Below the pieces are notes generated by a model. It saw only the letters and a list, made by a program, of their open reading frames with translations. It searched no databases and had not been told where the DNA came from. A stretch of DNA of 64,000 nucleotides from Saprospiraceae bacterium (GTDB taxonomy: Bacteria; Bacteroidota; Bacteroidia; Chitinophagales; Saprospiraceae), in the NCBI GenBank assembly GCA_022841745.1, contig JALHQW010000023.1, positions 1-64,000 on the forward strand. The letters are read 5' to 3'. Each line of letters starts with the position of its first letter. Position 1 is the stretch's first letter. A program made the position numbers and the translations under genes. This document shows positions 1-64,000 of this stretch, piece by piece.

Positions 1-114
1 TTAAAGAATTCGCTGCACGTTTTGGCCGATTTGATGGGTTTTTTGCTGGAAACCTTGGCAAAAAGCCACTATAATCCGAGAGAACTGGTCTTTTCTCATA
101 AAAGTGTACAGTAG
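1..114 (+). CDS. Possible C-terminal fragment of an unknown protein, cut by the window edge
   Basis: Frame 1 is open from the first base to a TAG at 112-114 and encodes 37 residues ending HYNPRELVFSHKSVQ. The fragment has a helix-like stretch (LHVLADLMGFLLETLAK) and then a polar tail. It is on the same strand as the acetyltransferase that starts 41 bases downstream. There is too little sequence to assign a family, and a chance open frame is possible. The opposite strand is also open here but runs into the acetyltransferase gene, so I prefer the plus-strand reading. Confidence 0.3.
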   Translation, partial: LKNSLHVLADLMGFLLETLAKSHYNPRELVFSHKSVQ

Positions 115-155
115 CGTAAAAAGACTTGATTCAACTGAGCCAAAAAGTATAGAAA

Positions 156-1007
156 ATGGAAATAAAATCACTTGGAAAAACAAATTTCGAAACAATATTC
201 AAAGCCTATAGTAAGGCATTTTCCGACTATGACATTCAACAAAATGCCAATGAACTTAAAACCATGTGGAAAAGGCGTGGCTTTAATCCCGATTTATCAT
301 TTGCGGCATTTGAGGGAGAAGAAATTGTAGCATTTACGTTTAATGGAATTGGGAATTTCAATGGGATTAAAATGGCTTACGACACAGGAACAGGAACACT
401 GAAGGAGTACAGGGGACAAGGTTTGGCAACAAATATTCTTACCCATTCAATTCCATATTTAAAGCAAGCAAACATCAATTACTACTTGTTAGAAGTGTTG
501 CAACACAATGCTAAAGCGGTTTCCATCTATCGGAAACTTGGCTTTGAGGTGACTCGTGAGCTCAACTATTTCGTTTGGAAAAATGAGGAATTAAAAAATG
601 AAATCAAAAACACTAATGGTCTTTTTTTAATCGAACCTATTGATATTAAAAAATACAATTTTATTGCTGACTTTTGGGATTTTTATCCCTCATGGCAGAA
701 CAGTTTTGAATCTATTCAGCGAGCAAGCGATGATTTCATCAATTTAGGTGCATTTATAGACAAGCGATTAGTAGGATATTGTGTTTTTGAGCCTTATTCG
801 GGAGACATTACTCAAATAGCCGTTGACAAAGCACATAGACGAAAGGGAATTGCATCGCTATTGCTTCACGAAGTCAGCAAACTCAATAAGCATACAAAAA
901 CAAAATTAGTGAACACAGATACTACTTGTGGTTCGATTGTGGATTTCCTAAAAGCAAAAAATATAGAGATTACAGGGAAACAGTTTGAGATGATTAAAAA
1001 AATATAA
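156..1007 (+). CDS. Double-domain GNAT N-acetyltransferase
   Basis: This 283-residue protein has two GNAT folds in tandem. The first carries the acetyl-CoA pyrophosphate loop RGQGLA at about residues 86-91, followed by NAKAVSIYRKLGF at about 118-130, the usual motif B. The second carries RRKGIA at about 228-233. GNAT enzymes transfer acetyl from acetyl-CoA to amines, but the substrate cannot be read from sequence. There is no signal peptide, so it is presumably cytosolic. The gene is much richer in A+T than the genes that follow, with many AAA, AAT and TTT codons, which suggests recent acquisition. It is convergent with the haloperoxidase-like gene, leaving only a 23-base gap and no clear terminator. 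Family call is firm; function is unknown. Confidence 0.9.
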   Translation: MEIKSLGKTNFETIFKAYSKAFSDYDIQQNANELKTMWKRRGFNPDLSFAAFEGEEIVAFTFNGIGNFNGIKMAYDTGTGTLKEYRGQGLATNILTHSIPYLKQANINYYLLEVLQHNAKAVSIYRKLGFEVTRELNYFVWKNEELKNEIKNTNGLFLIEPIDIKKYNFIADFWDFYPSWQNSFESIQRASDDFINLGAFIDKRLVGYCVFEPYSGDITQIAVDKAHRRKGIASLLLHEVSKLNKHTKTKLVNTDTTCGSIVDFLKAKNIEITGKQFEMIKKI

Positions 1008-1030
1008 ATAGCATATTCCGCCCCCCTTCC

Positions 1031-3208
1031 TCAATACTTGAACACCTGCTGACTGAACCCAATCTTCCCCTCCTTGCCCGTTACACCTGCCAGGATATAC
1101 ATGCCCGTTGGGAGGTCGGACAGGTCAATGACGGTGCGGCTATTGGTAAACACGGCTTCAACCGACCTAACCAAGCGACCATCCGTAGTAGTGACCAATA
1201 TGGGCAGCTTCCCATCATGCGGATACTCCAGTTGCACACTGCAATTCGTAGGGTTCGGATAAACCAATAGCTCATCAACATTGCCGGGCGTAGGAGTGTC
1301 TTTCGTGAACAATTGCTCCGCAAAAAACACGGCAGCCGGGCCGAGCACCATGCCTATATGACGGCCCGGTATATCGTCCATCGGCGGGTGGATGCCACCC
1401 CAAATGCGGCTGAGGCTGCACTGGTCGGAGGCATCACGGTAGGTGGCCCATTGCAGGGTGATGTCCTCGCTTGGCCCATCCTCGAAGACGAGGTAGAGGT
1501 TCTTTTCGCAGTGGAACTCGCCCACGCCGCCGGGGAAGTAGGGGTCGGCAGTGATGGCCGTGAGTACCTCGGCAGCGGTGCGGCTATAGGTGCTGTGGCC
1601 GGAAATCAGCCCTGGGAAAGGCGGCGTCACGAAGGTGGGCCGCTGGTAGGGCCACCAAAAATCGGCCCGAATCCAGTCCACGCCAGCCACATCTGATGCC
1701 GGGCTTTGCACATAGTTTGGCCCACGCCATGCCCGCATTTTGAGGTCGCCAACGTACTCGCCCTGCTGCCCTTGAAGTGGGTCTCCGGCTTGTATGAGTT
1801 CAATAAAACCGGGGATGAGCGGTAGGCCGCCGGGATGGTAGTTCGGCAAGTTGGGGTCGGAGCTTTGGCCCAGTTCGGCCATGCCCCGCAGGGCGGTGAT
1901 GGGCCGGCTGCTGTCGTGCCAGCCCTTGATGCCCCAGGCAGTGACGGCGGCATCGTGCATGGCCCCGCCCAGTGCAAAATAGGTCTTCACGTCCCATTCC
2001 AGTACGTCGAGTTCGGGGCCTTGCCCCCGCCATTTGCGCACGAGGCCCGGTTGGTCGTTCACGTAGTTCCAGACTTCGAACCAGTGGCCGGGCGGCGTGG
2101 TGGAGGATGGGCCATCGGCCCAAAACTCGGCCAGCACCCTTGCATAATCGCCCCGGTGTACGATTTGAGGAGCGTAAGGCTGCCCTGTTTTCGGATTGAC
2201 GGGGTGGCCGGGGCTGGTATCGCCGCCGTTTTCCAAATCATAAAAATTGCGAAGCTCCGCCAAGCTGGTCGGGTAGTCGGCGATATTGCCGATGGAAGCG
2301 GGCGAGATGTCCCACAGCACCCCATCGGCGGGGTCAAGGTGCGACGACCAAGTAGCCACCAAGGTGTGGTTCCATTGGTATTCGGCCCCGATGCCACCAG
2401 GACCGGTCATGCTGTGCTGTGCGGCTGGGCCGGGGTCGTGATAGACCACATAAGGGAAATTGTCTCTGGAGAACAGCGAGGCATCGCTCGGCAACAGGGC
2501 AAAGGGCAGTACTTGTCCCCATTCAGGGGTGACAGCAACCTGCTTGTTACCGGGCAGGGGGTTGCCGCTCTGGTCAATGATTTGGGTCATCTGGAGCGGC
2601 TGCCAACGGTTCATGTCAACCACGCCGGAGGTGCCCGGCACGTCCACTTTCAGCGGAGGGTTCACGGGTTCGTAGAAGAAGTTCTGGTAGTTGTTGGCCT
2701 CGTTGGAGCCGTCTTGCAGGCCATAGTCAATGATGGCTTGCGCAATGAAATTGCCCATGCCCGCCGGGCTGCAAGTATATTCCGTGGAGGTGAAATTGGG
2801 GTCGTAGCCCAAGGTTAGCATGAGGTTGTCCATTTCGAGGAACGTAATGTCGGCACGGGGCGATTTTGCGAAGCGATGCTTCAACATGCGGTAAGCGGCA
2901 TAGCTGATGGCCTCCTCCTGTGCAGCTTTTACATCGTCAACATGTGGCAAGCCAACCAATTCCGTTTTAATGCCGTTTAGTTCCTTCCCGATGAGGTAGG
3001 TCTCTGCCGTGCTGCTGTAAACCGCCCAGGCATCGTACATCGCTACGCTGGTATGGAAGAGGTTGCGGGCATGGACGGTAGGCCGGGCAAGGTCGCCACT
3101 GATGGCCGTGAGGAGCATCTCGTTCCAGCGGCGGGCCACGGAGTGCTGGCCCCATGTTTCACCCAAAATCAAGAGGCCAAGCGCAAAAAGGGTAATTTTT
3201 TTAGACAT
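1031..3208 (-). CDS. Secreted vanadium-dependent haloperoxidase/PAP2-like protein with T9SS sorting domain
   Basis: This 725-residue protein starts with a signal peptide (residues 1-20, ending TWG-Q). The body resembles bacterial vanadium haloperoxidase-related proteins. It has HDSSRPITALR at about 431-441, the PAP2-type SGHST at about 536-540, and RIWGGIHPPMDD with Arg601 and His607. In this fold these motifs hold vanadate or phosphate. The last 80 residues (YPNPTNCSVQL onward, ending with a basic tail) are a type A T9SS sorting domain, so export through the outer membrane is expected. Family members either oxidise halides or act as acid phosphatases; which applies here is not shown. A weak TAnnTTTG-like promoter (TATCTTTA) lies at 3306-3313 on the minus strand. 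Confidence 0.85.
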   Translation of the reverse strand: MSKKITLFALGLLILGETWGQHSVARRWNEMLLTAISGDLARPTVHARNLFHTSVAMYDAWAVYSSTAETYLIGKELNGIKTELVGLPHVDDVKAAQEEAISYAAYRMLKHRFAKSPRADITFLEMDNLMLTLGYDPNFTSTEYTCSPAGMGNFIAQAIIDYGLQDGSNEANNYQNFFYEPVNPPLKVDVPGTSGVVDMNRWQPLQMTQIIDQSGNPLPGNKQVAVTPEWGQVLPFALLPSDASLFSRDNFPYVVYHDPGPAAQHSMTGPGGIGAEYQWNHTLVATWSSHLDPADGVLWDISPASIGNIADYPTSLAELRNFYDLENGGDTSPGHPVNPKTGQPYAPQIVHRGDYARVLAEFWADGPSSTTPPGHWFEVWNYVNDQPGLVRKWRGQGPELDVLEWDVKTYFALGGAMHDAAVTAWGIKGWHDSSRPITALRGMAELGQSSDPNLPNYHPGGLPLIPGFIELIQAGDPLQGQQGEYVGDLKMRAWRGPNYVQSPASDVAGVDWIRADFWWPYQRPTFVTPPFPGLISGHSTYSRTAAEVLTAITADPYFPGGVGEFHCEKNLYLVFEDGPSEDITLQWATYRDASDQCSLSRIWGGIHPPMDDIPGRHIGMVLGPAAVFFAEQLFTKDTPTPGNVDELLVYPNPTNCSVQLEYPHDGKLPILVTTTDGRLVRSVEAVFTNSRTVIDLSDLPTGMYILAGVTGKEGKIGFSQQVFKY

Positions 3209-3369
3209 ATGATTCAGTTCTTATAGCTACTTTGGAAGGTATGAGTGGAGAGAACGTAAATGAATTTTTCCTTTCTCCTCCCATATTTCAGGCTTGTTTT
3301 TCAGGTAAAGATACAGTCGGAAAAGACTTGCAGGTTGGCGGTAGGGACTTAAATATTTGTTAGAAAATG

Positions 3370-3410
3370 AAAGAAGCCGCTGCGTTGGCAACGCAGCAGC
3401 TTCTTTTTAG
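3370..3410. terminator. Strong intrinsic terminator
   Basis: A 16-bp stem with one mismatch (3371-3386 with 3390-3405, loop GGC) is flanked by A and T runs, so it can stop transcription in either direction. It lies just after the M16 peptidase gene, read on the minus strand, and most likely ends that transcript before the haloperoxidase-like gene. Confidence 0.85.
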
Positions 3411-3429
3411 CCTTTAGAACACAGCCTCC

Positions 3430-6204
3430 TTATGGCTTCGCTAACTTGTCGAAATCCCCAGCCTTCACATAGCTGAACTTCGTAGGGTCAACGTATTTCT
3501 TCATCACGGCATTGACTTGCTCTGGCGTCAGTGCCATTATCTTCTTTTCCAATTCGGCATCCCACATCATGGTGCGATCGAGTTGCAGGTAGTTGTTCAA
3601 GGTGCCGGAAAGGTTCCTGTCGTCAGATCGGTTCATGCCCCGGGATTGGATATAGCCCGACTTGGCAGCTTCCAGTTCCTCAGCCGTGAAGCCATCCTTG
3701 CGCATTTTTTCAATCTCATCCTTGAAAGCAACCTCCACTTTGGCAGCGTTCTCAGGAGCGCAGATGGCGAAGGTCTGGAACATGCCCGACTTCTCGTAGC
3801 TGCTCGCACTCACGCTGGAGCTCACGCCGTAGCTCAGGCCCTCTTTCTGGCGGATGCGCACGGCAAGGCGGCTGTTGAGGAAGCCACCACCGAGCATGAA
3901 ATTGCCCATGACGAGGGCCGGGTAGTCGGGGTCGCTGTCGCTGATGCTGAGCGGCATGCCCGCAATGAAAACGGCATTCGCCTTGTCCGGGGTCTTGATG
4001 TCCTCGCTCGCAGGTTTCACCTCCTTGAAGGCCTGGGCAGGGCGAGTGTAGCCGCTGGGACTTTTCCAGTTGCTGAACTGCTCCAGCGTCACCTTCTTCA
4101 AGGCAGCTTGGTCGAAGTCGCCCACCACGGCCACCGTGGCATCAGATGTTCCATAGAACTTCTTGTAAAACGCCTTCACATCTTCCAATTTCAGGTTCTT
4201 GATGGCCTCGGCTTCCTCGTCCAGCGTCATCACGGCCCGGATGTCGCCCTTGGGGTAGTGGCTGTTCATCGAGCGCATGAAGCTGGTGAAGGCCAGTGCT
4301 TGTGGGTCGCTGCGCTGCGATTCGATGGCAGCCAACTGCTCCTCCTTCAGCTTGTCGAATTCTTCTTGACTGAACGACGGGTTCTTGAGCATGTCGCCCA
4401 CCAGTTTCATTACTTCCACAAGGTTGTCGTGCTCGGTTTCCACGTTCACGCCCGCCGTAGCGCCGCCGCCAAAGATTTGAACACGGGCCTTGAGGCGGTC
4501 GAGTTCGTCCTGGATTTGCTGGCGGTTCTTGGTCTTCGTGCCCTTGTCGAGCATCATGGCCGTGAAGCTGGCAGCTGCGTCCTGGTTCATCAGCGTTTTT
4601 TCATCGCCAAAGCGCAGTGTCATGCGGGCCGACACGCTGTTGCCCCTTGTTTCCTTCGGCAAAAAGGCGAACTCGATGCCCTTGTCGGTGGCCTCGCCAC
4701 GGGTGGTGCGCTTCTCGATGTTCTCCGGCGCAGGGTCGAAGTTTTCGCCTTCGGCAATGGGTGCCTTGCCCTTGTAGTTGGCCAGCAAGGTGTTGAGGTT
4801 CGGGGCGTCGGGAATCTCTGCACGGTCTGGTGCCTTGTCAGGCATGAAAAGGCCCGTGGTTCGGTTGCTCGGCTTGAAGTATTGTTTTGCTACCGCAACG
4901 ACATCTTCCGCCTTCACGCCTTCCACGTAGTCACGGAACAGGAAGGCCAAGCGCCAGTCGCCCATGGCGATGTACTCGCTGGCACGAAGGCCCACAGTGC
5001 TGCTACTGCGGAAGCCCAGTTCCCAGTCCTTGAGCAAGCGTTTTTTCGCACGGTCAACCTCCTCGGCAGTGGGCGGCGTGGTGGTCAGCTCGTCCAGCAC
5101 TTTCAGCATGGTGGCCTGGGCATCGGAGAGCGAGCTTTCCATGCGCACGTCGGCATTGATGTAGATGAAGCCGCCTTCGGCAAGTGCTGGTGAAAACGAC
5201 CAGACTGTGGCGGCCTTCTTGGTTTCCACCATTGCTTTGTAAAGGCGTCCGGCAGGCTCGTTCGTCAGTATTTCATCCAAAACGGCCAGGGCGGCGTACT
5301 GAGGGTGCGCACCCGGCGGGGTGTGGTACAGCGCCGATGCCACCTGTATATCGCCCGTGCGGCGGAGGGTCACGCTGCGCTCGCCGTCCTGCGTGGGATC
5401 TTTGGTGTAGGTCGGAATGAGTTCACGGCTGGGCTTCGGTATTCTGCCAAAATACTCCTTCACGAGTGCCAGTGTCTTCTCCGGCTCTATTTTGCCAGCC
5501 ACCACGAGCATGGCGTTGTCGGGTTGGTAGTTCTTTTTGTAAAAAGCCTGAAGGCGGTCAATGGGCACATTTTCCAAGTCGGCACGGGCACCGATGGTCG
5601 AGTTGCCGTAGTTGTGCCAGAGGTAGGCCGTGCTGAGCACCCGCTCCATGAGGATGGAGGAAGGGTCGTTCTCGCCCATTTCGAACTCGTTGCGCACGAC
5701 GGTCATCTCGCTTTCGAGGTCTTTCTTCGCAATGAAGGAATTCACCATGCGGTCGGCCTCCATGTCGAGGGCCCAGCGCAGGTTGTCCTCGGTGGCGTTG
5801 AAGGTCTCGAAGTAGTTGGTGCGGTCGTACCAAGTAGTGCCGTTCGGGCGGGCGCCGTGCTCGGTCAGCTCCTGCGGGATGTTCGGGTGGTTGGGCGTAC
5901 CCTTGAACACGAGGTGCTCCAGCAGGTGCGCCATGCCCGTTTCGCCGTAACCTTCGTGGCGGCTGCCCACCTTGTAGGTGATGTTGACGGTGATGGTCGG
6001 CTTGGAAGCATCGGGGAAGAGCAGGAAGTGCAGCCCGTTGCTCGTTAGCTTGTACTCGGTGATGCCCTCCACAGTCGTCACTTTTTCGACGCCTTCAGGG
6101 AGTTTCAGTTCTTTTTGGGCAGCGTTTTGCGCCCAAGTCGGAGCGGTGATGCAGATGGCCAGAAAGAGCATGGCCAGCCGGGAATAAGTGCTTTTTCGTT
6201 GCAT
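3430..6204 (-). CDS. M16 family zinc metallopeptidase, two-lobe (pitrilysin-like)
   Basis: The protein has 924 residues and a signal peptide (1-25, ending TWA-Q), so it is probably periplasmic. The N-terminal lobe holds the inverted zinc motif HLLEH at residues 93-97, with the third ligand in NEFE near residue 173. Near residue 770, RIRQKEGLSYGVSS is the conserved R/Y region of the C-terminal lobe, which lacks HxxEH and is presumably structural. This active plus inactive layout in one chain is typical of Bacteroidota M16 peptidases of about 900-950 residues. These enzymes enclose and degrade peptides. The gene stands alone on its strand, bounded downstream by a terminator and upstream by a repeat-filled gap. 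The start is chosen because the signal peptide begins there. Confidence 0.93.
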   Translation of the reverse strand: MQRKSTYSRLAMLFLAICITAPTWAQNAAQKELKLPEGVEKVTTVEGITEYKLTSNGLHFLLFPDASKPTITVNITYKVGSRHEGYGETGMAHLLEHLVFKGTPNHPNIPQELTEHGARPNGTTWYDRTNYFETFNATEDNLRWALDMEADRMVNSFIAKKDLESEMTVVRNEFEMGENDPSSILMERVLSTAYLWHNYGNSTIGARADLENVPIDRLQAFYKKNYQPDNAMLVVAGKIEPEKTLALVKEYFGRIPKPSRELIPTYTKDPTQDGERSVTLRRTGDIQVASALYHTPPGAHPQYAALAVLDEILTNEPAGRLYKAMVETKKAATVWSFSPALAEGGFIYINADVRMESSLSDAQATMLKVLDELTTTPPTAEEVDRAKKRLLKDWELGFRSSSTVGLRASEYIAMGDWRLAFLFRDYVEGVKAEDVVAVAKQYFKPSNRTTGLFMPDKAPDRAEIPDAPNLNTLLANYKGKAPIAEGENFDPAPENIEKRTTRGEATDKGIEFAFLPKETRGNSVSARMTLRFGDEKTLMNQDAAASFTAMMLDKGTKTKNRQQIQDELDRLKARVQIFGGGATAGVNVETEHDNLVEVMKLVGDMLKNPSFSQEEFDKLKEEQLAAIESQRSDPQALAFTSFMRSMNSHYPKGDIRAVMTLDEEAEAIKNLKLEDVKAFYKKFYGTSDATVAVVGDFDQAALKKVTLEQFSNWKSPSGYTRPAQAFKEVKPASEDIKTPDKANAVFIAGMPLSISDSDPDYPALVMGNFMLGGGFLNSRLAVRIRQKEGLSYGVSSSVSASSYEKSGMFQTFAICAPENAAKVEVAFKDEIEKMRKDGFTAEELEAAKSGYIQSRGMNRSDDRNLSGTLNNYLQLDRTMMWDAELEKKIMALTPEQVNAVMKKYVDPTKFSYVKAGDFDKLAKP

Positions 6205-6225
6205 GTCGAATTTTATTTGGTGATG

Positions 6226-6360
6226 AATTCTAGTGGTTTTGAGGTTTTCGGGTTCTGCGGTTGAGAACTACAATTTTTGAGTTTATAGGCCAATCAAAAT
6301 CATTTGCGATTATGCTACTCACTTAACCTGAAAACCATAGAACCCCAAAACCTGAAAACT
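6226..6360. repeat. Short-word inverted repeat element
   Basis: The left part repeats GGTTTTGAGGTTTTCGGGTT-like words and the right part repeats AACCTGAAAACC / CCCCAAAACCTG words, so the two arms can pair. It fills the gap between the M16 peptidase start and the end of the sulfatase-like gene. The same word family recurs at 33789-34016. No coding potential is evident. Confidence 0.55.
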
Positions 6361-6474
6361 ATTGATATTCTCAAAATGGAAAAACGGCGTGAAGATACAG
6401 CAATGGACAAGTGGTGTTCATGTCAGTTGCCAAACTGTCGCTTTGCTTCGACGAAAGGGCGGCCAAGCGACAAA

Positions 6475-8358
6475 TCAAAACGAAAAATAATCCCTTACCA
6501 ACTCCTGCAGGTATGCCTTCCCCTCCTTTTTGATGTGTCGGGTAACGTAAGTATCGCCCGGCTTCACAAAATCCGTATGACCATTTTCTTTGTGCCAACA
6601 GACCTGCCCGTCCTTTTTTATAATGCAGCAGCCTTCATCCAAACTGTAAAAAGCGAGGCGTGGGCTGTGGGGGTTGAAAAGGTTGTTGCTGTACTTGTAG
6701 GCAGCGGTGGGAAGGCCCAATTGCGCCAGCAAACTGGCCGCAAGGTCGGTCTGCGAAGCAGGCAGCGTGTCGGTGGTACCACGCAATTCCTCTTTTATTG
6801 GCTCGCCATAAAACAACAGCGGGATGCGACGGCTTTCCGGCTGCCACGGATGCCAGTTCTTTGGTGAGGGTCGGCTGTGGTCGGCAGTGAAGACGAAGAC
6901 TGTGTTGCTGTACCAGTCCGTATTGCGGGCTTTTTCCATGAAATCGCCAAGGCAGCTGTCGGCATAGACGACCGAGTTCAGGAAGCCATTGAAACTGCCG
7001 CCCCAGTCCACCACGGGCTGCATTGGCATATCATAAGGCGAATGCGAACTGAGGGTGAACATGGCCGCAAAAAAGGGTTGCCGTTCTTTGGCCAGCTCCT
7101 CCAACTGCCGTTCGAACAGGTGCTCGTCGGCCACGCCGAGCTTGCAGCGAGGGATGGAGGCATCAAAGTCCTCGCCCTCTACGATGCGGTCGAAGCCATT
7201 GAAATAAAGGTACGAGCGGATATTGCCATAGCTCAACTGCCCGCCGAACAGGAAGGAACTTGCATAGCCCGCCTCCGCCAGTTCGTTTTTGATGCAGGAT
7301 AAACGCTGGTATTTATTTGGCATCCGGATGATGGTCGTCTTGGGCTGCGCTGGGAAGGCAGAGAGTATGGCAGCCATGCCCTCGTCGGAGCGGACACCAC
7401 TTGCATAGCAATGGGTGAACAGGACGCCGTCCGCTGCGAGTTGATTGAAATTGGGCGCAAGGTCGGGCAAGCCGCCGCAAGCCTCCACCACGTCTGCCGT
7501 CCAGCTTTCGAGGATGACGAGGACGATATTGGGTTTTTTGATGGAAAAAATATGGGTGGCCGAGTCCTGTTCCGGCCGTGTCATTTTATCGAAAAGCGCC
7601 TTTGCATCCGCATCGGGCATGAGGTGGTAGGGCTGGCCTGCATCCTTGCCGTGGATGCAACTGCTCATCAGGTGGAAGACGGAATTGGTGGCCGCCAAAT
7701 TCAAAACATCGTGCTTGGAATAGTAAGCGTCGCTGACTTGAGCGGGTATCTGGCGCAGCCCACCCCGCAGGCCAACGGCTATTAGGCAAGGCGTTAGCAG
7801 TGTAAAAAGCAGCGCCTGCCAGTAAGGTTTGCGATGCAAAGAAATCGCTTTTTGAAGCCCCATTTTTTTTAACAGCCAAAAGCCGACCATGCTCAGCAAA
7901 GCAATCGCCACCGCTCCGCCAATCAACTGCCCCGATGTAGCTGTTCGCACCACCTCCGAAGGTGTGCCCAAGAAGGCTACGGCCTTGTAGTTCAGCTTGG
8001 TTTTCCATTCATCATAAATGGGCAGCTCCGCAATGGTGATGATGCTCGTCAGCACTATTAAAACCAAGGTGAACACTCGGTTCAGGCGCAGCGGCCATTG
8101 CATTTCCGTCCATATCGCCGCCGCAAAAAACAGGTAGGGAACGGCCATGAAATAACTGGCCATCGCCATATCCAAGTAAACGCCTTTTAGGGGCAGCACC
8201 GCCAACTCGCCAAGGGGTAGCTCAGCCATTGCCTTGGCATTCCAAATCACAAACGCCAGCCGGGCGATTTGGAAGAAAACCAGCCAAGAAAAGAATTGAA
8301 ACAGGAAGTTGATATGGATATTTCGCACCAATGGCCAATCGTTCTTTTCGGCGTTCAA
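6475..8358 (-). CDS. LTA synthase-like membrane sulfatase / phosphoglycerol transferase
   Basis: The protein has 627 residues. The first 210 or so contain about five hydrophobic segments, and the rest is a periplasmic alkaline-phosphatase-superfamily domain. The nucleophile region reads NIVLVILESWTADV, with Thr287 in the position of the LtaS catalytic Thr, and a later VFTADHSR supplies metal ligands. Relatives transfer phosphoglycerol or phosphoethanolamine to lipids or glycans; the substrate here is unknown. The start is a TTG at 8356-8358 that shares bases with the TGA of the upstream permease (TTGA overlap), and the next in-frame Met would remove part of the first membrane segment. The overlap implies translational coupling to the permease. 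Confidence 0.85.
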   Translation of the reverse strand: MNAEKNDWPLVRNIHINFLFQFFSWLVFFQIARLAFVIWNAKAMAELPLGELAVLPLKGVYLDMAMASYFMAVPYLFFAAAIWTEMQWPLRLNRVFTLVLIVLTSIITIAELPIYDEWKTKLNYKAVAFLGTPSEVVRTATSGQLIGGAVAIALLSMVGFWLLKKMGLQKAISLHRKPYWQALLFTLLTPCLIAVGLRGGLRQIPAQVSDAYYSKHDVLNLAATNSVFHLMSSCIHGKDAGQPYHLMPDADAKALFDKMTRPEQDSATHIFSIKKPNIVLVILESWTADVVEACGGLPDLAPNFNQLAADGVLFTHCYASGVRSDEGMAAILSAFPAQPKTTIIRMPNKYQRLSCIKNELAEAGYASSFLFGGQLSYGNIRSYLYFNGFDRIVEGEDFDASIPRCKLGVADEHLFERQLEELAKERQPFFAAMFTLSSHSPYDMPMQPVVDWGGSFNGFLNSVVYADSCLGDFMEKARNTDWYSNTVFVFTADHSRPSPKNWHPWQPESRRIPLLFYGEPIKEELRGTTDTLPASQTDLAASLLAQLGLPTAAYKYSNNLFNPHSPRLAFYSLDEGCCIIKKDGQVCWHKENGHTDFVKPGDTYVTRHIKKEGKAYLQELVRDYFSF

Positions 8359-9773
8359 TAATTCAATCTTGGATCAGCCCAGCGGTACAGCACATCGGCC
8401 AGCAGCATCCCGAGCACCGTCAGCAAGGCACCCAGCATCAGCACGGTGAAAACAATGGGCCAGTCATTTTGCCCAATGGCTTGCAGCGTGAGCCAGCCCA
8501 TGCCCGGTATGTTGAAAATCCACTCGACGGCCACCGACCCCGCTATTGCCGAAGGCACCACAGCAGCAAGCAGCGTGATGAGGGGGAACAGCGCATTGCG
8601 GAAGCCGTGCCGCCAAATGACGGCGCGCTCCGGCAGCCCCTTGGCACGAGCCGTTCGGATGAAGTCCTGCCCCAGCACATTGGCCATGCCGCCCCTCGCC
8701 TGCCGGGCGATATAGGCAATGGAAGGGAACGCCACGCACACAATGGGCAGCATCAGGTGCGGCGTTGCCATCCAGATTTGCTGCCACCAAGGAGCGGCAG
8801 TTGGCACGTTACCGAGGCCGCCGCTGGGGAAAAAATCCATGCCGTACTCCCTCGTCGTGAAGAAGATGAGCAGCAGCGTGGCCACCCAGAAGGCTGGCAG
8901 CGAGTAGAGCATGAACAGCCCTATGGTCGTTACCTTGTCAAACGTTTGCCCACGTTTCACCGCCGACCAGACGCCGAGCGGCACGGCCAGCAGGAAGGCC
9001 AGGGCAATGGCCGCAAGGTTGATGACCAGCGTCCAGAACAGGGCAGGCTTTATTTTTTCTGAAACTGCCATGCGGTGGCTGAGCGAGGTGCCAAAGTCCC
9101 CCCGAAGGAAGCCCATGAGCCATGTATGGTATTGATTGTCAAGGCCGTACCAGTGAAAGGCAGGTGTTTTCAGCAACCCTGGGGTTGCCTCGGCCCTTAG
9201 GTTTTGGTAGCTTTTTTTCAGGGTGGAAAAATCGTCGCCGAGCGCCATTTCAAGTTCAGGGCTTTTGCCGAAGGCAGCCTCCATTTCATTCAAACGGGCG
9301 CTGATGGCGCCATCCGTGTATTGCACATAGAGTTCCCGAAAAGGGATTTTGATGGGTGTTGCTGCCGCAACAATGGCGCTGTCCGCCTGTCCGAGCAATT
9401 GAATTTCGAATGAACGGATGCCGTTGTACCACGCCTGCACCTGTGGCCAGTTGCCGTATTGCGCCAGCAGCCTTTCCATCGTCTTGCGGCGGTGGCTGAT
9501 GGCGATGCGGTGCAGCGTGTCGGGATAGGCTTTTGATGCAATCGAAAAATAAAAAGGTGGCTTGTCCACGCCAAGCTGTCGGGCGGCTTGGGTATAGCCC
9601 CGTTCGGCTTGCAGCAGGTCTTGCGGCGTGGCTATTTTCCCAAACACATCCTCCCCCAAGTACTGCGCCACGGGGTCGCCGGGCGAGAGCCTGCTCAGGC
9701 CAAACGACAGCAAGCTGATGAGCAGCAGCGTCGGGAGGAAGAGTAGGATTCGCTTGAGGAGGTAAAGGAACAT
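8355..9773 (-). CDS. ABC transporter permease, DppB/OppB type, with a large periplasmic insert
   Basis: Starting at MFLYLLKRILLFLPTLLL, the protein is 472 residues. Usual DppB proteins are about 310-340. The first membrane helix with the RLSPGDPV motif and the C-terminal permease core (WTLVINLAAIALAFLLAVPLGV onward, including the EAA-like region IARQARGGMANVLGQDFIRTA) are standard. About 150 extra residues lie between them, before the WYGLDNQYHTWL segment. An in-frame upstream Met at 9857 is rejected because that stretch is repeat sequence. The peptide-binding protein lies just upstream. No DppC partner or ATPase is adjacent; the following gene is the sulfatase, overlapping at the stop codon. 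It probably takes part in peptide import with subunits encoded elsewhere. Confidence 0.88.
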   Translation of the reverse strand: MFLYLLKRILLFLPTLLLISLLSFGLSRLSPGDPVAQYLGEDVFGKIATPQDLLQAERGYTQAARQLGVDKPPFYFSIASKAYPDTLHRIAISHRRKTMERLLAQYGNWPQVQAWYNGIRSFEIQLLGQADSAIVAAATPIKIPFRELYVQYTDGAISARLNEMEAAFGKSPELEMALGDDFSTLKKSYQNLRAEATPGLLKTPAFHWYGLDNQYHTWLMGFLRGDFGTSLSHRMAVSEKIKPALFWTLVINLAAIALAFLLAVPLGVWSAVKRGQTFDKVTTIGLFMLYSLPAFWVATLLLIFFTTREYGMDFFPSGGLGNVPTAAPWWQQIWMATPHLMLPIVCVAFPSIAYIARQARGGMANVLGQDFIRTARAKGLPERAVIWRHGFRNALFPLITLLAAVVPSAIAGSVAVEWIFNIPGMGWLTLQAIGQNDWPIVFTVLMLGALLTVLGMLLADVLYRWADPRLNY

Positions 9774-9861
9774 TGTTTGATTGTTGAATTGTTGGGATTG
9801 TTGAATTGTTGGGATTGTATAGGAGTCCAATAACAATTTAACAATCCCAACAATCAAACAA
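9774..9861. repeat. ATTGTTGAATTGTT inverted repeat element
   Basis: The left arm repeats TTGAATTGTTGGGATTG-type words, and the right arm carries the complement (AACAATTTAACAATCCC, then AACAATCAAACAATC). The whole gap between the binding protein and permease genes can fold into one hairpin. Related copies lie at 15238-15275 and 41263-41340. Confidence 0.7.
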
Positions 9862-11628
9862 TCATTTCTTCAACTTAAAATGCTGCAACGACGCCCCTTG
9901 GCGGCTAAGCACTGGCTCGAAGCGCTTGTGAACGGCAAATTTTTCGAAGGGCGAAAACTGGAAGATGACGGGCTGTTCGTCATACACCAACTGCTGGAAA
10001 TCATGATACAGTTTGGTACGGGTTGCCTCGTCCGGTGCATTTTTGATGCCTTCGATGATGGCATCGGAAGCGGCATTGCCGAAGCGGATATAGTTGCTAC
10101 CGCCGGGCACGGCCCCGCTGGTATGCCAAAGCTGTTCAGGGTCGTCGGGCAGGGGGTAGCCCGATCCGGCCCGTGCGGCCAGCTCGTATTCCCCATTCTT
10201 GAGTTTTTCGGTCAGCACTTTCTGGTCAATGCCGGTAGGCTCTATCTCCACGCCGATTTTCTGCGCATTGGCTTTCATCAGCAACGCAAAACTTTCGGCA
10301 TAGGCGCTGTTCGCCGAATAAGCATAGTTCAATTTCATTTCGACGACTGTCCCGTCAATGGTCTTGTCCACCGTGCCGTTGCCATTGCTGTCCTTCCAGC
10401 CTGCCTCGGCCAGCAGTTTGCGGGCCTCGTCAAGGTCCATTTTTATCGGTTGCATGGATTTGAGGTAGTAGGGCTGGTCGGGGAAGAATGGGCCCACGAG
10501 GCGCTCACCGAGGCCATCGTACAGGTCTTTGATGACCATGTCCATGTCAATCGTATGTGCCAATGCACGGCGCACCCGCTTGTCTGAAAGCTTTGGGCTA
10601 CGGTTTTGCATGGCCGTCATGAAGAACTTATAGGTTTGTGGTGTCTCGAAATTGTAAGTGTTTTTCACGAAATCCAGTTGCCGCATTTCGCTGAACTGCT
10701 TGGAGTCAAGCTCGGAGCCAAGATCCACGCTTTCGTCCTTCACGGCGGTTATGGCGGCTGTGGCATCTTTAATGGGCAAGAAAATAATGGTGTCTGGATA
10801 AGCTTGCAGCAAGCGGTATTGCCCTGCCAATTTTTCGCCCCACCAATCTTTCTTCTTGGCCAACACTACCCGCTGGTCGTCCACCATTTCCACCAGCCTA
10901 TAGGGGCCGGAGCCAGAGACTGTTTCACGGGCGATTTTAGGCGTATTGTAAAAATCAACGAACTGCTGCAAGGCAGGGTCATTGGCTATTTTCGCAACCT
11001 TGGCAGGGTCGGTCAGTTCGTTCAGCGTGAATTTTTTCATCAAGCCTTGTGGGTCGTAGATATGCTCCGGCAGCACAACGAAATTGGAGATGCCCGCAAA
11101 ATTGAGCATGTACTTGTTGAAAGTGAAAACAGTAAACAGCTTGGGGTTCGCCTCGTCCACTTCAAAGTCACGGACGGCAGCAAGGTATACCAGTTGGCGG
11201 GCCAGCCCCATCCCAGGGTTGAAAGCCGCCTTTAAGGAGAACTCGAAATCCCGTCCGGTCACAGGTTTACCATCATCCCAGACGGCTTCTGGATGAATTT
11301 CGTAGGTAAAAGATTGCCCGCCTTTGTACTCGCCCTCTGTGATGTCAAGTACCACTGGATCGGCCTTCACGAGCTGTGGCACGAGTTTCAGCTTATCAAA
11401 GTCAAAGGCCATTGGGTACTGATAGACCAAATCGTAGGCTGTGCTTTCATATTTCGTGCGAGCCAAAAGCGGGTTCATCGTATTGATGTTCCCTGATTGC
11501 CGCACCCGCAGGGTATTGTCGTTGTGCTTCCAAGCGGGTGTTTCTTTGTTAGGCCCACAGGAACTGCAAGCAAAAAGGAACAGTGTGGCCACAAAGGCCA
11601 AGGGTAGGTGGATTCGCATTTTTTTCAT
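9862..11628 (-). CDS. Peptide ABC transporter substrate-binding lipoprotein (SBP family 5)
   Basis: Starting at MKKMRIHLPL the protein is 588 residues, with a lipoprotein signal (LFLFAC, acylated Cys21). An upstream in-frame start at 11712 would hide the signal peptide inside the chain, so it is rejected. The body has the extracellular SBP_bac_5 layout: NTLRVRQSGNINTMNPLL near the N-terminus, VWDDGKPVTGRDFEFSLKAAF (W-D-G-x-P-V/L-T) near residue 130, and KRVRRALAHTIDMDMVI in the middle. Such proteins bind oligopeptides, nickel chelates or sugars and deliver them to a DppBC/DF transporter. It lies directly upstream of the permease, separated by a hairpin repeat, so co-transcription is likely. 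Confidence 0.9.
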   Translation of the reverse strand: MKKMRIHLPLAFVATLFLFACSSCGPNKETPAWKHNDNTLRVRQSGNINTMNPLLARTKYESTAYDLVYQYPMAFDFDKLKLVPQLVKADPVVLDITEGEYKGGQSFTYEIHPEAVWDDGKPVTGRDFEFSLKAAFNPGMGLARQLVYLAAVRDFEVDEANPKLFTVFTFNKYMLNFAGISNFVVLPEHIYDPQGLMKKFTLNELTDPAKVAKIANDPALQQFVDFYNTPKIARETVSGSGPYRLVEMVDDQRVVLAKKKDWWGEKLAGQYRLLQAYPDTIIFLPIKDATAAITAVKDESVDLGSELDSKQFSEMRQLDFVKNTYNFETPQTYKFFMTAMQNRSPKLSDKRVRRALAHTIDMDMVIKDLYDGLGERLVGPFFPDQPYYLKSMQPIKMDLDEARKLLAEAGWKDSNGNGTVDKTIDGTVVEMKLNYAYSANSAYAESFALLMKANAQKIGVEIEPTGIDQKVLTEKLKNGEYELAARAGSGYPLPDDPEQLWHTSGAVPGGSNYIRFGNAASDAIIEGIKNAPDEATRTKLYHDFQQLVYDEQPVIFQFSPFEKFAVHKRFEPVLSRQGASLQHFKLKK

Positions 11629-11723
11629 CGTGATTTCTTTTTTTGAGCCAAGGACAACAAAAGTCGTCCAAGGTTTGAACGCCCGAAGATATGCGAAAAT
11701 TCCAATAAGCAAGCTACCAAAAC

Positions 11724-12809
11724 CTATGCTTTGCTCACTGCACGATGCTCATTCATCACCTTCGACTGGTGCGCAATGCTCTCCTCATGCACCGCCTTCA
11801 GCAAAGTCTCGATGAACTCCCCGCTCAGCCCCAGCACAGCGCCTTTGGCTACGGCATGTTCCAGAATCTCGTTCCAGCGGGTAGGCTGGTAAATGGAGAT
11901 ATTGTTCGATTTTTTGTACTCCCCAATCTGGTCGGCCAGCTTCATACGAGCGCCGAGGAGTTGAAGCAGCCGCTCGTCAATATCGTCAATCTGGTGGCGC
12001 AGGAAGTCCAGCGATTTCAAGAAGTCGGCGTTGCTCGTCGTCAGCTTGCGGGCCGTGAGGTGGCGGGTCATTTCGCCATAAACCAGGGGCGTTATTTGTT
12101 GCTCGGCGTCGCTCCAAGCTTGGTCTGGTGTTGGGTGCACCTCTGTCATCAGGCCATCGTAGCCAAGGTCAAGGGCTTGCTGCGCAATGGGCGCCAAGAT
12201 GTCCCGCCGCCCGCAGATATGGCTGTGGTCGCAGATGATTTGCAGGTCGGGGAAGTGGCGTTTCAGCTCAATCGGCAACTGCCAGAGCGGGGCGTTCCTG
12301 AACTTAGTCTCGCCATGCACCGAGAAGCCCCGGTGCACCGCCGCTATGCGGGTGATGCCCGCTTTCTGGATGCGCTCGATGGCCCCCATCCACAGCTTTA
12401 GGTCAGCATTTACAGGGTTTTTTATCAAAACGGGGATGTCCACGCCTGACAGCGCATCGGCCACTTCCTGCACCGAAAACGGGTTCACCGTCGTTCGTGC
12501 GCCAATCCAGAGCACGTCCACGCCATACTTCAGCGCCTCGAAAACGTGCTGCGTCGTGGCCACTTCGGTCGTCACGGGCAGACCGACTTCCTGCTTCACT
12601 TTGCGCAGCCAGCCCAGCCCCACCGTGCCCACTCCCTCGAAGCCGCCCGGCTTGGTGCGGGGCTTCCAGATGCCCGCCCGAAAGAGGTCAATACCCTCGG
12701 CCTTCAGCCCGTGGGCGGTCTCCAGTACTTGCGCCTCAGTCTCGGCGCTGCACGGCCCGGCGATGAGTATCGGGCGCTCGATTTTGTCGAAAACAGGTTG
12801 GAATTGCAT
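11724..12809 (-). CDS. Bifunctional DAHP synthase / chorismate mutase
   Basis: This 361-residue fusion joins two shikimate-pathway steps. Residues 1-260 or so form a type I-beta DAHP synthase (first reaction, PEP plus erythrose 4-phosphate). Signatures are LIAGPCSAE, FRAGIWKPRTKPGGFEG, KNPVNADLKLWMGA, AAVHRGFS, CDHSHICG and MTEVHPTPDQAWSDAEQQ. Residues 265-350 or so form an AroQ-type chorismate mutase (FLRHQIDDIDERLLQLLGARMKLADQIGEYKK). The fusion is known in Bacteroidota, where the mutase domain lets prephenate inhibit the synthase. It is the last gene of the aromatic operon; a 280-base repeat-filled gap separates it from tyrA. It should share the attenuated leader if read-through crosses the gaps. 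Confidence 0.95.
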   Translation of the reverse strand: MQFQPVFDKIERPILIAGPCSAETEAQVLETAHGLKAEGIDLFRAGIWKPRTKPGGFEGVGTVGLGWLRKVKQEVGLPVTTEVATTQHVFEALKYGVDVLWIGARTTVNPFSVQEVADALSGVDIPVLIKNPVNADLKLWMGAIERIQKAGITRIAAVHRGFSVHGETKFRNAPLWQLPIELKRHFPDLQIICDHSHICGRRDILAPIAQQALDLGYDGLMTEVHPTPDQAWSDAEQQITPLVYGEMTRHLTARKLTTSNADFLKSLDFLRHQIDDIDERLLQLLGARMKLADQIGEYKKSNNISIYQPTRWNEILEHAVAKGAVLGLSGEFIETLLKAVHEESIAHQSKVMNEHRAVSKA

Positions 12810-12878
12810 AGTTTAGAAGGTAAAAGGAAAAAGTACAAAGGAAAAAGTAGCGTGTAGGAACTTTGCCAACTTGCAGTG

Positions 12879-13082
12879 TTGCCCCCACTTTTTACTTTAT
12901 CCTTTTTACTTTTTACTTATTAAAAAATCAAGTCGAGGTAGCGGTTCACTGGCCAGCTCGCAGCCCTGTGCCCCCACTTTTTACTTTGTCCTTTTTACTT
13001 GTTAAAAAATCAAGTCGAGGTAGCGGTTCACTGGCCAGCTCGCAGCCCTGTGCCCCCACTTTTTACTTTGTCCTTTTTACTT
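12879..13082. repeat. Tandem 82-bp repeat between tyrA and the DAHP synthase gene
   Basis: Two adjacent 82-base copies (about 12919-13000 and 13001-13082) are almost identical, and a partial third copy lies to the left. Each copy has a GC-rich part (AAGTCGAGGTAGCGGTTCAC onward) and a pyrimidine-rich part of TTTTTACTTT words. The AAAGGAAAAAGTA words at 12815-12850 are complementary to the pyrimidine-rich part. Read on the minus strand, the GC-rich part can encode NRYLDLIF before a stop, so it may derive from the 3' end of a gene. No independent gene is supported here. Confidence 0.8.
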
Positions 13083-13092
13083 TTTCCTTGCC

Positions 13093-13938
13093 CTAAGGCA
13101 GTATCCTCCGAATATCGTTGGCCTCCACCATCAACTGCCGGATGGCCTCGAAATCCTTTTTTATCAACAAACTGCGGAAGCGGGACAGCACGCTGATATG
13201 CTCATCCAAAACATCCAGCACGTTGTCTCGGTTTTGGCGGAAAATGGGCGTCCACATCTCCGGCGAGCTTTTCGCCAAGCGCACCGTGGAGGCAAAACCG
13301 CTGCTTGCCAGCTCAAAAATTGCCTGTTCGTCCCGCTCCTTTTCCAGCACCGTCAGCGCCAGTGCGAAGGAACTGATGTGCGAGATATGCGACACGTAAG
13401 CCGTGTGAACATCGTGTTCCTGTCCGTTCAGGTGGGCGATTTTCATGCCCAACGATTGGTACATCCTTTCCACCAGCGCCACGGCATCGGGGCCGCTTTT
13501 TTCCGCTTCGCAAATGACGGTGTACTTCCCCTCGAAGAGCCTCGGAATGGCCGCCTCGATGCCGCTGTGCTCTGTGCCCGCCATCGGGTGCGTGGCCACA
13601 AAGCGGCTGCGGTTTGGCAGCAAACCGACCATCTCCAACAGCCGTTGCTTCGTCGAGCCGACGTCCATCACGACTTGGTTTCTTATTTGGGGCAAAATTT
13701 GGGGCAGTAGCTCCATCGCCACGTCCACGGGCGTCGCCACGATGACAAGGTCGGCCTTTGCCAAGCCCTCGTCCAATTCGCAAACCTCGTCAATGATGCG
13801 GCGGCGCAACGCCTTGTCGAGGCTGGTGCGGCTGGCATCCACCCCGATGACGTGGTCAGCAAAGCCGTTCTCTTTCAAGGAGATGGCCATGCTGCCGCCG
13901 ATGAGTCCGATGCCGATGATGGTTGTGGTCATGTTCAA
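13093..13938 (-). CDS. tyrA: Prephenate dehydrogenase
   Basis: This 281-residue enzyme makes 4-hydroxyphenylpyruvate from prephenate with NAD(P)+, the tyrosine branch. It starts with the dinucleotide-binding loop IIGIGLIGGS. It also has ADLVIVATPVD, VVMDVGSTKQ, FVATHPMAGTEHSG (catalytic His region) and a helical C-terminal dimerisation half. No ACT or chorismate mutase domain is attached; the mutase is on the DAHP synthase. It lies third in the operon, between the aminotransferase and the synthase, with hairpin-rich gaps on both sides. Confidence 0.95.
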   Translation of the reverse strand: MNMTTTIIGIGLIGGSMAISLKENGFADHVIGVDASRTSLDKALRRRIIDEVCELDEGLAKADLVIVATPVDVAMELLPQILPQIRNQVVMDVGSTKQRLLEMVGLLPNRSRFVATHPMAGTEHSGIEAAIPRLFEGKYTVICEAEKSGPDAVALVERMYQSLGMKIAHLNGQEHDVHTAYVSHISHISSFALALTVLEKERDEQAIFELASSGFASTVRLAKSSPEMWTPIFRQNRDNVLDVLDEHISVLSRFRSLLIKKDFEAIRQLMVEANDIRRILP

Positions 13939-14057
13939 CTTTTGTCATTGCAGTAGGCAATCCGCAGCGCCACGTTATGCGTCGCTTTTGTCATCGCCGA
14001 AGGCGACCCGCAACATCATACGAGACGTCGCAGTTTGCCTTCGGCAATGACAAAAGC
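13931..14057. repeat. CTTTTGTCAT-type hairpin between aminotransferase and tyrA
   Basis: Arms at 13984-14004 and 14037-14057 are complementary over 21 bases with one mismatch, with GCTTTTGTCAT at the outer ends. A diverged half-copy at about 13935-13970 overlaps the tyrA start region. The same outer motif bounds the hairpin at 15313-15404, so the two belong to one family. Confidence 0.8.
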
Positions 14058-14060
14058 AGC

Positions 14061-15236
14061 TTACATGGCAGCCGTTATTTCAACTTTTTTCACCCTTTCA
14101 ATCGCCATTTCAAAAACTGTCTCCTTACTGCACAACGAAATCCGCACATACCCCTCCCCATTCGAGCCGAAAATGCCGCCGGGAGTAATGAAAACATGCG
14201 CCTCATTTAGCAACAAATCCGTCAGCTCATAGCCGCTTTGGTACTGTTCTGGCACCCTCGCCCAAACGAACATGCCAGTAGCTGCCGGGGCGTACTCGCA
14301 GCCGAGCAGGTCAAGCAGTTGGCAGGCTAATTTCCGCCGATTGTTGTAAGTGGCGTTCAGGCTATCGTACCAATCTTGCGAAGCACCCAAGGCCAGCGCC
14401 GCTGCCAATTGCACGGGCTTGAACATACCGCTGTCCATATTGCTCTTGAACCGGACGACATGGCTAAGGTAGTCCGCCCGACCAGCCAGTACGCCGACCC
14501 GCCAGCCCGCAAGATTATGCGACTTACTGAGGGAGTTCAGTTCCAGCGCCACGTCCTTTGCGCCAGCAACGGAAAGCAGGCTCAAGTGGTCGTCGTTCAG
14601 GATGAAACTGTAAGGATTATCATTGACAATCAAGATATTATGCCGTTTGCCAAAGGCAATGAGCTTTTCAAAAAAAGCAGGGCTGGCATGTGTGCCCGTG
14701 GGCATATTGGGGTAGTTCACCCACATTATTTTCGCCCGGCTGAGGTCGGTTTGTTCGAGCGCTTCAAGGTCGGGCAACCAGCTATTTTCGGCGGTCAGCG
14801 GCACTTTCACGACAGTGGCTCCGGCCAGTTCCGAGGCAGCACGATAGGTGGGGTAGCCGGGATTGGGCACGAGTGCCACGTCGCCGGGTTCAAGGAAGGT
14901 CATGGCGATGTGCATGATGCCCTCCTTGGAGCCAATGAGCGGCAGCACCTCGGTCGCAGCATCGAGTTTCACCCCGAAAAACCGCCCATACCAGTCAGCA
15001 AAGGCATTGCGAAGCTCCGGTATGCCCACATAACTCTGGTAGGCATGCACATCGGGCAAGCAGCTTTGCTCGCCGAGCAGCTTGCTCACCTCCGGCAATG
15101 GCGGCAAGTCGGGGCTGCCGATGCCGAGGTTCAGCACGTCAATGCCCTGGCTGCGCATGGCAGCTATTTCCTTGAGTTTTTTTGAAAAATAGTACTCTTG
15201 GATGTTGTCGAGCCGTCGGGCGGGTTGGATTATCAT
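14061..15236 (-). CDS. PLP-dependent aminotransferase, class I/II (aromatic operon)
   Basis: Starting at MIIQPARRLDNIQEYYFSKK the protein is 391 residues; the frame is open further upstream only because of the hairpin repeat. Class I/II features are LGIGSPDLPP, PNPGYPTYR, WVNYPNMPTG, NDNPYSFIL and the Schiff-base lysine in NSLSKSHNLAGWR. Its place between pheA and tyrA suggests that it aminates phenylpyruvate and 4-hydroxyphenylpyruvate, the last step to Phe and Tyr. That role is inferred from context; close relatives also act on aspartate, alanine or diaminopimelate intermediates. Confidence 0.9.
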   Translation of the reverse strand: MIIQPARRLDNIQEYYFSKKLKEIAAMRSQGIDVLNLGIGSPDLPPLPEVSKLLGEQSCLPDVHAYQSYVGIPELRNAFADWYGRFFGVKLDAATEVLPLIGSKEGIMHIAMTFLEPGDVALVPNPGYPTYRAASELAGATVVKVPLTAENSWLPDLEALEQTDLSRAKIMWVNYPNMPTGTHASPAFFEKLIAFGKRHNILIVNDNPYSFILNDDHLSLLSVAGAKDVALELNSLSKSHNLAGWRVGVLAGRADYLSHVVRFKSNMDSGMFKPVQLAAALALGASQDWYDSLNATYNNRRKLACQLLDLLGCEYAPAATGMFVWARVPEQYQSGYELTDLLLNEAHVFITPGGIFGSNGEGYVRISLCSKETVFEMAIERVKKVEITAAM

Positions 15237-15312
15237 TGATTGTTGAAATTGTTTGATTGCTTGATTGTTGTGGTACTGGTTCGTTGTCACGGGTGTCGTT
15301 CTGCTGTGCGTC

Positions 15313-15404
15313 GCTTTTGTCATCTTGAAAAGACCCGTCCACGCCGTAAGGGAAGCCACGTTTGCCCTCACGACGTGGACGGGTCTTTTCAAGATGACAA
15401 AAGC
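15313..15404. repeat. Perfect 31-bp inverted repeat between pheA and the aminotransferase
   Basis: Arms 15313-15343 and 15374-15404 are exact complements, with a 30-base loop. Outer ends read GCTTTTGTCAT and inner ends GGACGGGTC. Transcribed RNA would form a very stable stem inside the operon message. It has no T run, so it is unlikely to be a simple terminator. A single-armed ATTGTTGAAATTG tract sits at 15238-15275 beside it. Confidence 0.9.
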
Positions 15405-15438
15405 GGCGTGTTCCGAGACGTACACCGTGACGTGGCCG

Positions 15439-16332
15439 CTACTCAAAAAACCTCCCCTGCCGATACGCCCCCAGCACCTCCAAGCTATGCGTAAAGGGCC
15501 TAATCGCCTCCACTGCCGACTGCCAATTAGCACCTTCTTCATTGACGAAGTCAACAAAAAAGAAGTATTCCCAAGGCCGACCCTCAATGGGGGCGGATTG
15601 GATTTTCGTCAGGTTGGCTCCGTGGGCGGCGAGGGCGGCAAGCACCTTGTGCAGGCTACCAACCTCGTGCGAGAGCGAGAAAAACAGGGACACTTTGTCC
15701 GCTGCAACGATGGACTCGGTAACCTCTTGGCGCTCCAGCACGAGGAAGCGGGTGAAGTTCTGCTTATTCGTTTCGATGCTCTCGGCGAGCAGGTCGAGGC
15801 CGTACATGCTGGCGGCAAGGCTGCTGGCGATGGCACCGACGCCTTTGAGCTGTTGATGCGCAATGCGCTGGGCGCTGAGGGCGGTGTCCTCCATTTCCAC
15901 GAGGCGGATATCGGGGTGCTGCGCAAAGAACTCGTCGCACTGGGCGATGGCGATGGGGTGCGAGTGGACTTCCTTCAAGTCCTCAATACGCTGGCCGGGC
16001 AGCGCCATCAGGTTCTGCCGGATGCGCAGATAGACCTCCCCGACGGCCCGCAGCTTGCTGGCCGTGAGCAGCCGGTAATTGCTGATGATGCTGCCATAAA
16101 TGGTGTTCTCGATGGCCATGAGGCCAGTGTCGGCAGTGCCGCTCTCCACCTGCTCGACGAGTTGGCGGAAGGTGTGTGCCGGCACGATTTCCACCCGGTC
16201 GGCGCCGAAGAAATGCCGTGCGGCGATGTCGTGGAAGGCACCCGGCACACCTTGGATGGCGACCCGCAGCTTTGGCTGTGCCTTGCTGACGGCAGTGGCC
16301 TCGGTTTCGATACTTGTTTCTATTGTGGTCAT
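15439..16332 (-). CDS. pheA: Prephenate dehydratase with ACT domain
   Basis: This 297-residue enzyme converts prephenate to phenylpyruvate. I chose the ATG at 16332; a TTG two codons upstream (16338) is also open. The catalytic domain covers about residues 24-200: AIQGVPGAFHDIAARHFFG, IENTIYGSIISNYRLL, and a Thr-rich NFTRFLVL that matches the family TRF motif. The C-terminal ACT domain (SLFFSLSHEVGSLHKVLAAL, then IQSAPIEGRPWEYFFFVDF) should bind Phe for feedback. It is the first gene of the operon and lies 19 bases downstream of attenuator terminator 2. Expression is therefore likely set by the two leader attenuators upstream. Confidence 0.95.
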   Translation of the reverse strand: MTTIETSIETEATAVSKAQPKLRVAIQGVPGAFHDIAARHFFGADRVEIVPAHTFRQLVEQVESGTADTGLMAIENTIYGSIISNYRLLTASKLRAVGEVYLRIRQNLMALPGQRIEDLKEVHSHPIAIAQCDEFFAQHPDIRLVEMEDTALSAQRIAHQQLKGVGAIASSLAASMYGLDLLAESIETNKQNFTRFLVLERQEVTESIVAADKVSLFFSLSHEVGSLHKVLAALAAHGANLTKIQSAPIEGRPWEYFFFVDFVNEEGANWQSAVEAIRPFTHSLEVLGAYRQGRFFE

Positions 16333-16351
16333 TTTCAATTATTTATAAAAC

Positions 16352-16378
16352 AAAAAAGCCCCGACACTGCGGGGCTTT
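16352..16378 (-). terminator. Attenuator terminator 2 of the pheA leader
   Basis: On the minus strand a 9-bp perfect stem (16378-16370 with 16363-16355, AAAGCCCCG with CGGGGCTTT, six-base loop) runs straight into six T. It ends only 19 bases before the pheA start. Its 5' arm can instead pair with GGGGACTTT at 16417-16409, at the stop codon of leader peptide 2, with one bulged A. The two structures exclude each other. Confidence 0.9.
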
Positions 16379-16416
16379 CGTTTTTCTTTTTCACAAAAAA
16401 GCAAACCAAAAGTCCC

Positions 16417-16476
16417 CTAAGGTGTACCCCAGAAAAAATAGAAACCCCAGAAAAAGGAAGCTTGGTTAGGTGACAT
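16417..16476 (-). CDS. Aromatic leader peptide 2 (attenuator)
   Basis: A 19-codon frame encodes MSPNQASFFWGFYFFWGTP, with five Phe, two Trp and one Tyr packed into residues 8-16. Eight of nineteen residues being aromatic, placed directly before a terminator and an aromatic biosynthesis operon, fits a ribosome-sensing leader peptide. The stop codon TAG begins the GGGGACTTT antiterminator strand. A ribosome that finishes the peptide would cover that strand and let terminator 2 form. A ribosome stalled on Phe codons would leave it free. There is no Shine-Dalgarno, as usual in this phylum. Confidence 0.8.
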   Translation of the reverse strand: MSPNQASFFWGFYFFWGTP

Positions 16477-16527
16477 GGCTGCGAATTTGGTCTCAGGTTT
16501 CAAGGGTTTCAGGTTTCAGGAACTAGC

Positions 16528-16553
16528 AAAAAAAAAGCCCCGCAAGCGGGACT
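16528..16553 (-). terminator. Attenuator terminator 1 of the pheA leader
   Basis: On the minus strand AGTCCCGC (16553-16546) pairs with GCGGGGCT (16543-16536), one G-U included, followed by a run of nine T. Its 5' arm is also complementary, over 7 bases with one G-U, to CGGGGCT at 16604-16598, which immediately follows the stop codon of leader peptide 1. That provides a competing antiterminator. Confidence 0.85.
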
Positions 16554-16604
16554 CTTTGATTTTATCTTCAAACCTGTTTTGAACAACAAAATGTTTTAGC
16601 CCCG

Positions 16605-16661
16605 TTACGATTGACCGTAAAAGTAAAAGCTAAACCAAAAATTGTTCGGATACAGGTTCAT
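16605..16661 (-). CDS. Aromatic leader peptide 1 (attenuator)
   Basis: An 18-codon frame encodes MNLYPNNFWFSFYFYGQS, with four Phe, three Tyr and one Trp. The TAA stop is immediately followed by CGGGGCT, the putative antiterminator strand for terminator 1. A TAAGTTTG promoter element lies 19 bases upstream, so this is probably the first frame of the operon transcript. It differs in sequence from leader peptide 2 but has the same size, composition and arrangement. Confidence 0.8.
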   Translation of the reverse strand: MNLYPNNFWFSFYFYGQS

Positions 16662-16680
16662 ATTGACTTCAATTATGCGA

Positions 16681-16712
16681 CAAACTTAAAGGCAAAAAGA
16701 ACACGGCGCAAG
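16681..16712 (-). promoter_or_regulatory. Promoter of the aromatic operon
   Basis: On the minus strand TAAGTTTG (16688-16681) matches the Bacteroidota -7 consensus TAnnTTTG exactly. CTTG (16712-16709) lies 20 bases upstream, an acceptable -33 element. Transcription would start about 5-8 bases further on, giving a leader of about 340 bases before pheA that contains both attenuators. Confidence 0.6.
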
Positions 16713-16731
16713 TCTAATGTGTAAATTTACG

Positions 16732-16768
16732 AAAAAATCTCCTCAATAGTGCAAGGCAAATTGAGGGG
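16732..16768 (-). terminator. Terminator after the Cys-rich lipoprotein gene
   Basis: CCTCAAT (16766-16760 on the minus strand) pairs with ATTGAGG (16747-16741), and six T follow shortly after. It separates the Cys-rich protein gene from the aromatic operon promoter. The opposite strand also ends in a T run, so it may work both ways. Confidence 0.65.
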
Positions 16769-16805
16769 ATTTTTCTGAAGTGAAAATTCAAGCAAGGAGA
16801 AATTA

Positions 16806-17519
16806 TCAATCCCAACAACAGGCTGTTGAACCTGAACACTGTACTGTACAACTGTTTCCACCTACCGAAAGAGAACAACCTGTAGCACCCGTGCCTCCAG
16901 CATCGCATGATTCACTTGCTACATTATTACACGCAGTGCTAGATATGCCAGTGACACAGCATGCACAGCTTAATTCTTGACCACCACCCTCGCCACCCTC
17001 ACCACGGAAGATGATTTCTGGTTTGGGGGTCAGGTGCTTAATCAGCCCCATTTCGTTCAAAAATTCACTGCCAAAAGCAATTGAAGATAGGCTTGACATT
17101 TTTGTGTCATCCAATGAATAAATGAATTTGAACTCGTCTTTCAAGGATGCAACAACTATTGTTCTATGGAAAAATATCATCTCAATTTCACTGAAATCCC
17201 TGTTCTTTAGTGCCTTCAAAATGATGTCGTAATTCTCGCTCTTGGGCTGCAAAACATAGTGAAGGAATTTACCTTCTTTAGCACCTTCCAACGAAAAAGC
17301 AATCATTTCAGAACCAACATCCAATGTTGCACTTCCTTTGTAGTACTCGGCTTTTTCTTCCGGCAATAATTTACCTGCGTTATAGTCGGCGACTATTTTT
17401 TCCGCATCAGGTATGCCAGATTGTACTAATAGGGGTTCACTTACCGTACAGGCTACATAAACCAACAAGAACAGGCCTAAGAGTAGGCTTGAGAGTTTGA
17501 GAAAATTGCGTTGTTTCAT
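16806..17519 (-). CDS. Lipoprotein-like protein with a cysteine-rich C-terminal tail
   Basis: Starting at MKQRNFLKLS the protein is 237 residues. A hydrophobic signal ends VYVAC (Cys24), a weak lipobox. A mixed middle domain has no motif I recognise. Then a Gly-Glu-rich hinge (GEGGEGGGQ) leads to about 55 residues with ten Cys, including SCACC near the start of the tail and ACCWD at the very end. This looks like an exported carrier joined to a disulfide-rich or modifiable tail. No modification or export gene is adjacent. It has its own TAnnTTTG promoter and terminator. The gene is AT-rich. An upstream start at 17591 would add 24 residues before the signal and is rejected. Confidence 0.75.
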   Translation of the reverse strand: MKQRNFLKLSSLLLGLFLLVYVACTVSEPLLVQSGIPDAEKIVADYNAGKLLPEEKAEYYKGSATLDVGSEMIAFSLEGAKEGKFLHYVLQPKSENYDIILKALKNRDFSEIEMIFFHRTIVVASLKDEFKFIYSLDDTKMSSLSSIAFGSEFLNEMGLIKHLTPKPEIIFRGEGGEGGGQELSCACCVTGISSTACNNVASESCDAGGTGATGCSLSVGGNSCTVQCSGSTACCWD

Positions 17520-17556
17520 TTTACAATTTTTTAATGGGTTAAAAAAAATATGTTTA

Positions 17557-17587
17557 CAAAGATAGGATTTTGCAAAATAAGTAACAA
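17557..17587 (-). promoter_or_regulatory. Promoter of the Cys-rich lipoprotein gene
   Basis: On the minus strand TATCTTTG (17564-17557) fits TAnnTTTG exactly, with TTG (17587-17585) 20 bases upstream as the -33 element. The coding start follows 38 bases downstream. Confidence 0.65.
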
Positions 17588-17876
17588 CCAATAACTTATA
17601 CAGTGAAGTGTATTGTTTATAAAACAGCGTTTATTTCAAAATAAAACACTAAAGCCAATATACAAGAATGGATAGCTCAATACAAAAAGTTGTATTTTCT
17701 TATTTTACAATCACCTATTTTTATTGACAACTTGTTTCGCTCTGCCCTTTTGAGTGAATTTAAATGCAAATGAATGTATATCGAACAAGAGTTTTGACAA
17801 AAAAATCATATGCACTTATGATTGAAAAATGCTGGCAGTCCACATAAAGGGATTTGTTCCGAGTTTTTCTAACACC
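17588..17876. other. AT-rich gap upstream of the Cys-rich lipoprotein
   Basis: This stretch is strongly AT-rich and has no coding frame that I would support. It lies between the 3' end of the TPR gene and the lipoprotein promoter. No clear terminator hairpin is visible. Confidence 0.5.
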
Positions 17877-19367
17877 TCATTCCATCAGTTTGCCTTCCAG
17901 TACCTTGCGTTGCAGCATTTCCGACTTTCCGCCGTGCTCCATTGCTTTTTGCCAGAATTGGAGGGCTTCGTTGGCCTTGCCGAGCTGGTATTGGACATCG
18001 CCGAGGCGCTCCAAGGTGGCTGGGTCTTTGGGGTTGAGTTGCAGGGCATCGTTGAGGGCTTTTTCGGCCTGCGGGTATTTTTTCAGTTGATAGTGCGATT
18101 CGCCCATTTCTCGCAGAACATTGAAGCGGAGCGGCGGGTTTTTGGCGGTCATGACGATGGCCTGTTGCAGGGCAGAAAGGGCATCGTTGGGTTTTTGGAG
18201 GCCGTTGTAGCCAAGGCCATTGAAATAATAGGCCGAGGCTTGGTTCGGGAAGAGGTCGAGGGCATCTTCGGTCGTCTTCACGAGGTTTTGGTAGTCTTTT
18301 TTATCGAAATAAATATAGAGCACCTGCTCCCATACTGCCCAAACGTTCTTGTCCAGTTCGATACAGCGCTTGTATGCTTCCAATGCCTTGTCGGGCATGC
18401 CGCTGTGGTAATAGACATCGCCGAGCACCGAATGCGACTTGGCTACATTGGGGTGGACGGTGGCCAGCAGGGAGGTCAATGCCAGTAGCGAGTTGCCGAG
18501 GCTCTTGTCGTTCGTCTCGGCGAGGCGGGTCACGTAGGGAATGATTTCCTTTATTTTGGTGTCAATATCCGTGTTGGGGTTTTCAAAAACAGGCCGCAGC
18601 GAGTTGAGGAACTTGAGGTCGTCAATGCCCTTGGAGTCGTCGGCGAGGGCAATCTTGGCACGGGCGTCTTCGGGGTTGAGCTTCAAAATCTCGTTGTAGG
18701 TGGCCTTTGCTTTCTCCTTGTCGCCGGTTTGGTCATAAAAATTGGCGAGCATGTGGCGGTACTCCACGTTTTTCGGGAATCGCTCAATTAGTTCCTGCAC
18801 CTCCTTCCCTGCTTTTTTATAATCGCCCATGCCGAGGTAGAGCGTCTGCTTGTGGCGGGTCGTCTCCTCATTGATACCAATCTTTTTCTCCAGCATATCA
18901 TAGACCTTGATGGCCTCGGCTGGCTTGCTGGCCCGCACGAGGTGGTAGGCCCATTTGAAATAATAGCCCTCGTTGTGTGGGTCGGCCTTCACGAGTTGCG
19001 CATAAAGCTCGGCTGCTTGGCTGTCCTTGTCCAATTTTTGGTATAGCTCGGCGAGATAGTACTTGTACCAAGCGTTGGCGGGGTTCCACTCCACGGCATT
19101 GCGGGCACTAGTGAGCGCCTTGTCGGTATCTTTTAGGGCCTCATAGACCCGTGCCAGTTCGTATGCAGCGGCATCGTTCTTGGGTTCTTTGTCCAAAACC
19201 TCCTTGAACTTGGCGGCAGCCTTCTCCCAGTTACCGAGCAGCTTCTCCCGGTTGCCGTCAATGAACAACTCGGCTGTTTTGGATGCTTCGGGTGTTTGCA
19301 ATTCCTCCTGCGCCTGTAGTGAAAAGGCAATCAAAAGAAGAAATGGCAGCAGTATTCGCTTTGACAT
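17877..19367 (-). CDS. Secreted TPR-repeat protein
   Basis: Starting at MSKRILLPFLLLIAFSLQAQ the protein is 496 residues with a signal peptide (1-19 or so). The rest is a run of tetratricopeptide repeats, for example NWEKAAAKFKEVLDKEPKNDAA, PANAWYKYYLAELYQKLDKD, GMPDKALEAYKRCIELDKNV and KYPQAEKALNDALQLNPKDP. Around ten repeats are visible. TPR proteins act as scaffolds; no catalytic domain is attached. It is probably periplasmic. It lies 80 bases downstream of the nucleotidyltransferase on the same strand, so the two may be co-transcribed. An upstream in-frame Met at 19394 lies in repeat-like sequence and is less likely. Confidence 0.88.
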   Translation of the reverse strand: MSKRILLPFLLLIAFSLQAQEELQTPEASKTAELFIDGNREKLLGNWEKAAAKFKEVLDKEPKNDAAAYELARVYEALKDTDKALTSARNAVEWNPANAWYKYYLAELYQKLDKDSQAAELYAQLVKADPHNEGYYFKWAYHLVRASKPAEAIKVYDMLEKKIGINEETTRHKQTLYLGMGDYKKAGKEVQELIERFPKNVEYRHMLANFYDQTGDKEKAKATYNEILKLNPEDARAKIALADDSKGIDDLKFLNSLRPVFENPNTDIDTKIKEIIPYVTRLAETNDKSLGNSLLALTSLLATVHPNVAKSHSVLGDVYYHSGMPDKALEAYKRCIELDKNVWAVWEQVLYIYFDKKDYQNLVKTTEDALDLFPNQASAYYFNGLGYNGLQKPNDALSALQQAIVMTAKNPPLRFNVLREMGESHYQLKKYPQAEKALNDALQLNPKDPATLERLGDVQYQLGKANEALQFWQKAMEHGGKSEMLQRKVLEGKLME

Positions 19368-19447
19368 TTGAGGATGCAAGGATTTGAGATTCAAGGATTG
19401 GAGGGTTCGTCGGAAAACTGTTTAAATTTATAAACCCCCAGCCCTTA

Positions 19448-20452
19448 TTATTTAAAACTGGTGTAGTCGCCGATGCTCACGTCTGAAGCGTGTCCTTCGT
19501 AATTCACGTGGTTCCCCACCATCGAATCGGTGAAAAGAGCATCGGAGACGTTCGTATCGCCCTGTATAACGCTGTTTTTGATGATGGAGTTTGCAATGAC
19601 CGAATTATTCCCAACGGACACGTGCGGCCCGATGACGGAGTTCAGGATTTTTGCGCCAGCACCGACAAAACAAGGCTCGATAATCACGGAGTTTTCAATG
19701 ATTGCTTTTGATGAAACGAGTTGCTCCAACGGCTGTTTAATCTCCAACATACGGCGGTTGGTGTCCACGATATTCAGTTTGTTGCCACAGTCCAGCCATT
19801 CGTCAATGCCGCTGGCCCGAAACTGGTAGCCGCTTGCTTTCATGTTCTCCAGCACCGAGGTGATTTGGAACTCGCCCTTGTCCTTTATATTATTGTCAAT
19901 GAGGTACTTGATTTGGTCACGCAGGTACTCGCCCTCCCGTACATAGTACAAGCCCACGATGGCAAGGTCAGAGACGAACACGGGCGACTTCTCCACGAAG
20001 TCGGTGATGACGTGCTGCTCGTTCGTTTTTACCACGCCGAAGGAAGAGGGGTCTTCCACTTTTTTTACCCAAATGATGCCCTCCTCGTTGGTATCGAAAT
20101 GGAAATCGGCCCGGAAAAGGGTATCGCTGAAGGCAATGAACACGTTGCCGTTGAGGCTTTCGCTGGCACAACCAATGGCATGGGCCACGCCGAGCGGCTG
20201 CGTCTGGTGGTAAATGCGCCCCTCCGCCCCAAAGCTGTTGGCGATGGCGACAAGCTCCCGCTCCACGTCCTTGCCGAAGTCGCCCGTGATGAAGGCGATT
20301 TCTTCGACCTTGCCGCTGTAACCAGATGTCAGGTCTTCGACAATGCGCTGCACCATCGGCTTGCCAGCGATGGGGATGAGTGGCTTTGGAAGCGTCAGTG
20401 TATGTGGGCGGAGGCGGGTGCCCCTGCCAGCCATTGGGATGATGATTTTCAT
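19448..20452 (-). CDS. Sugar-phosphate nucleotidyltransferase with left-handed beta-helix tail
   Basis: This 334-residue protein begins MKIIIPMAGRGTRLRPHTLT followed by LPKPLIPIAGKPM, the nucleotide-binding signature of the RmlA/GalU/GlmU family. Its nucleotidyl-transfer domain covers about 240 residues. The C-terminus has hexapeptide-repeat pattern (SKAIIENSVIIEPCFVGAGA, IGPHVSVGNNSVIANSIIKN), forming a left-handed helix. Such proteins make NDP-sugars such as dTDP- or UDP-glucose or GDP-mannose. The sugar and nucleotide cannot be decided here. There is no glycan cluster beside it. Confidence 0.9.
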   Translation of the reverse strand: MKIIIPMAGRGTRLRPHTLTLPKPLIPIAGKPMVQRIVEDLTSGYSGKVEEIAFITGDFGKDVERELVAIANSFGAEGRIYHQTQPLGVAHAIGCASESLNGNVFIAFSDTLFRADFHFDTNEEGIIWVKKVEDPSSFGVVKTNEQHVITDFVEKSPVFVSDLAIVGLYYVREGEYLRDQIKYLIDNNIKDKGEFQITSVLENMKASGYQFRASGIDEWLDCGNKLNIVDTNRRMLEIKQPLEQLVSSKAIIENSVIIEPCFVGAGAKILNSVIGPHVSVGNNSVIANSIIKNSVIQGDTNVSDALFTDSMVGNHVNYEGHASDVSIGDYTSFK

Positions 20453-20773
20453 GATAAAATGGTTGATGCGGCAGGCTCAAGCGGCCAGCCAATTCCGGTG
20501 TAACGGTAATTGTCCCATTTGGCTGCCTTCTGCGCTAAGTTGTTTGGGCTTCCGTGTTGCCTTTCTGTTTTGATTTGATGAAAAGTAAGACGTATAGATT
20601 GTAAGGGGGTAAAAATAGTACCCAAAACGGTTTTCCGATGGTATATCGTTGTTTCATCAAAAAAGCATTTAGGCACCTTGGCAAAATCCGTTCCTTAACG
20701 TTTATAGCAGTCACAGCTTTTGCCTACAGTTATTGGCATAAAAAAATTGGCGTGCTAAATAGCGAGTTGCCTA
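20453..20773. other. Intergenic gap
   Basis: There are about 320 bases upstream of the nucleotidyltransferase and downstream of the decayed gene. Open frames here are short and unlike proteins. No clear TAnnTTTG promoter, hairpin with T run or repeat array is visible. Confidence 0.5.
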
Positions 20774-21220
20774 TTAATCCTTCGTAAACGTCTCCATGTT
20801 TTTGAGCCTGGTTTTCAAGTCTGAATTGTTGGGGAAAACCTTTAGCCCCGCCGCAACCAATCCTTTGCCTTTTCAAAGTTCGACATCCTGAATTCACAGG
20901 CTGCTATTTTGCCATAAATGCCATGTAGCCCGTTTTTTGAGTTGCCCCGCAGCCCCATCATTTGTGGCTCAATGTCTTCCACGAGCTTGATGCGCAGTTT
21001 ATGGATTTCTGTTCCACTGGTTATCCTTGCCATCCCCGTCAATGGCTACCATCAAGGCTATGGCATCCACTTTTTCACCCATTTTGAGGGAAGCGAAAAT
21101 GCGTTTTTCAGCGTCGTTCAAGTGGGTTATTTTCTCATAAGAAACCAAGGTGCTGTCTTGGGCCAGGTCCAAACTCAGCCAGCAAAAAAGCAAGAGGAAG
21201 GTGGATAATTTAGTAAGCAT
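20774..21220 (-). pseudogene. Frameshifted small secreted protein gene
   Basis: Three frames together read as one protein of about 148 residues. It begins MLTKLSTFLLLFCWLSLDLAQ (signal peptide), runs to KDNQWNRNP, then shifts to HKLRIKLVEDIEPQMMGLRG through FEKAKDWL, then shifts again to AAGLKVFPNNSDLKTRL and ends METFTKD. The breaks are near 21000-21010 and near 20858. The second is easily explained by one lost G in a GGCGGCGGGG run. The C-terminal part looks like a TPR-style helix pair. Either the gene is decayed or the assembly has single-base errors. Confidence 0.7.
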
Positions 21221-21298
21221 GGTAACGATTTTGATATTGTTGAGCAAAAATAGCGCCTCTTGGCAATCAGTACACTGATTTGGTCAATGACTTCTGCC

Positions 21299-21306
21299 TA
21301 TCTTTG
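21299..21306 (+). promoter_or_regulatory. Promoter of the M1 aminopeptidase gene
   Basis: TATCTTTG matches TAnnTTTG exactly. TTTG at 21279-21282 could serve as the -33 element with a somewhat short 16-base spacer. The coding start is 70 bases downstream. Confidence 0.55.
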
Positions 21307-21375
21307 CCCGCCTTTCCAACAGCCATACTTGACTGAACTGGGCCATCGTTAATGCCTTTCAGAAAAATTCCTTCA

Positions 21376-24018
21376 ATGAAAAAATCCTTCTTCCTGCTGC
21401 TCGCCATTTCCTTGGTCTGGAGCTGCGCCCCTAAAAAGTATTCGGCCATCATGCTGCCGGAAACTGACTACGTGAACCTCGACACCGTCACCGTCTCGGC
21501 TCCTTCGGAGTACAACGAGGACGAGATGATTAGCCTCGACGAGGTGGAATCCGATGGCCTTACCCTGCCACGCTACAACCCCAGCGCCAAACGGGAGAAC
21601 GACCTGCTCCACACCAAGCTCGATATCCGCTTCGACTGGGCCAAGGAACAGGTGCTCGGCAAGGCCACGCTCACGCTGAAGCCTTATTTCTACCCAACCG
21701 ACAAATTGACGCTGGACGCCAAGGGCTTCCAGTTCCACAAAATCAACTTCGAGGGCAGTACCGAGCAACTGAAATACGACTACGACAGCAGCCAGGTTAC
21801 CATTCACCTCGGAAAGACCTTCACCCGCAACCAAGAGTACAAGCTATTTATAGACTATACGGCCTCCCCCACCGAGTCGGGCGGCAGCGAGGCCATCACC
21901 TCTGACAAGGGCCTGTTTTTCATCAACCCCCGCAAAGAGGATGGCGACAAGCCCCAGCAGATTTGGACGCAGGGCGAGACGGAGAACAACTCCCGCTGGT
22001 TCCCGACCATTGACAAACCCAACGAGCGGGCCACCAACGAAATCATGCTCACTGTGGAAGACCGATTCAAGACCCTCTCTAACGGCGTACTTGTTTCATC
22101 GAAAAAGAACACGGACGGCACCCGCACCGACCATTGGAAGATGGACCTGCCCCATGCGCCTTACCTTGTCATGATTGCCGTGGGCGAATATGCCGTAGTG
22201 AGCGACAAATGGAACGGCAAACCCGTGGACTACTACGTGGAACCAAAATTCGAAAAATATGCCCGCAATATCTTCCCGCACACGCCGGAGATGCTCCAGT
22301 TCTTCTCGGATAAATTGGGCGTGGCCTACCCTTGGCAGAAATACTCGCAAGTGGTGGTGCGTGATTATGTGAGCGGCGCCATGGAGAACACCACGGCGGT
22401 CGTCTTTGGCGATTTCATGCAGGGCACCGACCGCCAGTTGGTGGACGTTCGCCAAAACGAGACTATCGTGGCGCACGAGATGTTCCACCATTGGTTTGGC
22501 GATTACGTGACCTGCGAATCCTGGTCGAACCTGACCCTGAACGAGGGCTTTGCCAACTACTCGGAATACCTTTGGCTGGAGCAGAAGCACGGCAAGGACG
22601 AAGCCGACTTCCACCGCCTCAATGAAATGAACGGCTATATGCAGTCGGTGGCGCAGGGGATGCACCCGCTCATCCATTATGGCTATGAAAGCAAAGAGGA
22701 CATGTTCGACGCACACAGCTACAACAAGGGTGGGCTGGTGCTTCATATGCTCCGCAAATACGTTGGCGACGAGGCGTTTTTCCTTGCGTTGCAAAATTAC
22801 CTGAAGAAAAACGCCTTCACGGAAGTGGAAGCCGACGAGTTGCGCCTCGCCTTTGAGGACCTGACCGGGGAAGACCTCAACTGGTTCTTCGACCAGTGGT
22901 TCTTCAAGGAGGGCCAACCGGAATTAAAGGTCGAATACGATTACGACGAGGAATACAAAGAGGTCGTTGTCAGCGTGGAGCAAGTCCAAGACCCCAAGCA
23001 GATGCCCGGCGTTTTCGTCCTTCCTGTTGACATTGATGTGTATGCGGACGGCAAAATGACCCGCCACAAATTCCGCATTGACCAACGCACAAATAGCTTC
23101 CGCATCCCAGCCGCCAAAGACCCCGACCTCATCGTTTTCGATGGCGACGGCGTGCTGCTGGCCGATGTGCAGGAAGAGAAGAGCTTCGAAGAGTACATTT
23201 ACCAATACCGCAATACCAACAACTTCCTGTCGAAAATAAAGGCGATGGGTGAGCTGGTGCAAGACGAAAGCGGGGAAGCCGAAGCCATCATAAAAGAAGC
23301 CCTGAACGACAAGTTTTGGCTGTTCCGCCTGTTTGCCGTCGAGAGCATCGTTTTGGATGAAAAAACAGAGGCGAAAGTGGCAGAACTTGCGGAAAAAGAC
23401 CCACATTCCGATGTGAGGGAGTCGGCCATTCGGAAACTGGGCGGCACTGAAAACAAGCAATACGCACCATTGGCTGTTCGTGTGGTTGAAAACGACAAGG
23501 CCATAAAAGTGGTGTCGGCTGCACTTGAAACCTTGCTGGTGCTTGACAAGGAAGCCGCCCTAACCACGGCCAAGAAATTGGAAAAAGAAGACGACGAAGG
23601 GATCGTCCTCGCTGTGGCTGGCCTATATGCCGAGGCAGGTGACCCACAGCGGCTCGGCTTTTTCGAAGAAAAATTCAGCAAGGTGGGTGGCTACAACCAA
23701 GTTGGCTTTATCCAAAACTATGCAAAGCTGGCGCAAAATTCCGACCCTGCCGGCATGGTGCGTGCAGCCAGCAAAATCAAGGGTGTGGCCATGGACGAGT
23801 CGAAGATGTTCTGGCTGCGCTTCATGGTGACGAAGAGCATCAACGAGATGCACGCCAACCTGGCTAATAAGATAGAATCAGGGGAGCTTTCAACAGCTGA
23901 GGCTAAAGTGAAGGACGCTGAACTGGTGAAAATCATTGAAGAAATAAAGGCTTGGGAAAAGGACGACCGGGTAATGAACATGTACCTCAACTTGCCTGAC
24001 CCACCGTTGAGGCCATGA
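21376..24018 (+). CDS. M1 family zinc aminopeptidase, lipoprotein
   Basis: Starting at MKKSFFLLLAISLVWSCAPK the protein is 880 residues with a lipoprotein signal (Cys17). The exopeptidase motif GAMEN is at residues 334-338. The zinc site is HEMFHHW (His367, Glu368, His371) with Glu390 in LNEGFANY, exactly the M1 spacing. A catalytic Tyr probably lies in HSYNKGG near residue 450. From about residue 600 the protein continues as HEAT-like helical repeats (LAEKDPHSDVRESAIRKLGG). The enzyme removes N-terminal residues from peptides, presumably at the cell envelope. A start eight codons upstream (21352) would precede the signal peptide and is rejected. Confidence 0.95.
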   Translation: MKKSFFLLLAISLVWSCAPKKYSAIMLPETDYVNLDTVTVSAPSEYNEDEMISLDEVESDGLTLPRYNPSAKRENDLLHTKLDIRFDWAKEQVLGKATLTLKPYFYPTDKLTLDAKGFQFHKINFEGSTEQLKYDYDSSQVTIHLGKTFTRNQEYKLFIDYTASPTESGGSEAITSDKGLFFINPRKEDGDKPQQIWTQGETENNSRWFPTIDKPNERATNEIMLTVEDRFKTLSNGVLVSSKKNTDGTRTDHWKMDLPHAPYLVMIAVGEYAVVSDKWNGKPVDYYVEPKFEKYARNIFPHTPEMLQFFSDKLGVAYPWQKYSQVVVRDYVSGAMENTTAVVFGDFMQGTDRQLVDVRQNETIVAHEMFHHWFGDYVTCESWSNLTLNEGFANYSEYLWLEQKHGKDEADFHRLNEMNGYMQSVAQGMHPLIHYGYESKEDMFDAHSYNKGGLVLHMLRKYVGDEAFFLALQNYLKKNAFTEVEADELRLAFEDLTGEDLNWFFDQWFFKEGQPELKVEYDYDEEYKEVVVSVEQVQDPKQMPGVFVLPVDIDVYADGKMTRHKFRIDQRTNSFRIPAAKDPDLIVFDGDGVLLADVQEEKSFEEYIYQYRNTNNFLSKIKAMGELVQDESGEAEAIIKEALNDKFWLFRLFAVESIVLDEKTEAKVAELAEKDPHSDVRESAIRKLGGTENKQYAPLAVRVVENDKAIKVVSAALETLLVLDKEAALTTAKKLEKEDDEGIVLAVAGLYAEAGDPQRLGFFEEKFSKVGGYNQVGFIQNYAKLAQNSDPAGMVRAASKIKGVAMDESKMFWLRFMVTKSINEMHANLANKIESGELSTAEAKVKDAELVKIIEEIKAWEKDDRVMNMYLNLPDPPLRP

Positions 24019-24033
24019 TTTCTTTAAACGCCA

Positions 24034-24080
24034 ACAACAAAAAAGGCGGCTGGGCAAATGCCCGCCGCCTTTTTTGTTGT
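24034..24080. terminator. Bidirectional intrinsic terminator
   Basis: A perfect 17-bp stem (24034-24050 with 24064-24080), extended inward by GGGC/GCCC across a one-base bulge, has A and T runs at its base. It sits between the convergent M1 peptidase and rny genes and can end both transcripts. Confidence 0.92.
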
Positions 24081-24095
24081 GCAAAATGGTGGAAA

Positions 24096-25745
24096 TCAAC
24101 GTGCGAACTGCACCGCCCGCTTCTCCCGTATTACGGTCACTTTGATTTGACCGGGGTACTGCATTTCCCCTTGTATTTTCTGTGAAATCATGAAGGCGAG
24201 GTCGTCGGCGTATTGGTCGGTGACTTTCTCGGCCTCTACGATGACCCTTAGTTCACGCCCTGCCTGCATGGCAAATGCCTTGGAGACGCCCTCATGCGCC
24301 ATGGCGATTTCCTCCAACTCACCGATGCGCTTGAGGTAGCTTTCGAGGATTTCACGGCGGGCACCCGGCCTTGCACCTGAAATGGCGTCGCAAGCCTGCA
24401 CGAGCGGGGAGATGATATTGTTCATCTCGATTTCGTCGTGGTGGGCACCTACGGCGTTGCAGATGGTTTCGTTCTCGCCATACTTCTCGCAAATCTGCAT
24501 ACCGACGATGGCGTGCGAGAGTTCGGTTTCCTCCTCTGCCACCTTGCCGATGTCGTGGAGCAGACCAGCACGTTTCGCCAATTTAGCTTGCTTCGGATTG
24601 AGTCCCAATTCAGCGGCCATGATGCCACAGAGGTTGGCCGTTTCGATGGAGTGCTTGAGCAGGTTTTGGCCGTAGCTGGAGCGGAAACGCATCCGTCCCA
24701 CCTGTTTGATAAGGTATGCGTTCAGGCCGTGGATGCCCAGTTCGATGACCGTGCGCTCGCCGATTTCGACGATTTGCTCGTCCAACTGCTTGCGGGTCTT
24801 GGCCACTACCTCCTCGATGCGGGCTGGGTGGATACGGCCATCGGTCACGAGTTTCTTCAGTGCCAAGCGGGCTATCTCCCGGCGTATCGGGTCGAAGCTG
24901 CTGATGACGATTGCTTCTGGCGTGTCATCCACCACGATTTCAGCACCCGTGGCCGCTTCGAGGGCACGGATGTTACGACCTTCCCGACCGATGATTTGGC
25001 CCTTCATATCGTCGTTGTCCAATGGGAACACGCTAACGGTATTCTCAATGGTGTATTCCGACGCCATGCGCTGGATGGTCTGGATGATGATTTTCTTGGA
25101 CTCCTTACCGGCATCGAGTTTGGCTTGGTTAATGGTCTCTTTGACCAATGCCATCGCCTCTGTTTCTGCCTTGCCCTTGATGGCTTTGATAAGCTCCTCT
25201 TTGGCCTCGCCCTGCGTCAGTCGGGAGATGCCTTCAAGCGCCTTGATGCGCTCCTCATTGGCCGCTTCGAGTTCTTCCTTGCGCTTCGCAACGATTTTGA
25301 GCTGCTTGTCGAGATTGTCCTTTACGGCATTGTTTTCGGCCACCTTTTGGACAAAATCAACGTCACGGGCATCAAGTTCCTTGACCCTGTCTTTTAGTTT
25401 GTCTTCCTTGGACTGTAAGTCCTTTTCAAGTGCCTTGATTTCCAATTCCCGTTCTTTGACAGACACAAGCTTGTCGGCTTTTTCCTTTTCAAACTGCGCA
25501 CGCATGTCGTTGAAGCGGTCTTTTGCCTCCTGTACTTTGCGCTGTTTGATGGTCTCGTTCTTCGACTCGGCTTCCTCAACGATGCGCTTGGCGGTATCCT
25601 GTGCCTTTTTGATTTCCTGTTCGGCTTTAGCCTTGGCGTCCTCTACGAGCGATGCGTTCTTGCTTTTCAAGGCGCTGGAGACGATAAAGTACCCCACGAT
25701 AGCCCCGACGACCAGTCCTATGACCAGTCCGATTCCTATTTCCAT
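24096..25745 (-). CDS. rny: Ribonuclease Y
   Basis: This 549-residue endoribonuclease initiates mRNA decay at the membrane. The N-terminal helix (IGIGLVIGLVVGAIVGYFIV) anchors it. A long charged coiled coil covers about residues 30-200. The KH domain reads QIIGREGRNIRALEAATGAE and DPIRREIARLALKKLV. The HD domain has LLHDIGKV, the metal-binding His-Asp pair. Length and order are those of the family (about 520). It is the last gene of the pheT, coiled-coil, zapA, rny set on the minus strand, a common Bacteroidota arrangement. Confidence 0.97.
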   Translation of the reverse strand: MEIGIGLVIGLVVGAIVGYFIVSSALKSKNASLVEDAKAKAEQEIKKAQDTAKRIVEEAESKNETIKQRKVQEAKDRFNDMRAQFEKEKADKLVSVKERELEIKALEKDLQSKEDKLKDRVKELDARDVDFVQKVAENNAVKDNLDKQLKIVAKRKEELEAANEERIKALEGISRLTQGEAKEELIKAIKGKAETEAMALVKETINQAKLDAGKESKKIIIQTIQRMASEYTIENTVSVFPLDNDDMKGQIIGREGRNIRALEAATGAEIVVDDTPEAIVISSFDPIRREIARLALKKLVTDGRIHPARIEEVVAKTRKQLDEQIVEIGERTVIELGIHGLNAYLIKQVGRMRFRSSYGQNLLKHSIETANLCGIMAAELGLNPKQAKLAKRAGLLHDIGKVAEEETELSHAIVGMQICEKYGENETICNAVGAHHDEIEMNNIISPLVQACDAISGARPGARREILESYLKRIGELEEIAMAHEGVSKAFAMQAGRELRVIVEAEKVTDQYADDLAFMISQKIQGEMQYPGQIKVTVIREKRAVQFAR

Positions 25746-25952
25746 GATGTCAAAAGGTTAAAATGGTTAAGCGGGCATTGCGGTTGTTGGGTACAAAGCG
25801 TATGCTAATCATATTGAAATAACGAAACTAAGAAATTGGTTGAAAATCAATGCTTTGAGCGAATTTCCAATTTCCATGAATTTCCAAATTTCAACTAACG
25901 CTTTGGCTTGTAGCCGTTTTGCCCAAAATAAAAAATGCCGCAACGGGTAGGC
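25746..25952. other. zapA-rny spacer, possible small RNA site
   Basis: The spacer is 207 bases without a gene. It contains repeated AATTTCCAATTTCC-type words (25861-25892), which could base-pair with GGAAATT words. In several bacteria a 6S RNA gene is next to zapA, so one could lie here. I see no convincing long hairpin with a central bubble and do not call it. Confidence 0.25.
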
Positions 25953-26252
25953 TCAGGACATCGCTCCGTCGAGGAGCGACTCAATGCGGGAAAGTTGTTC
26001 GGAATCGTCCGGTGGTGAGGAAGCAGTCGGTTGATTTGTGGCTTTGTGCAAGTCCACCGCGTAGCCAAGGAGCGCCATTGCCAGGCAATCCTGCTTTTCA
26101 CGGTTAGGATAGGCCAACTGAAATTTGTTCACTTTCTCGTTGACCTCCTTCACTATCTGGCGAACCATAGGTTCATCGCTCGCCTTTATCTTCAAAGGAT
26201 ATGGCCTCCCTGCAATCGTCACTGTCAGTTGTTTGCTGTCCTGCTCTTCCAT
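25953..26252 (-). CDS. zapA: Cell division protein ZapA
   Basis: This 99-residue protein has the ZapA layout: a short beta-rich N-terminal part (QLTVTIAGRPYPLKIKASDE), VRQIVKEVNEKVNKFQLAYP, then DCLAMALLGYAVDLHKA leading into the coiled-coil end. ZapA cross-links FtsZ filaments at the division site. It lies between the coiled-coil gene and rny on the same strand, as in other Bacteroidota, so co-transcription is likely. Confidence 0.92.
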   Translation of the reverse strand: MEEQDSKQLTVTIAGRPYPLKIKASDEPMVRQIVKEVNEKVNKFQLAYPNREKQDCLAMALLGYAVDLHKATNQPTASSPPDDSEQLSRIESLLDGAMS

Positions 26253-26254
26253 AT

Positions 26255-26345
26255 CCTCTGGTCAAGTAAAAAGTTGAAGGGAAAAAGTAAAAAGCAATTG
26301 CCGTGATGTTTACAACTTTTGACTTTGTACTCTAACCTTTTGACT
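26255..26345. repeat. AAAAGTAAAAAG inverted repeat element
   Basis: The left part repeats AAGTAAAAAGTTGAAGGG-type words, and the right part repeats ACTTTTGACTTTG words that complement them. It fills the gap between zapA and the coiled-coil gene and uses the same words as the tract at 12815-13082. Confidence 0.55.
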
Positions 26346-26636
26346 TTACGCACTTTGAAGCCACTCAATACATTTATCTATCTCTTGGATGTATTGGTCA
26401 ATCTGCTTTCTCAATTTTTGGGTGTTTTCCGAATCATCACCCCGCTGCCCGGCCAATGCCTGCTGCGAGTTCGTCAATCTTTCAGTCAATTCGCCGATGC
26501 GCTCATGCTGCGCTTCCAAGTCGGCTTTGAGCTTGTTATTTTCTTGCAAAAGCGAGGCATTTTGCTGGCGCAATGCGGTCATTGCGTCCAACAGCTGCTT
26601 CACTTTATGTTCGATGTTGTCGAGTTGTTGGGTCAT
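26346..26636 (-). CDS. Small coiled-coil protein, ZapB-like
   Basis: This 96-residue protein is almost entirely heptad-patterned and charged: IEHKVKQLLDAMTALRQQNA, SLLQENNKLKADLEAQHER, then KLRKQIDQYIQEIDKCIEWL. It has no signal peptide or catalytic motif. It lies directly before zapA and six bases after pheT in transcription order. The context suggests a division-associated coiled coil comparable to ZapB, but sequence similarity to ZapB itself is not shown. Existence of the gene is well supported; function is inferred. Confidence 0.8.
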   Translation of the reverse strand: MTQQLDNIEHKVKQLLDAMTALRQQNASLLQENNKLKADLEAQHERIGELTERLTNSQQALAGQRGDDSENTQKLRKQIDQYIQEIDKCIEWLQSA

Positions 26637-26642
26637 GTGCTA

Positions 26643-29171
26643 TTAACGCCTAATCACCGCTCCAAGTTTCCCCTCCATCGCCTCCATCATCTCCGTCATC
26701 ACGGCGTCCACCTCTTTGTCTTGGAGCGTTCGGGTCGTGTCTTCGAAGGTGAAGCCCAGTGCGTATGACTTTTTGCCCTCGCCCAGCTTGCTTTCATCTT
26801 CAAAAACATCGAATAAATTGATGTCTTTCAACAGTTTTTTACCAGCTTTTCTGGCAACGGCGGCAAGGTCGTTAAATTTCACGGATTTTCCAATCACAAC
26901 CGCCAAGTCCCTGCGCACGGTAGGGAATTTATTTAGCTCCGCAAAGCTGATGCTCTGTTTTTTGGCCGCTTGCAGCAGGGCGTCCCAGTTCAGGTCGGCA
27001 TAGAACACCTCGCCCCGGATGCCCATTTTTTTGCAAACTTTTGGCTGCACCTTGCCCATCACGGCCAGTTCTTGCGGGCCACGGTGCAGTTTTAGGGCAT
27101 AAGCAAAAATAGCGTCCTGTTGCGCCGTCTCCTGATAACCGGAGGTCAAGCCCACCCTCGCAAAAATATTGCTAACCAAGGTTTTCAAGGTGAAAAAATC
27201 GGCAGACAGCTTCTCTTTGTTGCGCCAACCCTCCGGCCACCGCTGGCCAGTAACAGCCAAAGAAAGGTGCTGCGGCTCATTGAATTGCGGATTGCGGATT
27301 GCGGATTGCGGATTGGGGGTGCCGGAATCCGCATTCCGAAATCCTGAATCCGCAATCGAATAGGTTTTTCCGAATTCAAAAAGCTTCAGGTCGTTCTGCT
27401 GCCTATTCTGGTTGTTCACCACGGCCTCCAAGGCACTGAACAGCATCGTGGGGCGCATGATGTCTAATTCCACGTTGCTCGTGTTGTTCACGAAGACCAA
27501 CTCGCTTTCTTCCTTCGGCAATATCTCTTTGTAAAACATTGATTTAGAAAGCGAAAGGCTCATCGTCTCGTTGAAACCATTGGCAGCGAGGTAGTCGGCA
27601 ACGGTATTGCGGACGCTGTTCGGGTCGGGCTTCTCGCTGCTAACGATGTTGCTGCGGATTTGCGCAGGGGCAGGCACATTGTCCAGCCCGAACACCCGCA
27701 GGATTTCCTCTACCACGTCGGCGGGGCGGGTCACGTCGGCCTTGTTCGTCGGTACGGACACCGTGAACGAATCCGCCGTCTCTGCCTCGATTTTCATCTC
27801 CAGCGCCGAGAGGATTTCATTGACTTTTTCCTTCGGAATTTCCATCCCAATGAGGCGGTTCACGTAATCGAACGTGACGGTAATCAGTTGATTTTCAATC
27901 GGATTTGGATAAATATCCACCACCTCGGAGGCGATTTCGCCACCCGCCAGTTCGACCATCATGGCCGCTGCCCGTTGCAGGGCATACACGCAGATATTCG
28001 GGTCGCTGCCTTTCTCAAACACCCGTGCGGCATCCGTGCGGAGGTCGTGGCGGGTGCTGCTGCGGCGAATCCACTTGGCATTGAAATGGGCGCTTTCGAG
28101 GAATATATTCTTTGTGGTGTCCTTCACACCCGACTTCGCCCCACCGAATACCCCACCGATGCACATCGGCTTCGAGTCGCCGTCGCAAATCATCAGGTCG
28201 TGGTCGTTGAGGCTGCGCTCCCGCTCGTCGAGGCTGAGGAATTTGCTGCCTTCCGGCAATGTTTTCACAATGACTTTTTGCCCAGCGATTTCATCCAAAT
28301 CGAAAGCATGAAGCGGCTGGCCGAGTTCGTGGAGGATGAAATTAGTGATGTCCACCACGTTGCTGATGGGCCGCACCCCGACCGATTGGAGGCGTTTTTT
28401 CAACCAATCCGGCGACTCGCCGATGGTCACGCCCTTGATAACGACGCCAGCGTAGCGGGGGCAAGCTTCGGTGTTTTCCACCACCACTTCGACGGAGGGC
28501 AGACTTTCCAAGTTTTGAAAACTTGGAAAGTCTATCTTCGGCATTTTCACCCCACCCATTTGCCCAAACTGCACTTGCAGCGCAGCGGCCAAATCCCTTG
28601 CCACGCCAAGGTGGCAGGTAGCATCGGAGCGGTTCGGCGTCAGGCCGATTTCATAGACCACGTCTTTTTGCAGCTTGAAATAGTCACGTCCAGTGGTGCC
28701 CACGGGCGTATCCTCCGGCAGCACGAGGATGCCGCTGTGGTCTTCGCCCATGCCGAGTTCGTCGGAAGCACAGATCATGCCCTGCGACTCCTCGCCCCTG
28801 ATTTTGCCCAATTTTAAAGTCAATGGCTCGCCCCCCGTGGGGTAGAGCGTGGTGCCGACGGTGGCCACGAGCACCTTCTGCCCGGCGGCCACATTGGGTG
28901 CTCCGCAAACGATTTGCAGCAATTCGCCTCCCGAGGAATCGGGACGAGATGTGCCGATGTCCACCTTGGTTAGGCTGAGCTTGTCGGCATTGGGGTGACG
29001 CCAACACTCCTTCACGTGCCCGACGACGACACCTTCCAGCCCACCCTTGATGCTCTCGACCTCCTCCATGCCCTCCACTTCGAGGCCGAGGCTGGTGAGC
29101 AAGTTCGAGATTTCATCGGGCGACAGGTCAATGTCTATGTATTCTTTGAGCCAATTTAGCGATATGGTCAT
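26643..29171 (-). CDS. pheT: Phenylalanine-tRNA ligase beta subunit
   Basis: The true start is MTISLNWLKEYIDIDLSPDE at 29171; the frame is open further upstream but runs into the neighbouring gene. At 842 residues it is slightly longer than usual (about 800). Order: N-terminal domain, the tRNA-binding OB fold (GVVVGHVKECWRHPNADKLS), B3/B4 editing core (ACPRYAGVVIKG, ISNVVDITNFI, GQPLHAFDLD), B5, the catalytic-like core, and the C-terminal anticodon-binding domain (FPTVRRDLAVVIGKSV). Around residues 603-630 an in-frame low-complexity insert (SAIRNPQ-type words) is encoded by a hairpin repeat. The alpha subunit pheS is not in the window. Confidence 0.96.
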   Translation of the reverse strand: MTISLNWLKEYIDIDLSPDEISNLLTSLGLEVEGMEEVESIKGGLEGVVVGHVKECWRHPNADKLSLTKVDIGTSRPDSSGGELLQIVCGAPNVAAGQKVLVATVGTTLYPTGGEPLTLKLGKIRGEESQGMICASDELGMGEDHSGILVLPEDTPVGTTGRDYFKLQKDVVYEIGLTPNRSDATCHLGVARDLAAALQVQFGQMGGVKMPKIDFPSFQNLESLPSVEVVVENTEACPRYAGVVIKGVTIGESPDWLKKRLQSVGVRPISNVVDITNFILHELGQPLHAFDLDEIAGQKVIVKTLPEGSKFLSLDERERSLNDHDLMICDGDSKPMCIGGVFGGAKSGVKDTTKNIFLESAHFNAKWIRRSSTRHDLRTDAARVFEKGSDPNICVYALQRAAAMMVELAGGEIASEVVDIYPNPIENQLITVTFDYVNRLIGMEIPKEKVNEILSALEMKIEAETADSFTVSVPTNKADVTRPADVVEEILRVFGLDNVPAPAQIRSNIVSSEKPDPNSVRNTVADYLAANGFNETMSLSLSKSMFYKEILPKEESELVFVNNTSNVELDIMRPTMLFSALEAVVNNQNRQQNDLKLFEFGKTYSIADSGFRNADSGTPNPQSAIRNPQFNEPQHLSLAVTGQRWPEGWRNKEKLSADFFTLKTLVSNIFARVGLTSGYQETAQQDAIFAYALKLHRGPQELAVMGKVQPKVCKKMGIRGEVFYADLNWDALLQAAKKQSISFAELNKFPTVRRDLAVVIGKSVKFNDLAAVARKAGKKLLKDINLFDVFEDESKLGEGKKSYALGFTFEDTTRTLQDKEVDAVMTEMMEAMEGKLGAVIRR
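27284..27362. repeat. GCGGATT hairpin repeat inside pheT
   Basis: Four or so tandem copies of GCGGATT (27288-27315) are followed by complementary AATCCGC / ATCCGCAATC words (27327-27358). The element keeps the pheT frame and adds about 25 residues at a loop after LFEFGKTYS. A sister element is in the radical SAM gene at 31205-31365. Confidence 0.9.
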
Positions 29172-29230
29172 TTTTTCAAATTTGAAGGGGCGAAGATAGG
29201 AAAAAACGGAAACGCCGATTCGAGGGTTCC

Positions 29231-31543
29231 TTACAGCACCAATAATCCGTTTTCTCGTAGCACTTCCCACTCTCCACTCCTCAAAAACGCTGCAAACCCT
29301 CCCTCGGCATTTTCCTCAAAATCCCGTTGCAGCTCCGCAAAACTCATCACCGGATGTTCGCCGATTTGGAGAAGTGGAAGCACGTCCACCAGCCATTGGG
29401 CGAGGGCGGGCGAGGTTTCCAATTCCCAGGCATGTTGTTTATGATGAAAAAGTAGGGTGGCCGTGCCAGCTTCTTCGTCGAGGGTGGCTATGGGCTGCGG
29501 GCCATTCCAGGCAACGAGTGCCGTCGGGCGGGGCGTTTTTTCTTCCTGCTCCGCAATGCTTTTTTTGATGAAGGACTTGGGCACGCTGGGCTTTGGCACC
29601 GGAAAGTCGAACCAGTCGGCCAAGCGGAAGTCGAAGCAGACGCCGTGCATGTAATTGAACAGCGACTTGCGCAGCCCCTCTCCGAAAAGGTCGTGGTTGG
29701 TACCCGTGGGGTCGTCGTGCCAGCGGTCGTTGTCGGCAAAACCAGCGAAGGCTGGGCCAGTCTCTGCCACGCCAAAGGCAGCGGGGTCAAGGCCGACCGG
29801 GCTGTGCGCCGTCATTGCGAAGCGGTGCCAAAAACCGGACTGCACCACGCCCGCCTCGAATAGTTGGCGCACCATTTCGAGGGCGTCCATGGTCTCCTGC
29901 GCCGTCTGCGTCGGGAAGCCGTACATCAGGTAGGCATGCACCATGATGCCCGCCTCCGTGAAATGGTTGGAAACACGGGCCACCTGCGCCACGGTCACGC
30001 CTTTTTTCATCAGGGCCAACAGGCGGTCGCTGGCCACCTCCAGGCCACCAGACACTGCGATGCAGCCAGAAGCGGCAAGCAGTCGGCATAGGTCGGCGGT
30101 AAAGGATTTTTCGAAGCGGATGTTCGTCCACCAGGTGACGGTGAGGCGGCGGCGCAGGATTTCCAGCGCCAGGTCACGCAGCAGGGCGGGCGGGGCGGCC
30201 TCGTCCACGAAGTGGAAGCCGGTCTGCCCGGTCTGTGCGATGATTTCCTCGATGCGGTCACAGAGCAGGGCGGCGCTCATGGGTTCGTAGCGCTGTATGT
30301 AGTCGAGCGTCACGTCGCAGAAGGTGCATTTGCCCCAGTAGCAGCCGTGGGCGAGGGTGAGCTTGTTCCAGCGCCCGTCGCTCCAGAGGCGGTGCATCGG
30401 GTTGGCGATTTCGATGACGGAAAGGTAGCGGTCTAAGGGCAGACCCGTGTAGTCGGGCGTGCCCGTTTCCCGCTGTGGTATATCGAGTTCGGTATTGATA
30501 TTATGGTAGCATACCACGCCGTTTATTCGGGAATAAGTTCGTTTTAAGTTTTCAACGCCTTTTTCGCCATTTATATGCTCGATTAAATGCAATAAAGGCG
30601 CTTCCCCGTCATCCAAACAGATATAGTCAAAATAATCGAAAACACGAGCATCTGCGAGGCTTCTTAGTTCGGTATTGGCGTAGCCGCCGCCCATGATTAT
30701 TTTAATATCGGGGTGAAATTGCTTCGCGTATTGACCACATTTAAATGACCCATATAAATTGCCGGGGAACGGCACGGTGAGGCAGATAATATCGGGCTTT
30801 TGCTCCGCAATATGGCGCTCCAATACCTCTTTTAATACCGTTGCAATGAGCGAGTCGGGTGCTTGCAGTTCCCGCTCCATTTCATCGAAACTGGAGGCCG
30901 TGCTGCCGAGCCGTTCGGCATAGCGGCTGAAGCCAAAATGTGGGTCAACGACCTCCGTGATGAAATCGCCAAGGTCTTCGAGGTAGAGCGTGGCGAAGTG
31001 CAGGGCCTTGTCGTGCGTGCCCATTGCCCCAAAGGCCCATTCGAGGTCTTCCACCTGTTCGAAACGGCTAGCCTCGGGCAGGTAGCTTCGGCTACAAATG
31101 GCATGTGCGAGGGTCGGGTTTTTGTTTTGAAGGAAGGCGATGACGGGGTTGATGGTGGCGAGGTAGTCAGCCCTCAGTGCCAAGATTCGCTCAGCGTTGT
31201 CACTCAATTGCGGATTTCGGATTTCGGATTTCGGACGATTCGATTTCGGATTGCGGATTTCGGATTGCGGATTGTGGGCGCTGCTAACTTGGGAAGTGAT
31301 TGGGTCGTCGGGTGTTTCCACGGTCTCCAATCCGCAATCCGCAATCCCTGAATCCGAAATTGATTTATCAAAAACCCGTTCCAATCCCTTCCTCGAAAAC
31401 ACCTCCAAAATCACCTCAATGCCCAAGTCGGCTTGGACGGAGGGAAAGCCCTTCGTATTGAGGAAGCCTTTTAGGTAGGCAGTAGCCGGGTACGGCGTGT
31501 TCAACTGCACGAAAGGGGGGGTGATGAAGAGTGTCTTTTTCAA
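29231..31543 (-). CDS. B12-binding domain radical SAM protein
   Basis: This 770-residue protein begins KKTLFITPPFVQLNTPYPAT, typical of cobalamin-binding radical SAM enzymes. A B12-binding Rossmann-like domain includes PDIICLTVPFPGNLYGSF and IIMGGGYANTELRSL. The radical SAM core has HGCYWGKCTFCDV, three Cys for the 4Fe-4S cluster spaced CX4CX2C, then GFHFVDEAAPPALL and GGLEVASDRLLALMKKGVT. The reaction is unknown. The start is a TTG at 31543, one base after the stop of the upstream ABC ATPase. Residues of about 57-113 are encoded by an in-frame hairpin repeat. It is followed by pheT on the same strand. Confidence 0.9.
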   Translation of the reverse strand: MKKTLFITPPFVQLNTPYPATAYLKGFLNTKGFPSVQADLGIEVILEVFSRKGLERVFDKSISDSGIADCGLETVETPDDPITSQVSSAHNPQSEIRNPKSNRPKSEIRNPQLSDNAERILALRADYLATINPVIAFLQNKNPTLAHAICSRSYLPEASRFEQVEDLEWAFGAMGTHDKALHFATLYLEDLGDFITEVVDPHFGFSRYAERLGSTASSFDEMERELQAPDSLIATVLKEVLERHIAEQKPDIICLTVPFPGNLYGSFKCGQYAKQFHPDIKIIMGGGYANTELRSLADARVFDYFDYICLDDGEAPLLHLIEHINGEKGVENLKRTYSRINGVVCYHNINTELDIPQRETGTPDYTGLPLDRYLSVIEIANPMHRLWSDGRWNKLTLAHGCYWGKCTFCDVTLDYIQRYEPMSAALLCDRIEEIIAQTGQTGFHFVDEAAPPALLRDLALEILRRRLTVTWWTNIRFEKSFTADLCRLLAASGCIAVSGGLEVASDRLLALMKKGVTVAQVARVSNHFTEAGIMVHAYLMYGFPTQTAQETMDALEMVRQLFEAGVVQSGFWHRFAMTAHSPVGLDPAAFGVAETGPAFAGFADNDRWHDDPTGTNHDLFGEGLRKSLFNYMHGVCFDFRLADWFDFPVPKPSVPKSFIKKSIAEQEEKTPRPTALVAWNGPQPIATLDEEAGTATLLFHHKQHAWELETSPALAQWLVDVLPLLQIGEHPVMSFAELQRDFEENAEGGFAAFLRSGEWEVLRENGLLVL
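31205..31365. repeat. GCGGATTT hairpin repeat inside the radical SAM gene
   Basis: Tandem GCGGATTTCGGATT words (31205-31277) face complementary AATCCGCAATCC words (31328-31360) across a loop of about 50 bases. The reading frame stays open and yields repeats such as SEIRNPKSNRPKSEIRNPQ. It appears inserted between conserved parts of the N-terminal region. Confidence 0.9.
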
Positions 31544-31544
31544 T

Positions 31545-32171
31545 TTATAGATTTATCTGCTTCGCAAACCGCTCCTTCAACCGCCCATCATGCGTCACCA
31601 CGAGCAGCGTGGCCTGCGCCTCCGTGGCCGTTTCTTCCAGTAGCCGTATGACCTCGTCGGTGTTTTTGTCGTCGAGGGCGGAGGTCGGCTCGTCGGCGAG
31701 GATGACCTCGGGCTTGTTCACCAAAGCCCGTGCGATGGCGGCCCGTTGGCGCTCGCCTTGGCTAAGGGCGTCGGTTTTGGCATTTATTTTATGGCCGAGG
31801 CCGAGGCGCTGGAGCAGGGCGTTGATATGGGGCCAGTCCACGGGCAGCCCGGCCAATTGTTGCGCCAGCGCCAAATTCTCGCCCACCTTCAACGACCGCA
31901 CGAAATGCGGCACTTGGAAGATGATACCGATTTTCTTCCCCCTGAATTTATCCAACTGGCTGGTTGTCAGGCCATTGAACGAGGTATCACCGACCGTGAC
32001 CGAGCCTTGGCCGGGCGTGAGCAGGCCGCCGAGCAGGTGCAGCAGGGTGGTTTTGCCGCAGCCCGACTGGCCGAGCAAAAGCCAATGTTCGCCCTTACCG
32101 CACTGGATGTCGGGGAAACGGAGCGAGGACTTTCCGTCGTAAGAATATTGCAGGTTGGTGGTCGTAAGCAT
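31545..32171 (-). CDS. ABC transporter ATP-binding protein (LolD/MacB type)
   Basis: This 208-residue ATPase has Walker A GQSGCGKTT near residue 33, a Q-loop in GIIFQVPHFVRSLKVGENL, the signature LSQGERQRAAIARAL, Walker B VILADEPTSALD and the H-loop VVTHDGRL. The short size and the spacing fit the LolD/MacB/FtsE group, which works with FtsX-like permeases in envelope tasks. No such permease is adjacent. The stop codon is one base away from the TTG start of the radical SAM gene, so the two are translationally linked. Substrate unknown. Confidence 0.93.
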   Translation of the reverse strand: MLTTTNLQYSYDGKSSLRFPDIQCGKGEHWLLLGQSGCGKTTLLHLLGGLLTPGQGSVTVGDTSFNGLTTSQLDKFRGKKIGIIFQVPHFVRSLKVGENLALAQQLAGLPVDWPHINALLQRLGLGHKINAKTDALSQGERQRAAIARALVNKPEVILADEPTSALDDKNTDEVIRLLEETATEAQATLLVVTHDGRLKERFAKQINL

Positions 32172-32201
32172 CGTGAGTTTACTGCTTTTGGTTGAATGCA
32201 G

Positions 32202-32209
32202 TAGCTTTG
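32202..32209 (+). promoter_or_regulatory. Candidate promoter of the M28 peptidase gene
   Basis: TAGCTTTG matches TAnnTTTG, with TTTA 20 bases upstream as a weak -33 element. The coding start is 150 bases downstream, a rather long leader, so the assignment is tentative. Confidence 0.35.
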
Positions 32210-32359
32210 CAAAAGTAAGCGCCTTTTCAGACTCAGCAAGCTGTCTGAACGCCGCCTTGCTTTACTGGAACTCATTTCTGCCCCAACACCGCTCAAAGTT
32301 GCTTTTTTTGCAACGCAATTTTTTTCCCGTTTACCTATTCGAAATAAAAACATTGACCA

Positions 32360-33775
32360 ATGAACAAACAGGTGTCCCTCCTCACCTTCCTTCTGCTGTT
32401 GGGTGCAGTTTTGCCCCAACGCCTTTTTGCGCAGCAACAAACAGCCGCCACAACGGATGAAGACGCCCGTTTCATCCGCAAAATCCACGACATCGCCCTG
32501 ACGGAGGGCCGCTGCTATCCTTGGCTCCATCATTTGACGAAGCAAATCGGCGCACGACTGGCCGGCTCACCGCAAGCTGCCGCTTCCGTAGAATACACCT
32601 TTCAGATACTCGACTCGCTGGGCCTCGATTCGGCTTGGCTACAGCCTTGCACCGTGCCACATTGGGTGCGTGGCGACAAGGAGGTGGTGCGCATTGCCCA
32701 ATCGGAGATGGGGTCGGTGGAGCTTCGGGCCTTGGCGCTCGGCAACAGCGTAGGGACAGGTGGGGCCGGTCTCAGCGCCGAAGTCGTGGAAGTAATGGGC
32801 CTGAACGATTTGGAAAAATTGGGCGCAGCCCGATTGAAGGGTAAAATCGTGTTCTTCAACCGCCCGTTCGATGCCACTAAACTGAACACCTTCGAGGCCT
32901 ATGGTGGGGCAGTTGACCAGCGGGGCAGCGGCGCTTCAGAGGCCGCCAAATACGGGGCAGTGGCCGTGCTCGTGCGCTCAATGGCCTCCAGCCTCGACGA
33001 TGTGCCGCACACGGGCGGCCTCGGCTATCGGGACAGCCTGCCTAAAATCCCGGCCTGCGCCATCAGCACCAACGACGCCGAACTATTGAGCGGCATTCTG
33101 AAAAAAGGCCCCGTGAAGGTCTATATGCGCACCACCTGCCAGACACTTGGCGACAAGCAATCATTTAACGTGATCGGCGAAATCAGGGGCAGTGAACGGC
33201 CCGACGAAATCATCGTGGTGGGCGGCCACCTCGACTCTTGGGACGTGGGCGAGGGTGCCCACGACGACGGCGCTGGCTGCGTACAAAGCATGGATGTTTT
33301 GCAGGTATTCAAACGCTTGAATTACAGACCAAAACGCACTATCCGCTGTGTGCTTTTCATGAACGAGGAGAACGGCTTGCGGGGCGGCACGGCCTACGCC
33401 GACGAGGCGCTGCGCAAGGGCGAGCGGCACTTGGCAGCCATCGAGAGCGACCGGGGCGGCTTTGTTCCGAGGGGCTTCACGGTGGACGGCGAGTCGGCGG
33501 GCTTTGTGGAAAAATTGCGGGCCATGCAGGCTTGGTCACCGCTGCTCGAACCCTATTATTTGCACATCAAAAAAGGCGGTGGCGGGGCCGATATTTCACC
33601 ATTGAAAAAACAGGGCGTGTTGCTCATCGGATACGAGCCAGACTCGCAGCGGTACTTTGACTTCCACCATACGGTAGCAGACGTGTTCGAGGCCGTCAAC
33701 AAGCGGGAACTGGAACTCGGCACGGCGGCGATGACCAGCCTTGTTTACTTGTTGGACAAATATGGTTTGCCCTGA
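32360..33775 (+). CDS. Secreted M28 family zinc peptidase (carboxypeptidase Q-like)
   Basis: The protein has 471 residues with a signal peptide (1-25, ending LFA-Q). A PA-like insert covers about residues 120-230. The two-zinc catalytic domain starts at VVGGHLDSWDVGEGAHDDGAG (His and Asp ligands), continues with FMNEENGLRGG (catalytic Glu pair) and AIESDRGGF (Asp ligand), and ends near FDFHHTVADVFE (His ligand). The full ligand set is present, so it should be active as an amino- or carboxypeptidase on peptides outside the cytoplasm. It is divergent from the ABC ATPase and followed by a repeat array. Confidence 0.93.
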   Translation: MNKQVSLLTFLLLLGAVLPQRLFAQQQTAATTDEDARFIRKIHDIALTEGRCYPWLHHLTKQIGARLAGSPQAAASVEYTFQILDSLGLDSAWLQPCTVPHWVRGDKEVVRIAQSEMGSVELRALALGNSVGTGGAGLSAEVVEVMGLNDLEKLGAARLKGKIVFFNRPFDATKLNTFEAYGGAVDQRGSGASEAAKYGAVAVLVRSMASSLDDVPHTGGLGYRDSLPKIPACAISTNDAELLSGILKKGPVKVYMRTTCQTLGDKQSFNVIGEIRGSERPDEIIVVGGHLDSWDVGEGAHDDGAGCVQSMDVLQVFKRLNYRPKRTIRCVLFMNEENGLRGGTAYADEALRKGERHLAAIESDRGGFVPRGFTVDGESAGFVEKLRAMQAWSPLLEPYYLHIKKGGGGADISPLKKQGVLLIGYEPDSQRYFDFHHTVADVFEAVNKRELELGTAAMTSLVYLLDKYGLP

Positions 33776-33788
33776 CAAAATAGGGTTC

Positions 33789-34016
33789 ATAAGGTTCTAT
33801 GGTTTTCGGGTTTTGAGGTTTTCGGGTTAGAATGCGGGGCCATGTCAAAACTCCGTAAATGCTTGATAGTGGCTATGCTATTCGTTCAACCCAAAAACCT
33901 CAAAACCCGAAAACCCAAAAACCCAAAAACCCGAAAACCCGAAAACCCAAAAACCCGAAAACCCGAAAACCCAAAAACCCGAAAACCCGAAAACCCGAAA
34001 ACCCAAAACAACCAAT
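33789..34016. repeat. AACCCGAAAACCC simple repeat array with inverted arm
   Basis: A left arm (33789-33830) of GGTTTTCGGGTTTTGAGG words faces a long right arm (33889-34012) of about fifteen AACCCGAAA/AACCCAAAA units. Frames through it encode only NPKTRKPE-type repeats. Unit lengths are 8-9 bases with no spacers, so it is not a CRISPR array. It is related to the element at 6226-6360. Confidence 0.9.
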
Positions 34017-34427
34017 CACATCTACATATCATAAAAATTGCGCTTCAAATGGGTTGAAGTTGTAGTTCTATGATTACCTTGTGTTTAAATAGAAGGACAT
34101 CTTGCCATTTTCTGACCTTGCAACATTGACTTGCACCCGTTCAAAAGTGCTATTAGCAAGGGCGAACCATGCCCTATTTCCAATCGAAGCTTAGAAACAC
34201 CGTCAGCAAGACCAGGCTGATTTATTCCTGAAAAAAATTCCCATTTCCCGATTTATTGATTGCCGTTAGGCGCTCTCTGGGCGCGTGGCGGCATGTTGTC
34301 ATTGTGCGTACTCCGCACTGTAGCTACAAGTTCGGTTAAGCAATATTTCCCCTGCTGTTCAAAAAGTTGACAGTGGCGGGACAGGAGATTCTTTTTTCAA
34401 TTTTTAACCAATCTTAATTTTTTGACA
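34017..34427. other. Intergenic gap before the LRR genes
   Basis: About 410 bases carry no gene that I would support. It contains short GC-rich palindromes (for example GGCGCTCTCTGGGCGC near 34269) and an AT-rich stretch before the LRR start. No TAnnTTTG promoter or T-run terminator is clear. Confidence 0.5.
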
Positions 34428-35243
34428 ATGAAAAAGCAATTCATAACCATCGCTTGCACACTTGTAGCCATCATTATCAACTTCAATGCCGCAAAGGCCC
34501 AAGACTTCGCCTTTGTAACGGCCACACCTTATGTTTTCGCATCCAAACTCCCATTTTTAGGGGTAGTTCCACTCGCCGAGCCGACCAATGCCAACCCTGC
34601 CGAGGCGCTCGACCTGACGGGCCAGGGCCTGTACGAGCTTCCGGCGGAGGCGCTCGTCTCCAACGCAGAGGTCATCAAATTGGACAGCAACTTGTTGGAC
34701 AAAATCACCGTGAACGCTGGCCAGTGGTCGCAGTGCCGCCAGCTTTTTGCCCGCCACAACTGGTTGGAGAAGTTTCCAGAAGGCACCGCCAGCATGGGCA
34801 GCCTTGAGCTGATGGACCTTACCCGCAACCATATTGACGTGCTGCCCGCCAGCGTCGGCAAATTGGTTTCATTGAAAAAGCTCGTGCTCGACCTGAACTT
34901 CGTGAGCAGCCTTCCCGCCGAGGTGAGCCAGATGAAGTCCCTGAAGGAACTCAGCCTCCGCTGGAACGCACTGACGAGCCTGCCCGCCGAGGTCGCCCAG
35001 ATGAACAGCCTGGAGGTACTGAACCTGACGAACAACAACCTGACGGTGCTGCCTGACGAAATCGGCAACATGAAGAGCTTGAAGGTGCTGCGGGTGAATT
35101 ACAACAACATCCAAAAGCTGCCCGCATCCTTGGCCAACCTCGCAGGCACGTTGAAAATCCTCGACCTGTCCAACAACCCGATGGGACGCCAGTGGATTTC
35201 GGAGGTGAAGGCTATGCTGCCAAACACACAGGTAATTTTCTAA
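34428..35243 (+). CDS. Secreted leucine-rich repeat protein, copy 1
   Basis: Starting at MKKQFITIACTLVAIIINFN the protein is 271 residues with a signal peptide ending AKA-Q. From about residue 60 it has about seven leucine-rich repeats of 23 residues in the LPxxhxxLxxLxxLxLxxNxh style, such as LPAEVSQMKSLKELSLRWNA and LPDEIGNMKSLKVLRVNYNN. There is no sorting domain or anchor, so it is probably periplasmic or released. It is nearly identical to the next gene from the ALDLTGQGLYELP region to the end; only the N-terminal 50 or so residues differ clearly. LRR proteins bind other proteins; the partner is unknown. Confidence 0.88.
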   Translation: MKKQFITIACTLVAIIINFNAAKAQDFAFVTATPYVFASKLPFLGVVPLAEPTNANPAEALDLTGQGLYELPAEALVSNAEVIKLDSNLLDKITVNAGQWSQCRQLFARHNWLEKFPEGTASMGSLELMDLTRNHIDVLPASVGKLVSLKKLVLDLNFVSSLPAEVSQMKSLKELSLRWNALTSLPAEVAQMNSLEVLNLTNNNLTVLPDEIGNMKSLKVLRVNYNNIQKLPASLANLAGTLKILDLSNNPMGRQWISEVKAMLPNTQVIF

Positions 35244-35450
35244 ACCATTGCGAAGCAAAAAAGCAGTTGGCGAATACCTGCCGATAGTCAGAGCCATCCA
35301 CCTGTTTGCTCCGAAAGGAGCGAAAGCCTCGTTGCAAGCGCTTAAAAATCAATGCGTTGCAACTAGGAAACACGATGGTTTTCAGCCGCTGCCCTGCACG
35401 ATTTCTCTAAACAATCATCATTTTTCAACCATTGACAATTCTTACAAATC

Positions 35451-36248
35451 ATGAAAAAGCAATTCACAATCATAGCTTCTATCATCGCAACCATCATCAT
35501 CAATTTCGTGAGCATTCAGGCGCAGGAATTGGCCTTCGCAGCCGCCACGCCTTATGTCTTGGCCTTTAATCCGCCCACTGCTGAGCCAGTGAACGCAAAC
35601 CCCGCCGAGGCGCTCGACCTGACAGGCCAGGGCCTGTACGAGCTGCCAACGGAGGCACTCGTTTCCAACGCCGAGGTCATCAAATTGGACAGCAACCTGC
35701 TGGACAAAATCACCGTGAACGCTGGCCAGTGGTCGCAGTGCCGCCAGCTCTTTGCCCGCCACAACTGGTTGGAGAAGTTCCCAGAGGGCACCGCCAGCAT
35801 GGGCAGCCTTGAGCTGATGGACCTTACCCGCAACCATATTGACGTGCTGCCCGCCAGCGTCGGCAAATTGGTTTCGTTGAAAAAGCTCGTGCTCGACCTG
35901 AACTTCGTGAGCAGCCTGCCCGCTGAGGTGAGCCAGATGAAGTCCCTGAAGGAACTCAGCCTGCGCTGGAACGCCCTGACGAGCCTGCCCGCCGAGGTCG
36001 CCCAGATGAACAGCCTGGAGGTACTGAACCTGACGAACAACAACCTGACGGTGCTGCCTGACGAAATCGGCAACATGAAGAGCTTGAAGGTGCTGCGTGT
36101 GAATTACAACAATATCCAAAAGCTGCCAGCCACGTTGGCCAACCTCGCAGACACGTTGAAAATCCTCGACCTGTCCAACAACCCGATGGGCCGCCAGTGG
36201 ATTTCGGAGGTGAAGGCCATGCTGCCCAACACACAGATTATTTTCTAA
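35451..36248 (+). CDS. Secreted leucine-rich repeat protein, copy 2
   Basis: This 265-residue paralogue of the preceding gene starts MKKQFTIIASIIATIIINFV and has a signal peptide ending IQA-Q. The LRR part differs from copy 1 at only a few positions (for example PTEALV for PAEALV, ATLANLADTL for ASLANLAGTL), while the segment before it has diverged and is shorter. The coding DNA is also nearly identical, so the duplication is recent or kept alike by gene conversion. It ends 97 bases before the terminator at 36346-36384. Confidence 0.88.
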   Translation: MKKQFTIIASIIATIIINFVSIQAQELAFAAATPYVLAFNPPTAEPVNANPAEALDLTGQGLYELPTEALVSNAEVIKLDSNLLDKITVNAGQWSQCRQLFARHNWLEKFPEGTASMGSLELMDLTRNHIDVLPASVGKLVSLKKLVLDLNFVSSLPAEVSQMKSLKELSLRWNALTSLPAEVAQMNSLEVLNLTNNNLTVLPDEIGNMKSLKVLRVNYNNIQKLPATLANLADTLKILDLSNNPMGRQWISEVKAMLPNTQIIF

Positions 36249-36345
36249 GGAAGTCGGTTCAAAAATGAGTTTTAGGTGAAATAGACCATGCTCAAGGCAT
36301 CACCCGACGAGTCTTAGCAGTATATGTTTTGTTAATTCTGAAAAT

Positions 36346-36384
36346 AAAAAGCCGCCTTTGGTACTTGCCAATGGTGGCTTTTTT
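36346..36384 (+). terminator. Terminator after the LRR pair
   Basis: AAAAGCCGCC pairs with GGTGGCTTTT, a 10-bp stem with one wobble, followed by T. It separates the LRR genes from the carB promoter. Confidence 0.8.
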
Positions 36385-36420
36385 CATTCCATTTTAATGC
36401 CTGCGGTAAGTTTTTCATCC

Positions 36421-36428
36421 TACCTTTG
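36421..36428 (+). promoter_or_regulatory. carB promoter
   Basis: TACCTTTG fits TAnnTTTG exactly and is followed by CGCC, as often seen in this phylum. The -33 element is not clear. It lies 91 bases before the carB start and just upstream of a leader terminator. Confidence 0.5.
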
Positions 36429-36449
36429 CGCCCCGGAACTAATAAAGCC

Positions 36450-36489
36450 AGACTTCCCAAGCCGCACGAGGTTTCGGAAGTCTTTTTTA
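36450..36489 (+). terminator. Leader terminator (putative attenuator) of carB
   Basis: A perfect 8-bp stem (AGACTTCC 36450-36457 with GGAAGTCT 36476-36483) with an 18-base loop runs into six T, and then 31 bases lead to the carB start. It lies between the putative promoter and the gene, so it would control carB read-through. There is no room for a leader peptide. Confidence 0.65.
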
Positions 36490-36519
36490 CAAGAAAACAA
36501 ACCGAAACACTGCGCCACC

Positions 36520-39336
36520 ATGCCAAAAGATACTTCCATCAAGTCAGTCCTCATCATCGGTTCCGGTCCCATTATTATTGGACAAGCCTGCGAATTTGAC
36601 TACTCCGGCTCCCAAGCCAGCCGCTCGCTACGGGAGGAGGGTATCGAAGTGACCCTCATCAATTCCAATCCTGCCACCATCATGACCGACCCGGTCACTG
36701 CCGACAACGTCTATTTGCTACCCTTAACGGTGGAGAGCATCGAACAGATTTTGCAGGAGCGCCAAATAGACGCCGTGCTGCCCACGATGGGTGGTCAGAC
36801 GGCCCTCAACCTCGCCATTGAAGCCGAAAAAATCGGCATCTGGCAGAAGTACAATTGCCGCATGATCGGCGTGGACATTGACGCCATTGAATTGACGGAA
36901 AACCGAGAAGCATTCCGCCTGCACATGATCAACCAAGGACTTGGTGTGGCACCTTCCAAGATTGCCAACTCGTTTTTGGAGGGCAAGGAAGCAGCACAGG
37001 AAATCGGCTTTCCGCTTGTGATTCGCCCATCCTACACCCTCGGTGGTACGGGGGCGGCCTTTGTTTTCAAAGAAGAAGAATTCGATGAACTGCTGCGCCG
37101 TGGCCTTACGGCCTCGCCCACGCACGAGGTTTTGGTGGAAAAAGCGGTACTGGGCTGGAAGGAGTTCGAGTTGGAGCTTTTGCGGGACGCCAACGACAAC
37201 GTGGTCATCATCTGCGTGGTGGAAAACCTCGACCCGATGGGCATCCACACTGGCGACAGCATCACCGTTGCGCCAGCCATGACCCTGAGCGACACGAGCT
37301 ACCAGAACATGCGCAACCAGGCCATTCAGGCAATGCGCTCGCTCGGCAATTTTGCCGGAGGCTGCAATATCCAGTTTGCACAAGACCCCGCCACGGAAGA
37401 GTTGATTGTCATTGAAATCAACCCACGGGTGAGCCGCTCCTCGGCATTGGCGAGCAAGGCCACGGGCTACCCCATTGCGAAGATTGCCGCCAAACTCGCC
37501 ATCGGCTACAACCTCGACGAACTGAAAAACCAAATCACGAAGAGCACCAGCGCCTTTTTCGAGCCAACGCTGGACTATGTGATTGTGAAGGTGCCCCGCT
37601 GGAATTTCTCGAAATTCCCCGGCGCAGATACCCGCCTCGGCCTGCAAATGAAATCGGTGGGCGAGGTAATGGCCATTGGCCGCAACTTCCTCGAAGCCCT
37701 CCAGAAAGCCTGCCAAAGCCTCGAAAGCGGCCGCATGGGCCTCGGTGCCGACATGAAGGAATGGGTGCGCACGGAGGACATCATGGAGCGGCTCGAAAAG
37801 GCGAGCGACGACCGTATTTTTAGGCTAAAAGATGCCTTGCGCCTCGGTGTGCCAGAGAAGTCCATCCACAAAATCACCAAGATTGACCCCTGGTTCATCA
37901 AGCAAATCAAGCGCTTGGTGGACATGGAGCATGAACTGATGCGCTACAACGTGCCGGACGACATCCCCGAAAAGTTCTTCCGGGAAATGAAGGAGGTCGG
38001 CTACTCCGATGCCCAGATTGCTTGGCTGATGCGGGTGAAAGAGGAGGATGTGACCAAGGCCCGCAAGGCCAAGGACATCCGACGCACCTATAAAATGGTG
38101 GATACCTGCGCCGCCGAGTTTGAGGCTCAGACGCCCTATTTCTACTCTACATTCGATAAGGAAAATGAGAGCATTCCTTCGGATAAAAAGAAGGTCATCG
38201 TGCTCGGCTCCGGCCCCAACCGAATCGGGCAGGGCATCGAGTTCGACTATTGCTGCGTACACGGCCTGATGGCCATCAAGGAGGTCGGCTACGAGGCCAT
38301 CATGGTCAACTGCAACCCGGAGACCGTCTCCACCGACTTCGACATGGCCGACAAGCTCTATTTCGAGCCGGTTTTTTGGGAGCATTTGGAGGAAATCATT
38401 GAATTGGAAAAGCCGGAGGGCATCATCGTGCAACTCGGCGGGCAGACGGCCCTGAAATTGGCGGAGACTTTTCATAAAAAAGGCATCCCCATCATCGGCA
38501 CCAGCTACCCGAACATGGACCTCGCCGAAGACCGGGGCGCTTTCTCCGACCTGCTGAAACAACTCGGCATCCCGTACCCTAATTACGGTGCGGCTGGCGA
38601 TGCAACCGAGGCGCTCCGCATAGCCAACGAAATCAGCTACCCTGTACTGGTGCGCCCCAGCTACGTGCTCGGTGGGCAGGACATGCGCATCGTCATCAAT
38701 GACCGGGAATTGGAGCAACACGTATTGTCCATCTTCAAGCATACGCCCGACAACAAGGTGCTCGTTGACCACTTCCTCGACCGGGCCAAGGAGGCCGAGA
38801 TTGACTGCATCTGCGACGGCGACGAAGTTCATGTGATGGGCATCATGGAGCATATCGAGCCGGCGGGCATCCACTCCGGCGACAGCAACGCCGTTCTGCC
38901 CACCTACAGCCTTTCTGTGGACGTGGTGAACACCATGGTCGAATATGCCGAGCAATTGGCCAAAGCCCTGAATATCAGGGGGTTGATGAACGTGCAGTTT
39001 GCCATCAAAGGCGAAAAAGTCTATGTTATCGAGGCGAACCCACGGGCCAGCCGCACCACGCCGTTCATTGCGAAAGCCTACGGCGTTCCTTACCTGAAGA
39101 TCGCCACGAAGGTGATGCTTGGCACACACAAGCTGAAGGATTTTGTCATCAAGCCACAGCCCAAGGGCTATGCCATCAAGGTGCCGGTGTTCTCGTTCAA
39201 CAAGTTCCCGGAAGTAAGCAAGGACCTTGGTCCGGAGATGAAGTCAACGGGCGAGGCCATACAGTTCATCCGAGATTTGAGCGACCCGTTTTTTAGGGAG
39301 TTGGACAAGAATCGGAACATGTACCTCACCCGGTAG
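36520..39336 (+). CDS. carB: Carbamoyl-phosphate synthase large subunit without allosteric domain
   Basis: Starting at MPKDTSIKSVLIIGSGPIII the protein is 938 residues; enterobacterial CarB has about 1070. It has two ATP-grasp halves. The first starts at SGPIIIGQACEFDYSGSQAS, with RPSYTLGGTGAAF and EINPRVSRSSALASKATGYP. The second starts at KVIVLGSGPNRIGQGIEFDY, with RPSYVLGGQDMRIV and EANPRASRTTPFIAKAYGVP. It stops soon after SFNKFPEVSKDLGPEMKSTG, where the MGS-like allosteric domain would begin. The enzyme makes carbamoyl phosphate for pyrimidines and arginine with CarA, which is not in the window. The in-frame frame upstream of 36520 covers the leader and is not coding. Confidence 0.97.
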   Translation: MPKDTSIKSVLIIGSGPIIIGQACEFDYSGSQASRSLREEGIEVTLINSNPATIMTDPVTADNVYLLPLTVESIEQILQERQIDAVLPTMGGQTALNLAIEAEKIGIWQKYNCRMIGVDIDAIELTENREAFRLHMINQGLGVAPSKIANSFLEGKEAAQEIGFPLVIRPSYTLGGTGAAFVFKEEEFDELLRRGLTASPTHEVLVEKAVLGWKEFELELLRDANDNVVIICVVENLDPMGIHTGDSITVAPAMTLSDTSYQNMRNQAIQAMRSLGNFAGGCNIQFAQDPATEELIVIEINPRVSRSSALASKATGYPIAKIAAKLAIGYNLDELKNQITKSTSAFFEPTLDYVIVKVPRWNFSKFPGADTRLGLQMKSVGEVMAIGRNFLEALQKACQSLESGRMGLGADMKEWVRTEDIMERLEKASDDRIFRLKDALRLGVPEKSIHKITKIDPWFIKQIKRLVDMEHELMRYNVPDDIPEKFFREMKEVGYSDAQIAWLMRVKEEDVTKARKAKDIRRTYKMVDTCAAEFEAQTPYFYSTFDKENESIPSDKKKVIVLGSGPNRIGQGIEFDYCCVHGLMAIKEVGYEAIMVNCNPETVSTDFDMADKLYFEPVFWEHLEEIIELEKPEGIIVQLGGQTALKLAETFHKKGIPIIGTSYPNMDLAEDRGAFSDLLKQLGIPYPNYGAAGDATEALRIANEISYPVLVRPSYVLGGQDMRIVINDRELEQHVLSIFKHTPDNKVLVDHFLDRAKEAEIDCICDGDEVHVMGIMEHIEPAGIHSGDSNAVLPTYSLSVDVVNTMVEYAEQLAKALNIRGLMNVQFAIKGEKVYVIEANPRASRTTPFIAKAYGVPYLKIATKVMLGTHKLKDFVIKPQPKGYAIKVPVFSFNKFPEVSKDLGPEMKSTGEAIQFIRDLSDPFFRELDKNRNMYLTR

Positions 39337-39481
39337 GTGTGCCACCCAGAACGTGTACAAGCTTCGGTGCTTCCCGTAAACATTTTGCCGTTGCACCTCA
39401 AATAAATCGCCTGGCTTGGCAGTGACTAGATTTGGGAACTTTCCTCAAAGTCGTTAATTTTATGGCCTAAAACGATTCATT

Positions 39482-39838
39482 ATGGGCAGTATGGCAGAAC
39501 ATAAACTTCATTTGATACAGCAGATTTCGGTCATTGACAACCCCAATGAGTTAGAGGCTTTTTTGGAAAAGGAGTTGGAGGAAATCAAGGCTAAGAAGGT
39601 CAAAAACGGTGAGAATAAGGCAAAGACCGCCTCACCCAAGAAAGACAAATCATTGACCTACAAGGACTTGGAAGAAAGAGCCAAGGGAAAACCCATCATG
39701 AAAAAATTTGACGTAGAGGCCATCATGCGTGAACAAGGCTGGAAAGGGTATCACGATACAGAGAAAATGAAGCGGCTCGTCAAGGAAATGAATATCAAGG
39801 AACCAATTGAAGACCTTTTAGCCATGCTCACGCCATGA
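39482..39838 (+). CDS. Putative antitoxin of a VapBC-type pair
   Basis: This 118-residue protein is very rich in Lys and Glu. It has an N-terminal helix LHLIQQISVIDNPNELEAFL seen in antitoxins paired with PIN toxins, a Lys-rich linker, and a C-terminal segment (KPIMKKFDVEAIMREQGWKG) that may wrap the toxin. No DNA-binding domain is evident by eye. Its stop overlaps the start of the PIN gene by four bases (ATGA), typical of toxin-antitoxin operons. A TAGATTTG promoter element at 39427-39434 precedes it. The antitoxin role is inferred from position and size. Confidence 0.7.
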   Translation: MGSMAEHKLHLIQQISVIDNPNELEAFLEKELEEIKAKKVKNGENKAKTASPKKDKSLTYKDLEERAKGKPIMKKFDVEAIMREQGWKGYHDTEKMKRLVKEMNIKEPIEDLLAMLTP

Positions 39839-40290
39839 TTTACGTCCTTGATACCAATATTGTCATCCATTTTGTTCGTGAATCTCCTTTGATGCGCCAG
39901 ATAGAAAGCAATTTCAACCCTATGGAAGCGGGCAATATAACGTGGTTGTCTGCTGTGTCAGTTGGGGAACTACGCTCCATAGCCCTGCAAAATCGTTGGG
40001 GAAGTAAACGGGTTTCAAAACTGGACTCATACCTAAAGGAATTTCTAATATTGGAAGTCAACATCGAAGAACTCCACCACCGCTACGCCGAAATAGACGC
40101 CTTCAGCCAAGGCAAGCACCCCACCATCGCCTCCAACTTTTCCGCCCGCAACATGGGCAAAAACGACCTTTGGATTGCCGCCACCGCCTCGCTTCTAGAG
40201 GGCACCCTGCTGACGACGGATGGTGATTTCAACCATTTGGGTGGGGTGTTTTTGAGGCTGGAGCGGATGGGAGGGTTGAAAGGGGTGTAA
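39835..40290 (+). CDS. PIN domain ribonuclease toxin, VapC type
   Basis: This 151-residue protein has PIN features: the first acidic residue in MIYVLDTNIVIHF (Asp6), Glu in VGELRSIALQNR, and the C-terminal acidic cluster in NDLWIAATASLLEGTLLTTD followed by GDF. These residues bind Mg2+ for RNA cleavage; VapC enzymes usually cut tRNA or rRNA. It overlaps the preceding putative antitoxin gene by four bases. Both genes are independent of carB, which ends 145 bases upstream. Confidence 0.88.
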   Translation: MIYVLDTNIVIHFVRESPLMRQIESNFNPMEAGNITWLSAVSVGELRSIALQNRWGSKRVSKLDSYLKEFLILEVNIEELHHRYAEIDAFSQGKHPTIASNFSARNMGKNDLWIAATASLLEGTLLTTDGDFNHLGGVFLRLERMGGLKGV

Positions 40291-40744
40291 GGTTTAAGAA
40301 GTGTAGAATTTGACAGTGAATTCTCTGCAATAGCTTCCCCGCACTGGCGCTAAGTCTGTCAATTGAAACACAGTTCAAGCTAATTGTTCCCAACGGCCGC
40401 TCGGCTCGAATTTATGGAGGCAGCCCCCGCAGCCCCAGCGATTTTCATTGATCAGTTTGGCAAAGAGGAGCAATGCCTTTCCCAATCGGCATACTCCAAA
40501 ACTGTTAACCCCACCTTTCCCGCTGGTTAAACCCATGTTAAAGTCTCTTCTCCACAACCAAACAAATGGCATATAATCCGTTCATTCTGTGCAAGTTGCA
40601 ACGGTCAATGCCATAGACCCATGATTTGGCCGTTGTTACATCGCCAACCAAAAAGCGTCTTTACTTTCGACGGGTGAATTGAAAGACGTAATTTTGGCGG
40701 CGTTCAGAATTTTCACCGAAATTAAAAATCAAATCAACCAGATC
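40291..40744. other. Intergenic gap with OmpH promoter
   Basis: About 450 bases without a supported gene. A minus-strand frame (40375-40572) ends LINENRWGCGGCLHKFEPSG and could be a decayed remnant, but nothing supports it. TTACTTTCG at about 40660 with TTGTTAC upstream is a weak match to the -7/-33 pattern and may drive ompH. Confidence 0.45.
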
Positions 40745-41260
40745 ATGATTAAGAACACATTCTTTGCATTGCTGCTAACCTTCGCTTTCGCCTTCCAAGC
40801 AGAAGCACAACGCATTGCCTACGTGGACGTGAAGACCATCCTCGAAAGCATTGACGAATACCAAAAAGCACAGGACGAACTCGACCGGGTGGCTTCTACC
40901 TGGCGCCAAGAGATTGCCCAGGAATACGACAATATCAAAGGCCAGTACAACCGCTACCAAGCCGAACAGGTGTTGATGAGCGACGAGGCCCGCAAGAAAA
41001 AAGAGGACGAAATCATGGAGATGGAGAAAAAGGTACGTGAACTCCAAAAAGAGAAGTTCGGCCCAGAGGGTGCCTTATTCCAGCGCCGCAAGGACCTGGT
41101 GCAACCTATCCAAGACCGGGTCTATGCCGCCATCGAGGATTATGCCAGCGACAAGGGCTACGACTTCATCTTCGACAAAAGCTCTTCTGCCGGTATGCTC
41201 TTCGCCAGCCCCAGCTACGACAAAACGGGCGAGGTGCTGGAAAGGCTGAAGAAAAAATAA
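40745..41260 (+). CDS. OmpH/Skp family periplasmic chaperone, copy 1
   Basis: Starting at MIKNTFFALLLTFAFAFQAE the protein is 171 residues with a signal peptide ending AEA-Q. RIAYVDVKTILESIDEYQKA is the conserved Skp start. A long charged helical hairpin follows (EIAQEYDNIKGQYNRYQAEQ through KKKEDEIMEMEKKVRELQKE), and the end YDFIFDKSSSAGMLFASPSY is typical. Skp holds unfolded outer membrane proteins on the way to BamA. Here bamA is absent and a second ompH follows. An upstream in-frame Met (40679) lies in the leader and is rejected. Confidence 0.92.
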   Translation: MIKNTFFALLLTFAFAFQAEAQRIAYVDVKTILESIDEYQKAQDELDRVASTWRQEIAQEYDNIKGQYNRYQAEQVLMSDEARKKKEDEIMEMEKKVRELQKEKFGPEGALFQRRKDLVQPIQDRVYAAIEDYASDKGYDFIFDKSSSAGMLFASPSYDKTGEVLERLKKK

Positions 41261-41262
41261 GT

Positions 41263-41340
41263 GATTGTTGAATTGCTTAATTGTTGAATTGTTGGCATCC
41301 CACAAAACAATTCAACAACTTAACAATCAAGCAATTCACC
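41263..41340. repeat. ATTGTTGAATTG hairpin element between the two OmpH genes
   Basis: The left arm repeats ATTGTTGAATTGCTTAATTG words and the right arm AACAATTCAACAACTTAAC words, separated by GGCATCCCACA. The arms pair over most of their length. It belongs to the same family as 9774-9861. Confidence 0.8.
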
Positions 41341-41358
41341 CCCCTACAACCTTTTTCC

Positions 41359-41366
41359 TAATTTTG
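41359..41366 (+). promoter_or_regulatory. Promoter of the second OmpH gene
   Basis: TAATTTTG fits TAnnTTTG exactly and is followed by CGC. No clear -33 element. Its presence suggests the second gene can be transcribed independently of the first. Confidence 0.5.
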
Positions 41367-41389
41367 CGCACTATTAACAAAACGGAAAA

Positions 41390-41421
41390 CCCGCTGCAAC
41401 GGCGAAAGCGCCGGAAGCGGG
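41390..41421 (+). promoter_or_regulatory. Stable 5' UTR hairpin before the second OmpH gene
   Basis: CCCGCT (41390-41395) pairs with AGCGGG (41416-41421), enclosing CGGCG/CGCCG (41400-41404 with 41409-41413). It ends seven bases before the start codon and has no T run. It may control translation start or protect the mRNA 5' end. Confidence 0.5.
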
Positions 41422-41428
41422 ACATACC

Positions 41429-41965
41429 ATGAAAAATTTTTTTCAGACAATGACTAAGACTTTTGTAAAAACTGGCCTGTTTGCCGCTATGCTGTTCTGC
41501 CTAGGTTCGGTGCAGGCTCAGAAATTCGGATATGTCAACTCGGCTGCCATCTTGAGCGAATTGCCGGAAATGAAGCAGTTGCAATCCTCTTTGGAAGCAT
41601 ATGAAACCATTCTCAAAAAGGATGGCGAGGCCAAGGTTGCCGCTTTCCAGAAAAAGCAGCAGGACGCCGCCAACAAAAAGCAGCGTGGCGAAATGACGCC
41701 CAAAGAAGAGGAGACCGTAACCTCCGATCTGCAAAAAATGCAGGAAGATCTCTACGCCTATGGCCAAAAAATGGAGTCCGACCTTGCTGCTAAACAACAA
41801 AAGGACATGGCGCCCATCCTCGATAAGGTGAATACCGCCATTCAGGATGTTGCTAAAGAGGGTGGCTATCAGTATATTTTCGATGCCCAGTCTGGCATCA
41901 TCCTCTATGCCGATGAAACCAGCGACGTGACGAAGTTGGTGAAGGCGAAGTTGGGGATTCAATAA
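41429..41965 (+). CDS. OmpH/Skp family periplasmic chaperone, copy 2
   Basis: This 178-residue protein has a signal peptide ending VQA-Q. The start may be this ATG or the in-frame ATG at 41450. After KFGYVNSAAILSELPEMKQL comes the charged helical hairpin (ILKKDGEAKVAAFQKKQQDA through LQKMQEDLYAYGQKMESDLA) and a C-terminal YQYIFDAQSGIILYADETSD. It is clearly related to the preceding gene but diverged. Two adjacent Skp homologues are common in Bacteroidota. A strong terminator follows. Confidence 0.92.
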   Translation: MKNFFQTMTKTFVKTGLFAAMLFCLGSVQAQKFGYVNSAAILSELPEMKQLQSSLEAYETILKKDGEAKVAAFQKKQQDAANKKQRGEMTPKEEETVTSDLQKMQEDLYAYGQKMESDLAAKQQKDMAPILDKVNTAIQDVAKEGGYQYIFDAQSGIILYADETSDVTKLVKAKLGIQ

Positions 41966-41995
41966 CCAGCGAACAGAGGTTTCCTAACCATCGAA

Positions 41996-42036
41996 AAAAA
42001 GCGGCGGTGGCGTCTTGGGCGCCATCGCCGCTTTTT
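41996..42036 (+). terminator. Terminator after the OmpH pair
   Basis: A 16-bp stem (41997-42012 with 42020-42035, one mismatch or wobble) of AAAAGCGGCGGTGGCG type ends in five T. The A run at the other side allows action in both directions. Confidence 0.9.
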
Positions 42037-42172
42037 AATTCGGGAGCAGAGACTTGACACACTGAAAATAAAAAGGCGGCCACCCGAAAGCACCCGCCCA
42101 ACTATTTGTGCTATAAATCTTCTGTCAACCTATTGCTGGAAATGAGCATTGCCCCCCATACCTCCATACCTC

Positions 42173-43363
42173 TCAAACCTCCATACCTACTACCTTTCCG
42201 TTCCAAATTGGGATGTACAGCTGCCCATTGAGCACATTCCTCGAAATCACGATGCGTTGCACCTCAGAGGTTCCCTCATAAATCTGCGTGATTTTCGCAT
42301 CCCGCATCAGGCGCTCCACATGGTACTCTTTCACGTAACCGTAGCCGCCGTGTATTTGCACGGCTTCCACCGTATGTTTCATGGCCGTTTCAGAGGCAAA
42401 CAGTTTGGCCATGGCGCTGGCCGTGCCGTAGTCCATGTACTGGTCTTTAAGCCATGCGGCCCGATAGACGAGCAGTTTAGCCGCCTCAATATCGGTGGCC
42501 ATGTCGGCCAGTTTGAAGGCAATAGCCTGGTGCTGCGAAATCGGTTTGCCGAAGGCAGCCCGCTCTTTCGAGTAAGCAAGTGACAGTTCGTAAGCCCCAC
42601 CTGCTATGCCAAGGGCCTGAGCAGCGATGCCGATACGGCCACCCTCCAGTGTCTTCATGGCGAACTTGAAGCCGAAGCCATCCTCACCGATGCGGTTTTC
42701 CTTGGGCACTTTCACGTCAGTGTACATAATGGTGTGGGTATCGGATGCCCGGATGCCGAGCTTGTCTTCCTTTGCCCCGATGACCACGCCCGGCCAGTCG
42801 GTTTCCACGATGAGGCAGTTGATGCCCTTGTGGCCTTTTTCGGGATGGGTCTGTGCCATGACCAAATGCACGCTGGAGGTGCCGCCATTGGTAATCCAGT
42901 TCTTCGTGCCATTGAGCAGGTAATGGTCGCCCATGTCAACGGCAGTGGTACGCTGGCTGGTGGCGTCGCTGCCTGCCTCTGGTTCTGAAAGACAGAAGGA
43001 GCCAATCCATTCCCCAGTTGCCAATTTCGGGAGGTACTTCGCCTTTTGCTCCTCGCTGCCGTACTGTTGAAGACCCCAACAGACGAGTGAATTATTGACG
43101 GACATGATCACGGAACTGGAAGCATCCACTTTTGATATTTCCTCCATTGCCAGCACATAGCTGAGCGTATCCATGCCACCGCCGCCGTACTCTGGGTCAA
43201 CCATCATGCCCATGAAGCCCATTTCGCCCATCTGCCGAACTTCGGACTTCGGGAATTTCATTTCCCGGTCACGCTCGATGACGCCGGGTTTCAGTACGTT
43301 CTGTGCAAAATCACGTGCTGCTTGCTGCACGGCCAATTGTTCTTCTGTCAGTTCAAAAAACAT
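42173..43363 (-). CDS. Acyl-CoA dehydrogenase
   Basis: Starting at MFFELTEEQLAVQQAARDFA the protein is 396 residues. FAD- and substrate-binding signatures are FCLSEPEAGSDATSQRTTAV and WITNGGTSSVHLVMAQTHPE. The catalytic base region is IQIYEGTSEVQRIVISRNVL, with Glu in YEGTSE. The chain ends with about 20 residues beyond the usual terminus (NGQLYIPIWNGKVVGMEV). It oxidises acyl-CoA to enoyl-CoA in fatty or branched-chain acid breakdown; the motif set resembles short-chain or isovaleryl-type enzymes, but chain length is not proven. A longer in-frame start upstream (43588) is low-complexity and rejected. Confidence 0.93.
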   Translation of the reverse strand: MFFELTEEQLAVQQAARDFAQNVLKPGVIERDREMKFPKSEVRQMGEMGFMGMMVDPEYGGGGMDTLSYVLAMEEISKVDASSSVIMSVNNSLVCWGLQQYGSEEQKAKYLPKLATGEWIGSFCLSEPEAGSDATSQRTTAVDMGDHYLLNGTKNWITNGGTSSVHLVMAQTHPEKGHKGINCLIVETDWPGVVIGAKEDKLGIRASDTHTIMYTDVKVPKENRIGEDGFGFKFAMKTLEGGRIGIAAQALGIAGGAYELSLAYSKERAAFGKPISQHQAIAFKLADMATDIEAAKLLVYRAAWLKDQYMDYGTASAMAKLFASETAMKHTVEAVQIHGGYGYVKEYHVERLMRDAKITQIYEGTSEVQRIVISRNVLNGQLYIPIWNGKVVGMEV

Positions 43364-43557
43364 GCGTTTAATAAGGATTTGGTTAGGTAAAATACGAGTA
43401 AACAGTGCTATCGGGGATGTTTTGCGGAGCAAAATTAGGGAAAAATCTTGGTCGGTATTGGTGATTTTTCGAGCATGGGACGGGGGCTCGCTATTTATAA
43501 AAGGTGAGGGCAAACGAGCGTGAAACGGGAAAGGAAATTGCGAGGCGTGAAACAAGT

Positions 43558-43586
43558 GGTTGAGCCGCCCAAGAAGCGGCTCAACC
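43558..43586 (-). terminator. Hairpin after htpG
   Basis: An 11-bp perfect stem (GGTTGAGCCGC 43558-43568 with 43576-43586, seven-base loop) lies nine bases after the htpG stop. On the minus strand no strong T run follows, so it is a weak terminator or a 3'-end stabiliser. Confidence 0.5.
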
Positions 43587-43594
43587 ATATTTCC

Positions 43595-45466
43595 TTATTT
43601 CAAAAACTCCAAACTCTTCTTCACAAAGGCACTGAGTTCAGCACCCTTCAACATGCCTTGGTTAAGCAAGGCAAGGTCCAGCAGGTGCTTGCCGAGGTTG
43701 GTCCGCTCCTCGCCTTCAGGCAATTTGAGCAGTTTGTCGGCCACGAAGGGGTGGTTGGTGTTCACCACCACATTGTACATATCGCCGAAATCGCCGAAGC
43801 CGCCACCTTGCAGGGCCTGCATTTCCTTCATGCGGCGCATGAACTCTGGACGGGTAATCTGCACGGGCTGGTCGTTGGGCGAAAGTGGTTTCAGGTTCAC
43901 GGTTGGCCCTTTTTTGTCCTTCACCAATTCCTCGAACACGGCCTTGACGCTTTCCTGCTCTTTTTCATTGAGCACGCTTTCCTGTTTTTCGTCCTTCTGC
44001 ACGAGGTTGTCCACTGTGTCGGAGTCCACCCTTACGAAGGTCACGTCCTTCAGCTTGTACTCTAAGTGCTGCATGAAGTGTGCGTCAATCATGTTGTCGA
44101 ACTCTAGCACGTCGTAACCACGCTCCTTGGCCGCTTCGATGAGGCTGTGGTGCTCCTCTGCATTGTGGGTGTAAAGGATGACGGTGCGGTTGTGCTTGTC
44201 CGTTTGAGTATCCTTCACCTTGGCTTGGTATTCTTCAATTGTAAAAAATGCTCCGTCAACGTTTTTCAACAAGACGAAATCCACCGCCCGCTCATGGAAT
44301 TTTTCATCGGACAACATACCGTACTTGGCGAACACCCCAAGGTCTTTCCATTTATCCTCAAACGCCTTGCGGTCGGCCTTGAAAAGGTCGTTCAACTTGT
44401 CGGCCACTTTCTTGGTGATGTAGCCAGTGATTTTGCGCACGTTGCTATCGCTCTGTAGGTAGCTGCGGCTCACGTTGAGCGGGATGTCCGGCGAGTCAAT
44501 GACGCCGTGGAGCAGCGTGAGGAAATCGGGCACGATCTCTTTCACCTCGTCGGTGACATAGACCTGGTTGCAGTAGAGCTGGATTTTGTTCTTCTGCACC
44601 TCCATTGCATTGCCCAATTTGGGGAAATAGAGAATGCCCGTCAGGTTGAACGGATAGTCAATGTTCAAGTGAATCCAGAACATGGGCGTCTGGTAACTGA
44701 ACGGGTAAAGTTCCTGGTAGAAGTTCTTGTAGTCCTCGTCAGTCAGGTCGTTGGGCTGCTTTTTCCAGGCTGGGCTGGGGTTGTTGATGATATTGTCCAC
44801 CTCGATTTCCTTGGTGGTTTTTTCTTCGCCATCGCCTTCGTCCACGCTTTCTTTGCGGGTGCCAAACTTAATGGCAACTGGTAGGAACTTACAGTATTTT
44901 TTCAGCAGCTCTTCAATGCGGTGGTCTTCAAGGAACTCCTTGTTTTCTTCGTTGATGAAAAGAACGATGTCTGTGCCACGGGTCGTTTTTTCGCTGGGCG
45001 ACAGCTGGAACTCAGGGCTGCCTTCGCAGGCCCAGTTGACGGCTGCCTCGCCCTCCCGCCATGACTTGGTGCTGACCTCTACCCGGTCGGCCACCATGAA
45101 GGCGGAATAGAAACCAAGGCCAAACTTGCCAATGATATTGTGTTCGCCCTGGTACTTCTCAACGAATTCTTGTGCGCTGGAAATGGCGATTTGCCCTAAA
45201 TACTTGTTCACTTCCTCTTCGCTCATGCCAATGCCCTTGTCACGGATGGTAAGGGTACCCGCGGCCTTATCGGCAATGACTTCTACGGTGAGGTCGCCCA
45301 CTTCGCCATTCAACTCGCCACGGGAGGCAACGGATTTCAGCTTGGTGGTAGCATCAATGGCATTGGCGATAAGTTCCCGCAAGAAAATCTCGTGGTCGGA
45401 GTACAGGAACTTTTTGATGATGGGAAAAATGTTTTCTGACTGAACAGAGATATTACCTTTTTGCAT
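43595..45466 (-). CDS. htpG: Molecular chaperone HtpG (Hsp90)
   Basis: This 623-residue protein is standard length. The N-terminal GHKL ATPase domain has FLRELIANAIDATTKLKSVA, IRDKGIGMSEEEVNKYLGQI and IIGKFGLGFYSAFMVADRVE. The middle domain has YPFNLTGILYFPKL and LNVSRSYLQSD, with the Arg that contacts ATP gamma-phosphate. The C-terminal dimerisation domain follows. It folds client proteins in the cytosol with ATP. It stands alone on the minus strand; its leader carries a GC-rich hairpin at 45524-45551 that could influence expression. Confidence 0.97.
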   Translation of the reverse strand: MQKGNISVQSENIFPIIKKFLYSDHEIFLRELIANAIDATTKLKSVASRGELNGEVGDLTVEVIADKAAGTLTIRDKGIGMSEEEVNKYLGQIAISSAQEFVEKYQGEHNIIGKFGLGFYSAFMVADRVEVSTKSWREGEAAVNWACEGSPEFQLSPSEKTTRGTDIVLFINEENKEFLEDHRIEELLKKYCKFLPVAIKFGTRKESVDEGDGEEKTTKEIEVDNIINNPSPAWKKQPNDLTDEDYKNFYQELYPFSYQTPMFWIHLNIDYPFNLTGILYFPKLGNAMEVQKNKIQLYCNQVYVTDEVKEIVPDFLTLLHGVIDSPDIPLNVSRSYLQSDSNVRKITGYITKKVADKLNDLFKADRKAFEDKWKDLGVFAKYGMLSDEKFHERAVDFVLLKNVDGAFFTIEEYQAKVKDTQTDKHNRTVILYTHNAEEHHSLIEAAKERGYDVLEFDNMIDAHFMQHLEYKLKDVTFVRVDSDTVDNLVQKDEKQESVLNEKEQESVKAVFEELVKDKKGPTVNLKPLSPNDQPVQITRPEFMRRMKEMQALQGGGFGDFGDMYNVVVNTNHPFVADKLLKLPEGEERTNLGKHLLDLALLNQGMLKGAELSAFVKKSLEFLK

Positions 45467-45775
45467 GTCTGTTAGTTGTTGTTAGTGATGGTTTTATGAT
45501 AATGATTGAAAAAACAATGCCCAAAGCCCGGAAACTTTTTTTCCCGGGCTTGCCTGTAGGTGAAAAACCGATGTTCAAAGCATATGCCACTGGCGCAATT
45601 CTGACAAAATGGCTGTTTTTGCTGTACTTCTCAAACCAAGTTGTTTTTGACACATGAAAATAAACCTAATAAAAATCGTGTTTTTGACGTCACAGTTTTA
45701 GAAAAAGGGTAAAGAATAGGCACTGGTTTTGCCTGTAGTTTTGTGGCGTTGTTTTGATAAAAAAAATCAAAAATC
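45467..45775. other. htpG leader and divergent promoter region
   Basis: About 310 bases between divergent genes. On the minus strand AAGCCCGG (45551-45544) pairs with CCGGGCTT (45531-45524) around a 12-base A-rich loop in the htpG leader; a T run follows after nine bases. On the plus strand TAGTTTTG at 45735-45742 is a promoter element for the small unknown gene. No coding region is seen. Confidence 0.5.
45735..45742 (+). promoter_or_regulatory. Promoter of the small unknown gene at 45776
   Basis: TAGTTTTG matches TAnnTTTG exactly, 33 bases before the start codon. The -33 element is not clear. Confidence 0.5.
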
Positions 45776-46084
45776 ATGGTTAACGCTGTAAGACATATCA
45801 ATGGAATCATAGAGCCTGAATTCAGCATGAATTTGAGCGAGGATATCCACGGAAACAAGGTAAGGGATTTGATTACCAAGTTTTTTTACCGCAACAGTCA
45901 TTTGTGTTTTCACATTCTATTGATGGTGGACGGAGGAGATACAGTTTTCTTCCAGGAGTTTACGGAGTATGCGGAGTACAAGAAGGCTTTCAGTGAATTG
46001 CAACAAGCAAGACTCAATAATAGATCTATCAGTGTTCCGAAAAAAAACTTGAATAAAGTTGCCTTGACAGAAAATTTGGCATGA
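45776..46084 (+). CDS. Unknown small protein
   Basis: This 102-residue protein has no signal peptide, membrane segment or motif I recognise. It contains a central hydrophobic strand-like stretch (LCFHILLMVDGGDTVFF), an acidic helix (QEFTEYAEYKKAFSELQQAR) and a basic end. The layout is of a small soluble alpha/beta fold. The gene is AT-rich and has its own TAnnTTTG promoter. It is followed by the structured region that may encode an RNA. Existence of the gene is moderately supported; no function can be given. Confidence 0.6.
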   Translation: MVNAVRHINGIIEPEFSMNLSEDIHGNKVRDLITKFFYRNSHLCFHILLMVDGGDTVFFQEFTEYAEYKKAFSELQQARLNNRSISVPKKNLNKVALTENLA

Positions 46085-46208
46085 TTTTCGGAATATAAGA
46101 GACGATTCAAAATTAAATTCGGATTCAGCTTGTCACCCTCCCACACTGAGTTTCGTTTCCGAATGTAGCCCCGCTTCCCTTAAACCACCCAAATTGAATT
46201 CACTACTA

Positions 46209-46390
46209 TAACCCGAAGGCCGTAAAAGGCCATAAAGAGATGGATGAAGCCCACCCCGGCTTCCTTGTAGTTGTGCGAATCTTTCGACAACGAAATCCAA
46301 AGATGTCTTCGGGGCAGAAGTGCCTCGGGACAGTGAGTGAGACCAGTTCGTTTGGGGGGTAGAGCTGGTCTTAAACTCACTTTTTTTCTT
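46209..46390 (+). ncRNA. Candidate structured noncoding RNA ending in an intrinsic terminator
   Basis: Five hairpins follow one another on the plus strand: GGCC 46218-46221 with 46228-46231; GAAGCC 46246-46251 with GGCTTC 46258-46263; GTTGT-CGAA 46270-46279 with TTCGACAAC 46283-46291; TGTC/GGCA 46304-46316 with TGCC/GACA 46321-46332; and GTGAG plus GACCAG 46333-46346 with CTGGTC plus CTCAC 46365-46380. Seven T follow the last one. No protein frame is credible. It could be a small RNA gene or the 3' UTR of the small unknown gene. The 5' end is not defined. Confidence 0.4.
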
Positions 46391-46396
46391 TTTTAG

Positions 46397-46430
46397 AAGG
46401 GCCTCGGAGCAACAGCTTCGAGGCCCTTTT
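46397..46430 (+). terminator. Second terminator-like hairpin after the structured region
   Basis: A 14-bp stem (46397-46410 with 46415-46428, one mismatch, loop AACA) is followed by T on the plus strand. On the minus strand only A follows, so for mazG it would be a hairpin without a T run. It backs up the terminator at 46333-46387. Confidence 0.75.
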
Positions 46431-46435
46431 CCGTT

Positions 46436-46777
46436 TTAGCCCTTTAGCTTTTCGTTCGATGCATGCCGGGTTAAATCCCGCTTGGTCTTCTTTTCCAAAT
46501 TCTTTTTTAGGGCTTCGGTCAGGTTCACGCCCGTTTGGTTGGCGAGGCAGATCAGCACAAACAGCACATCTGCCATTTCGTCTGCCAAATCGTCCTTTGG
46601 CGTGCCAGATTGTTCCGTTGACTTGAACGACTGCTCACCGTATAGCCGGGCAATCAGGCGAGCCATCTCCCCCACTTCCTCCATCAGCAGTGCGGTGTTT
46701 GTCAATTCGTTGAAATACCGGACGCCAATGGTGTTGATCCATTCGTCCACCGTTTTTTGTGCCTCGGCAATGGTCAT
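46436..46777 (-). CDS. MazG-like nucleotide pyrophosphohydrolase
   Basis: Starting at MTIAEAQKTVDEWINTIGVR the protein is 113 residues. The metal-binding helices are LLMEEVGEMARLIARLYGEQ (ExxxE-type) and DDLADEMADVLFVLICLANQ (ExxD), the all-alpha NTP-PPase pattern. Single-domain members of about 110 residues hydrolyse non-canonical or excess (d)NTPs to monophosphates. It follows the TrpF-like gene by 74 bases on the same strand. A longer upstream start (46873) would overlap that gene and is rejected. Confidence 0.9.
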   Translation of the reverse strand: MTIAEAQKTVDEWINTIGVRYFNELTNTALLMEEVGEMARLIARLYGEQSFKSTEQSGTPKDDLADEMADVLFVLICLANQTGVNLTEALKKNLEKKTKRDLTRHASNEKLKG

Positions 46778-46851
46778 GTTGAGAATGATGAATGATAAAC
46801 AATATTTTTGCAAGGCAAAAGCGACCGCTGCTACCCACCGAAGAGAAATTT

Positions 46852-47496
46852 TTAGGCCAGCGTTTCCAAGCAATCAAGTATCTCGTCCAAATCATCAAAG
46901 GATTTGAACCCTACTTTTTCCTCCACACCACCACTTACACTCAATCCGGCTGGCTTCAACAACTCAAGTAGGTTTTCGACCGCCTCAGACGGGAAATCCA
47001 AAGCGAGCAGGGTCTTGTGTTCCTTGATTAGTTGCTGCAAAAAGGCGATGGAAATCAATTCACCAGCGTTCAGCATCGCCCAATCAAGGCCCGCTTTTTC
47101 AAAATCGAGCAAGAAATAGGCGCAATACGGGACACGCTCTTTGAAAAAATCGAGCAATTCGGCCTCGGTCGTGTTTTTTTCAACAACAATTTCCTGGATA
47201 ATGGGAATGCCTGCCAATGCCTCCAGCTCATGAACAGGCGTAAACATGCCTACCTGAACTGCATCGAATGGAAGTTGTGCCTGGGCAGCCCGTATGTCGG
47301 CAGCCGTGGCAAACTCGAACTCGCCAACAATTTTCACGCCGTCCACCCATTCGGCAATGGCCTTGGCCGCCATTAGCTTGATGGACGAAGCGTCATCGCC
47401 AATCTTGAAGCCCAGCCATTCCACTTCCCTTGCGGCAAAATATCGGGCATCGGTAAGGTTGTTGACGCCACTGGCCTTTATCTTTGTCTTTCCCAT
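46852..47496 (-). CDS. Phosphoribosylanthranilate isomerase-like protein lacking the catalytic Cys
   Basis: Starting at MGKTKIKASGVNNLTDARYF the protein is 214 residues, the length of TrpF. The barrel pattern is recognisable: KASGVNNLTDARYFAAREVE at the start, VQVGMFTP, AYFLLDFEKAGLDW, LALDFPSEAVENLL and LSVSGGVEEKVG, the last matching the TrpF phosphate-binding GG region. In true TrpF the start reads KICG with Cys as general base; here the Cys is Ser. The usual acidic residue after strand 5 may remain as Asp in LLDFEKAG. No other trp gene is adjacent. Either the reaction proceeds differently or the protein has another role. Confidence 0.75.
   Translation of the reverse strand: MGKTKIKASGVNNLTDARYFAAREVEWLGFKIGDDASSIKLMAAKAIAEWVDGVKIVGEFEFATAADIRAAQAQLPFDAVQVGMFTPVHELEALAGIPIIQEIVVEKNTTEAELLDFFKERVPYCAYFLLDFEKAGLDWAMLNAGELISIAFLQQLIKEHKTLLALDFPSEAVENLLELLKPAGLSVSGGVEEKVGFKSFDDLDEILDCLETLA
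47479..47486 (+). promoter_or_regulatory. Candidate promoter of the alkyltransferase-like gene
   Basis: TATCTTTG fits TAnnTTTG, with TTG at 47458-47460 18 bases upstream. It overlaps the start of the divergent TrpF-like gene, and the coding start is 63 bases downstream. Confidence 0.45.
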
Positions 47497-47548
47497 ATTT
47501 TGGTCGAACAATTTTTTCGCAAAGCTAACCCCCAAGCACCAAAGCAAT

Positions 47549-47872
47549 ATGCCAAAAGAATCCTATTTCGAGCAAGTTTACGATGTGGTGCGTTGTGTGC
47601 CGCCGGGCAGGGTCACTACTTACGGCACCATTGCCAGCTTCCTGTCGCTCGGCTCAGCGAGGATGGTCGGCTGGGCACTGAACCACTGTTTCGGGGCTGG
47701 CGACGTGCCGGCTCATAGGGTTGTCAACCGCAAAGGGGAACTTTCGGGTCGGGCGCATTTCAGGCCACCCAGCCTGATGCAGGAAATGTTGGAAGTGGAG
47801 GGCATCAAGGTCGAAGACGACAAGGTCGTCGAATTCGACAAATTTTTCTGGAACCCTGCCGACCATTTTTGA
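47549..47872 (+). CDS. Alkyltransferase-like protein (ATL) lacking the acceptor Cys
   Basis: Starting at MPKESYFEQVYDVVRCVPPG the protein is 107 residues. It has the C-terminal O6-alkylguanine-DNA alkyltransferase fold: VPPGRVTTYGTIASFLSLGS (helix-turn-helix with the arginine finger in ARMVGWAL) and VPAHRVVNRKG where active enzymes have PCHRV. Cys is replaced by Ala. ATL proteins flip and flag O6-alkylguanine for nucleotide excision repair instead of removing the alkyl group; the best-known ones have Trp here. It should therefore be a DNA damage sensor. The longer frame upstream overlaps the divergent gene and is rejected. Confidence 0.9.
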   Translation: MPKESYFEQVYDVVRCVPPGRVTTYGTIASFLSLGSARMVGWALNHCFGAGDVPAHRVVNRKGELSGRAHFRPPSLMQEMLEVEGIKVEDDKVVEFDKFFWNPADHF

Positions 47873-47996
47873 CACGGGACGAGGCATTGCCATGAACAAA
47901 AACAAAAACAAGGCGCTGGCGTTTCCATGCTGCCTTACCAAGACCCAGCCTTCTGACCCCTCTGGCAAATTCGAGGATTGGCTACCAACTATACGC

Positions 47997-48707
47997 ATGA
48001 ATCTAAAAAGGCATGCCCTTCTGTTCTTAGCCCTTACCTTTCAGTTTGCCTTGCTGGCGCAACTCGGCACTTGGAACGTGCTGCACCTTCGCTGGCAGCA
48101 AAGCGATAATTTGACCTTCTTTTGCGAGGCCCAATTACGCAGCCTTTCGTTTTACGACGAATTCCACTACCACGAGTTCAAGGGCGGGGCGAACTACAGG
48201 CTAAGCCCCCATTTCTCTTTGACAGGTGGCCTTGGGCGCTATGATACCTATATGGCGGGCAGCAGTTTTCGTACCCCAAAATCCAATGAAGAGCTAAGGA
48301 CTTGGCTGGAGCTTGGCATGAGGAACACTTTGGGCAAAATCAACTTCGAGCACCGTTACCGGGCCGAGCAACGGTTCACCAGCCGGGGCTACCGCAACCG
48401 ATTCCGCTACCGATTGAGCGCCACAGTGCCAGTCACTTCCTTCGGTGAAAAGGGCTACGAGCTTTTCGCCTCCGTTTGGAACGAGGTATTCCTGACCAAT
48501 AAAGCGCCCTATTTTGAGCGCAACCGTTTTTTCCTGGGCACCATCCTAAGGCAAGGAAAGTACAGTTGGAACCTGGGATGGGTGCGGCAATTCGACTACC
48601 GCCTCGACGATGAGATTGGGCGCAGCTTCCTGCAAATCGGGTGGCAGACGACATTGTCTAAAGGGAAAAAGCCGCTTACTACTGTCCCGGAAGTGGAGGA
48701 GAATTAA
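47997..48707 (+). CDS. DUF2490 family outer membrane-like protein
   Basis: Starting at MNLKRHALLFLALTFQFALL the protein is 236 residues with a signal peptide ending LLA-Q. The body alternates aromatic and polar residues in beta strands: NLTFFCEAQLRSLSFYDEFH, YHEFKGGANYRLSPHFSLTG, LGKINFEHRYRAEQRFTSRG, YRNRFRYRLSAT and GKYSWNLGWVRQFDYRLDDE. This matches DUF2490, small beta-barrel-like envelope proteins of unknown role. It follows the ATL gene by 124 bases, possibly in one transcript. An upstream start at 47892 is low-complexity and rejected. Confidence 0.82.
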   Translation: MNLKRHALLFLALTFQFALLAQLGTWNVLHLRWQQSDNLTFFCEAQLRSLSFYDEFHYHEFKGGANYRLSPHFSLTGGLGRYDTYMAGSSFRTPKSNEELRTWLELGMRNTLGKINFEHRYRAEQRFTSRGYRNRFRYRLSATVPVTSFGEKGYELFASVWNEVFLTNKAPYFERNRFFLGTILRQGKYSWNLGWVRQFDYRLDDEIGRSFLQIGWQTTLSKGKKPLTTVPEVEEN

Positions 48708-48798
48708 TACATCGTAACTGATTAAGGGGATTTAGGGCAAGGGAGTTGACCCCACGAACGAGGAAGATTGTTGGGAGATTTCGGAGCAGTGGGGTGAA

Positions 48799-49821
48799 TT
48801 AGGTTAAAACGCTTAATATTTCCCGTATTTCATCAGTCGATGGCAACAACCCAAAATAGCTTTCTGGTAATTTAGTGGTCAATGTGTAGGTTGAGACTCC
48901 GATAGGGTGTGTAGCATTTTTAAGCGCATATTCTACCACAGTTTTGTCTTTGGTTTTACATATAATGATACCAACTGCATCGTTTTCTTCAGGAAGTTTC
49001 ATTTGGTCATTTAGTACGGAAAGGTAAAACTCCATTTTGCCCTTATGTTCTGGCTCAAACTCCCCAATTTTCAACTCAACAGCTACCAAGCATCTCAACC
49101 GCCTGTGGAAAAGCAATAGGTCATTCGAATATTCTTTTGTTCCAACCGACAGACGATATTGGTTGCCAATGAAGGCAAAATTTCCACCCATTTCAATCAA
49201 AAAACTGCGGATGTTTTTCAAAATAGATTGCTCCAATTCGTATTCCGAATGCTCTTCAGATAGCTCCAAGAAATCGAAAGTGTACTCGTCCTTGACTGCC
49301 AACTTGGCCTGATTGCGCAGCGATGCTGGCAATGCTTGGTCGAAAGAAGTCTGATTTAGTAGGTATTTTTCGTAGGATTTGTTTTCTATTTGGTGAATTA
49401 GCACTGCTTTTGTCCAACCAAATTTCTTGGTCATGCGCAGGTAGAATTCACGTTGAAGGTCATCTTTACATTTGCTGAAAATTATAATATGTTTAGCCCA
49501 ACTAACATCTCCAACCAGTGGTTGGAGAAATTCCGATGCATGATATTCCAAATAGAACTAGCGTATGTACCAGAGGTTTTGACTTGAATAGCCTTGCACT
49601 CCAGGGAACTCTTTTTGAAGTTCTTGTGATAAATTTTCCACTACACTCTTGCCCCAACAACCATGTGATTCTTGGCGTTCAACAATCATCTTTCCTAAAT
49701 GCCAATAAAGGTCAATCAAGTGCTTGTTGACGACTTTAAGCGCCTCGTATTGCGCTTGGCGAATCTTGTCTTTAACCTCGCTCACGAACTGAGCGAATTC
49801 AGTTTGGTCAATTTTAGCCAT
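48799..49821 (-). pseudogene. DUF1016 / PDDEXK nuclease-like gene interrupted by an in-frame TAG
   Basis: The frame from MAKIDQTEFAQFVSEVKDKI (49821) runs through EFPGVQGYSSQNLWYIR to a TAG at 49558-49560 and continues in the same frame with FYLEYHASEFLQPLVGDVSW to the normal end. Relatives have Gln at this site (YMRQFY), so a single CAG to TAG change explains the break. The N-terminal DUF1016 part and the C-terminal PDDEXK part (FHRRLRCLVAVELKIGEFEP, with the E-x-K core) are otherwise intact at 340 residues. The family (YhcG) is linked to DNA processing and often sits with restriction systems. The gene is AT-rich and follows the helicase on the same strand. Confidence 0.88.
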
Positions 49822-49859
49822 TTCCAAAGTTTGTTTCACATATCCTATAAGGCTGTAAA

Positions 49860-52322
49860 TCAAGCACTTGGGTCTTGTCCCTCCCTTTTCAAACTCGCCA
49901 GCACCATCCTCAGCACTCCATAATCATACTTTTCCCCAAAATGCTCCTTCGCCGGCTGCGTCCCCGTGGACTGGTTTTCGATGAAAAAAGCGCTGATTTC
50001 CTCCACCTGTTCCTTGGGCAGCACCTCGAAAATGTCCAATTCGCCGGAACTGATGAACTGCGTCAGGTGCGATTCGATAGTGCCCCGCACAAAGCCCCGT
50101 TCCAAGGCAATCTGGTCAATGGTTTTGCCCGCTTTCAGCATATCGAAGCTAACCCGGCGGGTGTCGGGCTTGGGCGGTTTTGGCGGCTCGGCGGCGGCGA
50201 GCAGGTTCACGGCGATGTGCTTTTCGGTGCAGTATTTTTCAATGATGTCAACAATGGCCGCCCCGAACATTTTCACCTTCACCTCCCCGATTCCCTTGAT
50301 GCGGCGGAGGTTGGCAGTGTCCGTGGGCAGGTAGGTCACCAACTCCCGCACGGCGCTGGTGGGCAGCACGCCCCAGCCTTCCACGCCGTTGTCGGCGGCG
50401 GTTTCGTCCCGCCAGCGCATCAGCAGGTTGAACAGGGCGGGGTGCGGCACGTCCCGTGGGGCACTGCTGCTTGGGCTGGCCGTGGTGTTGGCTTTTTGCT
50501 TCGCAAAATCGAGTTCCGAATCGGCCCTGGTGCGCACGTAGGCGGTGGCGGAGAAGCCGTCCAAGCATTTTGCGAAGCAGGCATTTTTGATGAAAAGCTC
50601 TTTTTGCAACGCCTCCAACTGGTCAACGGCCTGCTTTTTCACGGCCTTGTTGTCGGTCAACGTTGGGATGGTCTTGGCCTCCGCCAGCAGTTCGCCGATT
50701 TTTTCCACAAAATAGTTGCCCGCTTTTTTCAGGCGTTCTTGCAGCGCCTCGTTGGCCTCCGGCATTTGCTGCTGCGCAAAATAATGGGCAAGCGACGGCC
50801 CGAACTTTTCCGCCATCTCGAAGACCTCGGCCCTTGCTTTGTCCGCCAGCGCTCGAAGTTGCAGGAAGGCAGGTGTGCCCAGCGTGTTCTCGTGCTCCTT
50901 GTAGGTACGGGTCAGTTGGTCGAAGTAGCGCTTGGCCGTTTTAAAAGAAAAAAGCTCCGCCACGAGCGACTGCTGGTACTCCCGCTTGGCTTGTTGCAGT
51001 TGCGCCTCGTTGGGTGCGTTGCGCTCGGCCTCCTCGGTGTAGTTCTTCACCACCGAGTCCGTTTTCACCGCCGACCAGCCGATTTTTGTGCGCAGCACAA
51101 TGCCCTCAAAACTCTTGCAGCGGCTGAGCGCCACATAGACCTGCCCGTGCGCAAAGGCCGCCTGCGCATCAATGATGGCCCGCTCGAAGGTGAGGCCCTG
51201 GCTCTTGTGGATGGTGATGGCCCAGGCCAGCTTGAGCGGGTACTGCGTGAAGGTGCCAAGCAGTTCCTCGTCCACCTCCTTCGTCTTTTCGTTGAGGCTG
51301 TACTTCACGTTCTGCCATTCGACGGGCGTCACCACGATGTCCTGCGGCTCGTTGGGGCAGCGCACATGGATTTCGCCGTCGGCGAACTTCGTTATCTGCC
51401 CTATTTTCCCATTGTAAAACCGCTTCTCTGGGTTGATGTCGTTCTTCACGAACATGACCTGCGCCCCGATTTTGAACTCCAGCGTCTCGTCCGTCGGGTA
51501 GCTGAACGGCGGGAAATCGTCCTCGATTTTTGCCTTGAAAAGATGCAGCGTGCCGGGCAGGGCGGCCAGCCGGGTGGCGTTGATGTCGTGTGCCGTGGCG
51601 TTGGTGGCGGTGAGGGTGATATAGGCATCCTCCTCCCGTGGCTGGAAGTTGGGCACGTAGCGGCTGTTGAGGGTCTCCATCACCTCATTGTCCATCTGGT
51701 TGTCCCGCACCCTGTTCAGCAGGCGGATGAAATGCTCGTCGCTCTGTCGGTAGATTTGCTTGAGTTCAATGCTGACGGGGTCGGTTTTGCGCAGCTCCAA
51801 ACTGCCGAAGAAATAGGGCGTGTCGTAGTGCTGGCGCAACAGGTCCCATTCGTCCTGCTTCACCACGGGCGGTAGCTGGTGCAGGTCGCCAATCATGAGC
51901 AACTGCACCCCGCCGAAAGGCCGGGCGTGGTCACGGTAGCGGCGCAGCACCTCGTCAATGGCGTCAAGGAGGTCGGCCCGCACCATGCTGATTTCGTCAA
52001 TCACGAGCAGGTCGAGGCTGCGCATGAGGCTGATTTTTTGCCCCGAAAAGCGGCGCTGCTGGTTGGCCTCGCTCCTACTTGCGCCGGGCAGGTGCAGCCC
52101 GAACGGCAGTTGGAAAAACGAGTGGATGGTCATGCCCCCGGCATTGATGGCGGCCACCCCGGTGGGTGCCACGATGACCATGCGCTTGTGGCCTTCGGTC
52201 TTGAGTTGGTGCAGGAAAGTGGTCTTGCCAGTGCCCGCCTTTCCGGTCAGGAAGATGTTCTTGTTCGTGTTGCGAACATAGTCGAAGGCAAGTTCGAGTT
52301 GAGGGTTGGATTGGAAAGTCAT
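49860..52322 (-). CDS. Pif1-like helicase with HRDC and helix-turn-helix domains
   Basis: This 820-residue SF1 helicase has Walker A LTGKAGTGKTTFLHQLK near residues 25-41, Walker B LLVIDEISMVRADLLDAIDE near 107-126, FGGVQLLMIGDLHQLPPV, and a C-terminal motor end with KLAWAITIHKSQGLTFERAI and QVYVALSRCKSFEG. Near residues 635-705 is an HRDC domain (LLMRWRDETAADN, LRRIKGIGEVKVKMFG). Near 730-775 is the HTH_40-like module RVSFDMLKAGKTIDQIALER. Such proteins are widespread in Bacteroidota and probably unwind DNA in replication or repair. The broken DUF1016 gene lies 38 bases downstream. Confidence 0.93.
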   Translation of the reverse strand: MTFQSNPQLELAFDYVRNTNKNIFLTGKAGTGKTTFLHQLKTEGHKRMVIVAPTGVAAINAGGMTIHSFFQLPFGLHLPGASRSEANQQRRFSGQKISLMRSLDLLVIDEISMVRADLLDAIDEVLRRYRDHARPFGGVQLLMIGDLHQLPPVVKQDEWDLLRQHYDTPYFFGSLELRKTDPVSIELKQIYRQSDEHFIRLLNRVRDNQMDNEVMETLNSRYVPNFQPREEDAYITLTATNATAHDINATRLAALPGTLHLFKAKIEDDFPPFSYPTDETLEFKIGAQVMFVKNDINPEKRFYNGKIGQITKFADGEIHVRCPNEPQDIVVTPVEWQNVKYSLNEKTKEVDEELLGTFTQYPLKLAWAITIHKSQGLTFERAIIDAQAAFAHGQVYVALSRCKSFEGIVLRTKIGWSAVKTDSVVKNYTEEAERNAPNEAQLQQAKREYQQSLVAELFSFKTAKRYFDQLTRTYKEHENTLGTPAFLQLRALADKARAEVFEMAEKFGPSLAHYFAQQQMPEANEALQERLKKAGNYFVEKIGELLAEAKTIPTLTDNKAVKKQAVDQLEALQKELFIKNACFAKCLDGFSATAYVRTRADSELDFAKQKANTTASPSSSAPRDVPHPALFNLLMRWRDETAADNGVEGWGVLPTSAVRELVTYLPTDTANLRRIKGIGEVKVKMFGAAIVDIIEKYCTEKHIAVNLLAAAEPPKPPKPDTRRVSFDMLKAGKTIDQIALERGFVRGTIESHLTQFISSGELDIFEVLPKEQVEEISAFFIENQSTGTQPAKEHFGEKYDYGVLRMVLASLKREGQDPSA

Positions 52323-52366
52323 GTGCTTATCTCATAGTTTGTTGGATGCGGTAAAGATAATAAAAT

Positions 52367-53785
52367 CTACACTTTCCCCAACAACCACTCCCTTTCCGCC
52401 AGCGCCTTGCAGTCGTTTATGTCGCTGCGCAATTTCTCCCTTGCCGCCCGCTCCGAGGCAGGCGTCTGCAGCAGTTTTTTAGTGAAACGGATGAGGTTCA
52501 GGTAGTTCTGGCGGAGGTAGCCCACGTCTTTTCTTCTTCGCAAAAAAATGGCGAAGCTGTCCAGCAGGGAGTCCAGTGCGGCCACCTCGCCCCGGTCGAA
52601 ATAGATGCGCAGGAGCATCCGGCGGGCGTCGAGGTTGTGCAGCACATCGTCGAACTCGGCACGGGTGAGCAGTTCCAATGCCCGGTCATAGTCCGGCTTG
52701 CGGAAGTAGAGCGATGCGAGGTTGAAGAGGTAGGCGCCCTCCCGGTGGCGGGGTTCGAGGGCGTCCTTGTATTGGGTCAAAAACGCCTCCACCCAATCGA
52801 ACGCCTTGAGGCCGAGGCCCGCGTTGGCGATGTTTTTATAGGTGAAACGGGAGAGTATGCCATTTTCGATAAACACCTGATTGTCAAGTCCTTCCTTGTA
52901 AATTTCAAAGACCTGACCCAGCCAAAACGCCTGTTCCCCGACCTCCCGCCGGGTGTTTATCTGCCGGATGCAGCAGTTGACGGCGAGCATGGTCACATCC
53001 CGCATTTCCGCCTTCGGGAACTGCCCCGAATAGGCCCGCATCGCCTCCCGCAATCGCCCAAACCACTGCCTCGAATCCCCTTCCGTCATGGCCTTGTAGC
53101 CGAGGTAGTAGATGCCCACGGCTGGTACGGCCACCAATTGCCGCTGCTCCACGAAGGCCAATAGCTCTTCCAGCAGGTCAATGCGCAGGTCGGCCTCCGA
53201 CACGGCCTTGTGTACGAGCGCCGTGCAGGCTTGGCTCAGTTTTTTGGCGGCAAAGACGATGGTCTCCTCGTCCGACCACTCCTGAAAACTGCGGGCGGCA
53301 GTGCGCTGTCGGCTGGCGCTGGACTCGTAGCGCTCCAAGTGCAGTTGGTGGCTGAGTTGGTGGAAGTCCACGTTGCGGTGGGGCTGGGCCAGCAGCGCCG
53401 CCTCGGCCAGCCGCAGTTCCCGCTCCGACTGCTGCTCTAGGCCCCGTTTGCGCAGCGCCTTCGCCAGTTGCAGCCGATAGGCCGCCTCGCCGCCGCTTTG
53501 TTGCTCCGCAAAGACCAGCCACGACTGCGCCGCTAGGTTCAGCCGGGACATGGCATAGGCCATCCGCTTCTCGTCGAAAGCCTCGCTAGGGAAGAGTTTT
53601 TTGAACACCGTTTCCTTTTTCAAGCTGCCTTCCCGTGCCGTTCCGAGCCTGTCAGCGAGCAGGTCGAACAGCCGTGTGACCTCCTCCCGCTGGTTGGCGA
53701 AGGGGGAGCGCAGCCACCTGCCGAGTTCCTTTTGCTCGGTGGGCGAGAGGGTTTTCAACAATTCTACGAGGCGGGAATCGTGCAT
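52367..53785 (-). CDS. Unknown large helical protein
   Basis: This 472-residue protein has no signal peptide. It begins MHDSRLVELLKTLSPTEQKE and is predicted by eye to be nearly all helical, with helix pairs that resemble TPR or HEAT scaffolds (RHREGAYLFNLASLYFRKPD, DRALELLTRAEFDDVLHNLD). It is rich in Arg, Leu and Glu. I do not recognise a domain. It is divergent from the T9SS protein gene and 44 bases upstream of the helicase start, so it may share a transcript with the helicase. Similar proteins seem common in this lineage, but no role can be given. Confidence 0.75.
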   Translation of the reverse strand: MHDSRLVELLKTLSPTEQKELGRWLRSPFANQREEVTRLFDLLADRLGTAREGSLKKETVFKKLFPSEAFDEKRMAYAMSRLNLAAQSWLVFAEQQSGGEAAYRLQLAKALRKRGLEQQSERELRLAEAALLAQPHRNVDFHQLSHQLHLERYESSASRQRTAARSFQEWSDEETIVFAAKKLSQACTALVHKAVSEADLRIDLLEELLAFVEQRQLVAVPAVGIYYLGYKAMTEGDSRQWFGRLREAMRAYSGQFPKAEMRDVTMLAVNCCIRQINTRREVGEQAFWLGQVFEIYKEGLDNQVFIENGILSRFTYKNIANAGLGLKAFDWVEAFLTQYKDALEPRHREGAYLFNLASLYFRKPDYDRALELLTRAEFDDVLHNLDARRMLLRIYFDRGEVAALDSLLDSFAIFLRRRKDVGYLRQNYLNLIRFTKKLLQTPASERAAREKLRSDINDCKALAEREWLLGKV

Positions 53786-54009
53786 AGTATAACGTATTTT
53801 GCGATAAATATTATTGACAAATAATTGACAATCAATTTTTTACCACAAATTTAGATTTGATTTTTTGTGAAACAAGGGCTTATTTGTTTTTGTGCGGGTG
53901 GCGGTGGGGTTGCACTTTTGTACCATGCCGCAGATTGTGGCACGAAACCTAAAATTCAAAGCACATGAAATCGCTCAATATTGACTTCCAATTTTTAAAA
54001 ATACAAGCT

Positions 54010-56874
54010 ATGAAAACGATGAAAATCTGGCTGGCAGTGCTGGCAATGGGGTGTGCCGTGGGGGCGTTGGGGCAGGGATGGATGAGGGTGTATGAAGACC
54101 CAATTAGCTCAGTTGCGTCGAGCGATTTAGATATAGCCCCTCTCGCCGATGGAGGAATAGCCCTGCTTACTTTAAATATTCCAACGTTGGAAAAATTAGA
54201 CATGAATGGTAATGTGGTCTTGGAGAAGAACTTCCCTGGCCACCAATGTACTAAGCTGCTGCCAATGCCAAATGGCGATATTATTTTGGCAGGATTTAGC
54301 GAATGGATAGTTGCTGATAACATTCCTGAGAACGACAGCATTTTTGTTTTTCTGAAAAGACTTAATGCTGACTTCGATATAATTTGGGAAAAAAAGCTGT
54401 TTATATGGCATTTGCCACAAGAAGCGGGAATAACGGCTATTGCAACTACTCCTGACGGGGGCTTCATGTTGACGGGATATTATGGTTCGGGAGACCCCGT
54501 TGGAGCATTATTTTTCAAAGCCGATAATATGGGCAACCTAGAGGCACTTGAGGGTATAGGTATAACAGGAGACAACGTGGTTGCCGACATGGTAGCCACA
54601 CCTGATGGAAATTATGCAAGTGCTGGTTGGTTGGATTCTTCGCTTGTAAACATAAGTGATATTTATCCTTATTTGATTGCAAAAGATGAAGATGGCGACA
54701 ATGTTTGGTTGAGAACCTATTCAAATGATGCTATATTTATTGCGTTAGCGAATGCAGAAAACGAGGGGATTTTAGTTGTTGGTTATGAAAACTCGGATTT
54801 TATGACCCACCCCTTTGCAATGAAAACAGATGTGGTTGGCAATATTATTTGGGAGAAACGATGGCCTGATATTACAAGTTGGTTCGGTGATATTGTAGAA
54901 GCGCAGGGGGGAGGGTATTATATTATTGGTAACGAAGAATTTAATGCTTTAAGTAGTGAAGATATTTTTTTGATGAAAATTGATGAAAGCGGAAATGAGA
55001 TATGGAGAAAAACTATAGGTAGTATCAATATCGAGTTTGCTAATCGGCTTTCGCAGACGCAAGATGGATGCCTATTTTTTCTAGGAACTGGGTATGATTT
55101 AATAAATCAAGAGTATGTAACTATCGTTGGAAAAACCGACTCCCTCGGCAACCTCTACTCCTCCGCCCTCTCCGGCACCCTCCACCAAGACCCCCAAGCC
55201 GACTGCCTCCCCGACCCCGCCGAACCCGGCCTCTCCGGCTGGCTCGTACAGGCCACTGGAAACCAATCATTTGCCACCCTGACCGACTCCCTCGGCCACT
55301 TCACTTTGCCCGTGGACACTGGCAGCTACACCGTCACCGTCGCACCGCCTGGCCCATACTGGCAGGTCTGCAACAGCCCCTACCAAGTAGCTGTCACAGA
55401 GTTTTACGACACGCTCTCCCTTGATTTTCCTGCACAAGCTATCTCCGACTGCCCGTACCTGACCGTGGACATAAGCGCCCCGTTCCTGCGCCGCTGCTTT
55501 GACAATAATTACTACGTCCACTACTGCAACGAAGGCACGGTGACCGCCGAAGACGCCTCGGTGGAAGTCACGCTCGACCCCTATTTCACCTATATTTCAT
55601 CCAGCATACCACCTGCTTCGCAAAACGGAAACGTGCTCACTTTCGATTTGGGGGATGTCGCAGTTAACGACTGCGGCAACTTCCACATCACCGCCTATCT
55701 CAGTTGCGACTCCACAATTTTGGGGCAAACGCACTGCACCTCGGCACATATCTCGCCCGATTCGCTCTGCCCGCCGCTGCCCGACCCGCTTTGGGACGGC
55801 AGCAGCATCGAGACCGACGTGGCCTGCAACGGCGATAGTGTGACCTTCACCATCACCAACGTAGGTACGGGCGACATGCCCTCCCCGCTCAGCTTCATCA
55901 TCATCGAGGATGAAATCGTGCTGATGACCGACGAGTTCCAACTGCCTGCTGGCCAGTCCACCACCGTCACTGTACCCGCCAATGGCAGCACCTTCCGCCT
56001 TGAAGCACAGCAAGCCACGGCACACCCCAGCGGCTTTGCCAGCACCGGGGCCACCATCGAGGGCTGCGGCGGCTGGATGAGCATCGGCCTGTTCACCCAG
56101 TGGGCCTTCGACGACGACCCCGACCCCTTCACTGACGTGGACTGCCAGGCCAATATCGGCAGCTACGACCCCAACGACAAGCAGGGATTCCCCGCTGGCC
56201 TCGGTGACGAACACCTCATTGAGCCAGGGCAGGACTTGGAGTATTTGATTCGCTTTCAAAACACGGGCACGGACACGGCCTTCAAGGTGGTCATCGTGGA
56301 TGTGCTGCCGCCAGAACTTGACTTAGCCACCGTGCGCCCCGGCGCTTCGAGCCACCCCTACACCTACGGCGTGACGCCCGAAGGCTGGCTGACCTTCACT
56401 TTTGACGACATCATGCTGCCCGACTCGAACGTGAACGAACCTGCCTCCAACGGCTTCGTGCGCTTCCGGGCCTCGCAGGTGCCGGGGCTGGGGCACGGCG
56501 ACGTCATCGAAAACACGGCGCTCATCTATTTTGACTTCAATGCGCCCATCCAGACCAACACCTATCGCCATCGCATCGGGCAGCTATTCCCGTGGACTTT
56601 GGTGGGTGCGCAGCCGCCCATTTCCCGAAGGGAAAAACAGGTGCGCATCGTGCCTAATCCCTTGACGGACAGCGCCATGCTACAAGTGGAAGGCATCGAG
56701 CCAGGGCCGCTGCGCCTGGTGCTGACGGATGTTTCCGGTAAAATATTGCGCCAGCAAACGACCCAAGGCACGGGCTTCGAATTCCAGCGGGGAGAGTTGG
56801 CGCCGGGCGTTTATTTCTTCCAAATAGCGAGAGATGGGGAAAGGGTGGCGAGCGGGAAGTTGATGGTGAAGTAG
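54010..56874 (+). CDS. Secreted multi-domain protein with beta-propeller-like repeats, DUF11-like domains and T9SS sorting domain
   Basis: Starting at MKTMKIWLAVLAMGCAVGAL the protein is 954 residues with a signal peptide. Residues 30-380 or so are WD/delta-60-type repeats (TPDGGFMLTGYYGSGDPVGA, TPDGNYASAGWLDSSLVNIS, AQGGGYYIIGNEEFNALSSE), a propeller. Then come cell-surface beta domains, and SYDPNDKQGFPAGLGDEHLI followed by LEYLIRFQNTGTDTAFKVVI, a repeat-module type common before T9SS tails. The last 75 residues (RIVPNPLTDSAMLQVEGIEP to GKLMVK) are a T9SS type A sorting domain. Base composition changes abruptly near 55135: AT-rich before, GC-rich after. An upstream start at 53965 is less likely because of the signal peptide. 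Confidence 0.88.
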   Translation: MKTMKIWLAVLAMGCAVGALGQGWMRVYEDPISSVASSDLDIAPLADGGIALLTLNIPTLEKLDMNGNVVLEKNFPGHQCTKLLPMPNGDIILAGFSEWIVADNIPENDSIFVFLKRLNADFDIIWEKKLFIWHLPQEAGITAIATTPDGGFMLTGYYGSGDPVGALFFKADNMGNLEALEGIGITGDNVVADMVATPDGNYASAGWLDSSLVNISDIYPYLIAKDEDGDNVWLRTYSNDAIFIALANAENEGILVVGYENSDFMTHPFAMKTDVVGNIIWEKRWPDITSWFGDIVEAQGGGYYIIGNEEFNALSSEDIFLMKIDESGNEIWRKTIGSINIEFANRLSQTQDGCLFFLGTGYDLINQEYVTIVGKTDSLGNLYSSALSGTLHQDPQADCLPDPAEPGLSGWLVQATGNQSFATLTDSLGHFTLPVDTGSYTVTVAPPGPYWQVCNSPYQVAVTEFYDTLSLDFPAQAISDCPYLTVDISAPFLRRCFDNNYYVHYCNEGTVTAEDASVEVTLDPYFTYISSSIPPASQNGNVLTFDLGDVAVNDCGNFHITAYLSCDSTILGQTHCTSAHISPDSLCPPLPDPLWDGSSIETDVACNGDSVTFTITNVGTGDMPSPLSFIIIEDEIVLMTDEFQLPAGQSTTVTVPANGSTFRLEAQQATAHPSGFASTGATIEGCGGWMSIGLFTQWAFDDDPDPFTDVDCQANIGSYDPNDKQGFPAGLGDEHLIEPGQDLEYLIRFQNTGTDTAFKVVIVDVLPPELDLATVRPGASSHPYTYGVTPEGWLTFTFDDIMLPDSNVNEPASNGFVRFRASQVPGLGHGDVIENTALIYFDFNAPIQTNTYRHRIGQLFPWTLVGAQPPISRREKQVRIVPNPLTDSAMLQVEGIEPGPLRLVLTDVSGKILRQQTTQGTGFEFQRGELAPGVYFFQIARDGERVASGKLMVK

Positions 56875-57073
56875 GGTTCATTCGCTATTGTTTTACAGTT
56901 TTAAAACTTAAGGCTCTGGTGCATATCCCACAAGCCCAATGTGCACCCACATCGCCTTCCGGCCCAAGTTTCCAGGACTCATCGAAGGAGGAGAAATAAA
57001 ATAGCTCGATGGCCTCGGCCCTTTACCATTCTTGGGTATTGATGAAATATTTCATGAAATTTCCTGTCAATGG

Positions 57074-58501
57074 TTATAAAGCCGCCGCTTTTTTCTGCTC
57101 AATCGCTGCCCGAACTTCATGGGCACGTTCTTCGGTCACATCATAATTGCGCATTATCCACATGGCAGCCAAGGTTCCTATGATAGGCACAGCCGAGAAA
57201 AAAAACCTTAATCCAGCCACGGCACCTTCCGGCTGAACCTCAGCATTCGGGAGGAACCCAACCCAACTCATAATAGCACCGCTAAGCCCGCCAGCAATAG
57301 CAAAACCGAATTTCACCATCCACCAGTAAATGGCGCCAAAAATACCTTCCCGCCTTTTACCTGTGTTAAGCTCGTCCAAATCGCATACATCCGCCGTCAT
57401 GGACATCATAAGGGTGAATAAACCGCCGATTCCGAAGGAAAAGAACGGAAGCGCAAAAAAGAACATATAGGGTTTGCCCGGCACAAACAGGAACCAAAAC
57501 AAAATATATCCTATGAGGGAAACTCCCTGTGAGAGCATGAACGCATTTTTTTTGCCCATTTTTTTGGACACCCATGCCACGGTGGGAATTACCGCAAAAG
57601 TGGTTATCAAAGCTCCCACGCTCCCGAACAAGGTCGGCCAAACGCCTGCTGCTCCTGCATTCCCATTGAACAAATGATAAACAATGATGAAAAAGGAGAA
57701 GGAAGCGACGGTATTGAAAGCATTAAAGATGAAAAAAGTCGAAAAGCACAATTTCCTGAAGGGACGAATCTTGAAGGCTTCCTTAAACCCGTTTATTATT
57801 TCTTTGAGGCCCCCTCCAATATTCTTCATGCTCAATGGAACAAGGCTATTATCGTCTTTGGTGGATTTGCTTTTGATAAAAAAAGCAGGAATCATGGCCA
57901 GAATCATACAGGATATACCAACCCATATGGAGAGGGTTCGGGTAGCGGTATCTGCATTTTTGAACCAGGACTGGTCATACATTATTACCCAAAACCAAGG
58001 CGCAATCACCCACGCCCATTGCCCAATCCACTGCGCCACGGCCATGATGCTGGTACGCTCGTGGAAATCATCGCTCATCTCATAGCCCATCGCTACAAAG
58101 GGCACACTGAATATGGTCAGTCCCGTATAAAACACGATAGACCAAAGCAGGAAGTAGTAGAAGTTATATTCCACCCCGTTTTCCCGATGCAACTGCCACA
58201 TTGCCACAAACGAAATTCCCATGATGACCGCACCTATGAAGACATAGTGCCTGCGCCTGCCCCACACCGAGCGGGTGTTGTCAGAGATAAATCCCATGAT
58301 GGGGTCGGTAATGGCATCATAGACCCGTGGAAGGAAAAACAGGATCCCCCACATCCAGCCCGGGAAGCCCAAATCCTGTACCAGCACCACCATGAAAATC
58401 CCCAAGGCAGCTGGGAACATTTGGTTGGCGAGCATGCCCAATCCGAAGGCAATTTTTTGCCCAAAAGGGACTTTTTGCGATGATGAAGTTGAATTACTCA
58501 T
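57074..58501 (-). CDS. MFS transporter, GPH (sugar:cation symporter) type
   Basis: This 475-residue membrane protein has about twelve hydrophobic segments. QKIAFGLGMLANQMFPAALG and FFLPRVYDAITDPIMGFISD match the GPH family start (D-x-x-x-D-P-x-x-G). SVWGRRRHYVFIGA is the loop 2-3 motif, and MTADVCDLDELNTGKRREGI the conserved central loop. GPH transporters import sugars or glycosides with H+ or Na+. It is the last gene of the carbohydrate cluster on the minus strand, so the likely cargo is a beta-glucan oligosaccharide; that is inference from neighbours. Confidence 0.92.
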   Translation of the reverse strand: MSNSTSSSQKVPFGQKIAFGLGMLANQMFPAALGIFMVVLVQDLGFPGWMWGILFFLPRVYDAITDPIMGFISDNTRSVWGRRRHYVFIGAVIMGISFVAMWQLHRENGVEYNFYYFLLWSIVFYTGLTIFSVPFVAMGYEMSDDFHERTSIMAVAQWIGQWAWVIAPWFWVIMYDQSWFKNADTATRTLSIWVGISCMILAMIPAFFIKSKSTKDDNSLVPLSMKNIGGGLKEIINGFKEAFKIRPFRKLCFSTFFIFNAFNTVASFSFFIIVYHLFNGNAGAAGVWPTLFGSVGALITTFAVIPTVAWVSKKMGKKNAFMLSQGVSLIGYILFWFLFVPGKPYMFFFALPFFSFGIGGLFTLMMSMTADVCDLDELNTGKRREGIFGAIYWWMVKFGFAIAGGLSGAIMSWVGFLPNAEVQPEGAVAGLRFFFSAVPIIGTLAAMWIMRNYDVTEERAHEVRAAIEQKKAAAL

Positions 58502-58590
58502 TAGTTGGTGTTTCGTTTATTAATCAAGATGGTTTGAAATGAAAACTCGTTTTTGATTAAGCGCACATGTTGATGTTTTTAATCGAATAG

Positions 58591-59886
58591 TCAATTACCG
58601 ACCGCATTTCCTTGCTTTAATGGAGGAAGCGGCACCTGTTGGAGCAATGCCGCTTTGTTTCCGCCAAATGTTTTTACAATAGGTTTTCCGCCCCTCGACA
58701 GTCTTTTAAAAATGCCCTTGTCCACTAAATCCCATATTGCATATTTGGCTTGCCCATCAATGGTGAACAGCCCGAAATGGTTTTCCGAGCCTCCGGGATT
58801 GGCGGCGTCCTTCCATATTTCGTCAAATGCTTCGAAGTAAAAGCAGGCGATGCCTTCCTTGGTGGTCCATTCCCGCATCATTTGATAATACAAGCCTTCC
58901 TTGTATTCGTCGGTAGCTTTTGAGCCGTTGACCCCGTAGTGCCCGTTGGATGAACTGGCCCAACCCGTTTCACCGATATGGATTGGTTTTTCAATGCCCA
59001 GTCCCTTTAAGTATTTGGCGACGCTTTGGTATTGCGATTCGGCATAGTCCCTGGCACGGGTCATGGCAGCGGCAATTTTGGCGTCATTAGCGAGTTTTTC
59101 TTCTCCCTCGAAATTGCCCCAAAAAGCTGGGTTGTAATGGGTATCGTGCATGGGGTAGGTATGCATGGACACATAATCAACGGCTTTTATCAACTTCGTT
59201 AAATCTTCCACATGGTATTCGGCACCGCCGCCGCCCCATGATGCGAAGTTATCGGAGCTGGTAATCCATAGGTCTTTGGGCAATTTGCCTGCTTGCTTTA
59301 GTGCTTGCAGTTGGTTCACATATTTTAATATCACCCCGGGTTGCACGAAATAACTGGCGGCCCATTTCACCATTGCCTCGTTGCCAACGGCTATGATTTT
59401 TACAATATCGGGGTATTGGTTGGCCATATCCACTGCCCTTTGAATTTCTCCGGCATTGGCTGCTGCATCTTCCCCTTCATGGTCAGGCTGATCCGTCCAG
59501 GCGTTTTTGCAGTCAATCCATGCACCCAACATGACATACATTTCAAAATTGGGGTCTTCCTGCTTTAATTCATGTATGGCCTTTAATAAATTGGAAGCTT
59601 CAGCCAACTTGGTATTATAGGTCCGCAATACCCTGACGTTCATGGCTGCAAGGATTTTCATGTCCTCTTTTAGTTGTTCCACGGTTGGTTGTATGTCACG
59701 GCTGTTTTCCCGATAGCCACCATAAGAAATGGCCAAATATTCGGGATTTCCCAAAATGTCTTTTGCTGCTAATGCTTTTATATTTAATGGTCGTGGCTGT
59801 TGATTCCGACCCATACCTGTGCCACATGCGATATTGAATATCAATACCAACAGCATTGCCAAGGGTTGCCATAGTTTTGTTTTCAT
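58591..59886 (-). CDS. GH17 family glycoside hydrolase, lipoprotein
   Basis: This 431-residue protein has a lipoprotein signal (FNIAC, Cys21). The TIM-barrel motifs fit GH17: LAISYGGYRENSRDIQPTVE near residue 51, RVLRTYNTKLAEA, the acid/base Glu170 in IIAVGNEAM, MHTYPM near 241, and the nucleophile Glu306 in IHIGETGWAS. GH17 enzymes cleave or transfer beta-1,3-glucan (laminarin) chains at the cell surface or in the periplasm. The stop codon of the upstream large phosphorylase-like gene lies at 59888-59890, immediately next to this start, so they are translated together. Confidence 0.9.
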   Translation of the reverse strand: MKTKLWQPLAMLLVLIFNIACGTGMGRNQQPRPLNIKALAAKDILGNPEYLAISYGGYRENSRDIQPTVEQLKEDMKILAAMNVRVLRTYNTKLAEASNLLKAIHELKQEDPNFEMYVMLGAWIDCKNAWTDQPDHEGEDAAANAGEIQRAVDMANQYPDIVKIIAVGNEAMVKWAASYFVQPGVILKYVNQLQALKQAGKLPKDLWITSSDNFASWGGGGAEYHVEDLTKLIKAVDYVSMHTYPMHDTHYNPAFWGNFEGEEKLANDAKIAAAMTRARDYAESQYQSVAKYLKGLGIEKPIHIGETGWASSSNGHYGVNGSKATDEYKEGLYYQMMREWTTKEGIACFYFEAFDEIWKDAANPGGSENHFGLFTIDGQAKYAIWDLVDKGIFKRLSRGGKPIVKTFGGNKAALLQQVPLPPLKQGNAVGN

Positions 59887-59887
59887 G

Positions 59888-62800
59888 CTATTTCAACATT
59901 GAGGCCATGATTTGAACATTGATTTGAACGACATCCCCAGCCCTTTCAAATAATTTCCGGCTATTCATTCCATCTAAAAACAAGTCGTTAAATGTGGTGC
60001 TCGTGCCATTTTTGTGGACTATTGTCAGGCTGTTTTCTTGTGCCAATTTATATACAATAGGCACCTGGCAATACGTAAAACATAGCGACCCTTTTTCGAG
60101 CGTTAATTCGCCTTGTTCCTGATGGACATTAAAGTATTCGAATGTTTTGGCTTCCTCCAGGAACTCGTTTTTCCGCAGCATGCAAGGATTGAAATACAGT
60201 TGGCCATTCTTCACAAAAACACCCAGCTCGCCGAACCTGCTCAGTATATCTTCCTTTACCTGCCCCGTCATGCCGGGTTGCTGTGCGCCTTTTCCAGCAG
60301 GCGTATGAGAATAGGGGTCGGTCGGAAATGCGCCGTACAATGATGGAGATTTATGTACGCCTATGCCTTCGTTTATTTCATAATAATGCTCCAATAATTG
60401 GCCAATGACCGCTGGGCTTTCATTGTCATCAACGGCTTTCAGGCAAGACTCCTCCACTGCCAGCAATAGTTTCGACACCATGTGCCAATAAATGGAGCCC
60501 AAGCCTTCATAGCCGAAAAATGTACCCGACCGCCCAGTGAAGGCTTTGTGGTTGAATAGGTCCTCGAATATTTGCAGTACCCGTTTTTTATCTTTTTCCA
60601 CCAAGGGCGCATAGCTTGTTTTAGCCAGTGCCTCCAATGCGGCGTTCAGGTCGTTGGCATTTTTAAAATTGCTATTAAAATGATGCACCCCATTGATGTC
60701 CTTTTCAATAATATCCACGTTGCCGTCGGCTACCAATTGGGTAAGCAGGGTTGACTGTGAAACGGCTTCTTTAGGCAAATTATTTTTAACCAAAAAGCCC
60801 GGCAAATCTTTATTGGGATAGAGCACATAACTATACTGGTCGGGCCGGAACAATTTGCTTTTCTTCATACTGTCCAGCACTATTAATGCCTCATGGCTGG
60901 TTAAATACTTAGAACTTAATACGGCCACTTGCCCTTCCTGCATTTCACTCAAATAGGAAATGGAGATTTTATCATCGCTTTCGATGGTCATTAAATTATA
61001 GGCATGGTACAGGTTGTCCGGCCTTTTATTGGCATCAATTGTATGTTCCAAATAGCGGAGGCTCAGGTCAAAAAACTGCCCTATTTCTTCTAACGAAACT
61101 GCTTGTTTTTCCCCCGAAAATGGTTGGTTATAAATCCGGGTGCGATAGGCGCTTCCGGCTTTGCCCAACCCATCCAATACCTGTTTGCGTTCGCTGTCAT
61201 TTATTTTCCCCGATAGCAAGTGCTCGTGGTGTTTCAATGTCTGTGAAATACCATGGTAGAAAGCGACCAATTCAGTGGAAATATTGGCATGTTCCAATTC
61301 CGAAGCAGCCAATCTATTTTTGAAAAAATGTAAAAACCGTCGCAAATAACACAGCGTCACCATCGAGACGCCATTGCCCACTAGGGCGTTGTTGGCATCA
61401 TTCCATTCGGGGCGCTGGGTGTTCATCCAAATGCCGCCTTCTGGAATAAAATTGGATAATTTGGCCAATACCATCGCCAATATTTTCTCCACAAAAGTCA
61501 CGGTATATATTCCGCCATTTTTTTCTCGCAATAGGGCGGCATCCGCTCCGGTGCTTTCCTTTTCCAAGCGTATTTTAAGGTCGAGCTTGTGGTCGAATTC
61601 AATGGTATCTTTCGGATTCCTAAGCGTTTCCTCGTAGCTTTTAATTCTATATGGCACATTGGCATATACAAAGCAATCATTGTCAAAAAGGCTTTCCAAT
61701 TGGCCAGGTTCATGGTCTTCCATGAACTCCAGAAACTTCAGCAAATAAATAACCTGGTGGTCGCCCCAATAGCCAATATAGGACCAAGGATTATCCGGCT
61801 CAATGGTTTCCCAATCGAACCCATCTTTTGTTACCCGGTAGGGATTGTAGCCATCGAAAGTGGTCGCATTCACGAACTTATACACCATGCTCTCGATGAA
61901 CGCCGGATAGGCGTGAGCGAGTGCTTCCCAGTTTTGGAATATGTCCCGCCAATTGCCCTGATAATCCAATATTTTCGAGCCGTCTTTTTCGTTTCGGGTA
62001 TTAATGGAAAACCAGTTCCAAGGGCGGCTGGGGTCGCCGTGCCGACGGCTAAACTTGAGCGGCATATACTCAATACATAACCTCGTGAAATGAGCATCCC
62101 CGCTTTGCTGCGCCATTTCCTTTAAATGAAAAAAGGAAAACATAGCTGGCAATTTATCAATCAAGGATTTTTCCTTTTCAAAAACGGTTTTATTGGCTTT
62201 GGATAGATAATGGCTGAAATCCCATTTCCCGATTTGATAATTATGGTCGAAAATGCCGCCCCGCATGATATTGAATAGTACGTTGGAAAAGTGGCGGGCA
62301 TCCCGTCGGTGGTCGGCGGTAAGCTGCAGCCCGTCGGCGGCGGCATTGAGGGCGAGCAGGCGCTTGGTTCCGGCTGCTATGTCATCATTTACAAGTTGGC
62401 TTAATCCTTTTTCATTTTTAATTAAATGCAATAATTTGGCTACTGCTGTATGGCTTTGGTTCACATCGGCAACAATCATCCATTCTTTTTCAGCACTGGG
62501 CTGCAGCGATATATTTTGATGGAGCAAATAAGCTCCTTTTTCCGCTTTTACGTCTTCTTCCTGTCGGAGCGGAATGCCTTTCCTGAACGAAGATAGTTGC
62601 AAGGAGGAAAGCAGGTATGTCGGGTTTTCAAGGCCGAGCGACCAAGCCACATTGGCTTTCAGCGCCTCGCTGGGTTCGGCTTTGTCCACAATAATAGCGC
62701 TCAATGCAAATATGCCCAACCCCGTTGCCTTGTCCAATTCACTCCTTTTATAGGCATCCACCAAGTTGCTGGCCGTATTTTGCAAACTACTGGGCACGCC

Positions 62801-63304
62801 GTAGGGCATTATGTTTTGGAGGCCATCCAACAGGGAAATATTCGCCTCGGTCGGTGCATTGTTTTTCAGCCTTGATTTTCTGACAAAACCAAATTTATCG
62901 CTGGAATTCCATTCCACCTGAAAGGTCAATTGCAGGTCATGGTTTATTTCTTCGAAGATGATTTTATGCCCGAAAATATGTTTGTACAAATTCCGGCTGG
63001 TGCGGTATATGCCTTCATAACGGTTGGAAAAAGGCTCCCAGCTATGTTGACCACCGCCATGCTGAACCAAGAATATGGACTTGCTACCCGTTATTTCAAC
63101 GGACTCGGTTATTTTGTCATCGGTATAATAGGGGAATAACGCATAATCGGCATTCTTTCGCCCAGCGCTCAAACCACCATTGCTGGAAATGAACAGCCAG
63201 TGGTCTGAGTCGCTGACAATGCTCATGAAAAAGGGACGCATGGCATCGTGATTGGCTATCTTCAAGTAGCGCTCATTTTCATGTATTTCTATGGTCATAA
63301 TCAC
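59888..63304 (-). CDS. Large glycoside phosphorylase-like protein, GH149-like (putative beta-1,3-glucan phosphorylase)
   Basis: This 1138-residue protein has no signal peptide. It begins with a beta-sandwich-like domain (SNGGLSAGRKNADYALFPYY, GGGQHSWEPFSNRYEGIYRT) and continues into an (alpha/alpha)6-like region (RDARHFSNVLFNIMRGGIFD, NPWSYIGYWGDHQVIYLLKF, EGGIWMNTQRPEWNDANNAL). This order is that of inverting phosphorylases (GH94 and kin). The length and the GH17 partner make me favour GH149, beta-1,3-oligoglucan phosphorylases of about 1100 residues. I could not align it, so GH94-type is the alternative. A second Met at codon 3 is an equally good start. It would act in the cytosol on imported oligosaccharides. 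Confidence 0.6.
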   Translation of the reverse strand: MIMTIEIHENERYLKIANHDAMRPFFMSIVSDSDHWLFISSNGGLSAGRKNADYALFPYYTDDKITESVEITGSKSIFLVQHGGGQHSWEPFSNRYEGIYRTSRNLYKHIFGHKIIFEEINHDLQLTFQVEWNSSDKFGFVRKSRLKNNAPTEANISLLDGLQNIMPYGVPSSLQNTASNLVDAYKRSELDKATGLGIFALSAIIVDKAEPSEALKANVAWSLGLENPTYLLSSLQLSSFRKGIPLRQEEDVKAEKGAYLLHQNISLQPSAEKEWMIVADVNQSHTAVAKLLHLIKNEKGLSQLVNDDIAAGTKRLLALNAAADGLQLTADHRRDARHFSNVLFNIMRGGIFDHNYQIGKWDFSHYLSKANKTVFEKEKSLIDKLPAMFSFFHLKEMAQQSGDAHFTRLCIEYMPLKFSRRHGDPSRPWNWFSINTRNEKDGSKILDYQGNWRDIFQNWEALAHAYPAFIESMVYKFVNATTFDGYNPYRVTKDGFDWETIEPDNPWSYIGYWGDHQVIYLLKFLEFMEDHEPGQLESLFDNDCFVYANVPYRIKSYEETLRNPKDTIEFDHKLDLKIRLEKESTGADAALLREKNGGIYTVTFVEKILAMVLAKLSNFIPEGGIWMNTQRPEWNDANNALVGNGVSMVTLCYLRRFLHFFKNRLAASELEHANISTELVAFYHGISQTLKHHEHLLSGKINDSERKQVLDGLGKAGSAYRTRIYNQPFSGEKQAVSLEEIGQFFDLSLRYLEHTIDANKRPDNLYHAYNLMTIESDDKISISYLSEMQEGQVAVLSSKYLTSHEALIVLDSMKKSKLFRPDQYSYVLYPNKDLPGFLVKNNLPKEAVSQSTLLTQLVADGNVDIIEKDINGVHHFNSNFKNANDLNAALEALAKTSYAPLVEKDKKRVLQIFEDLFNHKAFTGRSGTFFGYEGLGSIYWHMVSKLLLAVEESCLKAVDDNESPAVIGQLLEHYYEINEGIGVHKSPSLYGAFPTDPYSHTPAGKGAQQPGMTGQVKEDILSRFGELGVFVKNGQLYFNPCMLRKNEFLEEAKTFEYFNVHQEQGELTLEKGSLCFTYCQVPIVYKLAQENSLTIVHKNGTSTTFNDLFLDGMNSRKLFERAGDVVQINVQIMASMLK

Positions 63305-63346
63305 GTTTAATTATTCATTATTAAAAGATTTCCACCTAATCAACGA

Positions 63347-64000
63347 TTATTTTTTTGGGGAAATAATGCATTCTGGCTTGGCACCTCTAATTTGGATGCG
63401 GGCGAAATGCTGTTGTATCGTAATAAGGGAAATGCCGTTGGAATAGGGGTCTAACTGATGAGCTTCTTTCAAGGCATAATATGCGGCTCGTGGATAAAGT
63501 GGATAAAAACCTTGGGCGTTGGCCGGGCCTTTGGCGCATACGCCGAACCACTCTTCGTTCATGTTGTTTTTGCCCTCCACATAATCAAATAAATACCCAC
63601 CATTCGACCATGAGGCGTTGTCATCGTGAACGTCGAGGTTTTTGGTTTGACCGAACTTCCACCACCCATCACTGAACTGGAATGTGAACCCCCCGATTGC
63701 GTTGCCCGCTTTGCCAAGGCCATCGGCGTTTTCATAAATCTCCCGCCAGTTAGCCACATCCACGAATGCTTGGTCTCTTTGGGCCTCCTCCATCGTCACG
63801 GCATTGAAGGCATCGCTGCCAAATTCTGTCAACAGCACGGGTTTGCCATATTCCCTTTTTACCCGTTCAAAAAGGTCGGTAAATGATGTGCCACGATAGA
63901 CATTGATGCCCAAAATGTCCACATCCTTACACGCTTTGGCGATGATGTCGAGAAAGAGCAGATCCCCGTTGCACAAGGCCACAGGATGCGTTTTGTCAAC
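63347..64000 (-). CDS. Glycoside hydrolase, C-terminal part, cut by the window edge
   Basis: The frame is open to the last base, so the N-terminus lies outside. The visible 217 residues hold the end of a TIM barrel: DILGINVYRGTSFTDLFERV and KPVLLTEFGSDAFNAVTMEE, where the Glu of TEFG is a likely catalytic nucleophile as in clan GH-A enzymes. Then GGFTFQFSDGWWKFGQTKN lines the active site. It is the most upstream visible gene of the beta-glucan-like cluster, 42 bases before the phosphorylase-like gene. Clan GH-A is likely; the exact family (GH2, GH5 or another) is open. Confidence 0.75.
   Translation of the reverse strand, partial: VDKTHPVALCNGDLLFLDIIAKACKDVDILGINVYRGTSFTDLFERVKREYGKPVLLTEFGSDAFNAVTMEEAQRDQAFVDVANWREIYENADGLGKAGNAIGGFTFQFSDGWWKFGQTKNLDVHDDNASWSNGGYLFDYVEGKNNMNEEWFGVCAKGPANAQGFYPLYPRAAYYALKEAHQLDPYSNGISLITIQQHFARIQIRGAKPECIISPKK

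Follow-up and report, generated by a model that had tools for sequence, protein, structure and literature searches.

Two ribosome-mediated transcription attenuators, arranged in series and sensing phenylalanine and tyrosine, very probably stand before pheA in the Saprospiraceae bacterium studied here; the whole stretch of DNA that was analysed, called the window below, has a length of 64,000 nucleotides. Leader-peptide attenuation of amino-acid operons is well known and in its textbook form consists of a single switch. In the E. coli pheL/pheA attenuator, a Phe-rich leader peptide is followed by an antiterminator and a terminator that exclude each other before pheA. In the pheA leader of the window, a single promoter upstream of unit 1 would make the leader transcript, and in each unit a ribosome would translate a short peptide rich in Phe and Tyr. 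When charged tRNA runs short, the ribosome would stall at a Phe or Tyr codon and leave free a strand that begins about 12 nt past the last aromatic codon, in most cases at the stop codon. This free strand would then pair with the nascent 5' arm of the terminator, allowing the RNA polymerase to continue, and the polymerase would need to pass through both units in order to reach pheA. When relatives are compared, the scheme is supported by its components, by pairings that exclude each other, by the spacing and by a promoter motif found before unit 1 only; from these we infer that transcription would terminate at both sites, respond to starvation, depend on a kinetic folding order and yield a multiplied output.

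On the minus strand, the region from 16712 to 16332 reads, in order, as a promoter box, ORF1, a first antiterminator strand, terminator 1, ORF2, a second strand, terminator 2 and then pheA. The promoter (16681-16711), which we take to be of the Bacteroidota type, is composed of a TTG at 16711-16709 and of TAAGTTTG at 16688-16681, separated by a 20-nt spacer. ORF1 (16605-16661) encodes the leader peptide MNLYPNNFWFSFYFYGQS, ends on a TAA stop codon and has similar peptides in relatives. Its stop codon adjoins the strand CGGGGCT (16598-16604), which was assigned as the antiterminator strand from its pairing with the 5' arm of terminator 1, from covariation and from the fold. The predicted antiterminator hairpin of unit 1 (16547-16604) has an outer 7-bp helix and an inner A/T-rich helix, with an energy of -18.5 kcal/mol for 16546-16604 (z -4.1) and of -18.1 kcal/mol in a second computation. 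The intrinsic terminator of this unit (16528-16557), detected by a terminator scan and by folding (-13.8 kcal/mol), covers 16557-16532 and carries a T9 tract at 16536-16528.

Unit 2 is built in the same order. ORF2 (16417-16476), again with similar peptides in relatives, encodes MSPNQASFFWGFYFFWGTP and ends on a TAG stop codon, the G of which is common to the putative antiterminator strand GGGGACTTT (16409-16417), assigned from the same three kinds of evidence with the 5' arm of terminator 2. The predicted antiterminator hairpin lies at 16370-16417 (-17.8 kcal/mol, z -3.6) and the intrinsic terminator at 16352-16379 (-15.5 kcal/mol by terminator scan and fold), the latter being composed of 16379-16354 and of a T6 tract at 16357-16352. 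The initial annotation had described a promoter, two short frames, two strands and two terminators with T9 and T6 tracts, and all of them were recovered at these positions on the minus strand.

The genes downstream are all carried by the minus strand. First, pheA (15439-16332) codes for a prephenate dehydratase with an ACT domain (PF00800, 2e-56; PF01842, 1.7e-9) and starts at the ATG at 16332, an in-frame TTG being present at 16338. It is followed by the ORF of a class I/II aminotransferase (14061-15587; PF00155, 4.7e-61, residues 150-498), which as listed overlaps pheA and has its true start inside the listed frame, by tyrA, coding for prephenate dehydrogenase (13093-13938; PF02153, 4.6e-33; PF20463, 1e-22), and by a DAHP synthase with chorismate mutase (11724-12809; PF00793, 9.2e-41; PF01817, 3.6e-25). 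Together, these genes are an operon for phenylalanine and tyrosine.

Ahead of the promoter, a hairpin with a T tract (16732-16768, minus strand), read from the sequence and absent from the terminator scan list, would end the upstream gene. The upstream ORF (16806-17591, minus strand) has a lipoprotein-like start and a cysteine-rich end, and gave no Pfam match at E 0.001. The stretch between the two units contains at 16489-16520 (locus L002) a repeat of CCTGAAACC-type words, and a 33-nt stretch of this region has a 94% match elsewhere in the same genome (C14:78062-78094). Similar repeats of the AAACTC type were seen in the inter-unit gap of genomes G011 and G012.

The gene pheA was sought in 60 relatives, giving 33 matches, and in 199 genomes of the family, giving 139 matches. 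These searches provided 151 upstream regions, of which 143 belong to the family and 8 to the order, the family matches G075, G175, G207, G209 and G215, in which pheA was partial or close to a contig end, being left out. A unit was defined as a frame of 8 to 45 codons with at least five aromatic residues in ten near its end, followed by a terminator within 140 nt. In a uniform scan, at least one unit was found in 118 of the 151 upstream regions versus 4 of the 151 reverse complements. Applied to the last 400 nt, this same scan detected a unit in 114 of 144 real sequences, versus 6 of 1440 dinucleotide shuffles.

A second rule allowed imperfect terminator stems, the shuffle control belonging to the first, stricter one. 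Among the 140 family regions of at least 300 nt, this second rule detected two units in 53, a single unit in 74 and no unit in 13, so that 127 have at least one. Genomes G063 and G173, which enter the earlier scans and tests as lacking a unit, have one and two units, respectively, in this count. The order member G055, the first unit of which is doubtful, was treated as tandem in the pairing, promoter, composition, tree and peptide-identity sets and omitted from the 140 regions. A third unit in G010, G014 and G100 is an overlapping frame and was judged spurious, and G332, with its second unit far upstream, was excluded from the tandem count. A short ORF with many codons for the amino acids made by the operon recurs in relatives for both units, and an intrinsic terminator between the leader ORF and the first gene was identified by sequence and fold in 180 units. 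Conservation of both frames, of their aromatic codons and of both stems had been put forward as a check on the initial annotation; all were found to recur in relatives, and the loss of aromatic codons that would have counted against it was not encountered.

In order to compare each stop-codon region with its terminator, the duplex formed with its own 5' terminator arm was set against duplexes formed with permuted arms in the 180 units (2000 permutations). The own pairing amounted to -11.4 versus -8.6 kcal/mol for permuted arms in unit 1 (53 units), -9.8 versus -7.9 kcal/mol in unit 2 (53 units) and -9.0 versus -6.5 kcal/mol in single units (74 units), and in each class none of the 2000 permutations was as good. 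When distinct arms were counted once (26 for unit 1, 28 for unit 2 and 55 for single units), the own pairing was still better than all permutations, which do not fully remove the relatedness of the sequences. Furthermore, the complementarity to the arm rose to a sharp peak in those 14-nt windows that begin 4 to 0 nt ahead of the first base after the stop codon. Since the own pairing exceeded every permutation and peaked at the stop codon, the three strands appear to vary together in both units. With the reservation that relatedness is not fully removed, this covariation in each unit class points to an antiterminator that shares an arm with the terminator and is kept by selection. The complementarity between the strand at the stop codon and the 5' arm, noted at the outset for this genome, is thus upheld for both units.

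Pairing between the two units was also evaluated, namely the 3' arm of terminator 1 with the 5' arm of terminator 2, and each antiterminator strand with the arm of the other unit. For these three combinations, 10, 9 and 21 of 500 permutations were as good, versus 0 of 500 for the cognate pairing of both units. On this basis, cross-talk between the units is no more than possible, the pairing being only slightly above that of permuted arms, explicable by relatedness alone and weaker than the cognate one. In 28 of the 53 tandem leaders, the 3' arm of terminator 1 could pair with the 5' arm of terminator 2 at -9 kcal/mol or better.

The position of the strand was then measured relative to the coding frame in 225 units (from the family, the order and the class, with four from other classes), 206 of which had a duplex of -8 kcal/mol or better. 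In these 206 units, the distance from the last aromatic codon to the start of the strand had a median of 12 nt (interquartile range 9-13, sd 3.4). The distance from the strand to the stop codon was far more variable (sd 10.1), and permuted strand positions gave a spacing sd of 8.7. A fraction of 0.893 of the units fell within 7-15 nt of the last aromatic codon, versus 0.434 after permutation (maximum 0.544), and distances of 6 nt or less were rarer than in permuted positions (0.063 versus 0.348). The spacing was taken to the nearest upstream aromatic codon, which favours short distances, and the permutation is equally biased.

In 130 of the 206 units, no more than 6 nt separated the start of the strand from the end of the stop codon. 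In the other 76, it started more than 6 nt ahead of this point, within the frame, and 68 of these 76 still kept at least 6 nt to the last aromatic codon. The remaining 8 early strands pair within the aromatic codons and were taken as wrong picks of a wide strand search; among them, unit 2 of G006 and of G011 had the usual stop-codon strand in an earlier scan. Beyond the codon in its A site, a ribosome covers roughly another 10-12 nt. Given this footprint and a spacing of about 12 nt, the strand would just become free whichever aromatic codon the ribosome stalled at. The geometry therefore fits ribosome-mediated attenuation, in which a stalled ribosome would free the strand and a ribosome at the stop codon would cover it.

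In the window, the predicted antiterminator hairpins (-18.5 and -17.8 kcal/mol) are more stable than the corresponding terminators (-13.8 and -15.5 kcal/mol). Over all units, the average antiterminator hairpin alone had -15.9 versus -15.2 kcal/mol for the terminator and was at least as stable in 115 of 206 units; its inner part was more stable than shuffled sequences (-3.2 versus -2.2). The 225 units were also examined with an equilibrium folding model in which the bases under the ribosome are barred from pairing. The mean probability of the terminator was 0.90 without a ribosome; when one was placed on the first aromatic codon, the last aromatic codon or the stop codon, it was 0.83, 0.88 and 0.98, respectively. 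Between the last aromatic codon and the stop codon, the terminator changed by more than 0.3 in 27 of the 225 units, and in 2 units the change was in reverse. In most of the 225 units, equilibrium folding thus displayed no ribosome-dependent switch, the terminator dominating at any ribosome position. In the window itself, this model gave no switch for unit 2, and for unit 1 it gave one only when the ribosome sat on the first aromatic codon. Equilibrium folding was not taken as a proof of switching, and the switch would have to be kinetic, set by the order of cotranscriptional folding. Attenuators are generally held to work by folding order during transcription.

Which amino acids are sensed by each unit was deduced from the peptide composition. 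In this genome, unit 1 contains three Tyr and one Trp and unit 2 one Tyr and two Trp, and the initial annotation had accordingly seen a Tyr-rich first unit and a Trp-rich second one that could respond to different amino acids. The difference is real in this genome, but it is not conserved. In the 53 tandem genomes, the Tyr share of the aromatic residues was 0.377 in unit 1 versus 0.394 in unit 2 (p 0.43), and Trp was present in 14 of 53 unit 1 peptides and 16 of 53 unit 2 peptides. An AND gate of separate signals, with Tyr sensed by unit 1 and Trp or Phe by unit 2, could draw on a slight excess of Trp in unit 2, the longer of the two (0.13 residues per peptide, p 0.008), but it is unit 2, not unit 1, that has slightly more Tyr (0.42 per peptide, p 0.024). 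In addition, the Trp codons of unit 2 of the window are Tyr or Phe codons in some near relatives, and separate Trp-rich leaders stand upstream of trpE in this genome and in the sampled relatives. Sensing of a different amino acid by each unit is quite improbable and not supported, given the equal share of Tyr and the scarcity of Trp in both peptides over the 53 tandem genomes; most likely, to judge from these compositions, both units would sense Phe and Tyr together.

Codon differences were counted among eight close relatives, using for each unit the 11 of 28 pairs in which the lengths were equal, and amounted to 14 synonymous versus 57 nonsynonymous differences in unit 1 and 35 versus 53 in unit 2. 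Taken alone, these counts are no proof that the leaders are coding; that case is made by the other tests. Proline directly preceded the stop codon in 24 unit 1 and 29 unit 2 peptides (of 53 each) and in 73 of 183 units overall; slow release at such stop codons may keep the strand covered for longer.

The leaders of two other amino-acid operons were inspected in the same way. In the genome of the window, the trpE leader (locus L262, contig C73) encodes ...QNWWWQFK... (MTSTSKFQPNATAQNWWWQFKEPDFRG) and has one terminator, as a single Trp attenuator, and the hisG leader (L263, C22) encodes ...VHVHHHHFY... (MKNIVHVHHHHFYSPPAGEQTCF), likewise with one terminator, as a single His attenuator. For leuA of this genome, the scan found no leader. 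In the family, the best-scoring 30 trp loci (L336 and L337-L365) of the 59 out of 61 genomes with a match gave 26 single leaders, 4 in which none was found and no tandem. The best-scoring 30 his loci (L307-L335 among them) of the 33 out of 61 genomes with a match gave 22 single leaders, 8 in which none was found (one with 175 nt only) and no tandem. In each of these samples, 12 genomes have a tandem pheA leader; a single trp leader was detected in 11 of the 12 and none in the remaining one, and a single his leader in all 12. The sampled trp and his leaders being never tandem, doubling was seen at pheA only among the three operons.

The Bacteroid-trp motif (RF01692), a trp leader, was not among 40 matches at E up to 10 on the pheA leader and gave no gathering match on the trpE locus of this genome. 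It has been presented as a cis-regulatory motif in Bacteroidetes (PMC2864571, in the part of the text consulted). At gathering score, Rfam returned no family on the window and, on nine chosen loci, a single match to Flavo-1, far from the leader. This Flavo-1 RNA (RF01705, 85 bits) belongs to a member of the class, where it occupies the minus strand of L260:554-633 and precedes the pheA match by about 870 nt.

Beyond the family, pheA was found in 215 of 247 genomes of the phylum, and 63 upstream regions were taken as a non-random sample made of 23 best-match loci and 40 loci picked across genera. A unit was present in 4 of 4 regions from the order (all single), 31 of 34 from the class and 4 of 25 from other classes. 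The eight order members taken earlier included two with a unit (one being the doubtful G055) and six with none, one of these having 111 nt only. The only tandems accepted in this sample belong to two genomes of one genus (G393 and G301; loci L235 and L247). They come from another family of the class, their terminator arms are unlike those of the window, and the doubling may be independent.

The history of the doubling was approached through the peptides themselves. In 54 tandem genomes from 32 genera, G055 included, 87 of the 108 unit peptides were matched by a peptide of the same unit in another genus; in a permutation form, 85 of 108 nearest neighbours agreed, and 2000 label swaps reached at most 76. 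This persistence of unit identity across genera suggests that the doubling is probably old and that unit 1 and unit 2 have been kept distinct. A tree of pheA comprised 67 rows, 35 of them tandem and 32 single, with rows without a unit, rows with cut contigs and several class loci omitted; on it the tandem label changed 14 times versus 22.5 times when shuffled, strong branches forcing 5 of the 14 changes. In the main family clade, 31 of 42 rows are tandem. Some rows labelled single (for example G033 and G067) do possess a second peptide, the terminator of which failed the rule.

A rival explanation is that only one unit works and the other is a remnant of duplication. The 74 of 140 family regions with one unit agree with it, as does locus L013, which has a single unit-1-like unit and the same-genus tree sister of which, L011, has two; indeed, some single-unit rows look like losses of one unit. 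Against a remnant, however, peptide, terminator and strand are kept by both units in 53 family genomes, unit 1 and unit 2 each pass the permutation tests, and their identities persist between genera beyond any label swap. We regard a non-working copy as quite improbable.

The series arrangement was further supported by the distribution of the motif TANNTTTG. In 47 of the 53 tandem leaders, versus 4.0 in shuffled sequences, the 90 nt preceding unit 1 contained it, the median distance to the start codon being 20 nt. None of the 53 stretches that separate terminator 1 from unit 2, which average 33 nt, contained it, versus 1.4 expected. A start of transcription between the units would contradict the series arrangement proposed in the initial annotation; it was sought by means of this motif, and the count of zero gave no sign of it. 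The variable length of the stretch between terminator 1 and unit 2 (11 to 68 nt, 5th to 95th percentile) would suit a promoter of its own for each unit, producing alternative leaders instead of a series, but the contrast between these two counts, which concern this promoter type only, makes it very improbable. Finally, that the hairpins are ordinary terminators or protein- or tRNA-sensing elements with incidental aromatic frames has hardly any probability left, for although terminators by themselves are frequent, Phe and Tyr codons are favoured in T/A-rich DNA and nonsynonymous differences outnumber synonymous ones in both leaders of close relatives, the shuffles that keep composition almost never produced a unit (6/1440), the sampled trp and his leaders of the family carry Trp and His instead, and Rfam yielded no family at gathering score for the window.

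A pair of ribosome-sensing attenuators acting in series, as put forward in the initial annotation, thus agrees with the recurrence, the covariation, the spacing and the promoter motif found before unit 1 only; most units have no equilibrium switch. Further points that speak against this reading are the 13 of 140 family regions without a unit and the synonymous changes, which are not dominant in the eight close relatives.

Phe_leader (RF01859), the family of the E. coli pheL/pheA attenuator, was the best-scoring Rfam family on the minus strand for both units, with 31.1 and 25.2 bits, and its gathering score of 55 was not reached. On unit 2, the match spans the part from stop codon to terminator, not the ORF. 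The E. coli leader has one unit with a Phe-rich peptide, whereas the pheA leader described here has two units with Phe and Tyr codons and belongs to another phylum. In the open-licence literature, as covered by the listed titles and starts of abstracts, no like-for-like tandem amino-acid attenuators were found described; the like-for-like tandem would be what is new here, leader-peptide attenuation itself being known.

A comparable arrangement is that of Salmonella mgtCBR, where, according to the portion of the article consulted, one transcript has two short leader ORFs, each of which controls transcription of the operon (PMC3641672). As presented there, the signals differ (ATP and proline) and act additively, and the stem-loops are unlike intrinsic terminators, whereas here two like units each have an intrinsic terminator (PMC3641672). 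Different signals, as in mgtCBR, are not what the 53 tandem genomes suggest, both units having the same Tyr share and little Trp. The same portion mentions the B. clausii metE tandem riboswitches, with two regulatory RNAs and two terminators in series; unlike the pheA leader, they sense two different metabolites directly and have no leader peptide (PMC3641672). In the rimP leader of some Gammaproteobacteria, a second terminator stands in tandem and the upstream one has a potential antiterminator (PMC2965389). This resembles the two terminators in series seen here, but the gene and the phylum are different and the excerpt consulted mentions no leader peptide (PMC2965389). Closer in phylogeny, strong clues for leader-peptide attenuation of amino-acid biosynthesis operons have been outlined in Flavobacterium psychrophilum (PMC9723704). 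This organism too is a member of the Bacteroidota with leader peptides upstream, and neither tandem units nor pheA are mentioned in the part of that article consulted (PMC9723704).

As for the reason of the doubling, it is possible, and we propose it tentatively, that two units in series evolved for sensitivity and lower leak where the sensed codons are common. In the part of the theoretical work consulted, attenuation is hypersensitive partly owing to the rarity of the sensed codons, and in the model of Elf and Ehrenberg early release of the ribosome at the stop codon is a source of leak (PMC1183508). In eight proteins of the window, Phe amounts to 4.8% and Tyr to 3.6% of the residues (8.4% together), and Trp to 1.5% and His to 2.3%. 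Since rare codons give hypersensitivity and Phe and Tyr are common, this could explain why pheA is the doubled operon; early release being a leak, two units in series should cut it and add sensitivity. If this is true, two units would restore the sensitivity lost to common codons.

The pheA leader thus appears to be a case in which a whole switch was duplicated in series, with copies that stay distinguishable over many genera, while the sampled trp and his leaders of the family keep one. It extends leader-peptide attenuation in a group little described in the open-licence literature, with a two-strand design and a measurable spacing rule on the scale of the ribosome. As nature offers some fifty tandem leaders and some seventy single ones before the same gene, the benefit of series attenuation, whether lower leak, a steeper response or both, is open to experiment.
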